Of a DNA stretch of 64,000 nt, positions 1 to 64,000 are shown piece by piece. The notes under the pieces were generated by a model. That model saw only the letters and a program-made list of their open reading frames with translations. It searched no databases and was not told the origin of the DNA. Position 1 is the stretch's first letter. Every line of letters begins with the position of its first letter. The stretch comes from Gigantopelta aegis (lineage: Eukaryota > Mollusca > Gastropoda > Neomphalida > Peltospiridae): NCBI RefSeq assembly GCF_016097555.1, contig NC_054706.1, positions 53,271,793 to 53,335,792 on the forward strand. Direction: 5' to 3'. Made by a program: the position numbers and the translations under genes.

Positions 1-63
1 CAAACTGTTGCTGAGAGTTCGAATAAACAGGCTGATTCTGTTGGGGTAGAGTACCAGCCATAT
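1..63 (-). CDS. HGS: HGS exon 16 (partial, runs off left edge)
   Basis: A TTTTCAG acceptor at 64-69 precedes a Gln/Pro-rich reading ([20 protein letters not shown]). Two bases complete the codon split by exon 15, giving NMQNMAGTLP, which parallels NMQNLMTTLP in human HGS. No long open frame marks this exon; it is called from phase and homology. Confidence 0.75.
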   Translation of the reverse strand, partial: MWLVLYPNRISLFIRTLSNSL

Positions 64-3000
64 CTGAAAAGTAAAAAGTGTCTGTGAAAATGTATTTGTG
101 GCAGAAAAAAATGTGCTAAACATTTACAAGAAGACAAGTAATGATACACAACATACATATTTAATCATTACTTTTTAATTCAACTTTTCAATCAATTAAC
201 CCTTTTGAGGTAAATGTATCTATGGCTCTCCCATTCCATAAACATAAATATCCTATCTAATGCTTATAACTTCAATATGAAGGTTTTGAAGCTTACAAAT
301 GTAATATTTAGCAATCTCAAATATTTTAAGTCTGTTCAGTTACCTCAGATTTGTAGACAAAATCAAAATCATGTTTTTGAATATTACAAGGAACAATATT
401 TAACCTGAATTGTTCTGTTCACGTCCAACTGCCAATTGTTTATCTGATGAACAGTTACATTCTAAAATTAAAGTCCCATATAAATAATCAAATGGGAAAT
501 TAGTTGATTTTAAAAATATATTTGGACCATCAGTATTGCACAGAGACATAGTCCAAGTGTTTTAGAATTTGGCAACTCACTGGTTAAGTAAATTTTTATG
601 CAACTGAATAATTATTTATCCAAGTAAAACTTATGTGAACCAACTTCCAGTAACCCAAGATTTTGAAATATTGTCCCTTGTGTACACTATATGAAAAACA
701 GGTAACCTACTTTGCATGTTAAAAGACGGATATTCCATGCCTGGCTGCACCGAGTAAGACTGCCCTGGAACCATGCCTCCTTGTTGTACCATCTGCTGTG
801 GCGGCATACTGGTTTGTCCCTGGTCACTGTATTGCATGTTTGGTTGAGCTGGATAGCTGACTGGAGGGGGAGCCACTGCCCCATCTGTCACCATAGACTG
901 GTAACCGGGCATTCCTGTAGGTCCTGTCTGTACATTAGGTGCTGATCCGATGTTGGTTGCACTTCCCGACATACTCGGGTGAATCGGGTAGCCAACCCCT
1001 AGCTGGTTGTAGCCTTGTGTGGACGACTGAATATACATGGGTTGGTTGGGAGCTGCATGTCCACCAGCCTGTGTTCCCACTCCCGGCCCAGGCGGATTCG
1101 GACCATATCCAGCCTGATGGATGGGGGATCCTTCTGCTGATCCTGCAGGACTGTAGCCATGGACTTGCTGCTGCATATGGGGAGGTCCCGGAGGCATCCC
1201 TTGTGGCGGCATCCCTTGTGGCATCATACCCGGTTGTGTACCATACACCTAAAAACAAAATGGTAATGGTAATAATTTCAAACATACCAGACAGTAACTG
1301 TGCATATTTTTTAATTGTCCCCAGAGCAGCAAGGTAGGGGTGCCTTGAGATCATGACCTTACAATGTCTAAATATCACATATACATTATATGGAAATAGT
1401 AATAATAATATCTTGATATATATTATTAACATAATACAATATTGTTGAATATCTATAATATGGAAAGTTAAATGCTCTGAGTTCAACATGAAAATTAGGA
1501 GAAGGAAAGAAAGCAAAAGGGGTAAGGATTAAAAAGAAAGGAAAGAAGGAGTGGAAGAATCTAGATAAAAGGAATATAACTGATGCTCTTCAAAGACCAT
1601 ATCATCAGTTATTATCGGAGAATATATCATTTAAAATTACTCTGGAGCTTTCATTAAACAATGTCCAACATGTTTTCAAAAGATTTTTTTTTACAAATAT
1701 TAAGAAATAGAAACCAAATAATGTTTAAAAAAATTAATTCGAGAATGGGATGGAAAGAGTTATGCCGTAGGAAACCCGACCCTTACTTTATATTACCACT
1801 ATATTTTACAATACCACCAACTTGTGATATGCCAAAGAAGCTGTGTTAACCAGCTTTACAATGCTATTATCTTTAGTTACTGGCCTTTACAACATTACAA
1901 ACCTGTGGCATGCCCGCCATGGCCTGTGGGTAGCCGTATGTCTGCATCTGTCTCATCTGGGTGAGCTGTTTCTGCTGCTCAAGTCTTAAATGCATCTCCC
2001 GCTCCTGCTCCTGCAGACGCTGAAGAGCGAGCTGTCGTTGCATCTCCAGGTATTCCTGTTAACAACACAACAAACAAATCAATAAAAAAATTCTATACAA
2101 GGTATGATACTGAAAGATAAGAATATTTGTTCATTTTAAACTTTGCTATTTGGTGTCCAACAAATAATCATTTTTGACAGAGTTGAGAAAGTAACATTTC
2201 ATATGTACTTCCCAACAGGTAGGCCATTGATAAACATGTCGTAGAGCACCAATTGCGATGGCCTGTGGAATGGGAATAAAACTTGAATCCAGCTAGGGCA
2301 ATTAATCCTATGACCCACTGCACCCAAGATGATGCACTGCATAAACAAGATGGGAAAGTTACGATGGCTTCAATGTTATGTCCTGCTGCCAGATTGTATG
2401 AAAAGACAAATCAAAAGCACAACTATTGCACTGTTGTATTTAGACCGAAGATGCCTTAAGAATTACACGCCTTGAATTTGGCAAATTAGAGGGCAAGGCC
2501 ATTTAGCCTAGACTAATGGAGATTTTTTTTTAGTACATTACAGCCAGAAAGCAGGACAAGGCAAACTTTAACAAGTGTCTAATATAACACAACAGCACCC
2601 ATTCAAAATAAGAAGTGTTTTTGTAACAAAACAACTCTTAGTAGTCGTGTTCGAGTATGATGACCAGTTAGTACCATGCAAAATAAAGCATGACCAGTTT
2701 GGCTGTGAAACGGTTTCATTTTGAGGGCATTGAGATATTGGCCCAGAAATGTCGATAGTGTCAGGGATGGGGCCCTGAATTACTATCTTACAGATAATGT
2801 TGAACCATAAATAACATTATATATATATATATAATACATAAAGAGTATTGTTAGAGTAAATATGTTCAGATTGATGTGACTAGGGCAATTTGCCGCAAAG
2901 CCTATGTTACATATGATCCCTGGGATCAGTGCCATTTACTTTTAAATATTTCAACAAATGTCCAAATTATGAGACTGACACATTGTGCGCTAAGAGTGTA

Positions 3001-6000
3001 ACCTAAGACTTCCTATACACGTAATAGTGTATAGTGTGGTTTAAAAACACTAGGACATTTCCCTAATGTGAATTAACAAGGGATCACAATAGTATGTGAT
3101 CTGGTCCAATACAGTGGTACTAACATGTTTCTTCTGCCGCATGATCTCCAACTTCTGTGCCATCTGAATCTGTCTCTGGCGTTCAAGTTCTTCCATCTCC
3201 CTGCGTCTTTTTTCACGATGCTCCTCTCGCAGTGCATCCAGCGCCTCCCGGGCATCTCGTAACTGAGCTAGCTTGTCCTGGAGGCTCTCATAATGACCTG
3301 CAAGTAAATGCATGAATATCAGTAATATAAACTACATGACATTGGTTAGTGACATGTATGTTAAAATACATTTATACTGTTGATTTCATTAATAAACATT
3401 TGCTAATTTTAAAATTATTTCAACATACCTGTCAACTTTTAGAGCTGAATGGAATTGTATGCTGATTATGCAGGTCACTGAATTCATTACCTTATTAATA
3501 ATAATACAGCATATTGAACCTATCCTCTGTTCAATACCAACAATCACTCGCGGGTGCTACCGATGACCGACTTGTATGGTTTAACATTAATCGTATTAAT
3601 TAGTAAAAGTTGCACTCGCTTGATTTTTGGGGGGGATTGATTTCCATTTTGGACTTCAACAAACAACAAAAACTGTTGCCCTGGACCCAACCAAGAGCCT
3701 GCAGTCCCTGGACCCCGACTTATAATTTTCTCATGCCTAAGAATTGCCATAGGTTGACAGCTCTGTTTCAATAATCATTCAAATTTAAAAAAACATTAGG
3801 CAATACAGAAATTCATGAACTCAATTAAAATATTGATAGAATAAATGTGTGTGTGTATGGCATTATGTAGCCTGCAATGCTATGCAAGGCTTGGAATATA
3901 CACTAAATAAGTTTAATATGATTCTTAAGCCTCAGGGATGTAAATAAATATTACAAAATAGAAAACATATTTTACTTAAGTTTTATTTATAAGGAAACCC
4001 AGTTTGGAATACCTCGGAGATCTTCCTGCTCTTGGATGTATTTCAGCAGCTGTGGGTGCATGTTACTAATCACTGTGAACAGAGATTGAACAGAAGAGTC
4101 GTTAGCAATGCTCCGACCTCGCTGGGAATTGCTCCGCATTCGGTTCACAAAGATCTCAATACTGCTCTGTAACGCATTTAGAAATTGCACCTGGTCATCG
4201 TCGGCTTCACCGTTCTGGTATGGCATTGCCAAATGGTGCTGCTGCAGTAAAAAGAACCCTTGTATTTGAATTTGTATATTTTACTTTGTAAAAATACAGC
4301 TCACAAATAAGAACGTGACACATCACATTTCTAAGAGTGGAAATATTCTTCCCATTTATTAAAAAAAAATATTGCTTAAGCTCAAATTACCAAGACTATA
4401 ATTAAAACATGCAAATTCTGCATTATTGAATTAAGTGTTTACAATGATATATCTAAAACATTTTCTATAATTAATCGTTTTCAAAGAACAAAAATATCCC
4501 CACCTCAGAAAACTTTGGGACTTTCAGAGTCAGTTTATTAGTACTTTTCTGGGATTCACGTAAAAGTTGTTATTACCTCCTGTATTTTGACTGTAGATGT
4601 CTTGGGATCAGTGGTAGCGACTGGAGCTGACGGTGTAGTTGTTGACACATTTCCCTCTGACCTCTGCACCCAGTAATTGCGATTTAGGTAACGAGCCAGC
4701 TCTGGATCCATGTCTGATGTATCAATGGTAGGAACATTCTAAAACAAAAATAACCTTGCACTAACAAATAGAAAAGTGTGCTTGTTTAACAATACATCAG
4801 AACACTGCTCAGTGACAAGTTTCGGACATCATATTCATAAACTCCAGTATAGACTAGTATTGCTTTTTTCTCTCTTATACACTGACAAATGTTTTTACAA
4901 ATTGCACATAAAAAATAAAACATTGCTGCTGTTCCAAAACTGGAAATATTGATGAAAAACACTTAAAATTTGTTTTGCTGGTATGAAGTATAGTTTTAAG
5001 TTCAAAAGACTCCAAACAGTTTCAAATTAGTATCACGGGGTGGGGGTTTTCCCCAAAGATACCAAGACCATTCTTATCATAGTTAAAACAGTAAATAACC
5101 CAACAGGTTCATTAAAGAAGATCAATCTGAAACCTAATGCACTACACTAAATTCATCAAAAACTATACCATAACTTACCACTGGTTCTGTTGTATAAGAT
5201 GCATTCTTACTACTAGTTCCAGAATAGTTTGGACGCTGCAAATAAAGTAAAAGAATTCTTCAGCAGTTTGTAACGAAAACAATGGCCAGTTTATACATCC
5301 AAGAAAAAATAGCATACTTGTACACTGGAACCGTAATAAAACAAAACAATATTAATCCAGAAACCAAACAGCATCTGTATTTGATGGTAGGGGAGGGAGG
5401 GGAGATTCCCACAATCAAAAGTCATTAATGTTTCATAGCTTCTGATATACAAAAAGTCCAATCAACAATAGTGACACTACAATATTTTAAAGCTGTTACC
5501 CAGATGACAATATCAACATGTAGCTTGTTTTTAAAACATACTGCTGAAACTAAAATCCACTGCAAAAAAACCCCCACCAAACTCCTTTTGTACCAACATT
5601 TTGTTATTAACTATATGATGATAACTAGTTTAACGTGCCCATATACCACTAGGGTTTCGAAACACGCCCATCCTGAGTCCGACCTCCGGTAAGATCAGTG
5701 GCCTGACTCGGGATGGAGGGGGGTTGAAAATGGGCAGAATTTTGAAAATAGCAATTAGTAAAAAAGTTAATAGAATAAATAAAAATAAAATAAAAAGGTT
5801 ACAAGCCCCCCCCCCCCCCCCAAAAAAATAATCGACTGCTCGGCCGAATATTTATATAATTTGGAGCATTTTAGAAGGACAGTCCAAAATTAAAAAAGAG
5901 AAAGAAGAGAAGATCGGACTATTTATTAATATTATAAAAAAAATAGTAATTTCGACATAAAATTTTGAATGCAGATCTAAAAGTTTAAAGTCCGATCAAC

Positions 6001-8342
6001 ATGTCCATGCGAGTGGCCTCGTTAAGGCTGTTTGGGTGCACAGCTTAAAGGGACGAGATGGGTTGCATCCCGTCAAAAAAAAAACTAGATTGACAGTCAA
6101 TAGACGTTGAAGGTGTAGTGCTGTGCTGAAATACAGATCTTGAGAAGCCGGATCCGTCTGAACGAGAGAGTATCAGACTAGGGTATAGTCCAGTCGTCAT
6201 GGGTTGGTATAGTGGTGCGGACGGGCCCGACTCTGGAGGATACGAGATGGTATCACTATAAGGCAAGGTAAAGTCTAGAAAAAGAGTAGATGGGGCCGAC
6301 CCCGCTTCCTATTTCTTCTTAGAGTGGGGCGGTCAATCTTCCAGTGCTGCTAGGACAGGCTTGGACATGTAAAGACTAAACGTGAACAACCGTGGCATTC
6401 TGCAGAATGGCCGTCATACGAGTCACGAAAAAAACCAAGTCGACAGTCAGACGGAGAAATGACGTGGAGGCAAGGAATCTCGATAAAAAAGAATCCAACC
6501 TGGTGGTGCAGGCTGTCGAAACGAGAAGCGTTCCAGCGTTCAATCAGTTCCAATGGCCGCATACATCCCAGTACAAAACTTCATTTCGCTGACAAAAACA
6601 ACGAAATGAAGGACCCCGAAGTCGAGCACACGAAAGCACGTGCAGTGTGTACATGCGAAACAAACACGTCTTACCGCGTGGAGCTCCAGACTGGGAATGT
6701 ATTAACTATAGAGTTGTTGTAAGAGATCATATTAACACAGTACAGAATAATAAGAAGAAGTATTTTTGTGTTTGTAAAAGTAATCCTTAGCATTTCATGC
6801 AAATCACAATTATTATTATTTTACTTTTTTAAAATTAAAACTTCAGTCTAAATCAATTTAATATCCATTTAGTTTAGAATCTTAACCCTAAACTTTACAT
6901 GAAAAGACAAACAATGACCAAGAGCCCACTCCCCAATTCCCTTTAAATATCTACAACATGCATAAATTTACAACATCCAGGAAGCATCAATACACTCATA
7001 CATTTTTGCTCTTGCTTTCATTTTCACTTATGGACAGGGCCAATGCCAGCTGCAGCTCTTCCTCTTCCTGTATCTCCTGCTCTGTCTTAGTCGGTGGATT
7101 CTGAAATGAGTGAAACAGGTCAATAGGCCTTTTGTTCACACAGCCACTACATAAAGTCCAATTATCTATACTATTAGCACAAAACAGCTTACAGGGTATT
7201 ACATCGGACTCACACAAAACAAAGAAAACTGACAATGATCTGATTAAAAAAAGTTAACTAATATTTTGTCCACTATTTTCTATTTAAAAATGAAATCCAG
7301 TGGCTGAAATAATAAGAGGTTTAGGGGCCAACTGGTCTCAAGGATAAGTCAAGTTGGGACCATTTATTTTCTATATTTTAAAATCTTATTGCCCCCTTTC
7401 CTTTCTCTTTTGAATTTCATAATTATTCTTCCCCATCTGGCAACTTTGCCTATCTTTCAATATTTTCCGCTATCCACCACATCACAGTCCTCATCTCTCC
7501 AACTTCGAGAAGTGCTTTTCTCTTGTGGCTATCTGTATCACACACCTACCATTTCCTATCAGCTTTGGCTATGAGCTTAGTCTGACAACTTTGGAGTGTG
7601 TTCAGTAATTACTTCTGGTATTATTAACCATCTACTATACTCCCCTACTACCGGCGATCAGTAGTTGGTGCTGTGGGTCAGACCAGCTTTATTAAGAGTT
7701 ATAGGACGAATATACCAGGTGGATGCAGAAAAAAGTTGGGGCCAGTTACAAACCATTTTTTCTAGGTACCATCTCAAAAATGATGTTTCCAATGGCGACC
7801 AATTATTTTAGCCTCTGAAACTTAACTTGCATACTGTTATATTTACGGTAAAAATAATAGCGAGCTGGGATTATTATTTATTACTTTTAATACTATGCAT
7901 TGATGAATATTTTAAAAGTTCAAAACACTACTAGCAGTCTATATGTATGTTCAACTTATGAGAAATAGATCTGCCGTTCGAGACCTAAAGGGACACTTTT
8001 ATGGATATGATCGCTCTGCTGCCAGAGATATCTCTATAGCGAATACAGAGAATAGATGATTATCACAAGGTAGACAAAGATTCCCATTGTAATACAACAA
8101 AAATTCTAAGTTTGATGCTAAATATCACTACACTGACCATTTTCGAGGTCGCCAATAACAAATATTTTATATCTAGTAACTACTAATATACACTACAGAA
8201 AGAAATCCAATAGCACCCCCTTTCAATAATGTTTCAGTTAAATACACAATAAACTGAAATTATTTTACAATGTGTTGTTGTTATATATTTGATTTATAAT
8301 GCAATTTGTTTTCTTTAATGTTTATTTATTTTTTTAAAAATT

Positions 8343-8379
<37 letters not shown>

Positions 8380-11300
8380 GTATTTGTGTAAATTATTGTT
8401 TTAACTTTAATTTAATGGGATCATAAGCATGATAAGGTTCATTTGGGGAAATTCATTGTGAATATTGAATACAGAACTTTATTTTGGCGAAATCGTAGCA
8501 TAAATTGCTACATCTCTGCATCATCAAATGTCTTGAGTTGCAGGGCCAAAGCTTGAAACAATACGATCGGCTTATCAACAACGGTTGCTGAGGCCAACCT
8601 TAAAAATAATCATGTTTTCTGTAAACCCGATCGACTCGTAAAAATGACCCCAAACTCACTGGTGTCCCATTAGCCATGATGTTCTTTTTGTTTCTTCCCT
8701 TTACCAATGCAATATTTAAAATAAATAACTATATATAAACAAAAAACTAAATAACAGAAAAGTTAAGAAATAAAACAAACGTCACCGACCCACATCAAAA
8801 ATGGTGGGTCGGATTACAAAAAAGCTAATCTTAGGTAATTTTTCTTTCTTTGTGTCTGAAGATTTATTGTAAGGGAGATTATCGCGAAAGGATAAACTCA
8901 TTAAAACTTTACTGTAACCGACATCACAAATTTCTTTGTTTGTTTTGTGTTGTTTTATAAATAAGGTTTTAATAAATTGCATTTAATCGAATGAATAAAT
9001 GAGGATGATCTTTTCATGTCGAAACGTACCCAGTCAAAACATACCCATTTTTGGTTCAAACGTATCCAAAGGCCCATTTAGATAAAAACATAACCCGTTT
9101 TGCTAAGAATTACTTTAGTTGGTTAATTAAAAGTATATTTCATTAATACCAAATTAAGCAAAACGTGTATTCAGGTACGGCGGAAGCAAGTATACATTAG
9201 GGGGTGGGGCGGGGGGTCTGATAGATTGAGAGCGCAAAGCAAAGGTTTCTAGGGGGAATTCTGGGGTAGCCTCCCCAGCCCCCCCCCCCCCCCCACCCAG
9301 CGCCTGATATTACGTACTAATGTTTAAATATGGCTTTCCAAATAGGTTTACGCCATTCGAGGTCCGCCATACGACATACGCCATACAGACACGGACCGAC
9401 ATGTCATACGTACATATACATGTACATATACATTCTGCATAAAAAAGATTATCTCGACCTTTTAATGCATGCGAAGTCAGAAATCTCAAAGATTACGGTA
9501 CAGGACGTGATCGCGAGGAATTCCACGTCTGTTACAGTACGTCATCCGCAAAAATGCATGGCGTAATTAAAATAAAACTGGAGTCGGGTGACATGTAACT
9601 GACAGATGGAAAGGGTTTAGCAGAGCAGCTTTTTTTATTTTTATTATTATTTTTTTTATTCATTTCCTTTTTTTGCGTGAGACGTATGACGGATGTGAAA
9701 ATCGTACATATGAAAGCTAACCTAAAACAATAACGTAGCACGTGTAAATACGGTGTTATATCTGCACATTTCTGGTAAATGTATGCTATTATACCTATAC
9801 CACGCCATCTGAATAAAATGATGCAGTGGGTTTCAGTTTGGTTACGTTCTAACCTGCTCCCACCTAGGTCATTCCGAGGAAAAGCTCAGAGCAGGGTGGG
9901 TGGGGGTGGGGGTGGTTGTTGGGTGAGTGCAGGGAGTCAACCAAAATATCACTACGTTTAGGTAGGTATATTTTGGTATGTGTACGTTTTGATTAAACAT
10001 TGGCCATTTCCCATACAACATTTTTTTTTCTGGTTACAGACTTGAGCATTACATCATGATGGCCCCAATGTCATAAAGACCCCATCATCCGAGAATAATT
10101 ATTGACATCTTTAATTCAAGATGGCCGTCAGCAATGTGATTGGGATGAGATGCCATACCAATAATGTAATTATTCATATTTGTCGTACAGGAAAACGCCA
10201 ACTAAACAAATTATAGCACATTATTATAACTGAAACAAAATCATTTTATTTATGCTTATTAATTTGTAATTTTATTAATATAATAAAGATGTAATTATGA
10301 TGCTACTTTAACAGTCTTTCACTCTTTGACACAAGTGGATGAGTTTTGCAAATTCCATACAAGTATACAGTAAACAATAATTCAAAATTCATTTTACAGC
10401 ATTGTTTATATTTTTAGAAAAACCCCCAACTAAACAGGTCTCATCTGTAGATTTATTACCTTTTTTAATTGCCAACTTTCTTAGGGGTGGGTTATGAAAT
10501 GAGATGTCTGAATGTTGATGGCACATTGATGAGGTTTCCTTACATTGCATCATACGCATGTATTTTAAATACAGAATAATTTCAAAAGCATTTGTGTGTA
10601 GATCTTTAGTGGAAACAACCTACACATTTTCGTCCTCAAGTGGCCTGGCACCCTGTTTCTATGGGTCTCTTTTTAAATTTTATTGTTTGGATATGTGCAG
10701 TGAAGACATGCACGGTTACTTACCTGCTCTGAAATGAAAAATATGACTATACTGGTAATTCACACTTTATTAGTATTTCGATTTTTGATGGACAAATTAT
10801 ATATTATTAGGCATATTACTATTAGTTGATGTTTGTATTGTCAGCTTTACATTAAGCATAACAATTCTGTAGTGGTGACACAGGGTTATTCTGTAAAGCA
10901 GATGCTTCTAATATCATTCTGCCTCAGTCCAAAATGCTTATTCAGTTCAATACCTACTCAAAATGCTGGAATCAAATATTACATTATTTGAAGGTGGGTA
11001 ATATATGGTTTTCTACATTTTTGCTTTCAGTACTTATAAGTATGCATATTTGTTCTTGGCCCTGCTCCATAATCACCATATGTAAAATTATTTAAGAAAT
11101 GCACACCAAATGCATGTAAAAGCACTGTAACTAAAAATATATATTTGTTTAGTGACAGTTAATTGCAATATCAAATGTGTAAAAAAAAATTACTATTAAA
11201 AAAAATTACCAGGGTAAGAGGTACTCTGAACAGCACAACAAATAGTATAACAACTTCAATATGGATTTCTTTCAAGATTAGTTCTGAAAGATTTCTAAGC

Positions 11301-14300
11301 AAATACGTGTGCCTGCACTTCTATTAATCCATTCATTAACAATGCAAAATTCAAGTTATTTAATTTAGTTGAAAATGTCTCAGGAATGGGAATATATAAA
11401 ACAATAAAATTAAGTTATGAGGCCTGTACAATATAGATGGATTAAATGAGCATAAGCACCAACCTAGAGAAAGGAACATTTTGTTTTCAAAATCTTGATT
11501 AGTGATACTTCTAGTTAATGTAAAATTGATTAGCAACTACTGTTTAATGTTTTAAAATTGTGTAGTGATCTCTTAAACTTGCGATATGATACTGATAGGG
11601 ACTCCACGAGTACTCGAGTCTACCCTTGCACGGAAGAGGACTCTCATTTAATTATATTTGTTTAACGTCATTATGTCACATACGCTTGCCGCCGGTTACA
11701 TTATAGGGCTATGAGACATGGAGGGAAAACAAAAGTTGATTGTGTGGAATGCCATACAATGGCATGATTCAGCATCCATGTTCAGTGCTGGAATTAAAGA
11801 TGCATAATGCTATTTTACTTTATTCCTCAGTCACATAATCATCTTGAGTAAATGTTGGGTACTCGGGTTCGTGTCGAGTTTGACAGTCGAGTACTTGAGT
11901 CCAATATGTTGGACTTATGGAGGCCCTAGATACTGAACAAAATGTTCCCTGAAGAGCAAATAATGACAGACAACCTTGACACCAGAACACCAGAAATAAA
12001 ATATTGCATTACTTTGTAAAAAAAGGTTCTGAAAAATGTTCTCTGTATAGGCTTTGAAGATGCAATCTTTTATGTATTTTTAATATTTTTTTTTTTTTAG
12101 AAAAACCCCATCAGTACCATATATGATCTTTCCACGATGCACTATTGTCCAATTAAAATGTAAATGTCACATTAAGTACCAATAGCCATCATGCAGCTGT
12201 GAGAACAGTCCACTTTTTAAGTTTTAAGCTCTTTAGTTTTACAGTGCACTAGTAAAAAGATGGGAGTGCTTAAAAGCAGTTAAGAGTACTGTACATGTTA
12301 ATAATGAAGAGAGAAAAGTTTATTAAAATTGAAGTTGTGTTTGTATTTTGCAGTGGTAAACAATGAAAGAGGAAGCATGATTGCAGTATTATTGTCCCGT
12401 TTTAGCAAATATATTAAAGGTGAATGTTCGATTACAGCACACAGTATAACATTTTACAGGATCTCATGCCGATGGCGACCTTTCTTGCATGCCATATTTA
12501 TTTCTGTACACAGGATTTTAATTTTTTTCACTATATAATTTGTGGATGCCCAGAGCAGACACAATAAAAAATGTGTAGTGTAATACACTATTTTTCGTTA
12601 GATATTATTTAAAAAAACAAAACTATATTTCCTGGCATTTGATGAATGAAAATGAGGTTAGATAAAAGGAAAGTTTGCGAGTTTTGTAAAAATTATATCC
12701 AATAAAAACAAGATCGATATACATGTATTATTAAATGTAACGACAGAAAAGCTTGATAATTACGTTACTTACCATTTTACCTGAATATTTCATAATCTGA
12801 AGTTCTGATAACCTATAGATACATTTAGCAAGCAAGCAGCAGGCAACAGATACACATTAAATATACTGAGCATAATCTGTGACTGTGCCCAAGGTCTTTT
12901 GTGTTAAAATAATCATTAGATGTAGCTCAATTAAACACCACAGAATCTAAGTTCTTTGTACCAAAATAATAGTAATAGTTTTTCTTAGTGACTGGAGTAT
13001 ACATAACATACTGCTGTGATGTTTATAATAGAACAACAAGAATTCTGTGGAATGAAATATCACTCCTACCATAAAATGACAGTGAATAAACAAGCATTCT
13101 AAGAGTACTGTTAAAGCAAAACATGTCCCCTATTTGGCATTTTCATATCTCCTAAGTTCAAGGGCCATAACTCTGTCACAAATGAGTAAATCACCATGGT
13201 TCCAAGTAAAATTTGATTGGTAGCAGTACATTATAAATCTAAACACAAAATTTCAGCTTTATATCTCAAGGCATCATGAAAAAGATATCCGGAAAACTAA
13301 ATGTGGCACAGATGGACGTACGGACAGACAGACTTCAGGACAGAGATGAAACCTATAGTCCCCTCCATTTGGACAGGTAGGGGACTAAAATAATATGTGA
13401 TGTAACATTTATGATTCATTTAATACAATTTTTACAATAATAATAATAATACATTTTTTAATAATTAAAACAATAAATTTAGTCTCTTTTAATTTAACAT
13501 AGTTCTATTGGTCTTGGTTTGATGGATGAACAATTGCACATCGTCTTACAAAATACCTAATACAAACATTCCAAACTTTATTTGAAAACAAGGATGACAT
13601 CATTATTCATAATGTGATGTCATTTTGAGTATTTTTAAAATACCATGACATAGCTGCAGTTGGGGAAAAGCCTCACAAAATGTCGCTATTCTAAGGTTGT
13701 TTCTTCTTTCCACCAAAAAACAATATTAATGCAAGTCTTTCAATAATTTTGAACAAATCGAAATAGGCTTTATTGGAAATGAAAACAGCGAAGACTAAAA
13801 CACAGCGAAAACTAAATCGGAAATCTGAGATTACATGTTTTGGGTTATTAGTTTTGAAAATATTCTTTGCCATTTTAACCAATATTTTCAAAAAGAAAAT
13901 AGAAGTTAATTTAGCAGTCAAATAATATTTTTAAACACTACAGCACATTTTTCACTATTAGAGCTGTTTATGATCACTGAAATCAAACATTACTTATATT
14001 GTATTCTTTAGATTATCCATTTCCACAGAACCGAAGTGTTTCTGGTCATCCTAGCATTTCTAATACCAAACAATGCATTTTTCATATTTTGACAAACGCA
14101 CATGCATCTGAGAAGTAACGGTTTATCGGTTCGAGTTGTAGTCTATTTTTATGGATATTTCCCGTTTTAACGTCACAAACTCTTCGTTCACTCTATTATA
14201 ACTTTATCCAAATGAATTACTGGTTTGTAAATTAACTAAACTTGGTGTCAATTCCTTACGGGTTAAAACTAGGGTCTGTGCCTTTAATGAATAATGGATT

Positions 14301-16851
14301 AAGTTGACGAATGTACTCCGAAATGTAGATTAAGTTGGCGAATGTACTCCGAAATGTAGATTAAGTTGGCGAATGTACTCCGAAATGTAGATTAAGTTGG
14401 CGAATGTACTCCGAAATGTAGATTCACCAGTTCCATAAGAGAGAATGAAATATTTTTTGCAAATCTGCACCTCCTCACATTACATTCTCCACTACATAAG
14501 TGAACCTTTAATTATTGCTACACTGTTAAGAGAAACATTTATGTGAAGCAAATATTTGATCTAGGACAAGAACAAAAAGTCCACTGAATTAAATGTCTTG
14601 CCTCCCATAAACTTATTTGGTTTCGCCGATTGTTGCATCCATACATGTTCATCTTCATGCATGTTTTTTTTTTTTAATTAAAACTTTTAACAAAAAGTTT
14701 GACAAACTCCAAATTTGTAAAAACATGCACAGAGTTAAACATACCTAAATGTAACTATAAACCAACTTTCATTGGTGTAGAACATGAAGTTTTTGAAAAC
14801 TAAAACTAAAAGTGAAAGCCACTGGTGTCGAAACAAAAATAGACAGCCCTGCACAAAAAAACAGACATAAGTAAGTACTGAAGATCCCTAAATTAATGTG
14901 AGTGACAGTGGGCAGACTAAAATGCGACATAAAATTAATGTGACTAGCCTCCCTTTGAAATATTATCTTCCTAACAACACACATCTGTGTACTTTTTGGT
15001 TAAATCCATGTTACAGGCATCTTCAATGAACATTTCAGCTTATTTCTGTGCTTATAAGGTTCAAGCAGACCAAATAACAACCTGTTTAGTCCCTATTGTT
15101 TTTGATTAGATTGAAACAAACAAAATGGTGGACCTCAGGATAAGCGTGTTAAAACATTCACACACGATGGATCGTGTCGACTTTTAATAGGGTGGCCAAA
15201 CACCCTGCAATTGTTACACATATCTGGCTGGACTTGTGGACAGTTGTGTTTTATATATATATATTAGAATTTTATCGTTGTTTGTTTTGTTTTAATAACG
15301 CAAGACACATAGACAAGACAGAAATAAATGCATCATATTATTAATGCGAATAACACGACCGTATATTTTTCGCATTAATATTATGATCACATTAATTTCA
15401 GGATCTACAGTATATATATATATATAACACCTGGCTATCTTAAGACTATCACCTAACATTAAAAAAATATATAATTTTGATGGGATAAAAGTAAATACGG
15501 ACAACCTGGTTCTGTTTAGACAATGGACTGGCTAAATATTCTGCTGGCAAATCCGTCTCACTTTCCTTTTTGGCAGCGGACCTGAAAAAAACATAAATTA
15601 TTGACAAAAGGAAACAAAAGCTGAATAAATGACATCTTAGTGTATCAACACAATGTAAAGATTTAAAAACCAACACCAAAAACCGAACATTTGATTAATT
15701 AATGCTTACAATTTGAACCATTTGTTTTGACCACTGATGTATTGTAATGAAACAGTCGTTACATTTTACGAGTATAAAACGTTTTTGTAGAGCATGTGCT
15801 AGAAGAAAGAAAGAAAGAAATGTTTTATTTAACGACGCACTCAACACATTTTATTTACGGTTATATGGCGTCAGACATATGGTTAAGGACCACACAGATT
15901 TTGAGAGGAAACCTGCTGTCACCACTTCATGGGCTACTCTTTCCGATTAGCAGCAAGGGATCTTTTATTTGCGCTTCCCACAGGCAGGATAGCACAAACC
16001 ATGGCCTTTGTTGAACCAGTTATGGATCACTGGTCGGTGCAAGTGGTTTACACCTACCCATTGAGCCTTGCGGAGCACTCACTCAGGGTTTGGAGTCGGT
16101 ATCTGGATTAAAAATCCCATGCCTCGACTGGGATCTGAACCCAGTACCTACCAGCCTGTTGACCGATGGCCTAACCACGACACCACCGAGGCCGGTGTGC
16201 TACTGAAGAAATTCAAGTATAATTATATCGCATCCATCTCCAATTATCATGACCAGAAAGTCTTTGGTACTGTCAAAACATATAATAAAACTGTAATGCT
16301 GTTTACAACATTCTTATGTAAACAGCTTCACTTAAGTAACAAACATATGATAATTGTGTATTCAGTTTACTAAAAGAAGAAACCTGATAAAATCAGATAA
16401 TCGCTTTTTCCAAAAAGCAGAAAGTTTTCTCCTAGATGTATTTTTCCACACATCTACATTACACAGCCTTTAAAATAATAGTCATGGACCACCGGTTGGA
16501 TGGAAAATAATCCATCATGGGACTACTTTAAGAGTGGAATGTGTACATCAAATTTAAAGATTAAAAAAACATACGCATTTAATTTGTCATAGCATGCGTC
16601 GCATACTCTGACTTCTCTCTCAATGCCAAACTTGGGTAGAATGGAAGTCTTTGATGAACACTTTGCACAGTAAACATCTCCACAGTTACGACAGTGATGC
16701 TGAAAAATTAGAATTTGTTTATATATTATAATATTATATGTGAAAAATACAACTCCACTTGTCTTAGGTCCTTTACCCATTTTTATGGGCTCGTCAGTTC
16801 AATAAACGTGACATCATATGTATGTATGTATGTATATATGTATGTATGTAT

Positions 16852-16923
<72 letters not shown>

Positions 16924-19900
16924 ATCCACCACTTGTTTAGACCAGAACATCCTATACATACCTCCTGCATTCCATTGCACCGTTTTAACTGCTATACTAC
17001 CACTACTACTTTTGCACTGCCAAAGATAATGGGTTTTCATGCCCCTTACTGTATAAACCAGTATATAGTCAGCACATTCAATGTTCAATCAGGCCTATCA
17101 CCCTGAGAGCTGTGTCTGGATTTTCTTCTTATAAACAGCCTGTCAACCTAGTCTAGCGAGCAGTCTGCCTGGTATTCTTTGTTTTTTTCAGATAGTTTTT
17201 ATCATCCATTAAAGGCTTTTGTAAGAGATATCACTGGCACTATAATTTGCGATATCTCCTGCGATATTCTCCTAGGGGATATCGCTTCTTTTGTTACATT
17301 ACTGTGTATGTTTCAGAGTGAAACCTATCATTAGTGACATCATGCCACTGTTGTTCTGCTAGTTAATGAGTCTACTGCTGCCAAATATAGTGAAATTCAA
17401 CCCACATTACTGACATTGTTTACATTACTGTGTATGTTTCAGAGTTAAACCTATCATTAGTGACATCATGCCACTGTCGTTCTGCTAGTTAACGAGTCTA
17501 CCGCTGCCAAATATAGTGAAATTCAACCTACATTACTGACATTGTTTACAAATGTCGCTAATGAAAAGAATGATAATGGATGATAAACAGAATATCCCCT
17601 TGTGTCTTGTGATATCATACTTTATCAGCACTCGTTGATAAAAGTATAAAAACTTGTGCTGATAAATTATGATATCACAAGACACTCGGGGAGTATCCTC
17701 TACCTGTAGAAAAAGCAAACAATTTGTTACATCAAATGTTACCTTTCTCTGCACCATTCCAAATGCAACACGACAACGTGTACACACGTCTCCATCGGCC
17801 CACTCTGGAGCTTTATCTGCTGAAAACATCGCATCCGATTCCATAAAAGTAGGAAATTTGTAACCTAAAAAAGGATAATATTCACTACTTGGTCACTTTT
17901 CTAATCATTGTGCAAAGATTTAAAAAAAAGATTAAAGTTTGTTTTATTTAACGACGCCACTACAGCACATTCATTTTTTATCTTATCATCGGCTATTGGA
18001 CGTCAAACATATGGTCATTCTGACACTGTTTTTTAGAGACCGGCCTCGGTGGCGTAGTGGTTAGGCCATCGGTCTACAGGCTGGTAGGTACTGGATTCGG
18101 ATCCCAGTCGAGGCATGCGATTTTTAATCCAGATACCGACTCTAAACCCTGAGTGAGTGCTCCACAAGGCTCAATGGGTAGGTGTAAACCACTTGCACCG
18201 ACCAGTGATCCATAACTGGTTCAACAAAGGCCATGGTTTGTGCTATCCTGCCTGTGTGAAGCACAAATAAAAGATCCCTTGCTGCTAATCGGAAAGAGTA
18301 GCCCATGTAGTGGCGACAGCGGGTTTCCTCTCAAAATCTGTGTGGTCCTTAACCATATGTCTGACGCCATATAACCGTAAATAAAATGTATTGAGTGCGT
18401 CGTTAAATAAAAAATTTCTTTCTTTCTTTCTGTTTTTTAGAGAAAACCTGCTGTCGCCACATAGGCTACTCTTTTACGACAGGCAGCAAGGGATATTTTA
18501 TTTGCGCTTCCCACAGGCAGGATAGCACAAACCATGACCTTTGTTGAACCAGTTATTGATCACTGGTCGATTCAAGTGGTTTGCACCTACCCATTGAGTC
18601 TTGTGGAGCACTCACTCAGGGTTTGTAGTCGGTATCTGGATTAAAAATCACATGCCTCGACTGGGATCCAAAGCCAGTACCTACCAGCCTGTAGACCGAT
18701 GGCCTAACCACGACGCCACAGAGGCCGGTTGTACAAAGATTTATGCACAAAAATACTATACCAACACCCCACCCCACAATACTCATATTATTTTAAAATT
18801 TCTTCCAATTTATATATTACATAGATAAAGCTACAAATATTTCTTACACAAGGTTTAGAAATATTTTCTAAAATATAAACAGTTACTGGAATCTGATGGC
18901 TCAAATGGTGATTTTAAAAATAAATATATTGATCTAAGAAAATCAAACCTTCCATCTTCATAAGATGAAACGTGTCTTGAACCACCTTGTAACTGGGCTC
19001 GTTCCGAAAGGCATGTGACCAAATCTGAATCAGTTCTAAAATTTTTGCTTTTACTGGATCAGGTCGCAACTGTAAATAAAATAAGCATAAAATAACATAG
19101 TTGCTGAGAAATTAATTAAACACTGTTATAACAAATACAAGAGTACGAGTGAAGAATATGATACACCTGTCTAAAGTAGGTTACAGTGACCTAGATATGG
19201 TACACAACTCATCACCATCCCAAGTTGTACTTGCATGCAAGGTTTTATGATCATATGTGATTTCATAAGGAAGATATCACCTGAACAAGGAATATCCTAT
19301 ATTGTGCAGTAATGCATGAAAAGCAGGTTGCAGTGACCTTAATGTGCAGTAATGCATGAAAAGCGGATTGCAGTGACCTACTTATGGTACATGGCACACT
19401 GCCATCCCAAATTGTACATGCATACAAGGTGTGATAACATGAATTGATAAGAAAGATATGGTCCTGAAAACAAAAGGTTGACAGGCGGACAGATGTACCA
19501 TAATGTGACTTGTCAAAGATGAGCATTAAAAATCCAAGGTCAGGATGGTTATAAATAAAATATACACTAAATAATAATTTAACTTACTGTCACTAAATCC
19601 TAAGTTGAAGGGGAAACAGTTTAAAACGGTTAAATAAATAATTTTTAAGTTTTACATTAAAGGGACAGGCCCTAGTTTTTAAACACTAAGACATATGTTT
19701 CACCTAGACTCTAGTTTCAACACGTAAAAATGGACACTAAGTTTGGTTAATTTACAAACCTGTAACAAATCTGTATACAACAGAGTAAAACAGAGTCTGT
19801 GATGTTGAAATACTCTTAAAAATAAACTAAAATGCGACTCCATAACCACTACCTCTCAGATGAATGGGCATTTTTAAAAATATGAAAAATGCATTTTGTG

Positions 19901-22481
19901 GTATTAAAAACACCAGGATGACCAGAAACACTTTGCATGTACAGGACTTGATAATCTAAACAATATAATATAAGTAATGTTTGATTTCAGTGATGATAAA
20001 CGGCTCTAATAGTGTAAAATATGCCTTAGTGTTTAAAAACTAGGGTCCGTCCCTTTAATGAACTTTGACCCACCTTTGCCTGATCCTTCATGAATTCCAT
20101 AAACTCCTTTGAAGCAACTTCGCCATGAACCATTGAACCACAATTCTTCATACATGACTCAAGTACCTTAAAACAAATATGAAATTACAATTGGCATATG
20201 GATCATTTCAAATCAACAAATGCCCCACACTTCACTTACAGACAGATTCACTTGTAATTTGTACATTTTTGAAGAAATAACCTCCAGTGGCACACAGCTA
20301 TCAAAAGCAAATGTTTAACACTCATAAAATTGCTTGCAAAACCGATGTGAACGCAGTGAAATCATTCCAAAATGGGTATAAATATCAACAGAAAAAGTGT
20401 ATATTGACTTCTTAATGTACATGAATTATGACGATTATTTAGCAACACTAACATATGGACAAATCCACATGATAAGTTTATAAACAACTTACTTGCAGAG
20501 AGTAAAGTGCAACATGTGGATTATCTGTGGAAACTTTCCGTTTAATTGCAGCCACAGCAGCTTTGGGTCTGAAAAATTAAAATCATGATTTTAAAAAAGA
20601 TCAAATACTGACACAATAACAGGACTGGCATGATGTACATGTGTACGTAAACATGGTGTAGACTGGAATTCTACTTCGAAAGATGTTAAATTTCAAATTT
20701 TACTAAGAATTCTGCATTTTACTGAAATAATATTGTAGTGGTGCTAATCAAAATGTAAAAACCAATTATTTCATGATTTCACATTGACAAAACAAGTATT
20801 ATATCTATTGTTATACTTATACAACATATTTTAATTATACATATACATATATATATATATATGTATGTATATATATATATATATCCAACTCTTACAATTA
20901 CATGTATTGTTTGTATTCAACAATCAACAATACCAATGAAAAAACTGACGCAAAATTGATTAATGTCAGCACCTTGTTTCTGATACATATTACTGTGAGA
21001 AAATACTTAGTATCTAGGCATTTGAAAAAGCTTTTCTAAAATCAAGGAACATTTTGTATTCATAATCTTGATTAGCGATATTTCTAGTCAATTAGTTAGC
21101 AACTACTGTTTAATGTTTTTAAATGTGTAACGATCTCTAAAACTTGCATAGCGAATCGCAACACGATACTAAACAAAATGTTCCTTGAAAGCCAAGAATA
21201 ATTGTGGCCAATTACACTGATAGGCATATATATGTATGACTATGAGCCATAAAATGTCCCTTGCTGGATTAAGTTTAAAATATTTCAATTACATTTCTAG
21301 AAATTAATAATAAATTCATACTGTATGTCTCCCTGCCGTATGGAATCGCATATCTGCAGAACAGAATCCCAGTCTGGTTCGAGTAGCAACTGACTGGTGG
21401 CCTTTTCTGTAAAGAATATAGAGTGTACATGCGCAACCTTAAATAATAAACAAAGCATGTTATAAAAGGCAGCATCTGGCCGTCTGTCTAATATGTTTGG
21501 TTTTCTTGCTGTGATTTCAATGTACATGTATGTATTGTCAGTCACAAGCATATGAAAATTGAAAAGTAGCATAAACAATTCATGGGTTATGCAAAACCAA
21601 GTTACGGTAACCCATTTTGTTTTTGTGTAACCCATCATGTAACGTCCTAAATTAAATGTACAAACAAAAATTGGTTAAATGCACAACTAGATTTGTGCAA
21701 GCAATGCACAATTGAAAAAGTTTTATCATTAACCAGGCTACCCCATAAACCGGTCTATTTGCATTTAACTTGTTTTTAAGGAATATGCATAAGACTGAAC
21801 CCTGACATCAAAATACTTTTGTTGGACTAAGAAAACCTTCCCAAAAACAAAGTGCACAAATGAGGAAAAGAAAAGTAGACATTCAAAATATTATCATACC
21901 TAGGGAAATGTATACATGACCGCCATTTTGCACTGTGCGCACTACATTAAATGGCTGGTAATATTAATCAAACCTAAATAAACAATTTTTACACCACTGT
22001 CATTGTCAAAGTCTCATCTGCTTCACAGATTCGGTAGGACTTTCCTTTGGCACTGTCACCTACATGAATATATAAAAATAATATTTCCATATGATATACT
22101 TACCATTTGTGACACCCAATAGCCGATATGTATTTTTGTGCTGGGGTGTTGTTAAACAAACATTCATTCATTCATTCTGTCACGTATAAAGAACATTATA
22201 AATACTTATAATAAATAGTTAGGGTTAGTGACAGTGCCAAAGGAAAGTCCTTCCCAAACATGTATTCCATTAGCATGGGTTGTTTTATTTTAAATAAAAG
22301 GACTGGGAAGAAAAAAAGAAAAAAAAGTTACAATCATCAAATTGATGGATCAATCATTTTTATCAAGCCTTGATAAATTACCCACAGTACTTGAATCACT
22401 TCACAGGTGCCATGAAATTAATTATTTGCCATCAATATTACCTAACGCTCTATCAAACGTTGCTGTTTTACTTCCGAACAT
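1..22481 (-). CDS. HGS: HGS (Hrs), ESCRT-0 subunit; 16 coding exons, 3' end outside window
   Basis: Hrs is the endosomal ESCRT-0 protein that binds PI3P and ubiquitinated cargo, recruits ESCRT-I through TSG101, and feeds cargo into multivesicular bodies. Sixteen exons join in phase: 22442-22481, 21322-21406, 20493-20568, 20074-20166, 18949-19069, 17743-17864, 16575-16699, 15506-15581, 7002-7100, 5179-5235, 4577-4738, 4013-4241, 3125-3297, 1903-2055, 711-1248 and <1-63. They give at least 737 residues; human HGS has 777. Domains in order: VHS (about 1-140), FYVE (about 155-220, with WADGD and RKHHCRNCG), UIM (about 258-272, [12 protein letters not shown]), [12 protein letters not shown] box (310-321), PSAP motif (334-337), coiled coil (about 430-525), then a Pro/Gly/Gln/Met-rich tail. 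The ATG at 22481 starts [19 protein letters not shown], like the human N-terminus. The missing end should hold the clathrin-binding tail. Exon edges are set by splice consensus and phase, not by transcripts. Confidence 0.95.
711..1248 (-). CDS. HGS: HGS exon 15, Pro/Gly/Gln/Met-rich tail
   Basis: This is a 538-base exon with a clean AG acceptor at 1249-1250 and donor GTAGGT at 705-710. It encodes [20 protein letters not shown] and continues as low-complexity tail. [12 protein letters not shown] matches SPAGSVEGSPMH of human HGS. The frame stays open past the donor to a stop near 631, but phase with exon 16 and homology favour splicing at 711. Confidence 0.85.
1903..2055 (-). CDS. HGS: HGS exon 14, end of coiled coil
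   Basis: Fifty-one codons begin [20 protein letters not shown] and are rich in Gln, Glu and Arg. They correspond to the human EYLEVQRQLAIQRLQEQEKE helix. Acceptor AG lies at 2056-2057 and donor GTTTGT at 1897-1902; both phases are 0. Confidence 0.92.
3125..3297 (-). CDS. HGS: HGS exon 13, core coiled coil
   Basis: It encodes [20 protein letters not shown] and on to [12 protein letters not shown], almost identical to the human helix that pairs with STAM. The donor is GTTAGT after CAT, and the acceptor is TTGCAG. Confidence 0.94.
4013..4241 (-). CDS. HGS: HGS exon 12, helical GAT-like region
   Basis: It encodes [20 protein letters not shown] and [15 protein letters not shown], matching human ALQNAVTTFVNRMKSNHMRGRSITNDSAV. 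The acceptor is a tandem CAGCAG (NAGNAG), so the exon can start at 4241 or 4238, gaining or losing one Gln. The donor is GTATTC after 4013. Confidence 0.92.
4577..4738 (-). CDS. HGS: HGS exon 11, [12 protein letters not shown] box and PSAP motif
   Basis: Fifty-four codons carry [13 protein letters not shown] and [16 protein letters not shown] is the late-domain motif by which Hrs binds TSG101 of ESCRT-I; human HGS has PTPSAPVP at the same place. Both exon ends are phase 0, with donor GTAATA. Confidence 0.92.
5179..5235 (-). CDS. HGS: HGS exon 10, 57-base linker exon
   Basis: Nineteen codons ([19 protein letters not shown]) lie between a TTTGCAG acceptor and a perfect GTAAGT donor. It falls between the UIM and the [12 protein letters not shown] box, like the Ser/Tyr-rich linker of other Hrs proteins. 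As a phase 0-0 exon it could be skipped without a frameshift. Confidence 0.85.
5625..6725. other. GC-richer block inside HGS intron 9, probable old transposon
   Basis: This 1.1-kb block stands out from the AT-rich intron by GC and CpG content. It includes a hairpin-capable segment near 5668-5716 (CCCATCCTGAGTC facing GACTCGGGATGG) and a C16 run at 5806-5821. Short frames occur on both strands but none resembles a known protein, and I could not define terminal repeats. Its identity is open. Confidence 0.3.
7002..7100 (-). CDS. HGS: HGS exon 9, ubiquitin-interacting motif
   Basis: Thirty-three codons hold the acidic [18 protein letters not shown], with the Leu/Ala/Ser face that binds ubiquitin Ile44. 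Human HGS has [15 protein letters not shown]. Acceptor TTTCAG; donor GTATGA; phase 0 at both ends. Confidence 0.95.
9019..9995. repeat. Possible transposon remnant with AAACGTAC-rich ends
   Basis: The left end has CGAAACGTACCCA followed by CAAACGTATCC. Read on the other strand, the right end has CAAAACGTACACATACC and TAAACGTA. The resemblance suggests degenerate terminal inverted repeats about 1 kb apart around a GC-richer core with a C16 run. No transposase is visible. Confidence 0.3.
11473..11951. mobile_element. AAGGAACATTTTGT foldback element (outer copy, interrupted)
   Basis: The left end AAGGAACATTTTGT and right end ACAAAATGTTCCCT form terminal inverted repeats. A shorter uninterrupted copy lies at 21047-21198 and a truncated one near 50740-50850. 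This copy is split by a second element at 11596-11928. Confidence 0.7.
11596..11928. mobile_element. hAT-like MITE with perfect 8-bp target duplication
   Basis: The element begins TAGGGACTCCACGAGTAC and ends GGACTTATGGAGGCCCTA. It is flanked on both sides by the same 8 bases, GATACTGA (11588-11595 and 11929-11936). Inverted ends of the TAGGG type with an 8-bp duplication are typical of hAT elements. At 333 bp with no coding capacity it is non-autonomous. It sits inside the 11473-11951 element. Confidence 0.75.
13105..13393. repeat. Dispersed GTTCAAGGGCCATAAC repeat
   Basis: It shares ordered blocks with 61998-62712: TTCAAGGGCCATA, ACACAAAATTTCA, CGGACAGACAGA, and an end of the form GGACAGGTAGGGGACTAA. 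A tail fragment of the same family appears at 63930-64000. I recall this motif as common in marine mollusc DNA, but its transposon class is not clear from sequence. Confidence 0.6.
13931..14291 (-). mobile_element. TTAAAGGGAC family-2 MITE, degenerate reverse copy
   Basis: Read on the reverse strand it follows the 19657-20058 element: TTTTTAAACACTA, TATTAGAGC.GTTTAT, ATCACTGAAATCAAACATTA, GTGTTTCTGGTCATCCT, and an end AAAACTAGGGTCTGTGCC before CTTTAA. It is more diverged than the 19657 copy. Confidence 0.65.
14298..14421. repeat. 31-bp tandem repeat, 4 copies
   Basis: The unit starts ATTAAGTTGGCGAATGTACT and ends CCGAAATGTAG. Four copies are nearly identical (the first has GACG for GGCG). 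It lies directly beside the degenerate MITE at 13931-14291. Confidence 0.9.
15506..15581 (-). CDS. HGS: HGS exon 8, FYVE-UIM linker
   Basis: It encodes [20 protein letters not shown] and SKQNQ, matching human TELPPEYLTSPLSQQSQ. Acceptor TTTCAG and donor GTTGTC; one base completes the Ala codon from exon 7. Confidence 0.93.
15808..16195 (-). mobile_element. tRNA-derived SINE, head type A
   Basis: The tRNA-like head lies at the right end. Read on the minus strand it contains GTGGTTAGGCCATCGG and a box-B-like GGGTTCAGATCCC. The tail reads CGTCGTTAAATAAAACATTT. Flanks TGTGCTAGAAGAA (left) and TGTGCTACTGAAGAA (right) look like one target-site duplication with a 2-base indel. It sits in HGS intron 7. 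Confidence 0.85.
16575..16699 (-). CDS. HGS: HGS exon 7, FYVE zinc ligands and PI3P pocket
   Basis: It begins [20 protein letters not shown] and runs through [20 protein letters not shown]. With the end of exon 6 it forms the R(K)HHCR signature that binds PI3P. Two more CxxC pairs supply zinc ligands. Donor GTATGT and acceptor TTTCAG. Confidence 0.96.
16815..16922. repeat. GTAT/AT/GATA compound microsatellite
   Basis: GTAT repeats pass into an AT run and then about nine GATA units. It lies in HGS intron 6 and encodes nothing credible, despite open frames of Ile and Tyr. Confidence 0.95.
17195..17700. mobile_element. Structured foldback/tandem block in HGS intron 6
   Basis: TTTATCATCCATTA near 17197 is mirrored by TAATGGATGATAAA near 17574. 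Between them, a unit of about 126 bp starting TTACATTACTGTGTATG is repeated at 17294 and 17420. Immediately after, 17596-17631 and 17656-17691 form a 36-bp near-perfect hairpin (TCTTGTGATATCATA against TATGATATCACAAGA). This looks like one or two small inverted-repeat elements. Confidence 0.6.
17743..17864 (-). CDS. HGS: HGS exon 6, VHS-FYVE junction
   Basis: It encodes [20 protein letters not shown], then [20 protein letters not shown]. This is the WxxD start of the FYVE domain and its first CxxC. Human HGS reads FPEFKESDAMFAAERAPDW here. Donor GTAACA and acceptor TTTTAG. Confidence 0.96.
17935..18731 (-). mobile_element. SINE, head type A, split by a younger SINE
   Basis: The tail half occupies 17935-18039, with the type 2 tail (GTTTTATTTAACGACGCC, CATCGGCTATTGGACGTC). 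The body and tRNA-like head occupy 18430-18731. A second SINE in the opposite orientation interrupts it at 18040-18429. Confidence 0.85.
18040..18429 (+). mobile_element. tRNA-derived SINE, head type A, nested
   Basis: The head CGGCCTCGGTGGCGTAGTGG at the left gives box A (GTGGTTAGGCC) and box B (GGATTCGGATCCC). The body ends AAATAAAAAATTTCTTTC. A 14-base duplication, CTGTTTTTTAGAGA, flanks it at 18026-18039 and 18430-18443. It is the youngest layer at this site, as it splits another SINE. Confidence 0.92.
18949..19069 (-). CDS. HGS: HGS exon 5, VHS domain
   Basis: It encodes [20 protein letters not shown] and [15 protein letters not shown], matching human KILNLIQAWAHAFRNEPKYKVVQDTYQIMKVEG. 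Acceptor TTACAG and donor GTTTGA; the end is phase 1. Confidence 0.96.
19140..19480. repeat. Degenerate direct repeat, CAGTGACCT motif
   Basis: Blocks such as GTTACAGTGACCTA, ATGGTACA, CATCCCAA.TTGTAC and CATGCAAGGT recur in order at about 19170-19260 and 19365-19450. A shorter duplicate, GTGCAGTAATGCATGAAAAG, occurs at about 19300 and 19343. It is a dispersed repeat in HGS intron 4. Confidence 0.6.
19657..20058 (+). mobile_element. TTAAAGGGAC family-2 MITE
   Basis: TTAA at each end encloses inverted repeats: AGGGACAGGCCCTAGTTTTT on the left and AAAAACTAGGGTCCGTCCCT on the right. There is no coding capacity. Its right end is 15 bp from the donor splice site of HGS exon 4. The TTAA boundary hints at a piggyBac-like target, but the class is not proven. 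Confidence 0.8.
20074..20166 (-). CDS. HGS: HGS exon 4, VHS domain
   Basis: Thirty-one codons give [20 protein letters not shown] and [11 protein letters not shown], matching human VMESVVKNCGQTVHDEVANK. Phase 0 at both ends, donor GTGGGT. Confidence 0.95.
20493..20568 (-). CDS. HGS: HGS exon 3, VHS domain
   Basis: It encodes [20 protein letters not shown] and LYSLQ, matching human AKYAVNSIKKKVNDKNPHVALYALE. Acceptor TTTTCAG and donor GTAAGT. Confidence 0.95.
21047..21198. mobile_element. AAGGAACATTTTGT foldback element
   Basis: Ends AAGGAACATTTTGT and ACAAAATGTTCCTT are exact inverted repeats about 150 bp apart. The interior (TTAGCAACTACTGTTTAATG) matches 11473-11951 and part of 50740-50850. 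It lies in HGS intron 2. Confidence 0.75.
21322..21406 (-). CDS. HGS: HGS exon 2, VHS domain
   Basis: It encodes [20 protein letters not shown] and SIRQGDI, nearly identical to the human N-terminal helices ([20 protein letters not shown]). Acceptor TTACAG and donor GTATGA; phases 1 and 2 join exons 1 and 3. Confidence 0.97.
22097..22170 (+). repeat. SINE type 2 tail fragment
   Basis: GACACCCAATAGCCGATATG and GCTGGGGTGTTGTTAAACAA match the 3' tail of the local SINEs, followed by ATTC repeats. No head is present. It lies in HGS intron 1. Confidence 0.6.
22442..22481 (-). CDS. HGS: HGS exon 1 with start codon
   Basis: The ATG at 22481-22479 gives [13 protein letters not shown], then donor GTAATA. 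Joining to exon 2 restores DRALEKATSQ. The exon is too short to appear as an open frame. No other ATG in phase lies nearby upstream. Confidence 0.88.
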
Positions 22482-22914
22482 TTCCCTCGATTTCTAGGAA
22501 TAGATTTTTAGTCTCTGTCTGACTCACTGACACCTGTTTCTGATGTTAATCAAATGGCGTCATATACTATTAGCTAAATAACTACTCATATTAGTTAGAA
22601 CTAGCCACTAGGCGGACTGTAAGAACCTGTTCAACAATTATTACGTAACGCGCTCACTGTTGGTCGTGTCCTCCAAAAACGACTTGACGCCTTTCACATC
22701 GTATTAAAAGTTTCATTCATTTATTTATTTGTAGTTATTTTCGTGCTAATATCCAATTAAGGTTCAAGCACCCTGTCATGGGCACCTACCTCAACTATCT
22801 GGACTGTCTGTCCTGGACAGTGGGTTAGTGGTTAGAAGTCACCATCTCACCCAGTTGTTTGGTCAGCTCGCCTCAAATGAATGGTGAAATGGTCCCAATC
22901 CTAGTAGACGTTAG

Positions 22915-23225
22915 AGTTTGTTTTGTTTAATGTTCAACACTACTATAGACACATGTACAGCACAAATGATTTATTAATCTTTGGCTATTGGATGTCAAAC
23001 ATTTAGTACTTTTGACATATAGTCTTAGAGAGGAAACCCGTGAAATGTTTCCATCAGTGGTAATTAAGGGATCTTTTATATGCATCATCCCATATACGGG
23101 ATAGCACATACCACGGCCTTAGATATGCGTGGTGCACTGGCTAGAAAAAGAAATAGCCCAATGGGATCGATCCTAAACTGACCACGCACCAAGCGAGCGC
23201 TTTACCACTGGGCTACGATCCGCCC
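22915..23225 (-). mobile_element. tRNA-derived SINE, head type B, tail type 2
   Basis: On the minus strand the head reads GTAGCCCAGTGGTAAAGCGC and box-B-like GGATCGATCCC with one change. The tail carries the GGCTATTGGATGTCAAACAT block in its antisense view. Internal divergence suggests an old copy. Confidence 0.8.
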
Positions 23226-23483
23226 TCAATCCAATTTTAAAAAGTTGCTAGATTACGTATGTATGTATACCATATGTGCAGCGTTAAATTTTAAATAATA
23301 AATTATGATTACAGCCAATCATGGTTGCTCGCCGTTGATAAAGTCACCCACAATCTGTGTAGTCAACGCGCCTCCTAAATGTAACGGTTAAATCAACCTT
23401 CACTGGGGGGATTCGGACCGGATTCTCAGAATGAGAGTCCAGAGCTACTGCCAGTAGTCCTTTATACAAGCATTATACCAACG

Positions 23484-23873
23484 TTAAAGGGACATTCCTG
23501 ACTTTGCTGCAATTTTTAAGATGTTATCGACTAACCGAGACTTGTTAACGATTGTAATTACATATCAAATATATGTTTCTGCATAAAATATTAGTGGCTA
23601 TATATTAAACGTGTTTCTGACCGTTGTAATATTTGTACTAGGTTAAATTTCATTTTATTTCGTAAAAACTATTTTTTCGTACGTACGAAATTATTTGAAG
23701 ACAAAATCCAGTTTCGGCTTCTTACAAATATTGATATGACCAGAAACACATTGGATATACAGACACTGATATTCTAAACCAGAAAACATATTTAATATAC
23801 AAGTTTAATCGTAGAACTATTTTATTAGTCTGAAACATCTAACAATGCAGCAAACTCAGGAATGTCCCTTTAA
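23484..23873 (+). mobile_element. TTAAAGGGAC family-1 MITE
   Basis: TTAA at 23484 and 23870 bounds inverted ends AGGGACATTCCTGACTTTGC and GCAAACTCAGGAATGTCCCT. The interior has a self-complementary CGTACGTACG core and GATATGACCAGAAACACATT. About 390 bp, no coding capacity. Further copies lie at 28606-29309, 35608-35991 and 54280-55454. Confidence 0.85.
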
Positions 23874-24512
23874 CGTATACTACAACTGAAAATAATTGGT
23901 CAATAGAATCCCAAAAAGTTTAAACGGCCATATGTAGGCCTAATTTTAATCAAAACGTTCGGCCTAAAATTTTATTTTTTGTCAAAACGGCAGAGCCGGT
24001 TTATTCTAGTACATATTGTAGCACATGTAGCACGTGTTACAGACTCGTGCTTCAGGGGCCCCCGCGGTGATGTGTACATTTATTTTCCCCAGGTCATTTT
24101 TCCCCCTCTACCACTATCGGTTCTTTTGTAAATACTTTCACATTTTCATACACTGGTGGATTTATATGCAAATATAACTGGTAAAATGCATTTACCGGAT
24201 TATGTATCGACGAAAACCAGTGCTTTCCTACTTACATCATGGAAAACATATGGTGGAAAGAAAATAATGAATATCGGCAGATTTCTTGTTTTATTTTAAA
24301 ACAAAAAAGTATCAAAAGATTAGATACATGTGAATTAAATAACTCCATAATCGACAATAATTGCGTCTAAATACTAATTAAATGTTAATGTGACAAGGGG
24401 TAACAAAATGACTTCCGTTTTTATACATACTTGCTTTTTGCTTCCTGTTTCCGGTATAGGCTGCATTCTACAAGAAATTAGTGTAAAAGGTAAAATGATC
24501 AGTTGATAAGAT

Positions 24513-29524
<5,012 letters not shown>

Positions 29525-30290
29525 AAAGTGAATTTCATCTGTACTGAGCTCTAGTCAGGTTAAAAGTCCATGAAGTTGAAGATGATGAACTTGAAGGAGG
29601 AGTAATATTAGCTTACCAGATACAGTTGTGTGTCCAAGACAGTATGAAAAGGAATGAATGAATGAATGAATGTATTAAGATAGGACCTTGTCTCAATCCA
29701 TTTTAGCTAGACAATCTGAATTTGGACATTACCAATTGAATCCAACTCAAACACGCATTCCTTTCTTTTTCATCGACACATTAAAATGAAGTCATAAAAT
29801 GTTTATTTTTATCACATATCACACATGTATTTAAAAAGTAAATTATGTAAAAATATATTTACATAGAATTGATGCTTACATCATTATATCAAGCAGACCA
29901 TTAAATTTTTGTCAGATTTGTTGATTGTGTAACTATTCTTGTTATAAATTATTTTCAGTAGCCATTCCAAGTGTCGAAGGCCACAAATATCTGTTGTTAC
30001 TCCATACTTGTTAAGTTGGCTATTTTTTGTTTTTGTTTAGGTCATCATGCTATATATAAAATGGTGGCATTGACAAGTCGCTGTATATCTGTTTATTCGC
30101 ACATTCCTGCTGTATCGGTCAGATGATCTACCATATATGAATTGGCTGACATTTGTATACATGCTATAATTATTTATTAGTGGAGTTTTATTATCATTAC
30201 TGCCAAGTTTTATTATTTACTATTATATTGTGATATGTGTCTGTGATAAGTAATGTAAACTGTATTCAATAAATGATGAGGTTCTCTGTT
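29525..30290 (+). other. ARL16 3' untranslated region with poly(A) signal
   Basis: AT-rich sequence without frames leads to AATAAA at 30268-30273, the first well-placed signal before the flanking AT/TG repeats. Cleavage would be expected some 10-30 bases later. Confidence 0.65.
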
Positions 30291-30360
30291 AAAGATTTGT
30301 TTTTTTCTTTGGAAGATGAATGTCATTGGTTAAAGAAATTAATATATTTTGGACAATGCT

Positions 30361-30409
30361 ATATATATATAATAATATATATGTATATATGTGTGTGTAT
30401 ATGTATATA

Positions 30410-30469
<60 letters not shown>

Positions 30470-30503
30470 CACACACATGTACATATGTATATATATATAT
30501 ATA
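30361..30503. repeat. AT/TG compound microsatellite
   Basis: Alternating AT and TG runs form the landing site of the Tc1/mariner element, whose TA target is part of the AT run. Confidence 0.95.
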
Positions 30504-31995
30504 CTCTTCAAAAGAAGAAACGCAAAACCACATTGTCGTAACATTTGGAGAATTGATTTAATTATTGAATGGTGAGTCCGATAATTACCAAATGTTGCAG
30601 GATTGTTCACAATTCACTCTAGTCCATTGTGAGTAAGTGATAGGACACACCACCAAGGTCAAGGTCATCTGGAGTCAATACCGGGTGTGGCCTCCGCGTG
30701 TGTTGACAACTGCCTGGCACCGCCTGCCCATTGAAGCAACCAGAGTACGGATGACGTCCCAGGGGATGGTGGCCCACTCGGCCTGCAAGGCTGCTGCCAG
30801 CTCGGGCAGGGTCTGGGGCTGTGGTTGTCGCTGTCGGAGGCGTCGGTCCAACTCGTCCCATAGATGCTCAATTGGGTTCAAATCCGGTGATATCGATGGC
30901 CAAGGAAGGACATTAATGTTGTTGTTCTGTAGGAAAGCCGTTGTGAGACGTGCTGTGTGAGGCCTGGCGTTGTCATGTTGGAACACTGCGTTGGCGTTGG
31001 CCATAACTGGAACGATGTGTGGCCGGAGGATCTGGTCAATGTAGCCCTGTGCATTCAGGTTGCCCTGCACGTGGACCAGGTCAGTTCTGCCAGTGTGTGA
31101 GATGGCTGCCCACACCATGACACTACCCCCGCCGAATCTGTCCACTTCCTGCACGCAGTTTGCTGCATAACGTTCACCACGACGCCTATACACGCGACAT
31201 CTTCCATCATGACGTCGGAGCAGAAATCGGGACTCGTCACTGAACCACACCTGTCTCCATCGCAGTTAAGGCCATTGTCGATGAATCTGGCACCACTGCA
31301 GTCGGAGTCGACGGTGTTGTGGTGTTAAGATGACACCTCGAACTGGACGTCTGGTACGAATTCCTACCTCACGTAGGCAGTTCCGTACGGTCTGGTCGGA
31401 TATCCTGCACAAACCTGGTATTGCTGCGGCTGTGGAGGTGGCAGTAGTCAATCGTTCCCGAAGGTGGCGTACCCGGATGTAGCGGTCCTGCCCGGGGGTA
31501 GTGACCCGTGGTCGACCGGATCTAGGGAGGTCACGTGTTGATCCATGTTGCTGGTAACGGTCCCAGTCTGGAGATGGTGCTTGGGGACACATGGAATGCC
31601 CTGGCAACGGCCGTTCTGGATTCGCCTGCGTCTAGTCGGCCGATGGCATTGTTTCTCTGCGGTTCACTGAGACGTGGCATGTCCTGGATTGTCAACTGTC
31701 GGCCAGATACAGAGGCCAGGCAAGCGAACACCCTGCACTTTTATACTGTCGGTGTTCATGTTGCACGTGCAGACAACGCACGTGCAGTGGTGACATGGTT
31801 TGCACGTGGCTGCGTTTTTGCGAATATTCACATTTTGGAACTTTATTGTACAGTAGCTGCGTTTTATCGAATGTAACCGTGGGAATGTGTTTGGGACAAG
31901 CAATGACCTTATATTCACAAAGCATGAACCGGTAGGAAACATAAAATCGGAGTTATAACCCAATTGTACCCTTTTGCGTTTCTTTTTTTGAAGAG
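30504..31995 (-). mobile_element. Tc1/mariner (DD34E) transposon, defective
   Basis: Terminal inverted repeats of about 24 bp start CTCTTCAAAAGAAGAAACGC on the left and CTCTTCAAAAAAAGAAACGC on the right (reverse strand). TA dinucleotides flank both (30502-30503, 31996-31997). The 1,492-bp length and the single transposase between the TIRs fit the Tc1 group. The TIRs are well preserved although the gene is broken. Confidence 0.95.
30675..31680 (-). pseudogene. Tc1-type transposase, one frameshift and one stop
   Basis: An N-terminal HTH starts MPRLSEPQRNNAIGRLDAGE. A 1-base loss near 31564 shifts the frame just after the STISRL helix, and the next frame carries the second HTH and the GRPR hook (DLPRSGRPR). 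An in-frame TAA at 31266-31268 precedes the catalytic part: VWFSDESRF (first D), FQHDNARPH (second D) and SPDLNPIEHLWDEL (E). Thirty-four residues lie between the last two, hence DD34E. The total length of about 335 codons is normal for the family. It cannot encode an active enzyme as read, though the TIRs could still be mobilised by a related transposase. Confidence 0.94.
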
Positions 31996-34196
31996 TATAT
32001 ATATGGTAGAGTATTGTAAAATTGAGAGTATTGTAAGTTCGAGACTTGTTGATTTTCATTATTTTTGCTAATAAAAACATCAGAAGAGACATCAAGAGGT
32101 TATGAACAAGTTTCACAGAAATAATGCAATACAAACTGGTTTAACCAGAACAAAATGTTTGTTTACATATTTTTTAACCGTTTTCACCCCGGAAACAAAA
32201 CCCCGCATTATCAAAAATACAGAAGTAGACAAAAATGGTTTGGGTTGGATGGCAAAAATTACAGCTTTCGGTCACGTGACACATTGGGAGGTACTCTGTA
32301 AGGCCACGATAAAGTAATTAAATGGGTACTAAGAGAGTTGGAGGTCTTAACAAATAAACAGCAAATAAAGCACCGACAGATTACTTGAGAGTGGGTTCTA
32401 ATGCCAGAAATTCTGCTTTTAATGTATACTTCACCAAAGATCAGGAGAGGTGATCGATTCTTTTGCCCTCACTGTAGGTCCAGTAGTGAAAATGATGAAC
32501 AGTAAATTACATGTTCCATATTGATTGTCAGTTTCTAGAGTTGTCACCATTTAAAATTTTATGTTTCATTATTCGTTTTATGAATGCTACTGTCCTTTTC
32601 ATCAGTTGGTTAAAAAAAAGTAGGGTTTAAAAAAAAGAAAAGAAAAAAAAAGAAGATTTATATATATATATATAGTGGGTACCCCCCCCACTATAAAATC
32701 CTGGCTACGCCAATGGATGTATATATATATCTTAATAATAATTGTTTGACGGTACGATGGCCATAACTGTTAATTGCTCCAGAACTAAACATTTCTTTTA
32801 AGTGACCTCAGTTGAATGTCACATCATAGAAAGTAACGGGGTTTACCTTCGACTTTACAATAATCTTAACTGGATGCAATTTGTTTTAGGTGGAGTGTTT
32901 GAAACGGCGTTTATTATGTCAGCAATGTTCCAATGGACTTTATTTTTATTTGACTTTACTATAAACATATTTATGTACATGTAAGTAACATTTTTATTGT
33001 TGTCAGTTTAAAATTATGGTCCTACCGGTCATGTCAAACCTTAGGGTCTCGAAATATATATGTACATATATACTTTGTATGGTAGTGATTTAGGGGCCCA
33101 ATCCAAACACTAGGTATATTTCTTCTGGGACCTTAAAGATTATAATACCGGGTATATATATATATATATATTTTTTTTTTTGGACAATAATTCAACTAAT
33201 TATGAACACATCGAACATTTTTGTAACAAATGACAAACTCTAATGAAATTTGATTTTGATTTTATTATCTTAAGCCATCTACTAAGGTAGATAACTTGGT
33301 TCAACATAGCAACATACTGCAATCTTCAACTAATCTGAAAATATTATTTTGCAAAGAAATGGCAACATAGTACATGTAGTTGAAAACACTATTGATATGT
33401 ATACCCCTCCTCCATTAAAGTGAGTGAATAAAGGGTAATACAGTTGTATGATCATAATTATTATTTTTAGCTACTTATGAATGTATGTACTGCAATCAAT
33501 CTAATGAACTTTATTATTCATATTGTGGGTGTGTTTTCTGTGAAGGTTTTTTGTATTAATTAATTCAAATAAAATCTATGGGTAAATATATTTATAATGA
33601 AAAACACGACACATTTACCAATGCCCTATTAATTATTAGCACTTTTGTTTTCTTCACAAAAAAATGAAATTCATGACTGAAAATAATATGTATAAGACTT
33701 GCATGAATGTGAATCTTAATTCTACAAACACAGCAGTTAATTACAAACAGAAAACGAACAATGAATTATCTTCAGAAATGCAATGAATTATATTGATGAG
33801 GTAGAAATAAAAATATGTTGAAATTAAACTAAAATATGAAATAGAAGTTGCACAAATATTACACAATTTTAATTTAGTTGATCTACAATGAAAGTTTTTT
33901 CAAATGAAAACCTGAAAAGAGAGAAAAATGTGTCTAATGCCTCAATCTGCAATTCACATAGAAAGCCTTTAGGTTATTCTTGTTAAAAATGGAATATAAA
34001 CATTTGTCCTGGGCATTATAAACTTTTTAATAATTTGAAATGAGTATGATACACCATCTGATATCAATATATGATTTTATTAATTTTTTTAAAACATGGG
34101 GGAAATGGTGAGGTACATATTAACAGATACCATTATTATGTACTAGCAGCAAATTTATGGGAAAAATAATTTTTCATTTAAAAAAAAATCAGAATA

Positions 34197-34411
34197 AAGT
34201 TGTGTGTCCACTTGTTTGTATGCAGATGCAGACACGGCTAAATTTCCACACAGTGAAATAACATGACTGTGTCCATTTATCCGGTGCAGTGTGTGGTCCG
34301 GTGTATGGCTGCAGAACTCCACTGGTAAAGCTCTACTGGTAACTGCTTAAATAGACATGCACAAAACATGTTCATACCCACACTGCATACATATAAGTGG
34401 ACACACAACTT
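34197..34411. mobile_element. 215-bp MITE with 29-bp inverted ends
   Basis: The left end AAGTTGTGTGTCCACTTGTT and the right end read in reverse, AAGTTGTGTGTCCACTTATA, match in about 26 of 29 bases. The interior has no frame. It is a single copy in this window. Confidence 0.8.
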
Positions 34412-35607
34412 GAGTGATCTTACTAGGAAAATAAAGAGGCAGAATCAACGACATTGAATCACATTTTCTACCTGATCTACCAGTAAAGAAGACAGTTTAA
34501 TAATAATAATACTCTTATGAACAGTTTTACAAAGATAAAATGAACAGTTTTACAAAGATAAAATGGCACAAATATGGAACAAATGTGAAAAATTCAGAAG
34601 TTAAACATAATGGGAAATAATGCCACACAACTGACATGTAGAACATGTAGCTATATTCGTTTTGATACACATTTCACTAATATATTAAATTATAGTACAA
34701 TTAAAATTGTGTACACAAATATGCACCAACTGCCACAAAAGAAGGCAAATGAAACCCCCACCCCACCTTAAATATTTGTACAAAAAACAAACATAAAAAT
34801 TGTTTTAGTCCATTCCACGACTAAATGACAATCAAGGATCTTTATTTAGCACACATTAAATATATGTTGAATTTTTTTAAATTCAGTTAATATACATATT
34901 CATGTGTATATTTTTAAATCATATAATAGATAGTGGATCCAATGTGTTGAAAGTAAGTGATATTTTTCAGATGACATACTTTCAGAAGTTGATAACTTTG
35001 CAAATTAGATGCAAATTAAATTAAATTAGTCAGGTGATGGCACTATGATTATTGACATGTAAGCAAAGATACTATGGCAACACTCAAAAAAAAAAAAAAA
35101 ACAGTTCAACAGCAACTTTATATTGAAAGCTATCCAGTGTTCTGAAACCCCCAACGTCATGCACTAGATTATTTTTATGTAAAGATATTAAGAATGATGT
35201 CATGCAAAGTTGACGTAACTCCCATTAAAACGGACACAATGTGACATACATCATTTGAATATCAAGTAATGGTTGGCTGGAATTAAAGTTGCTTATACAG
35301 ATTGCAAAAACATTTTGTATTAAGCTTAAGATTATATCATAAAGAGATTATTACCCTCTTGTGTTTCGGCATCGTCAATATCATATACATGTATCAGGAA
35401 TAAAAATAATGTATTATGCTCACCAAAGGCTTGCATAATGCAATTTTTATTCCTAATATATGTTATCGATAATAGCAAAACACACTCTTGTAATAATCTC
35501 TATATACATGTACATACAGTAGAATCTTATTGGGTTGAACTCAGAAGGGTCGAATAAACTGTACTGCTCAAACCAAAAACGAAGTCCCTAGTTACACTTA
35601 CACAATG

Positions 35608-35991
35608 TTAAAGGGACATTCCTGAGTTTACTGCACTTTTTAAAATGTTATCGACTAACAAACTTTTTAACGATTGTAATTACATATCAAATATATTTTT
35701 CTGCATAAAATATTAGTGGCTGTGTATTAAACATGTTTCTGATCGTTCTCATATTTGTACTAGGTTAAATTTCATCTTATTTCCTAAAATATAGTTTTTT
35801 CGTACGTACGAAATTATTTGAAAACAAAATCCAGTTTGGGCTTCTTACCAATATTAAGATGACCAGAAATACATTGACTATACAGACACTGATATAATAT
35901 ATAAACAAGAAAATATATTTAATATGCAAGTTTAATCGTAGAAATATTTTATTAGTTTTACAATGCAGCAAACTCAGGAATATCCCTTTAA
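35608..35991 (+). mobile_element. TTAAAGGGAC family-1 MITE
   Basis: TTAA bounds ends AGGGACATTCCTGAGTTTAC and GCAAACTCAGGAATATCCCT. It closely follows the 23484-23873 copy, including the CGTACGTACGAAATTATTTG centre. Confidence 0.85.
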
Positions 35992-36859
35992 CAGAATGGT
36001 TAGATCGAACTACCCGATGGGTTGAACACTTTCTCGGGCAATGACGGGGTTCGAGCCAACAGGATTCCACTGTATGTACTACTATATGTATGCTGAAATA
36101 AAGTAGTTATGTATTTATTGTTGTAAATAAAAAGCATTCAGAATGTATTCATCACTGCAATGTGTAACTGACTTCTAAAGCATACAATATTTATCTCTTC
36201 ACTATTTTCTGTTGGTCAAATGAAATCAAAAACGAAATTTATCGAACCATTTATCAGCTAGTAATCATATTATACAAAGTACCAGTAGCACTTAGAATTC
36301 AAAATAAAGGCTTGATCAAAATTATCACATATTGCTGGATATTTGTGTTTCTGTACAATAATGACATTTTTATTTTAACATTTGTGAAACAAACATGAAC
36401 GTGTCATCAATATAATAACTAACAGAACTATACACAACAAAACCAAAACAAAACAACCAAATAATAATATAAATGGAATGCATAGCATACGCATGTAATG
36501 TGTATATATTTGTCAAAACAGAATCTGAAATTATATTTACATTCCCAACAAATACAAATTGAAAATACATAAAATGAAAGCATGTGCCCATTGCAACGAT
36601 GAACTATGTAAATCTACTAAATGTTCACATGCACATTTCTTTAGCTTAAAGCGGTCTGGATAATGTTTGGACAAATGTATTTGAATAGGTGAATCAATAA
36701 TTATTTTAAGGTCAGTGATTATCAAGTCAGCATTATTAGATAACTATAATGTTATTCAGATGACTGAATACATCTTGAGGTCCAACCTGAATAGTGTGAA
36801 TAGCATAATTATAATCTGTCACAATTTATTATTTTTTAAATCAATACTGAACTATTCTA

Positions 36860-36940
36860 AAAGAATGTATGGGGTGTTACAGGTATTTCACTAGTTTATA
36901 AGTATTGCTTCATGTTAAAACGTGGAAGTTTTGATATTAC

Positions 36941-36977
<37 letters not shown>

Positions 36978-37282
36978 ATTTCATAATACACTTCTTGATC
37001 TTAATCATTCATAATGTATTTCTTGACATTAAAACAATGATTTTGACATGAGGAAATATAATGCACTTGTGATAAAATAGTGCCATATAGAATGTATGGG
37101 GTGTCATTTTACTATTTTATCAGTATTGCTTCATGTTAAGACAAGGACGTTTTGATACAAACAAAGAAGAAAAGATTTCATGATACACTTCTTGATCTTA
37201 ATCATTCTTATTGCATTTCTTGACATTAAACCAAGGAATTTTGACATGAAGAAATATAATGAAATTATAATAAAATGGTGTC
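36860..37282. repeat. Direct duplication, about 233-bp period
   Basis: GAATGTATGGGGTGT, TATTGCTTCATGTTAA, ACACTTCTTGATCTTAATCA, TTTCTTGACATTAAA and GAAATATAATG occur in order twice (from about 36864 and 37091). The first copy holds the C35 run; the second has an A-rich stretch there. Confidence 0.85.
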
Positions 37283-40200
37283 ACATAGAAGTGTAACTGA
37301 ATTTTTTTTATGATCAGTAATTTGAAAATAGTACTTTCCTATTTGTAATACATATTATTTTAACCACAGTGATTGGATGGTTGAATAACTAAAAAAATAT
37401 GTACACATGATGTACATGTATATATTATTTATATGTATGAAAATTAACAAATGGAATGGATAATTTAAGCAGCTGTGACAATTGATATGGTTAAAATATA
37501 TATGTATCTTAAATACATTGCACAAAACCAACTTCTAATGGATATCAATATTTATTTTCAGGACCGTATTAAAATCTAGTCTTATAGAGAAATTACACTG
37601 TTAAATGATATGTATACTCATTCAAACAAGTAAAAATATAGCAAAGTTTTATTTGACCTCACAACCAACCTAATTAAAAAGTCTGATATTTTTTTTTTAA
37701 CTGTTTTAAGTTCATCCTATACATTTCTATTTTCATAGTATATTTTTTTTTTTTTTATCATTATTATTTGGGGGGGGGGGGGGGGGGGGAGGTTAGGCTC
37801 CAATTTAATTTTAATACTATGGTTCTTGGACAAGAAAAAGGCAGGAGGATGTGGTATTTAGGCATGAATCCAGTGAACATTTATATAGTAAATTACTATA
37901 TTTTTCTAATATATGTCATAAAACTGCCCTAATTATTTGTGATTTGTTTGACTAAATGTACATACATATACCAGTATGCTTGATAAACACATTTTTGTTC
38001 TACAATGATAGGAAAAAAGGCCTAAAACATTCTCCTAGAATATTGTGAAAATTAATTTCATTAAAATAATACTGTCATGCATGGTATGCTTTAAGTAACA
38101 CCAGCTGTAATCAACACAACCAAATGATTTATTACATTACTCATTAAGGAGAACTGGTCATGTGGTTTCAGCATCAGATTTACAATTCTGTTATACATCT
38201 GCCATTATGTTAATAAAATAAACAATTCATAGGATTTTTTCTCTCTAAGAAAGCATGTAATGTTATTTGGTTATAACAAATAAAAAAATTAATATTTAAA
38301 ATATGCATTTTACAATATTTGCCCTCAAACCATCTTAAATTCTCCAACATCTAATAAGCCTACATGTATGTGGAACTGATTTTTAACTCTGATGAAGATC
38401 TTGGCTTGTTTTAACAAGCTGTTTAACCAAGTCTATAAATTTTAAACTTTAAAAAAATCAGATGTCCATTTCTCTTTACATATGAGCAGATTGAAATAAG
38501 GAATGCATTATTTATAGTCAAAATAATAAACTTCATCATGGAAATCATTGCAACAGATTTCCTAAAACATATTTTTCAATTCATTCATAAGTTATGTACT
38601 AAGATAAGAACTAGGCCATTCATTAGAAAATATGGGTCCAAACAATAAATGTCCTTAAAAAACAAAAATTGCATTGCTACTTTTACTTTGTATCCTATTA
38701 AAAGGTTGGTAACACCGATTCCAAAATTATTTTTTTGTTGGCAACAAAACTGTTTACTGGGTAAAGAAATTTAACATCTTCTTTTTTCACAACTTAAAAA
38801 AAATAATACTGACTGATAATTTTTGTAGTACATTGTGATCTCCCTCATACATGAAATATCAATTTAAAGACATCTGATGATAACCTAGATGCCAAAACCA
38901 CACCATCTAATGGAATTAGCATGGCTGAAATTGACTGCTCTGTGACAGAAATAACAATCTGAAACTGATTGATTTTTTATGATGTATAAGTTAACTGCAA
39001 GTGCTGTAAATCTATTTTAGGTAAACAAGAAGTTTAAATATTTATTAAACTGTTGAGAATATGTAAGAAATAGAGTACTACACTCATGTTCGTAAATATC
39101 ATTTATCTCATAATATGTACTCCTTTTAAAATATCTCAACTCACTTTTGCTCATTACAGACAATGTCTCTTCTGATACAACTCGTGAGATAAATGGTTAT
39201 CTAATGACCACTCGTGTAGTATTCTTTATAACAAGGATACATGTTTTTGGAATGTTATTTATATAAATATACACCAAACAATAGAAAGGTTCAACAACTT
39301 AACTAAAAAGCTTAGAATATCGGAAAATAAAAACAGAAATATCACTCTATATATGAGGTCAAAACTAAAATCACAAACGAACAAGAAGAACCCACAAAAA
39401 CAAATAATAATACATACATGTAAATATACACAATATATAAAACAATCAAAAACTGTAAAATATTCATGAAGTAATTAATGCACTTGTCATGCCCTTGCAA
39501 ATATAAATTACAACAGTATTTACATAATCTATTGATTATAACATGATTTCAGAATATATTTACAAACAATGATATGTATAAGCTGTACAATTATTTTTGA
39601 ACAAGATTTAGAAATTCACAATTTTCCTACATTATCTACAAATCAAGTTTGAATGAATGTCAAAAATGAGTCTCACTTCACATTTAACAATATCTACAAA
39701 GCCATGAAAATTCACATTTGGCTGCCATTTTCATGATTTAATTAAGCTTTCAACCTTCCAGTAGAAAATTTAAAATGAAAATGGCTATTTAAAAATATAA
39801 CCTTTCAACTTAATACAGAGGTAAAAATCCTGTTTTAACTGGGATGGTAACTGGCACTATTCAAATATTTGTTTTTAGGTTGACCACAAGTAAACGATGC
39901 ACTGGAATGATACATTTTTCATGAACACTTATTTATATAATATATATTCCTTAAGGTAACACACCACCATTTGTTGTGTTGTTACTTGCTGTAGCAGCTT
40001 AAAATAGTCCAGTTTAGGAAATACATGTCGTTCCTGATATGGTTTTTGAAATTGTTCTTTGATGATTATACGTAGGCTGACCTCTGTAGTATTTAAATAA
40101 CCCATTGGTTTGAAGTAACTAGTTACATGTAGTACTAACTGATAACAACTGTGCATGTGGTATGGTGCCACTTGTGTAACAGCAACATGAGGCGGTGGTC

Positions 40201-40782
40201 AGGTATAGGGCAATCCGATTAAAATTAGCTTTACTGGTCTACCAGTAGATCTAACAGCATTGTGTTGACTCCCCAGTCCAGGTGACATTTCACCTATAAA
40301 TAACAATTTAAATATCGACCAATTACACTTCACCTTCTATAGCGTTATTCGGGAGCATACAAATTCTAAAAATATCGGGCGAAACTATTTATACAATAGG
40401 CGAACCTGTTGGTCTATTTCAACATTAACAAACAGGGGGAAAAAGTGCAGTAATAAACTCTGGATTGTATACTAGTATAAACAGATTTTATGGCTATACC
40501 ATCATGGTTTTTTTTCCGTCTTGAAACAAACTTTATATAAAATTTTATATTGAAATTAGTTTCTGGCATACTTCGTAATTCACCTGAATCATTTCGTATA
40601 CCCTCGGCATAATCCCGAATGTTTTCAAATTCTTTTCAAATCACTGGCATGATTTTGCAAGTAAGGTTTTGATCGACTGAATGAAAGGTCAACTGGACAT
40701 GAGCTCCAATGGGGTGCTGTTAGATCCACAGGTAATAGTAATTAACCAGTGGAGCTAATTTTAATTAGATTGGGTATAGGGG
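40201..40782. mobile_element. Inverted-repeat element, about 580 bp
   Basis: The left arm starts GGTATAGGGCAATCCGATTA and continues AAATTAGCTTTACTGG, AGATCTAACAGCA. The right arm in reverse reads CCTATACCCAATCTAATTAA, AATTAGCTCCACTGG, GGATCTAACAGCA. The arms run about 85-100 bp. No frame is seen between them. Confidence 0.7.
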
Positions 40783-41558
40783 CCATTAATTGAACAATTT
40801 TGTAGTCAACCTATGTTGATTTTTTACATGGTACTTGTCAGTCGAGAGCACTTCCTAAAATGAATAGTCACATGACCTTCTCAACAGTGTTGTATTTTTC
40901 ACAGAATATATTCTGACATAGAAATTGTATTGAACCATAACATCTATTTAATTTGAATAAATATAAATAATTAGATTTTAAACAGTTCTCTTAACATTTA
41001 CTTAATGTACTACATAAAATTGGAAACAACCCACCAAATCCTATAATTTGTCAACCTTGCATTCTGTTGAAGATGGGGCTTCATGGCAATACACAATTTA
41101 CACTGAACATATTATCTGTGGCATGTGTTCGTGACTACTTGTATGTAATCTCAAATGCTGGCATTTTTTTTAAATGACAAAGATGACGAATACATCACAA
41201 ACTTTATGAAACATTCCTATCAGATTTTTCTGTTGTAAATTTAATATAATCACTAACAGTAAGATGTTGAAACAATATTACTGAAGAAAAAAAGGTCACC
41301 TACAGCATTATTTATGTTATCATTTTTATCCAGAAGTACATGACACTGTATGATAATGACCTTCACTACGTTATTTGATGCCATGTTGGATACTACCACT
41401 TCCTATGTCAATACATTTAATTCTTGTCAGGGAACAGAACGGGCAGCATATTCCAGGACAGCATTCAAAAGTATTCAAGATGGAAGAACAGGTTGTAAAC
41501 AAATATGTGCTTAACAACCGGCAACCAGCTAACATTAATGTCGCTGCTAGATCATTTT

Positions 41559-41739
41559 TAGGGCTAGCTCTGGTACTCGCCAACTTCACCAACTGCAAAT
41601 TTTAAAAACAATTGACAAATTTTATTTTAATTTGACAAATAAATTTCTTGTAATAATTGTTATTTTATTAAAAAATAACTGTGAGTTTGTAATTTTTGAA
41701 TTTTAATAGATGATTTGGCGAAATGTTTTACTCACCCTG
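41559..41739. mobile_element. GGGCTAGCTCTGG MITE, copy 1
   Basis: It shares AACTGCAAATTTTAAAA, TTTTATTTTAATTTG, GTAATAATTG, AAAAATAACTG and TGATTTGGCGAAATGTT with 63740-63930. Ends near TAGGGCTAGC and CACCCTG suggest a small hAT-like element. An open frame across it is incidental. Confidence 0.6.
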
Positions 41740-42204
41740 CTTTAAAAGTTACATGTTTGGACTTCATTGTATTATTTACTTAATTTTTCTATAGGGTACT
41801 GCATCCACAGTCTCCTCCTTCAAAACATAATGTACAACCTACAGGAGCCTACTTTGAAAAGAAGCAGACTCATTTTTAATATACATGTTAAATTTTGATT
41901 TATGGAAACAACACTAAACTTATTCTATTTCAACAGGGTAAAATAAAAAAACACAGTACTGGTTAAACAGTAAACTAAAATAATGATTTAAAAACAAGTT
42001 ACGCATTCCTTAGAAAACAAGAGCACCAATGTGCAAAATGTCTCGTTGTCAATTAACAAGTTACAAAATACAGTTTACGTTACAAGCTGTCACAGTCCCC
42101 CCAAAATCTTACAAAGGTTCCATGCTTATCAAACTTTAAAGTCCAGACTCATGTCTCACAAACAATATCTTGTGACTCTAATGTCATGGTAGTGCAAGCA
42201 AATT

Positions 42205-42275
42205 GCATGAATGAATGTTTAGCGACAACCCAGCACAAATATACACATCAGCTATTGGGTGTGATGCCATTAGAG
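42205..42275 (-). repeat. SINE type 2 tail fragment
   Basis: GAATGTTTAGCGACAACCCA and CATCAGCTATTGGGTGTGAT are the antisense view of the SINE tail. No head was found. Confidence 0.5.
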
Positions 42276-42900
42276 ATTTGAGTCTAGACTCTAAAAGTGT
42301 TATGCTTGGTGCACAACTACCAATTAACCCCAACATGATTGTCGCATCGGCAGTAGTCTGAAAATGTGCACCTCCACACACCAGCCGATGTGACAGTCTA
42401 ATTGGGGCAAAACTTGAAGTTATATATGACTGTCGCGTCTTCGCCCTGAACACACCTGCCGATTAACACTGATGCGATTGTCGAGGTGGCGTTGATCAGA
42501 GGGTGTGCCTGAACTTTATTCAAACATGGAGATGCTAATGCCAATATAAGACATGATAAGCATGAAGTCTCTCCACTCAAAAACAAGGAAGCATAATAAC
42601 CGGTAACACCAGAGAAGAAACTCACTTCTGCCACATAGGCTACTCTTTCCTATTAGCAGAAAAAATCCCTTTCATAAATATTTAGCAGACTTTCTTCTTT
42701 GAAGGCAGCCCTAAATTGAATCTGAGGTGTGCAAAATTTCAGACTCCTTGTTTGAACAAACTGCACATCCTTTTTAAGTCTCCTCGCCTCGTAATTTTGA
42801 GGAGCATGTTTTTTAATGTTTATACAAAATTTAAAAAAAACAAAAGTCTGATAAAGAGTCAAGGATTTCTGAACAAATACAGGTGGCCTTCCCAGCCAGG

Positions 42901-43376
42901 CTATACTGAGGATTCTTTCAAACACGGACCCTGGATCTCAACACTCGGTCTCTGTCTCCCTCTGTGTATGTGTGGACGATATCGCATATCTCGACTTGCC
43001 GAGGAGTCTCGTCTCCCATAGCTGTTGTAGCCGAAACTCTTCACAGATATATTGTCTGACTGAGGCCTTCTTCGACTACGGTGGCCGAGACTAGACAATG
43101 ACACAGTATCACGCTGGTCGATATCGTTGTTTTTGTGGCGAATGTACTTTGGATGGCATTTCGGATAGTTCTGAGCTGACAGTACAGCTTTTGGTTGAAC
43201 AAGTCGTTTTGATGTTTCGAGAATTTTTGCTGATATGTTGTCATCTGTTTTTGATCTGGATAAGGATTGTTCGCTAATGTTCATCAACTCATCAATTTGG
43301 GCATTTTGGAATCTAGCAATCGTGGCATACTTCTCTCTTGTTCCAGTTGAAATTTTTCTGTACCCATTAATGGGAA
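42901..43376 (-). CDS. USP31/43: USP31/43 last coding exon
   Basis: It encodes the Arg/Ser-rich tail ([20 protein letters not shown], later [20 protein letters not shown]) and ends SSV and TAG at 42901-42903. Acceptor CTAG at 43377-43380; two bases complete the Val codon from the previous exon. I recognise no domain in it. Confidence 0.85.
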
Positions 43377-46300
43377 CTAGAAAAAACGGAAGCAAAAAAG
43401 GAAGGAAATTATTTAAACATACAGCAAGCAACGATATAAGATAAATTTGTAAAACGTTTTAAAAAAAAAACCTTACTTGGTACAGCAGAGAAAAGGTATC
43501 AAAGAAAATTAATTTTAAGACAACCAGGGAGAATGTAAGAAGATATTGATGGTTACAGTTGCTATAAATATAGAAAGTGAAACATGAAACAGAGCAGAGA
43601 AAATGAAAATATTTTAATGATACCCCAGCACATTATAAACCATGTCTATCAGGATCTAAGAGACTGTAATAATTATTGTAACACCTTGTAAAGAGTGACA
43701 AAAGAAATGTACTTTTGCCACACAGGATATTAGCAAGAGATCTTTTGTATGTTTTTCCCCAAACTGGAAAGCACACACTATATCCTTTGATATATCAGTT
43801 GTAAAGGAATGATTTGATTGGAAGAACCCAAGACAGATTCATCTTTAAAGTAAATTTTTCCATTAACAAGAAGGGATTTTTTACAAGTACTTTCCCACAG
43901 ACAGGATAGTACATACCATATGGCCTTTGATATACCAACCATTGGACAATGGTTGGGTGGGGGGGGGGGGGGGGGGGAGAGACAATCCTACGATGTAAGC
44001 ACCTCAGGTAAGCACTCCACCGACTAAGTTAGATCCCGACCCCTCACATGTTAATAAATATTCATGGGAAAGGAATTTTTCTATAACAACACCTCAGCAC
44101 CTTTTAAACTAAGGCTATTTGGTGTTTAACATGGGTTATTTTGGAATTTAGTCTATGGATAGAAAGGAAACCTGCTGCCACCACATAGGTTACCCTTTAG
44201 GATAAAGCATTTTTTCATTTATAGTGCATATCACAGTCTTTGATGTACCAGTATTAGAGAAATACTAATATAATGTATCTATTCCACTTGATTTTAAGTC
44301 AGGCCTATTAATTCCATTAAAAAACAAAAACCCACATGTATTAGACGACCAGCCATATTGTTGTCTGGCAACTTTATTTATGTATACATTTGACCAAACA
44401 GACAGTCCCACATACCTTGGTGTCGGGTGTGAACTAAAAAGGCAGCCAGCCATGACTGATATATATATATATATATACATGTACACAAATTGCGCAGACG
44501 TATCATGACTATGACGAGCCTGGCTACGTCACGGACGTAAGTACGAGTAATGTTGGGTCATTTGTCAAGTGTAATGTTATCACTAATCTTCAGCATCATA
44601 TTAACCAAGATCTGTATAGAGTTACAATGTAGGTATTAGGTGTTAGACTGTCCGAGTTAACCAGATATATTCAGGTCATGACACAGTGAGGTGTAAGTAA
44701 AGCATATTAATAAAAACACACTTCTCACATTGCAGCAGATTGTATTCAGATATAAGCTACAGGTACTTGTCTAAGTCAAATAAAGATTTTCAAAAAAGAT
44801 GATTAATTATACACTTATACAATGCTACCTACTATTTTATCTGTTTCTGACAACTCCTCTACCCTCAGAAGGGCAAGCATGTTTAACAACACCCAAGCAT
44901 ATTTTTAATAAGACTCTTCTAACATAATATGGTTTGTCTTGACAAATAACCAGAGAGGAAAACCAGCTGTCAGCACACAATTTTTCTTACCAAATAGCAG
45001 CAATGTTTAAAAAAAAAAAAAATATATATATATGCCACTTTACTGACATGACAGCATATACCAGACATAAGACAGTAGTTGGAATGGGAGCAACCTGATA
45101 GGCCCATCAAGGACAATTGATTTTACAGGGAAGGAAATGTTTTATTTATTTAATGACGCACTCAACACATTTTATTTACAGTTATATGACGTCAGACATA
45201 TGGTTAAGGACCACACAGATATTGAGAGAGAGGAAACCTGCCGTCACCACTTCATGGGCTACTCTTTTTGATTAGCAGCAAGGGATCTTTTATATGCACC
45301 ATCCCACAGACAGGATAGTACATACCACGGCCTTTGTTACACCAGTTGTGGAGCACTGGCTGGAACGACAAATAGCCCAATGGGTCCACCAATGGGGATC
45401 GATCTTAGACTGACCGCACATCAAGTGAATGCTTTACCACTGGGCTACGTCCCACCCACGATTTTACAGGGCTAAAACTGGAACACATTTCAGTTTAGCC
45501 AATTTTTAGAGATATATAAAAATTATTAAAGTGTGGTCAATTAAAAAAACAAATTTATTAGCCAAAGATTAAATGTTGTAGCCACTTGATACAAAAATAA
45601 GCCATTGGCTAATATGACAATGGACAGGGTGAGCCCTGTATGTTGACTCTCATAGTAAAGAATATCTGCTTGACGACCCCTCAACACATTGTTTACTTAG
45701 TGATCATAAGGCATGAAATAAACAACAGTTACAACATTTGGGCTACACATGAGATAAAAAACCCTACTTCAGCCACATGTTACTTATTTCAATTAGCAGT
45801 AAAGGAATTTTTATTTATGTACCTTCCAACAGAAATTACAGCACATATCAGTCTTTGCTAGTTAAAACTGAAAATAACATAGAGGTACTGAAACAAAATA
45901 GGAGAGAATGCATAGATACCGGGATGGATGTAAATGTATGTGAGTGAAGATGGTTGTGTGTTTAATAGGTCTTCTTTGAAAAAAAAAAAATTCAACATGA
46001 TTTATAGAGCTGAGCTATTTGTGTTGTTTAAAACTATCAAAAATAGCATGAGAACATTGAGGACATTAAACTCACCTGTAGGATTTGGATCTTTCTTCAC
46101 GTCTGGCCCATGAAACATCTTAGTTGATGGTTCGGTATCAGGACTCTTAACTCGATCACAAACATTAGCACTTTTTGCTGACATGGAAACCATTGATTTT
46201 TTAATCCTCATGGTCTCTCTACTGTCTAGTTTTTTTTCTCTGAAATCTTCCGACTGCTTATTCTGTGGTGATCTTTTATCCTCAGTCTTTTCAATCTGCT

Positions 46301-49300
46301 TAATTCTATCTCTGACCCCCACAGATTGTCCCTCTCGGACATCTGATAACCCATTTTCCTCAATTTTCCTTGGTCGATGACTTATAACTTCCGATGATTT
46401 TATATCATTATTTCTCAATGAATAAAAATCACGTTTGTCCTCCACTTTTGATGAACGCTGGTTTCTAACGTCTATGGTCTGTGAGCCACTGTCTTCAAAC
46501 GAATGTTTAACAGCCAGTCTGGAAAAGGTCGAATCCGGTCGCAGAATGGGCCAGAGTTCTATTATAGGTACAGGGTTGTACACGTCATGTTCTACAGTTG
46601 GCATGCTGAAATGCTTCTTGTTATCCACAAATTTGATATCATTGTGAGGATCCACTCGTGAGTTTCTGACCTCCTCGAAAAACCTTTTTCCTGTGAAGGT
46701 CGACTCCTCTGTACTTTTCTGAGGCACATCAACACAAGCTCCCATCTTTGATGATGGAGCAGGAACATTAGAGGGTTTCCGTGCCAACAAACTCTGACCC
46801 TTCACTCCAGACTTCCCATTACTCTCCTGCCACCTGGCTGTAGCCGTCTGCTCTGGGCTCTTTTCCTCATGACTGACAGAACTGGTTCTGCTCTCTGGGG
46901 TCAGGGGTCGCAAGATAGACTTGCTAGGCATCTGATTCGACCCGACTGACTCGGATCGTGACCGTGTTTCATTGGAGGCCTCTCTAGGGATCTGCATTGG
47001 GGAGGAGGTGTCAAAGTGGACAGATTTGGGGGTGGTGGGGGTGGTGGGGCAGGACTGACTGCCAGACCTGACGGGACTGCCGTTGCTGCTGATGCTGTTG
47101 TTGTTGTTGTTGGAGAACATGTGGAAGACCCAGTGGTTGCCGAGGTGCAGTCGCTGGTTGGTTTGCTTCGTGAGACCTCGACGCTGGTAGAACAGAAGAT
47201 ATGCAGCTTTTGTCATCACTTGAGATTCGCTGACTGCCTTCACCAGCGTATCATCAAACTCGTGCCACATGCAGTCAATAGGATTCTTGCAAAATGCTAA
47301 AAAAAACAAAAACCCATAAATAATACATGTGTTGTTGGGCACTGTTATACTAACTTAGATATGCATTTTTTTTTTTTTTTATATATCCTTTTTATGTGTG
47401 TTCTTTATATGATATGTATGTTCATTATTTATATTATTACTAATAGTCTCTCATAATGGCTTATGTACTTTTGTTTAAAAATTAAAAAACAAAAACAAAA
47501 AAACCATTGAAAATAACATTAGGTTAAGTCGACCCTTTTTTCTAGGTAGGGTACATACACATTTTTGTGGGGTTGGGTGTGGGGTGGGGTGTCCCCACAG
47601 AGAACTTTTTTTTACAAGAATCAGTGTTTCCCCCAGGATTTTTGTTCAGAGGGTTGGCAAAATAGTTTGACGTTAACTGAGCCCCCCAAAGGGTGTGAAA
47701 ATGCTAGGGGAGTTCGGGAGCATGCTCCAAAATAATGGGGGGTTTTAATTTCCAGTTGTTTTTAGATGCATTATGGAATACATGAGGGTGTCATGTACAC
47801 TTATAGGAGATATTTTAAGATAGATTTTAATAATAATGTTTATTATTATTAAATATTTCCATAATGTCAAAACAATAATTTGAAAAAGAAGTATAAAAGT
47901 ATTAGACTAAGTACAAACAGATAATACATATTACTGAATTACTGATTCTAATATGTATTATCTGTTATGTATCTATTTATCTAAAAGTAAAACCCAGGTC
48001 TTCTGGAATTAAAAAACACAATCCACTAACCATGGGATTGGTGATTTTAAAAATTAATTATCCATGATTGAATATTCATTATCCCTACTTCTGTATGTAT
48101 ATCAGGGGTTCTAGAATTTACAAAAAAATTAATTCCCATACTAACCAGTGGATAAAAAATTTACTGGTCATGATAAAAAATTCACCTGCTAAATTGTAAT
48201 CACTCAGTGACTGATAAAACAAATAAAAGAAAGTAAATATTTTTTTAATATATGTAGGTACATTTTTTAAATTATAATGCACTTAAAAATAATTTCTTTC
48301 AAGTCTTGCAAATTTAAAAAACAACAACACAAAAACAAAAACAGACCAAACCAAAAAACCCAAACATTTGGAAGTTCGTAAAACAATATGGTTATGTGCA
48401 ACCGTTTATTTTGTTAAGCCTGCACTGTGTTAGAGTAACAACTGTTTGGGTACCAGTCACTTAGTACTGGTAGTTGCGCCAAAATGACTGCAACATTTTG
48501 TTAACTTGGACTTTAATAAAATTACATCTGTAAGTATATTCATTTCAGGGATGGGGCATATATTACTGGTGACCATATATTCATTAGTGAACTGTTGCAT
48601 GTGAAAGGAAATCAAAAGTATTGATTTGTAGATCCGTTTTCCTTTTTACATATGTTGTTGGTTGATTTTTTTTTTTCATTCGATCATCATCATGGTGGTT
48701 GAAATGTTTTTCCCTCACTGGCCACCGGGCTCTAACAATGTACATATTTGTGGAATACTCGTATATTTATGACTACTAGCATTTGCATTATTTTTTTTAC
48801 AATATTGGCAAATTTATCACAGTTAGTAAACTCGTTCCTTTTTTTTAATGGTTACAATTTTTACGGTCCCGGTAAAGAAATTCACGGGGTCAGTGCAGGG
48901 TCCTTCCGGCCCCTAGGGGAAACACTGAAGGATAGAGTCCATTGGAGATCTATCCTATGACCTACTGCGTCTCAAACAAAAATTCTAAGCACTGGCCTAT
49001 ATCCTACTCCTAAAAAAAAAAGAGACAAAGGATAATAATTTTAATACGGACAATTTCAACCACAAACCTGTGTAATGTCCTCCATTCATATTACCATAAT
49101 GGTTACACACGGCAAACAGGTCATAGGTCATGTCATCAGTGTTGGTGATATTGCGATGGCCTGTGTTTATGATGTGATGGGCCATTTCGAGACCCTCTAT
49201 GGGAAACTTTACCATCATGTTCAACTTGTTTCGTCTTGTTCCAATCTGCAACCAAACAAAAATGTGCACTACAACTGTATTAACAGCCACTCACAATATA

Positions 49301-51920
49301 CTGAACTCTAAAATAAACACGAAATATATTTTTTTAAAGAAGGGATTAACACATATTGAAATTCCGAAGAATTACACATTGACACGGCTCGAAACGGCCT
49401 GTGGCCAGGTCGCCAAATGTTTGGGCGACTTAAATATTAAAAAAATGATGGCATTAGTCACCCAAATAATATTATGTGGGCGATCTTCTTTAAAGATATA
49501 ACATATGAGCCACTATTAATATTTGTATTTCACATTAAAATCATGCTCTTACAATAATTTACCAACATTCATTATTTTTTTTTTGGGCCACCATATTTTT
49601 GGGGTGAGTTTCGAGCCCTGCATTGATATACCGTTTACCATTTCACAGAATTGAGTGTTTGTAATCAAGTAAACCTATTCTAATGACAAACCATAACCCT
49701 GATTTGTTTTTCTTTTGGCGGACAGTATATTTTGTGATATATTGCACTAGCTCCCTTTGGCAGTCAGGTTTGTAATGTTCAGAGCAATTAGTGATGCCAT
49801 AATGATAACGGTCCGATCCTGGTTTTCAAGAATACAAACAAAGAAGAAGTTTGTTTTGTTTACCGACACCACTACAGCACATTGATTAATTAATCATCGG
49901 CTAATGGATGTCCCAAACATTTGGTAATTCTGACTCGTAGTCAACAGAGAAAACCCTGCTATATTTTTCCTAATGTAGCAAGGGATCTTTTATATGCACA
50001 TTCCCACAGACAGGAAAGCACATACCATGGTCTTTGATATACCAGTCGTGATGCACTGGCTGGAACGAGAAATAGCCCAATGGGCCCACTGATGAAATCA
50101 ATCCCAGACCGACCGGACATCAAGTGAGCGCTTTACCACTGGGCTACGTCCCACCCCTACAGGGATACAACACACACTAAATAAATACATTGGAACTGAA
50201 TCATTCGTCCAGTGTTCAGTTTATAGGTTTCCAGTTTAGAGAGAACTTCAGTGTTAAAATATGCATAAATCACAGGACTATGAAAACATCCAGTTTGGAG
50301 AGAATTTCAGTTCAGAGAGGGTCCGGTGTTGAGGGCTTTCACTGCACTTCAGTCCGTAACATGTAATTGTCAAGTTGTCCCAATGCTCATAAACTCGTAA
50401 ATATATAGGTGTATAACAGGAGTACCTGTTTAAACCTCTTGAGGTGCAACACTAGAATATTTGGCAGTGACCAGAGTCCCAGTGTCTTGATGGTCCCCTG
50501 CTGTTGTTTCTGACAATGTGAACACAGCCAGGCATCTTCACCACTCAACTAAACAAAGTAAACATTACAAATAATGTTATAGTACAGAAGAACAGGTACG
50601 TACATGCATTTTTGTGATCCTTTGATAGTGTTCTTTTTACGACAATGACATAGGGTTACTTCTCAAATGTACCGTAACAAAAAAGCTAACAAAACAAAAC
50701 AAAAACACCCCCCAAAACTCCCCAGAATGTGGAGGAAGTTGTGTTTAGTTTTCAAAATCTTTATATTTTTCGTTAATTAAAAATTGATTAGCAACTTCTA
50801 TTTAATGTTTTAAAATTGTGTATCGATCTCTGAACCTTACATAAGACCTTCAAAAGATAATGATTATTGCTAGAACAAGTAACTTCTAACTAAAATTGTA
50901 ATAGTAATAGAAGTGTCAAGAGTTAAAATTTATTGCTGAATTGGAAGAGGTGTCTATTTGACAGCAGTGAATTTCTTTCCTACTAACTCTAGACATAATT
51001 ATCATGATTATGATGACAATTTAAATCAAATATTTGAAAGAAAGTTTGCCATGTATAAAATCCAAAACATATTCTTTTCATAGATTAAAATAGTACACAC
51101 ATGACCTGAGAGTGAATATAAAAAAAACCCCCAAGTTTGCAGAATGTAAAAATTAATATTTGTGTACTTGCCTCTTCCTTCTGTGTGTACATCGTGAAGC
51201 ACTCATCTATAGTTGTAGAGACAGCGTGCTGCTGCGACAGCCGTTGTTTATGAACAGACGTGTGTTCTGTGATGCAGTCTTCGTCATCAATAACAATACT
51301 AAGAGAAATATACACTGTTAAAGCTAAAGTTTTGTTTTGTTTAACAACACCACTACAGCACATTGATTAATTAATCATCGGCTATTGGATGTCAAACATT
51401 TGGTAATTATGAAATTTAGTCTTCAAAGGAAACCCGCTATATCTGTCATATGCACTTTCCCAAATAGCATACATGTATATATACCATAAATTCCAGTTGT
51501 GGGACACTGGTTGGGATTAAAAAACCCAAAACAATCAGACAATAAATCCACCGAGGGGTTTCGATCCTCCAACCAACGTACCTGAGGTTAACACTGTACC
51601 AACTGAGCTAGATCCCAGCCCATATACACTGTTATATCTGGACAACAACTACACTAGTTTAATTACAAGGTACATGTTTGTAAAGACGACCCAACATTTC
51701 AATAGAAAGTAAAAAAAAAAAAAAATCACCAATTTATCAACTTAATGATTTCATCAGTTTGATATCTTAATCTTTTAACAAACAGCTTACTTTAAACAGC
51801 TTATCTAATTTATGAAAAAAAATTATTGCTTGAGTGACACTTTAATTAGATTCAAAATGAATAATTTAAATAAAAATTTAGTAAAGTAATTTAATATTTA
51901 CATTTCTTTAGTTATTCAGT

Positions 51921-51972
<52 letters not shown>

Positions 51973-54900
51973 ATGCTTACCAGTCTTTAATATGAGGCTC
52001 CCATTCAGCCACTAGCTTAAGATGAGGCGTACCATTTCTCTCAGAATAGCTTAAAGCCCTGAAAAATAAAATGGCTCTATTCATTACTAATTTTACAATT
52101 TACTAAAACAACAAATAATGATCTATATGTAAACACAAAATATCTGAAAAACAAGACTTCCATAAGATATCTGAACCACGACTCTGGAAAATACATAGCA
52201 AAGATACAATTCAGAATGAGCTTGACAAGAAAATCTTTTAATTGTACTAGTTTATTGAAGACCATTTTAATGGTATGCTCTAACCACAACTCACAACTGA
52301 TGAAGGTTCTCAACCAGAGTGGCTTGGAACAATAGTGTGTTATGATTCCAATCAAGGTATGTTACATCATTTAAATAAAAAGGTTCTCAACCAGAGTGGC
52401 TTGGAACAATAGTGTGTTATGATTCCAATCAAGGTATGTTACATCATTTAAATAAAAAGGTTCTCAACCAGAGTGGCTTGGAACAATAGTGTGTTATGAT
52501 TCCAATCAAGGTATGTTACATCATTTAAATAAAAAGGTTCTCAACCAGAGTGGCTTGGAACAATAGTGTGTTATGATTCCAATCAAGGTATGTTACATCA
52601 TTTAAATAAAAAGGTTCTCAACCAGAGTGGCTTGGAACAATAGTGTGTTATGATTCCAATCAAGGTATGTTACATCATTTAAATAAAAAACATTTAATGC
52701 TTACTTAACTATTATACATATTTTTATTTCACACGTATTGAAATTTTAAGCTACATATACCAGGGGACAATATTTCAAAATCTTTGGTAACCAGAAGTCA
52801 GTTCACGTGAGGTTTACTTAGGTAACCGACCGTTTGGTTATGTGAATATAGTTCTCATAACCGATGAGTTAGGCCTACCTAATCCTAAAACACTTGAACT
52901 ACGAAATCTTCTGTGCTACATTGGTGGTTCAAAAACAAACTGATTTTCACTTTATTACTGATATAGGGTACATTTTAGATGTAATTGTTCACCTACTAAC
53001 CGATTTGCGGTTCTCATGATTTTAAAGTTGCGTAACCCGACACAGGAACAGAACAACGGTTCTTGTGAAATATTGTGCCCTGCCATACTGAATATTTATG
53101 TGATCAGAGACATGTTTTTAAAGATGAATTTGGCAGGATGTTCATAATTTTACAGTGGTCTGTAATGTGCTGGGAAAAAAATGAAACATCCATTTATTTA
53201 TTTATTTCAAAAACCAATTCCAGTATATAAAGATTATTATACGAGCTCGTGTATCATACTGATTTTAAGAAACGAGTCTCAGGATTATTGTATACAGGGC
53301 TTCTAGAATTTTTACAAAATCCACTAGTCTGTGATTTTAAAAATTTCAAGCCATGATTAAAAATTCACTAGCCCTACTTTACTTAATACAATTTTACCAA
53401 TAGTTACAATCAAATATGTTACCTAAAGAGGGAGATAGAGATTAAAAACACTAAGATTGGGGTGTGTGGGCAGGATATTTATATTTATCAAATACACTTA
53501 AATGCATGGGAGTGGGGCTACCATAATTTAGAAGCATTAGTTAATACATGAATCCTGACACAAGTTTTGTAAAATCAGTACGATTCACACGCGAGTGTAA
53601 TAATTTCTTTATTATCCACATTATCCAAAATATTATTTTTATGAATAGCAAGCTAGGACTATGTCAAAATGTTTGAAACGTAACTAAAAAGAGACGACGA
53701 AACAACGTCATTTTCATTTATACTAAGGAAGCCACATTAAGTTATGACGTTGCTTCACAAAATTACGTCATTCATGGTGCACGTGAAATCATTATGACAC
53801 ACGTGGGTCATACTGATTATATTTCCATGAATATCTTGAACTATGTGGATAATAAAGAAAGATATTCACCTATCAACAGCCTGTGTGAAGAAAGGCATCT
53901 CCACATCAGTCTGTAAATACACTGGCCGACTCGGATAGCCATCAACAATTCGTAACCTGAACAATGTGTTTGTTTTCTGAAAGAAAAAAACATATATATG
54001 TAAAGTATATGTCTATCAAACAGACAGATATTGCTAAAATAGCTAATATCCTTAAAAGTTAATATAATTATACTTATATAGTATTTTTTAAAAATGCTTT
54101 AAAGAAGGTAACACAACACATTTGACAAATTAACATTTACATTTTTATATAACTTTATTACACTTCAATGAAAAAAGCAATTTATTATTTTAACCTCTTT
54201 GCTCCTAACAATTTGCTATGCTGTACTAGTCCAATTTTTTTAACTTTCCTTTAATTCATGCAAATGCCTGGTAAAAGGCTTAAAAGGACATTCCTGAGTT
54301 TGCTGCAGTTTTTAAGATGTTATTGACTAACAAAGACTTTTTGACGATTGTAATTACATAACAAATATATTTGTCTGCATAAAACATTAGTGACTATATA
54401 TTAAAACATGTTTCTAGGTTAAATTTAATTTATTTCCTAAAATTTTGTTTTTTCATATGTACGAACAGGGTTCATACAGAAAGTGTGAAATCAAATTTAA
54501 GAACATTCAAGAACATTTGCGGGGGGGGAAATAGAACTTTTTCAAGAACATTTTAGGAGTATATGTACAATAAAAAAATTCAAACATGTCAGATGCAAGC
54601 AACAGCAGTGTTGCACCGGTGCTGGCTTGCTGTTGCATACGTTTCTTATGCAGGTCTGACTTCGCGTGGCTTTCTAAAGCATACTTCCCAGCATTCACAA
54701 TGCTTAACCGTTTCTTGCAAAGATTGCATACTGCAACCTTGTCATCTGTGCGATCTTTCACTATCCAATCTTTATATTTGGGATCAAAAGCCACTCATCC
54801 CGAAACTTGCAACTTCCATGTTGGTGAGGCATGATCGAAAACATTCCAAGAAACTTCCAACATGTGCAAATTAAAAATCCAAATGGCGTCGTGTAGAAAA

Positions 54901-57900
54901 TAAAAAGCAAACACGGCCCTAATTGGTCATTCGCTCTTGAACGAACCAATAGAAAACGTAGCATTATCCTATATCAGGTGGTGCCATCTACTGAATCAAA
55001 CTACCACTAATTCATCAATTCCCGGATCTCCGCTATTTTATCTGACACAATTCGCCGATTTTTTCATACAAACATTAGTAATGATTGTTTAACAAAATGC
55101 CAATAAATATTATCCAGTCATACAAATTGTTAGTTACGTGCATGAAAATTCATGAAAATCAGATTCAAGAACATCCAGTCAAATTCAAGAACATTCGAGG
55201 GTACTCGAACGAAAAAATCAAATTCAGAACATTCGAGACTTTCGGCGCCCTGTGCAAACCTTGCGTACGAAATTATTTGAACACAAAAACCAGTTTGGGC
55301 TTCTTAGAAATATTAAGACAACCAGAAACACACTGAATATACAGATACTGATATTCTAAACAAGAAAATATATTTAATATGTAGTTTAATGGTAGAAATA
55401 TTTTATTAGTCGGAAACATCTTCAAATGCAGCAAACTCAGGAATGTCCCTTTAAACTGGTATTATAAAAAAAAGTGTAAAAGGAAGTAACTCACTGGAAT
55501 AACTGTAGTTAGTCTGGTTTTAATCCAAGAAGACATCTATTAAAGAGGTAACTTTATACTCTCATAGGTAACAGTATGACATAGATTTCACTGTACATGT
55601 ACTACAAGTATAATGACTAAACAGTTATCACCTTTGTCAAAACATCTTCTTTAACAGCGTTTCCCATCTCATACAGTATTTCCTGCTGTAAGTGGCGATA
55701 GTGGAAATCTCTCGGCACTCGTAACACCATTGGACTACAGAAACGGTAGCTGAAAAAAAAAAAAAAAATTATACAATGAACCAGACAACTATTTTAACAC
55801 CATATACAGCATTACTAAGTAATAAGCAAGCTTTAAAAACATTACTACGTTTTCAACAGGACGTTATAAACTCCGGGACCTGTGTAGTTTCTAGACCTTT
55901 CCCCAGGATATTGTTAAGGCGCTTACATTTTCACTGTCAGTTTAACACAAATGCAAGTGCCAGCTTTGTTGTCTATGACAATTAGCAATCAACTGTTGTT
56001 AAATGAAAGGGTGCCAAGGGCCTTACATCTAATTAGGTATGAAGGACATGTTTAACCTATTAGAAGTGTGAATACCTGTGTACTGTAAAGTTTTAAAAGT
56101 TGTTACAACCAGCAGTTGATTGTCACATATAGCCAATTAAAGTGTACAAATAATTAATTTGAGGCCCTTGCCAAAGCGCTTACTAACACACCTAAGGCAT
56201 AGTGGCCCCCTATGCCATATGCCTCTGAGGAAACCCCTGGTTTCGTTAAAGTAAATTACTCAATGTGTACCACATCATGATCTGTATGAAAGAAATTCTA
56301 CAATGGTAAAGAATTTTGTAGGGTTTATATAATATTATTTTAATACTTAGTAAGAATTCATGAACTTAAGAAACACTGTCATACTATCTATGTCTCAATC
56401 TATGACAAAACAAGCCTTTTTCTTTCAATTAGAAATATCTAGGTTACAACTCCATGATCACTATATACAAATGTGATTATTTGGTTAAATTGCTGTTTTC
56501 TAGCTGTTCGCGTTTTTGGTATCTACCATAATCATGTACCAGTACTATATATATTAAGGTGCATGGAATTTTATAGCAAATAGAGGAAGAAGATCTATTT
56601 CTGTTTACTTAATATCCAAAAGGATCAGTGATTTTTTTCGGTGAGCACAATTAAAATTTGTCTCATAACTGTCAAAAAATATGTGCATGAATTATATTTA
56701 CTATACATGTATATGAGGATAAATATGGAATTTTATAGCAAATAGAGGAAGATAAAGGTAAAGTTAAAGTTTATTTTGTTTATCGACACTATTAGAGCAC
56801 ACTGATTTATTAATCATCAGCTATTAGATGTTGAACATTTGGCAATTCTGACACGCAGTCATCAGAGGAAACTGCTACATTTCCCCTATTAGGAGCGCAT
56901 AGGAAAGCACAAACCATGGCCTTTGACCAGTTGTGGTGCACTGGTTGGAATGAAAAGAAACACAATCAGTTGAATGTATCCACCGAGGACATTCAATCCT
57001 GTGACACAAACACCTCAAGTGAGCACTCAACCAACTGAGCTAAATCCTGCCCCCAAATAGTAGAAGATGTGCTTCTGTTACTTACTAGCCCAGAGGACTG
57101 GTGACTTTCTCGGTGTGTAGAAGATGTGTTTCTGTTACTCACTAGCCCGGAGGACTGGTGACTTTCTCGGTGTGTAGAAGATGTGTTTCTGTTACTCACT
57201 AGCCCGGAGGACTGGTGACTTTTTCGGTGTGTAGAAGATGTGTTTCTGTTACTGACTAGCCCGGAGGACTGGTGACTTTCTCGGTGTGTAGAAGATGTGT
57301 TTCTGTTACTGACTAGCCCGGAGGACTGGTGACTTTCTCGGTGTGTAGAAGATGTGTTTCTGTACTCACTAGCCCGGAGGACTGGTGACTTTCTCGGTGT
57401 GTAGAAGATGTGTTTCTGTTACTCACTAGCCCGGAGGACAGGTGACTTTCTCGGTGTGTAGAAGATGTGTTTCTGTTACTCACTAGCCCAGAGGACTGGT
57501 GACTTTCTCGGTGTGTAGAAGATGTGTTTCTGTTACTCACTAGCCCAGAGGACTGGTGACTTTCTCGGTGTGTATAACATGTGTTTCTGTTTCTGACTAG
57601 CCCAGAGGACTGGTGACTTTCTCGGTGTGTATAAGATGTTTTTCTGTTTACTTACTAGCCCAGAGGACTGGTGACTTTCTCGGTGTGTAGAAGATGTGTT
57701 TCTGTTTACTTACTAGCCCGGAGGATTGGCGACTTTCTCGGTGTGTAGAAGATGTGTTTCTGTTTACTTACTAGCCCGGAGGACTGGTGACATTCTCGGT
57801 GTGTAGAAGATGTGTTTCTGTTTACTTACCGGGGTACTAGCCCAGAGGACTGATGACTTTCTCGGTGTGTACAAGATGCAGCGGTTGCAAAACTAAGTAC

Positions 57901-60900
57901 TAGTAGGCATTGGAACTGACAGAGTAGGAGTTGGGGGTTTATCGAGAGCTACAGGCACTCAGTAATGGGGGCACATGGGGGGCCTCTATGAGCCAGAGTC
58001 TGTTACCATAGAAGTGTGCAATGTAGTCCACTTGTAATGCATATAGTTGGTGAAATTGTTGGCCCAAGAATAGAAGAAGTATGACTCAGTGGTTTTCTGT
58101 TTTTAAAAAAAAGAGAGCTAATTCCTGTTTAATGTTTTTGTAAATTCCGTTTCATTTCTATTTCAGACTACAATATGTAATTAACAATTGAACTAACACA
58201 AGTTGTGACAAATTAAAGGGTCTGAAAATTGACTGGTGTTGACATGCGTCGCTATTTGTCATTAAATCAAAGTAAGCCTACGCAAAGGCTACAATTATAA
58301 TAACTACATAAAGCATGATTGTCCAACAATTAAGTGCACTGCTTTATTCAACGGGGCTTAGGGTTCACACAACGTAAACATTTATTTTATCATCTCTTTG
58401 ACAGTCTAATGTCGTATGCAAATTGAAGTATGCGCATGACACAGCAGAAATAAAGTAACATTGCAACGTTCAGCGGAAAATAGTAATTCCGTTTACAAAT
58501 GTAAATTCCGTTTCACAATGGGAATTCCAGGAATTCTGTCCATTTTCCGTGATCGCGGAAAATCACTGGGTCTAGTGTGCTCATAAATCAAAACAAAATA
58601 TATTTTAAAAACAAAGGCAATGAGCAGTAATGGATGCTGTATTCGTGGGAAACTCAAAGTTTTCCTGAAGAAATTAACCCATAGAAGCCGAGCTATACAT
58701 TCATACAAGAACCGTGGGGAAAATAGACGTCGGAAATGAGAATAGTAAACGTCGCATGCGAGGCCTTGTTTTGCAACCAATGAGATGTGTTTCTGTTTAC
58801 TTACTAGCCCGGAGGACTGGTGACTTTCTCGGTGTGCACCACGATCAGCTGGATGAACGGTGTCTCGTAGCGGTCAGAAGATGTGGATGGATTACTGTGC
58901 TCAAACAGTTCTATGGCATACAGGAAGGGTTCGTTGTCATGGATGTCAGAAAGAGGCTGCTCGTCTCTGTATGTCGTGCGAAACCCGTCATCGTAAATCT
59001 GACATAGCACCAACTAGAAATAAAAAAATGTGATTTAAAAAAAAAATTACCACCTAGAAATAATTAAATTTCCGTTATATTCAGTACAATTTAACATCAT
59101 CGCATTGTCGCAATGCGAGTTTGTTCATTTCTTGATGAATGTAAAAATAACGTCAGGGAATATCATATCTGATGCTGTCTCTTTATATATCGTTTAGTAG
59201 TTTGCCTTACTGAGAGTTATTGTTTAAGAACCAAAAAAGAATTCAAAATAAAATATAAACTTTTAGTGTTATTATAAATAAAACATAAACTTTTAGTGAT
59301 ATTATTAGTAAGTTTGAAATTTAATTATAAATATTGTCTGTTGTTTCTTTTATGTTTATCTGGGTATGAAAAATAAAAATTCTGTAAACTTCTGTGAGAA
59401 TGGTTTCGCCAATTCACAGAGTTTGTGGATGATTTTGTACAATTTGATAATTTTAATTAAAAAAAAATAACATGCTAGTTTTTAAGGTTTTAATACCTTT
59501 ATCTGTGATATTATAAGTTGTAGAAGCATCATGAGGGGTTTATGGATTTTTATACCCTCTTCGGCTCGGAGTACAAGAGCATACAAAGGGCATACAGTGG
59601 TTGGCAAATCGTTTGACAGCCATGTTTATTTACGTTGTAACAGACAAATTTTTGCATGGTGCATTAATACAATAACAACAGTCCGATGTTACAGGTGGGG
59701 TATTAGATTTGACTCTGCCCATGCGGGGTATAAGGTTTGTTTTCCAAGGCTAAATAACCAATGAAATTTGAGTACCGGTATTTCACCTGAAGGTGAGATA
59801 ATAGTATTTTTTACACTCTGGTATATAGATCTATACACAACTGTTTTATTCTTAACTACTGAATTTTTGTGTTGATATTCTTTTATCATCTATTTTTCAT
59901 ATGCTTACCTTTATCTAACAGATAAAATATTTTTCATGCTGAGAAGTTGTTAAACATACATTCATGCATTCTATATATTTTAACTGATTTTACACACAGT
60001 TATTAATTTAAAGATTTCATAACGTGTATATTGTATATCTAGGACTCATATATCACTCATCGACATTTTATTAAATATAATAGGCAACTTAATTGTCTAA
60101 TTCAGTGATAGAAATAAACATACTTTTTTTTACTAGTCCAACGGACAAATACATCTAGAAATCTACTTGTCTGCCAATATTTTCATTTGTCCAAATAACT
60201 GGTTTGTTTGTTTTTAGTACAAAGATGATGTTTTTGATTACTTAGAATGAAACTGCATGGAAAATGTTTACTTGTCCACAGAACAAACACCAATATACAT
60301 TTCGGTTGTCCGAATAGATTTTCACTTGTCAGGACAAACAGACGAGTGCTTATTTAGAACCCTGCAATTTCATTGAAATCAGATCTTGAAATCTAAAACA
60401 CTTTGTTTTCAACACATGTAACTGACAGATCTTGGTTGACCTTTCAACTGTGAATGCATAAACAGTCAATAAAATATTGATATAACAGACTGTAAACAAG
60501 ATGTCCCCAATGCCTACGATTTAAAAAACCCCAGAATTCCATGAAATTAAATGTTTTACCTTCCATTCAGTTAATTAAAAAATTATAACATAAGGACAAT
60601 TAATTTTTAAAATTAATTTAAATTAATAAAGTAAATATTTTTTAATCAACCATTGAGATTAACATGAATTCACAGATGTAACTATAAAGCAAATTTCACG
60701 GATCTATGACTTATAGTTAGTGAAACACAGCTAAACACAAAATCTTAATATTGAGTTATAAAATGCAAAAGCTGACTGTTGCTGTCATCACCAGTGGAAA
60801 AGTTACATCTCTATCTCACCTTTCATTTTTTTTCCAGGTGACACAAAAAACCATTTAGTGGCACAACAAAACTCAAAATCATTACCCACACCCAACCACT

Positions 60901-63199
60901 ATCATCATCATCATCATCATCATCATCTTCTTACACATATGACATAGAAAAATTCAATTATGATACACGCTATGGTCATATACACACATGTATATAACAT
61001 AATAAACATTTTCATTCATGTTATAACTAATGTTAATAATGTGTACACTAATAAATGTCAAACACAAAGACATAGATAACACATAAAGATATCTCCAAGG
61101 CTAATCTTGTTATTAGCGTGGATCATAACTATCGCTGGTTGTGAACTTAGTTAAACAACTGACACTTTTCATGCCCCAAGCAGACCATTAAACTGTCAGA
61201 AAGTGACAGCCGTCAAACAGAAACATTTATGTGGTGAATAAAGATGACAAACGACGGCTTCTATTGATGTCACAACAAAAATAACACAAAATCAGAGCCA
61301 GCTAAAATCAGGTTTCACATGTATGTCCAGCATATTTACATGATAGTAAAAACTATGTAAATGTTTGCAACACCATACTCTCCCTTCCCCATGCCACAGA
61401 TGCCTGAGCAGTTTCCTCATTTGTCTCAACTGGATAGACATTTGACAAATAACTCAATATTTATTCATAAGCCCAAAACTGATGGATGAAGGAATATTTT
61501 TTCTGTGAGGATGAGAGGTAAACATTGTCGTATTATTAGATTGAACTCCTCTGGTAGGCAATAAGTAACCCCAAAATTGTATTCAAAGATTAGGGTTATT
61601 GTGTTATATAGCAACCTCACACATGTGCTAGCAATAACAACTAAAAATTGGGTGGTGTGTTTTTATTGGAGTTCAGTATATTTTTAGGTATGAATATAAA
61701 CATTATCCATAGTAACACTGCTGAAACAACATGTTCAATGATCTTAAATATAGAGACTTTATAGTGTTGGTTTTTAATCCAATTTAAATACAAAGGTTTT
61801 AGTCAGTCTGTATACTATTTAACAAGTGGCTAACATTAAAAAAAACCCACCCAAAAAACAAAAACAACCAACAACTTCACAACAAATTACTGTACTTTAC
61901 TGGACACTCAAATTAGTCACAAATACCCAGTCAACTGCATACCCAGTCTGTCACAACATACATGTGTAGACACATGTATTTCGTTCAACATAAGAATGAT
62001 TAGAGTACTGCTGAAGCAATACATATCCCCTACTGGGCCCAACAAATGTTTGTATCACCTACAGTCCTTCCCACAGGGAACGCCTTTTTTTCATACAGTG
62101 TTTCTGCCAGAAAGAAACCACAGTCAACAGGGGGTATTGGGGGGGGGGGGGGGGCCTCCCCCAGAAAGAAAAAAAGGTTAAAATTAAGGTTATGGTTAAG
62201 AAAATTGTACAGTAATGATAAGAGTAATTAATTTTATCAAAAGGTTAACTTTACAAAAAAAAATCCATAAAACAATTTGGGTATGGTGCCATACCTGTTT
62301 GACAGAAACCCTTTTATACTATAGAATTTACTACAAGTTATTTATTTCTGATTTCCGATTGTTTTCTACACTGAATACAAAAATAGTTAAAAAAAAAGTT
62401 ATTTCCAAAACACTTTTTTCTTATATCAAACAAAACTGAAATTATTTACAAAAAACATTTTTGTAGGTGGATTGGATGGACTACATGTATATTAAGTTCA
62501 AGGGCCATACATTGTAAAAATGGGTAAATTGTCATTAAAGTCAAACTTTATCTGTAACAGTACATGATAAAGCTATATACACAAAATTTCAACTCAATAT
62601 CTTGAAAAACAATCCGAAAAACTATATATGGACCAATGGACAGACAGACAGACAGATGGACGGAGACAAAACCTGCATTTCCCTCTGGTTGGACCGTTAG
62701 GGACCTAATAACATAAATTCTACAAAACAATATACCACAATTCATTCTAATAGTAATCCCTGTACATACATGTAAATATAATTTAACCACTAATCTCTGA
62801 CTACAGTATTACATTTTATTTACTAAAACACCTATCATTAGCAATTCAAACGAACTACCTTTTTTTTTTTTTCATTACCTTCGAGAATGGAATGTGCATA
62901 GCTTCCGACACCTGCGTTCTGAGATCTTTCACCATGTCGTAGGTGTTCATCTTGAGCCCAATCTTTAACTGTCCCTCCCTCCTTAAAGGGACCACCGTGA
63001 TGAAAACTGGGCGTGGACATTTTTGTGGCAGAGGCAGCGACACGCACACGTATGTGTCGAACGTATTGCTGTGCTTGTTGCAGTCGGGACAGATCAGGGA
63101 TGACCGGTGCAGGGCTTGAAACAACTGGGAGATGAAGCTGCTGTTATCCGCAGTCAGCGCCTCTTCCGCCAGCTCTTCATCAGACTTCACTGTAGGACT
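42901..63199 (-). CDS. USP31/43: USP31/USP43-type ubiquitin-specific protease, 5' part outside window
   Basis: USPs are cysteine proteases that remove ubiquitin. Ten exons join in phase: 62879-63199, 58805-59013, 55632-55749, 53870-53976, 51981-52058, 51172-51298, 50426-50548, 49068-49245, 46076-47296 and 42901-43376. They sum to 2958 bases, 985 residues plus TAG. Visible USP parts, numbered from the first residue here: zinc-ribbon pairs CPDC (37-40) and CSHC (329-332); [13 protein letters not shown]; the His box GNMNGGHYT with His418; and FDDTLV with the acid residue at 435; the fold ends at YLLFYQRRG. The catalytic Cys box must lie beyond 64000. The Ser-rich C-terminal tail of about 500 residues is typical of USP31/USP43. 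Choosing between the two vertebrate paralogues is not possible and may be meaningless in an invertebrate. One intron uses a GC donor. Confidence 0.93.
43690..44240 (-). repeat. Cluster of degenerate SINE remnants
   Basis: Fragments such as AGCAAGAGATCTTTTGTATG, CACAGACAGGATAGTACATA, CCTTTGATATACC and a tRNA-like end near 44000-44040 (GCACTCCACCGACTAAGTTAG) belong to the local SINE families. A G19 run is embedded at about 43959-43977. Confidence 0.6.
44880..45060 (-). repeat. Degenerate SINE remnant
   Basis: GTTTAACAACACCCAAGCAT, AGAGAGGAAAACCAGCTGTC and CAAATAGCAGCAATG follow the SINE body order with heavy divergence. Confidence 0.5.
45131..45459 (-). mobile_element. tRNA-derived SINE, head type B, tail type 1
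   Basis: On the minus strand the head reads GACGTAGCCCAGTGGTAAAG. The tail at the left shows TTTATTTAATGACGCACTCA. A perfect 12-base duplication, GATTTTACAGGG, lies at 45119-45130 and 45460-45471. It is intronic in the USP gene. Confidence 0.92.
45645..45865 (-). repeat. Degenerate SINE remnant
   Basis: GACGACCCCTCAACACATTG, CTTCAGCCACATGTTACTTA and AATTAGCAGTAAAGGAATTT follow the SINE order. No head or duplication is clear. Confidence 0.5.
46076..47296 (-). CDS. USP31/43: USP31/43 exon: end of catalytic domain and Ser-rich tail
   Basis: The exon opens in the catalytic domain ([20 protein letters not shown], then [12 protein letters not shown]). About 365 residues of disordered Ser/Arg/Lys-rich tail follow, including [13 protein letters not shown] and [15 protein letters not shown]. 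Acceptor TTTTTTTAG at 47297 and donor GTGAGT at 46070-46075. The opposite-strand frames are shadows. Confidence 0.93.
47622..48927. mobile_element. hAT-like non-autonomous element, CAGTGTTTCCCC ends
   Basis: The left end CAGTGTTTCCCCCAGG and the right end in reverse, CAGTGTTTCCCCTAGG, are inverted repeats 1.3 kb apart; CAGTGTTTCCCC is a usual hAT terminus. No transposase is seen. A TTCTAGAATTTACAAAA block at about 48113 resembles another at 53308, so a second repeat is probably nested. The 8-bp target duplication is not convincing. Confidence 0.6.
49068..49245 (-). CDS. USP31/43: USP31/43 exon: catalytic His box
   Basis: It encodes [20 protein letters not shown] and [20 protein letters not shown]. 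The last residues carry the USP catalytic His. Acceptor TTGCAG and donor GTTTGT; it ends in phase 1. Confidence 0.95.
49845..50158 (-). mobile_element. tRNA-derived SINE, head type B, tail type 2
   Basis: The minus-strand head reads GACGTAGCCCAGTGGTAAAG. The left part shows TTAATCATCGGCTAATGGAT, the type 2 tail in antisense. Flanking duplication is not clear. Confidence 0.85.
50426..50548 (-). CDS. USP31/43: USP31/43 exon: second zinc pair and LHLKRF
   Basis: It encodes [20 protein letters not shown] and [21 protein letters not shown] completes the USP zinc ribbon, and LHLKRF is the invariant USP strand. Forty-one codons, phase 0 at both ends. Confidence 0.95.
51172..51298 (-). CDS. USP31/43: USP31/43 exon with GC donor
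   Basis: It encodes [20 protein letters not shown] and on to [14 protein letters not shown]. The only donor restoring KEELSGEDAW is GAG followed by GCAAGT, a GC-AG site with otherwise perfect consensus. Its acceptor TTAG lies 22 bp from a SINE. Confidence 0.9.
51321..51621 (-). mobile_element. tRNA-derived SINE, head type C, tail type 2
   Basis: The minus-strand head reads GGGATCTAGCTCAGTTGGTA with a box-B-like GGATCGAAACC. The tail is type 2. A perfect 13-base duplication, ATATACACTGTTA, lies at 51308-51320 and 51622-51634. The insertion separates the USP exon 51172-51298 from the rest of its intron by 22 bp. Confidence 0.92.
51921..51969. repeat. (AT)n microsatellite
   Basis: An alternating AT run of about 48 bases ends a dozen bases short of the 51981 donor side of the next USP exon. 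Confidence 0.95.
51981..52058 (-). CDS. USP31/43: USP31/43 exon, 78 bases
   Basis: It encodes [20 protein letters not shown] then PHIKD, like AHVKLVVEWDKETRD in human USP31. Acceptor TTTCAG and donor GTAAGC. Confidence 0.9.
52305..52689. repeat. 77-bp tandem repeat, 5 copies
   Basis: The unit begins GGTTCTCAACCAGAGTGGCT and ends CATCATTTAAATAAAAA. Copies start at 52305, 52382, 52459, 52536 and 52613 with almost no differences, so the array is recent. It is in a USP intron. Confidence 0.97.
53870..53976 (-). CDS. USP31/43: USP31/43 exon, 107 bases
   Basis: It encodes [20 protein letters not shown] and [15 protein letters not shown]. Acceptor TTTCAG and donor GTGAAT. The phases join both neighbours. 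Confidence 0.9.
54466..55263 (-). mobile_element. hAT-like element with BED-type zinc finger piece
   Basis: The left end CAGGGTTCATACAG resembles the right end in reverse, CAAGGTTTGCACAG. The flanks TGTACGAA (54458-54465) and CGTACGAA (55264-55271) fit an 8-bp target duplication with one change. At 798 bp it is too short for a full transposase. Confidence 0.75.
54507..54794 (-). pseudogene. BED-like zinc finger fragment of a hAT-type transposase
   Basis: The frame reads [20 protein letters not shown], then a basic helix region with [14 protein letters not shown]-x2-C followed by H-x5-H is the BED/hAT N-terminal DNA-binding finger. The catalytic domain is absent. It lies inside the 54466-55263 element and is not a host gene. 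Confidence 0.65.
55632..55749 (-). CDS. USP31/43: USP31/43 exon, 118 bases
   Basis: It encodes [20 protein letters not shown] and [19 protein letters not shown]. Its first base completes the Tyr codon begun by TA at the end of exon 58805-59013. Donor GTGATA and acceptor TTTCAG. Confidence 0.9.
56752..57054 (-). mobile_element. tRNA-derived SINE, head type C, tail type 2
   Basis: The minus-strand head reads GGATTTAGCTCAGTTGGTTG. The tail is GGCTATTAGATGTTGAACAT-like in antisense. Flanks CAAATAGAGGAAGA and CAAATAGTAGAAGA look like an imperfect duplication. It directly abuts the minisatellite at 57061. Confidence 0.8.
57061..57880 (-). repeat. 57-bp minisatellite copied from a USP exon-intron junction, 14 units
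   Basis: On the minus strand each unit has CACACCGAGAAAGTCACCAG, TCCTCCGGGCTA and then a donor-like GTGAGT, GTAAGT or GTCAGT, followed by AACAGAAACACATCTTCT. The same 54 bases occur once at 58783-58836, covering the last 32 coding bases of exon 58805-59013, its 5' splice site and 22 intron bases. The array lies in the next intron, 0.9 kb downstream in transcription order. Confidence 0.95.
58805..59013 (-). CDS. USP31/43: USP31/43 exon, source of the intronic minisatellite
   Basis: It encodes [20 protein letters not shown], then [18 protein letters not shown]. It ends GGCTA before the perfect donor GTAAGT, with acceptor CTAG at 59014. The frame is open through the exon and stops just past the donor. 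Confidence 0.92.
60109..60366. repeat. Degenerate CAGGGTTCTAAATAAG-type repeat
   Basis: In reverse it begins CAGGGTTCTAAATAAGCACT and shows several blocks of the form ACTTGTCC/GGACAAA. The CAGGG end suggests a hAT-like fragment. It resembles, loosely, the repeats at 48113 and 53301. Confidence 0.4.
60903..60929. repeat. (ATC)n microsatellite
   Basis: About eight ATC units lie in USP intronic DNA. Confidence 0.95.
61998..62712. repeat. Dispersed GTTCAAGGGCCATA repeat, second copy
   Basis: It shares block order with 13105-13393 but is extended by about 400 bases between the first (CATATCCCCTACTGGGC) and second (TTCAAGGGCCATACATTGTA) blocks. A G16 run sits at about 62139-62154. Confidence 0.6.
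62879..63199 (-). CDS. USP31/43: USP31/43 first exon visible in window
   Basis: It encodes [20 protein letters not shown], then [20 protein letters not shown] and [24 protein letters not shown] is the first zinc-ribbon pair, and [16 protein letters not shown] is a USP31/USP43 signature. Acceptor TTTCAG at 63200-63205 and donor GTAATG. No further exon is seen between 63200 and 64000, so the start lies outside. Confidence 0.94.
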
Positions 63200-63739
63200 C
63201 TGAAATATAAAGGAAAGGAAAGTTCAAATTTTGAAAGTTTATAGAAAGTAAAAAAACAGAAGAGAGAGAACAAAAGCAAATGCACTTTTAATAAACCCAC
63301 ATGTTTTCACTAACAACATAAGTATACACAATGTACCATCAACCTGTATATTATGCAACTTGCAAGTCTTGTTGCAATTTTTATTTATAAGACTAAATAT
63401 ACAGTAGATATTAAATATATCAACAAGGTGCAAAACTACATTTTTCAACTTTTCTGGGAATTCTGCAGTGGCATTCCACTACAAGGTGTCACTTTCACTA
63501 AAACTACACTTGAACGTGACCTAAATTGTATACATCTACAAAATCAAGAGGACATTGAATAAAGGCATATCATCAGAAGCAAACATATTCTAAATGATTA
63601 ATTATTGGAAATACATGAACACAATTTTAGCATTAAACAAACAAGCCCCATATATTTTTGTATAACTCCATAACTCAGTCAAAATTGGATATATTCCATG
63701 TTTGACAGTTATGGCTATTAAATAAAGTCCCATTGAAGT

Positions 63740-63930
63740 CAGGGCTAGCACTAGCCAAATTCGCAAACTGCAAATTTTAAAACCAACTGGCAAATTTCAT
63801 TTTAATTTGTGGCAATAATTTCATGTAATAATTGATATTATTTTGCTAGAAAATAACTGGGCTTCTGTATTTTTTTTTAAGTTTAAGAGATAATTTGGCG
63901 AAATGTTCTTTCCACCCAGAGCTGGCCCTG
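63740..63930. mobile_element. hAT-like MITE, CAGGGCTAGC ends, copy 2
   Basis: CAGGGCTAGCACT on the left and, in reverse, CAGGGCCAGCTCT on the right are terminal inverted repeats of a 191-bp element. It shares its interior with 41559-41739. A clear target duplication is not seen. Confidence 0.7.
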
Positions 63931-64000
63931 AAAGTCAAACTTGATCTAGCCATAATTCTGTCAATAACCATGAAATTCAAAATTGATCTGTAACTCTAAA

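Follow-up and report, generated by a model that had tools for sequence, protein, structure and literature searches.

The stretch of DNA analysed here, 64,000 nucleotides of contig NC_054706.1 from the deep-sea vent snail Gigantopelta aegis and hereafter called the window, carries a USP43-like gene on its minus strand. The corresponding protein model, P0001, is annotated as ubiquitin carboxyl-terminal hydrolase 43-like of Gigantopelta aegis and was matched at 100% identity across 54% of the query; protein-to-exon mapping placed its residues from 303 onward in ten exons in the window. Pfam recognised the UCH domain in later exons, and gave no match for the exon from which the repeats described below derive (69 aa) or for the exon preceding it. 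This source exon (58805..59013, minus strand) encodes aa 410-478 and two bases of codon 479 according to the P0001 mapping. It ends in phase 2 with GGGCTA, directly followed by GTAAGT, and the next exon opens with C, which joins the terminal TA to give Tyr 479. The native 5' splice site, GTAAGT with CTA before it, occupies 58799..58804 (minus strand) and forms a predicted U1 duplex of -7.2 kcal/mol. The next exon of the transcript, placed by the same mapping at 55632..55749 (minus strand, aa 480-518), is preceded by the acceptor TTTTTTTTTCAG, with C as its first base. Between the exon ending at 58805 and the exon beginning at 55749 lies an intron of 3055 bp (58804..55750) that holds a tandem array; since the mapped exons bracket the array, its assignment to a USP intron in an earlier, sequence-only reading of this DNA is confirmed. 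In the public gene model, P0001, the native donor is joined to the next exon and the array is bypassed, and at this junction P0001 has 0 extra residues compared with seven relatives.

TRF delimited the array at 57060-57878, with a period of 57, 14.2 copies and 94% matches, and a manual split resolved 14 copies at 57061..57869 (minus strand), from unit 1 (57804-57869), nearest the exon, to unit 14 (57061-57117). The sequence-only reading had described fourteen 57-bp units; the number holds, but the lengths range from 56 to 66 nt, with nine units measuring 57 nt and three 58 nt, plus single units of 56 and 66 nt. Its account of the unit as exon end, donor and intron start proved correct: every unit consists of 32 bases resembling the exon end, then a 5' splice site or its remnant, then intron bases, and the native 54 nt at 58783-58836, comprising the last 32 exon bases (58805-58836) and 22 intron bases with the donor, match the 14 units at 83-98%. 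Compared with the native unit rejoined as described below, unit 1 shows 83.3% identity and the remaining 13 units 89.7-96.6%, so that even the lowest value stays above the 80% identity to the exon junction that had been set beforehand as the line of refutation. Unit 1 contains an 8-nt insertion (57830..57837, minus strand, placement ambiguous) that leaves CCG directly before GTAAGT; no array donor lies closer to the exon than this one, which starts at 57829 and is 975 nt away from the native donor. Units 2-4 share with the native unit a length of 58 nt and GTAAGTAAAC. An assembly-wide search with the unit (1.149 Gb), in which very common words were skipped and the best candidates scored, yielded 15 matches, all of them at this locus, namely the 14 units and the native junction. 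When the rejoined native unit was included and the insertion of unit 1 left out, neighbouring units differed at 35 positions in total versus a mean of 49.0 under random order, and none of 5000 random orders gave a value as low; such extra likeness of adjacent units is expected of tandem turnover.

Exon and array are separated by a non-autonomous DNA transposon of 904 bp (57879..58782). It begins with CAGCGGTTGCAAAAC and ends with GTTTTGCAACCAATG, an inverted pair agreeing at 11/11 inner bases, and sequence checks identified the target-site duplication AGATG on either side, with its left copy at 57874..57878 and its right copy at 58783..58787 (both plus strand). Searching the assembly with the 904-bp query returned at least 39 other places (40 scored of 514 candidates), in which the long pieces are 80-88% identical. 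Query base 1 is the starting point in 35 of these 39 long pieces, and base 904 the end point in 22 of 32 further, shorter pieces; because the piece ends coincide with those of the query, the ends of the interval are the ends of a dispersed element. Target-site duplications were checked at eight loci including the array locus. Both ends were readable in three other copies (L030, L032 and L033), all three of which carry 5-bp direct duplications (cagat, ggaac, catgc), and the 5' end alone was read in L031, L034, L035 and L036. The element thus combines the terminal inverted repeats, target duplication and same-ended dispersed copies that characterise DNA transposons. Its longest reading frame is 95 aa, about 300 bp that some relatives have are missing from it, and no further copies were found in the window or in 200 kb of examined flanks.

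Among the donors of the 14 units, GTAAGT occurs five times (that of unit 1 displaced by the insertion), GTGAGT six times, GTCAGT twice and GTCAGA once. Most units therefore keep a good GTAAGT or GTGAGT donor, as had been noted from the sequence, but the accompanying estimate of about 14 decoys has to be lowered to 11. These 11 GTRAGT motifs compare with 0.32 expected in 818 bp (0.40 per kb on the minus strand outside the array), and the sole GTRAGT in the 3055-bp intron outside the array is the native donor; a GTRAGT in the consensus is found in 3 of 28 arrays, the snail array among them, when 200 kb plus the window are considered (period 20-300, at least 3 copies). Eleven of the 14 array donors form U1 duplexes within 0.1 kcal/mol of the native value or stronger, from unit 9 as the weakest of them (-7.1 kcal/mol) to unit 1, whose insertion makes it the strongest U1 match in the array (-10.9), and weak duplexes are predicted for unit 5 (-1.7), unit 10 (-3.1) and unit 11 (-3.1). 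On sequence grounds, competition with the native donor would thus be possible. Variable columns make up 7/32 of the exon part, 2/6 of the donor and 6/20 of the intron part, and a comparison of the donor with the rest of the unit detected no donor-specific conservation (Fisher p = 0.64), in a test of low power, since the donor has only six columns and independent changes are few. By single cells differing from the native sequence (10/84 in the donor, 12/448 in the exon part, 28/280 in the intron part), the donor departs from native more than the exon part does. With donor columns as variable as the rest, there is no sign of the donors being kept, and column variability, at the power of this test, lends no support to selection for them.

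Acceptors were scored with a position matrix built from the ten acceptors of the USP43-like gene only, in a leave-one-out scheme under which the left-out native acceptors score 3.5-15.6. No acceptor-like AG was detected in the array, where the top AG scores -0.5 compared with 3.5 for the weakest left-out native acceptor; acceptor use within the array was rejected on this score, within the reach of a small, ten-acceptor model, and the array donors would accordingly be without a partner there for exon definition. The intron contains 186 AGs, the real acceptor counted, and four others score at least 3.5, at 55814, 56399, 58167 and 58096. The AGs at 58167 (3.8) and 58096 (3.7) belong to the transposon and precede the array in the transcript, which makes a cryptic transposon-array exon conceivable. 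Combined with the first three array donors, these two AGs would produce exons of 267-454 nt, each meeting a stop by its fourth codon, and an in-frame stop is contained in all exon combinations tried (acceptors 58579, 58167 and 58096 with each of the first three array donors). Translation past the native exon end runs into two immediate stops after the residues SPPG, bearing out the expectation that extending the exon would meet in-frame stops, and a TAG lies across the copied junction in 14/14 units, so that extending the exon across any of the earlier junctions would also have met a stop.

A SINE-like element (56754..57053, minus strand), recognised by dispersed matches and by near-identical flanking 15-mers (57054-57068 versus 56739-56753, 13/15 identical), borders the array on the side away from the exon. 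In the window, 12 further stretches match it, and BLAST returned 61 pieces in the 200-kb flanks. It may be of tRNA-derived origin, and ARAGORN found no tRNA gene in it. A second copy of the junction, copy B, is older and degenerate; it occupies 56534..56694 (minus strand) and comprises the 3' part of the exon, the donor with its GT lost, and intron flank; its reading frame is broken. The whole alignment of copy B scores 40.3 versus a maximum of 19.3 among 2000 dinucleotide shuffles, and support is weak for the exon portion that precedes the unit when it is taken alone, as its score of 20.9 was attained in 1 of 2000 shuffles and in 1 of 1080 control windows. Positions 56591-56694 are 65% alike to the exon side. 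Given its broken frame and lost GT, we rejected the idea that copy B could function as a second exon. A separate observation is that part of its intron flank (56563-56590) is identical at 28/28 positions to 56725-56752, beyond the SINE-like element; preservation within copy B is thereby uneven, and a simple old duplication does not account for it.

The anatomy of the array, its register with the exon, the transposon and the repeats are directly observed in the assembly. When the transposon and one AGATG are taken out and the flanks joined, the result is a 58-nt unit, as long as units 2-4, that agrees with the consensus at 57/58 bases. Its first 54 nt are the native junction, or unit 0 (58783..58836, minus strand), and its last 4 nt are found on the other side of the transposon (57870-57873). 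A rejoined unit that is in register and interrupted by the transposon argues that the array was formerly continuous with the exon, with the native junction as the first unit. The sequence-only reading had instead envisaged a copied exon end placed in the intron, which would take a separate event that carried the junction to a remote place in the intron, where it then multiplied. This would suit the 0.9 kb that separates array and junction at present, but the gap is accounted for exactly by the transposon and its target duplication, and the two sides continue in unit register; we therefore rejected a distant-copy origin, which is almost certainly wrong. In the order of events that we infer, a 58-bp segment spanning the donor of a single USP43-like exon would have been duplicated in tandem and would have grown to 15 units through slippage or unequal exchange, with the functional junction as the first of them. 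The transposon, generating its 5-bp target duplication, would later have inserted into the intron part of unit 0, which would have displaced the 14 spare units deeper into the intron by about 0.9 kb. Overall, we assign a probability of roughly 80% to a minisatellite of the 'mirage' type that arose by tandem expansion in place, was then split from its source by a transposon, and is tolerated without a function.

As for its effect on splicing, the array is most likely silent, its composition suggests, as donors no better conserved than their surroundings, the lack of an acceptor-like AG and the immediate read-through stops together favour a silent expansion. The extra donors would stay silent with the real donor lying earlier in the transcript and closing the real exon, and the array would be tolerated without serving a function. 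Mirages in amphioxus are likewise reported to leave splicing intact (PMC3087553, PMC3902484). For the U1 sponge, splicing enhancer or regulator of intron retention suggested in the sequence-only reading, the analysis brought up no support. Were the array instead to present decoy donors, it might lower or tune USP43-like output, either by competing for U1 or through a stop-containing cryptic exon with a transposon acceptor. The eleven GTRAGT donors in an intron whose only other is the native one, the strong U1 match of unit 1 and the two transposon AGs that reach the weakest native acceptor are consistent with such a role, and a human minisatellite with several splice donors is in print, going by the title of Turri et al. 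1995 as cited in PMC2915984; we nevertheless consider it unlikely, given that donor-specific conservation is absent, that the acceptor model was built from ten sites of one gene and that the gene model P0001 ignores the array. A more elaborate scheme, in which the transposon insertion gave the spare donors a part in a cryptic exon that contains stops and is regulated (transposon acceptor, unit 1 donor) and array length set the amount of functional USP43-like mRNA, is very unlikely.

According to an idea known as telescripting, U1 sites prevent premature cleavage and polyadenylation, and the array might guard its long intron in this way. It offers 11 U1-matching sites within 0.8 kb, and the transcript strand of the intron contains six AATAAA/ATTAAA words, upstream of the array at 58386, 58348 and 58133 and downstream at 56811, 56775 and 56344; such words are, however, expected in AT-rich introns, and the donors are not conserved, which leaves this role a very slim chance. 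Tandem duplication of splice-site-like sequence is, in excerpts of PMC2891723 and PMC3087553, a proposed route of intron gain, and the array could in principle be an intron in the making, two units giving a donor and an acceptor between which a unit-sized intron is spliced. The unit has no acceptor-like AG, however, and the array lies entirely within an existing intron, so no intron has been gained; intron birth is extremely improbable here.

A silent, in-place expansion leaves a single intron in which the steps are still readable and a 5' splice site has been duplicated 14 times with an apparently normal gene model. As the copies mostly match U1 at native grade, the locus offers a natural setting for asking which factors other than donor sequence decide the choice of a splice site. 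The human minisatellite with multiple splice donors belongs to an interferon-induced transcript, according to the title of Turri et al. 1995 (cited in PMC2915984); units carry splice donors in both cases, but the human donors serve splicing, if the title is followed, whereas the snail array sits 0.9 kb off with a TAG in every unit. Variable internal tandem repeats in human segmental duplications (PMC2812944, in excerpt) are likewise minisatellite-sized and at exon-intron boundaries; they can form new introns and alter transcripts, an effect that the snail gene model does not display. Proto-splice-site intron gain, as outlined in parts of PMC2891723 and PMC4974935, resembles the snail array in that splice-site sequence is duplicated in tandem within a gene, but the snail unit supplies a donor with no acceptor (best array AG -0.5 versus 3.5), and its copies lie inside an existing intron. 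The intronic minisatellites of earthworm metallothionein, as presented in an excerpt of PMC12783039, differ in structure from the snail array.

Judged by the features that can be tested in sequence, the snail array would belong to the mirage kind. The first description of a mirage is said to be that of Canestro et al. in 2002. Excerpts of PMC3087553 define mirages as tandem repeats across exon-intron boundaries, found in amphioxus Adh3 and the globins BflGb6 and BflGb9, with unstable length, homogenised inner units and splicing that RT-PCR showed to be undisturbed; those of PMC3902484 add troponin C as a further case and liken PGBD5 to mirages. As in amphioxus, the 14 snail units straddle the exon-intron boundary (32 exon and 22 intron bases), the array counts the authentic boundary among its units, in the snail only after removal of the transposon (57/58, in register), splice signals are present in many but not all units (11/14 GTRAGT), and the neighbour test points to the concerted evolution of units that is a mirage feature. 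Unlike the amphioxus cases, the host, represented by one assembly, is a mollusc; the 5' splice site exists in 14 spare copies, compared with the 6 and 3 units of the two BflGb6 haplotypes and the duplicate of BflGb9, and the array is parted from its source by a transposon. In the open-licence literature we found no molluscan mirage. The molluscan case, the split by a transposon and the older degenerate second junction copy are new, and the array suggests that mirages are not peculiar to amphioxus.

Tandem arrays are abundant in the region around the window. A separate intron of the minus-strand USP43-like gene carries a second minisatellite (52303-52689), comprising five units of 77 bp that TRF scores at 100% matches, so that the array is either an assembly effect or of very recent origin. 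The donor word GTRAGT (GTAAGT/GTGAGT) is absent from the consensus of this second array. TRF also detected a 23-bp array of 31 copies at 27109-27805, with mixed periods of 21, 23 and 44 bp, and long minisatellites were observed at three loci within 200 kb of the window: 53 bp x 37 (L020:5967-7948), 30 bp x 33 (L025:1182-2162) and 55 bp x 22 (L027:2339-3540).

On a finer scale, 28 bases at 56563-56590 are identical to those at 56725-56752, while the surroundings of both flanks are just 65-80% alike, suggesting either conversion or a second, younger duplication. Elsewhere in the USP43-like gene, the exon encoding aa 581-622 is directly followed by a GC donor (GAG/GCAAGT, 51166-51171, minus strand), and according to the public gene model this intron is of the GC-AG type.

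The minus strand also carries a transposase fragment with a DDE_3 domain (30675-31265, E 6.7e-18). On that strand too, a 95-aa frame inside a USP43-like intron (54507-54794) has no Pfam match; its C..C..H..H pattern resembles a transposon-type zinc finger.
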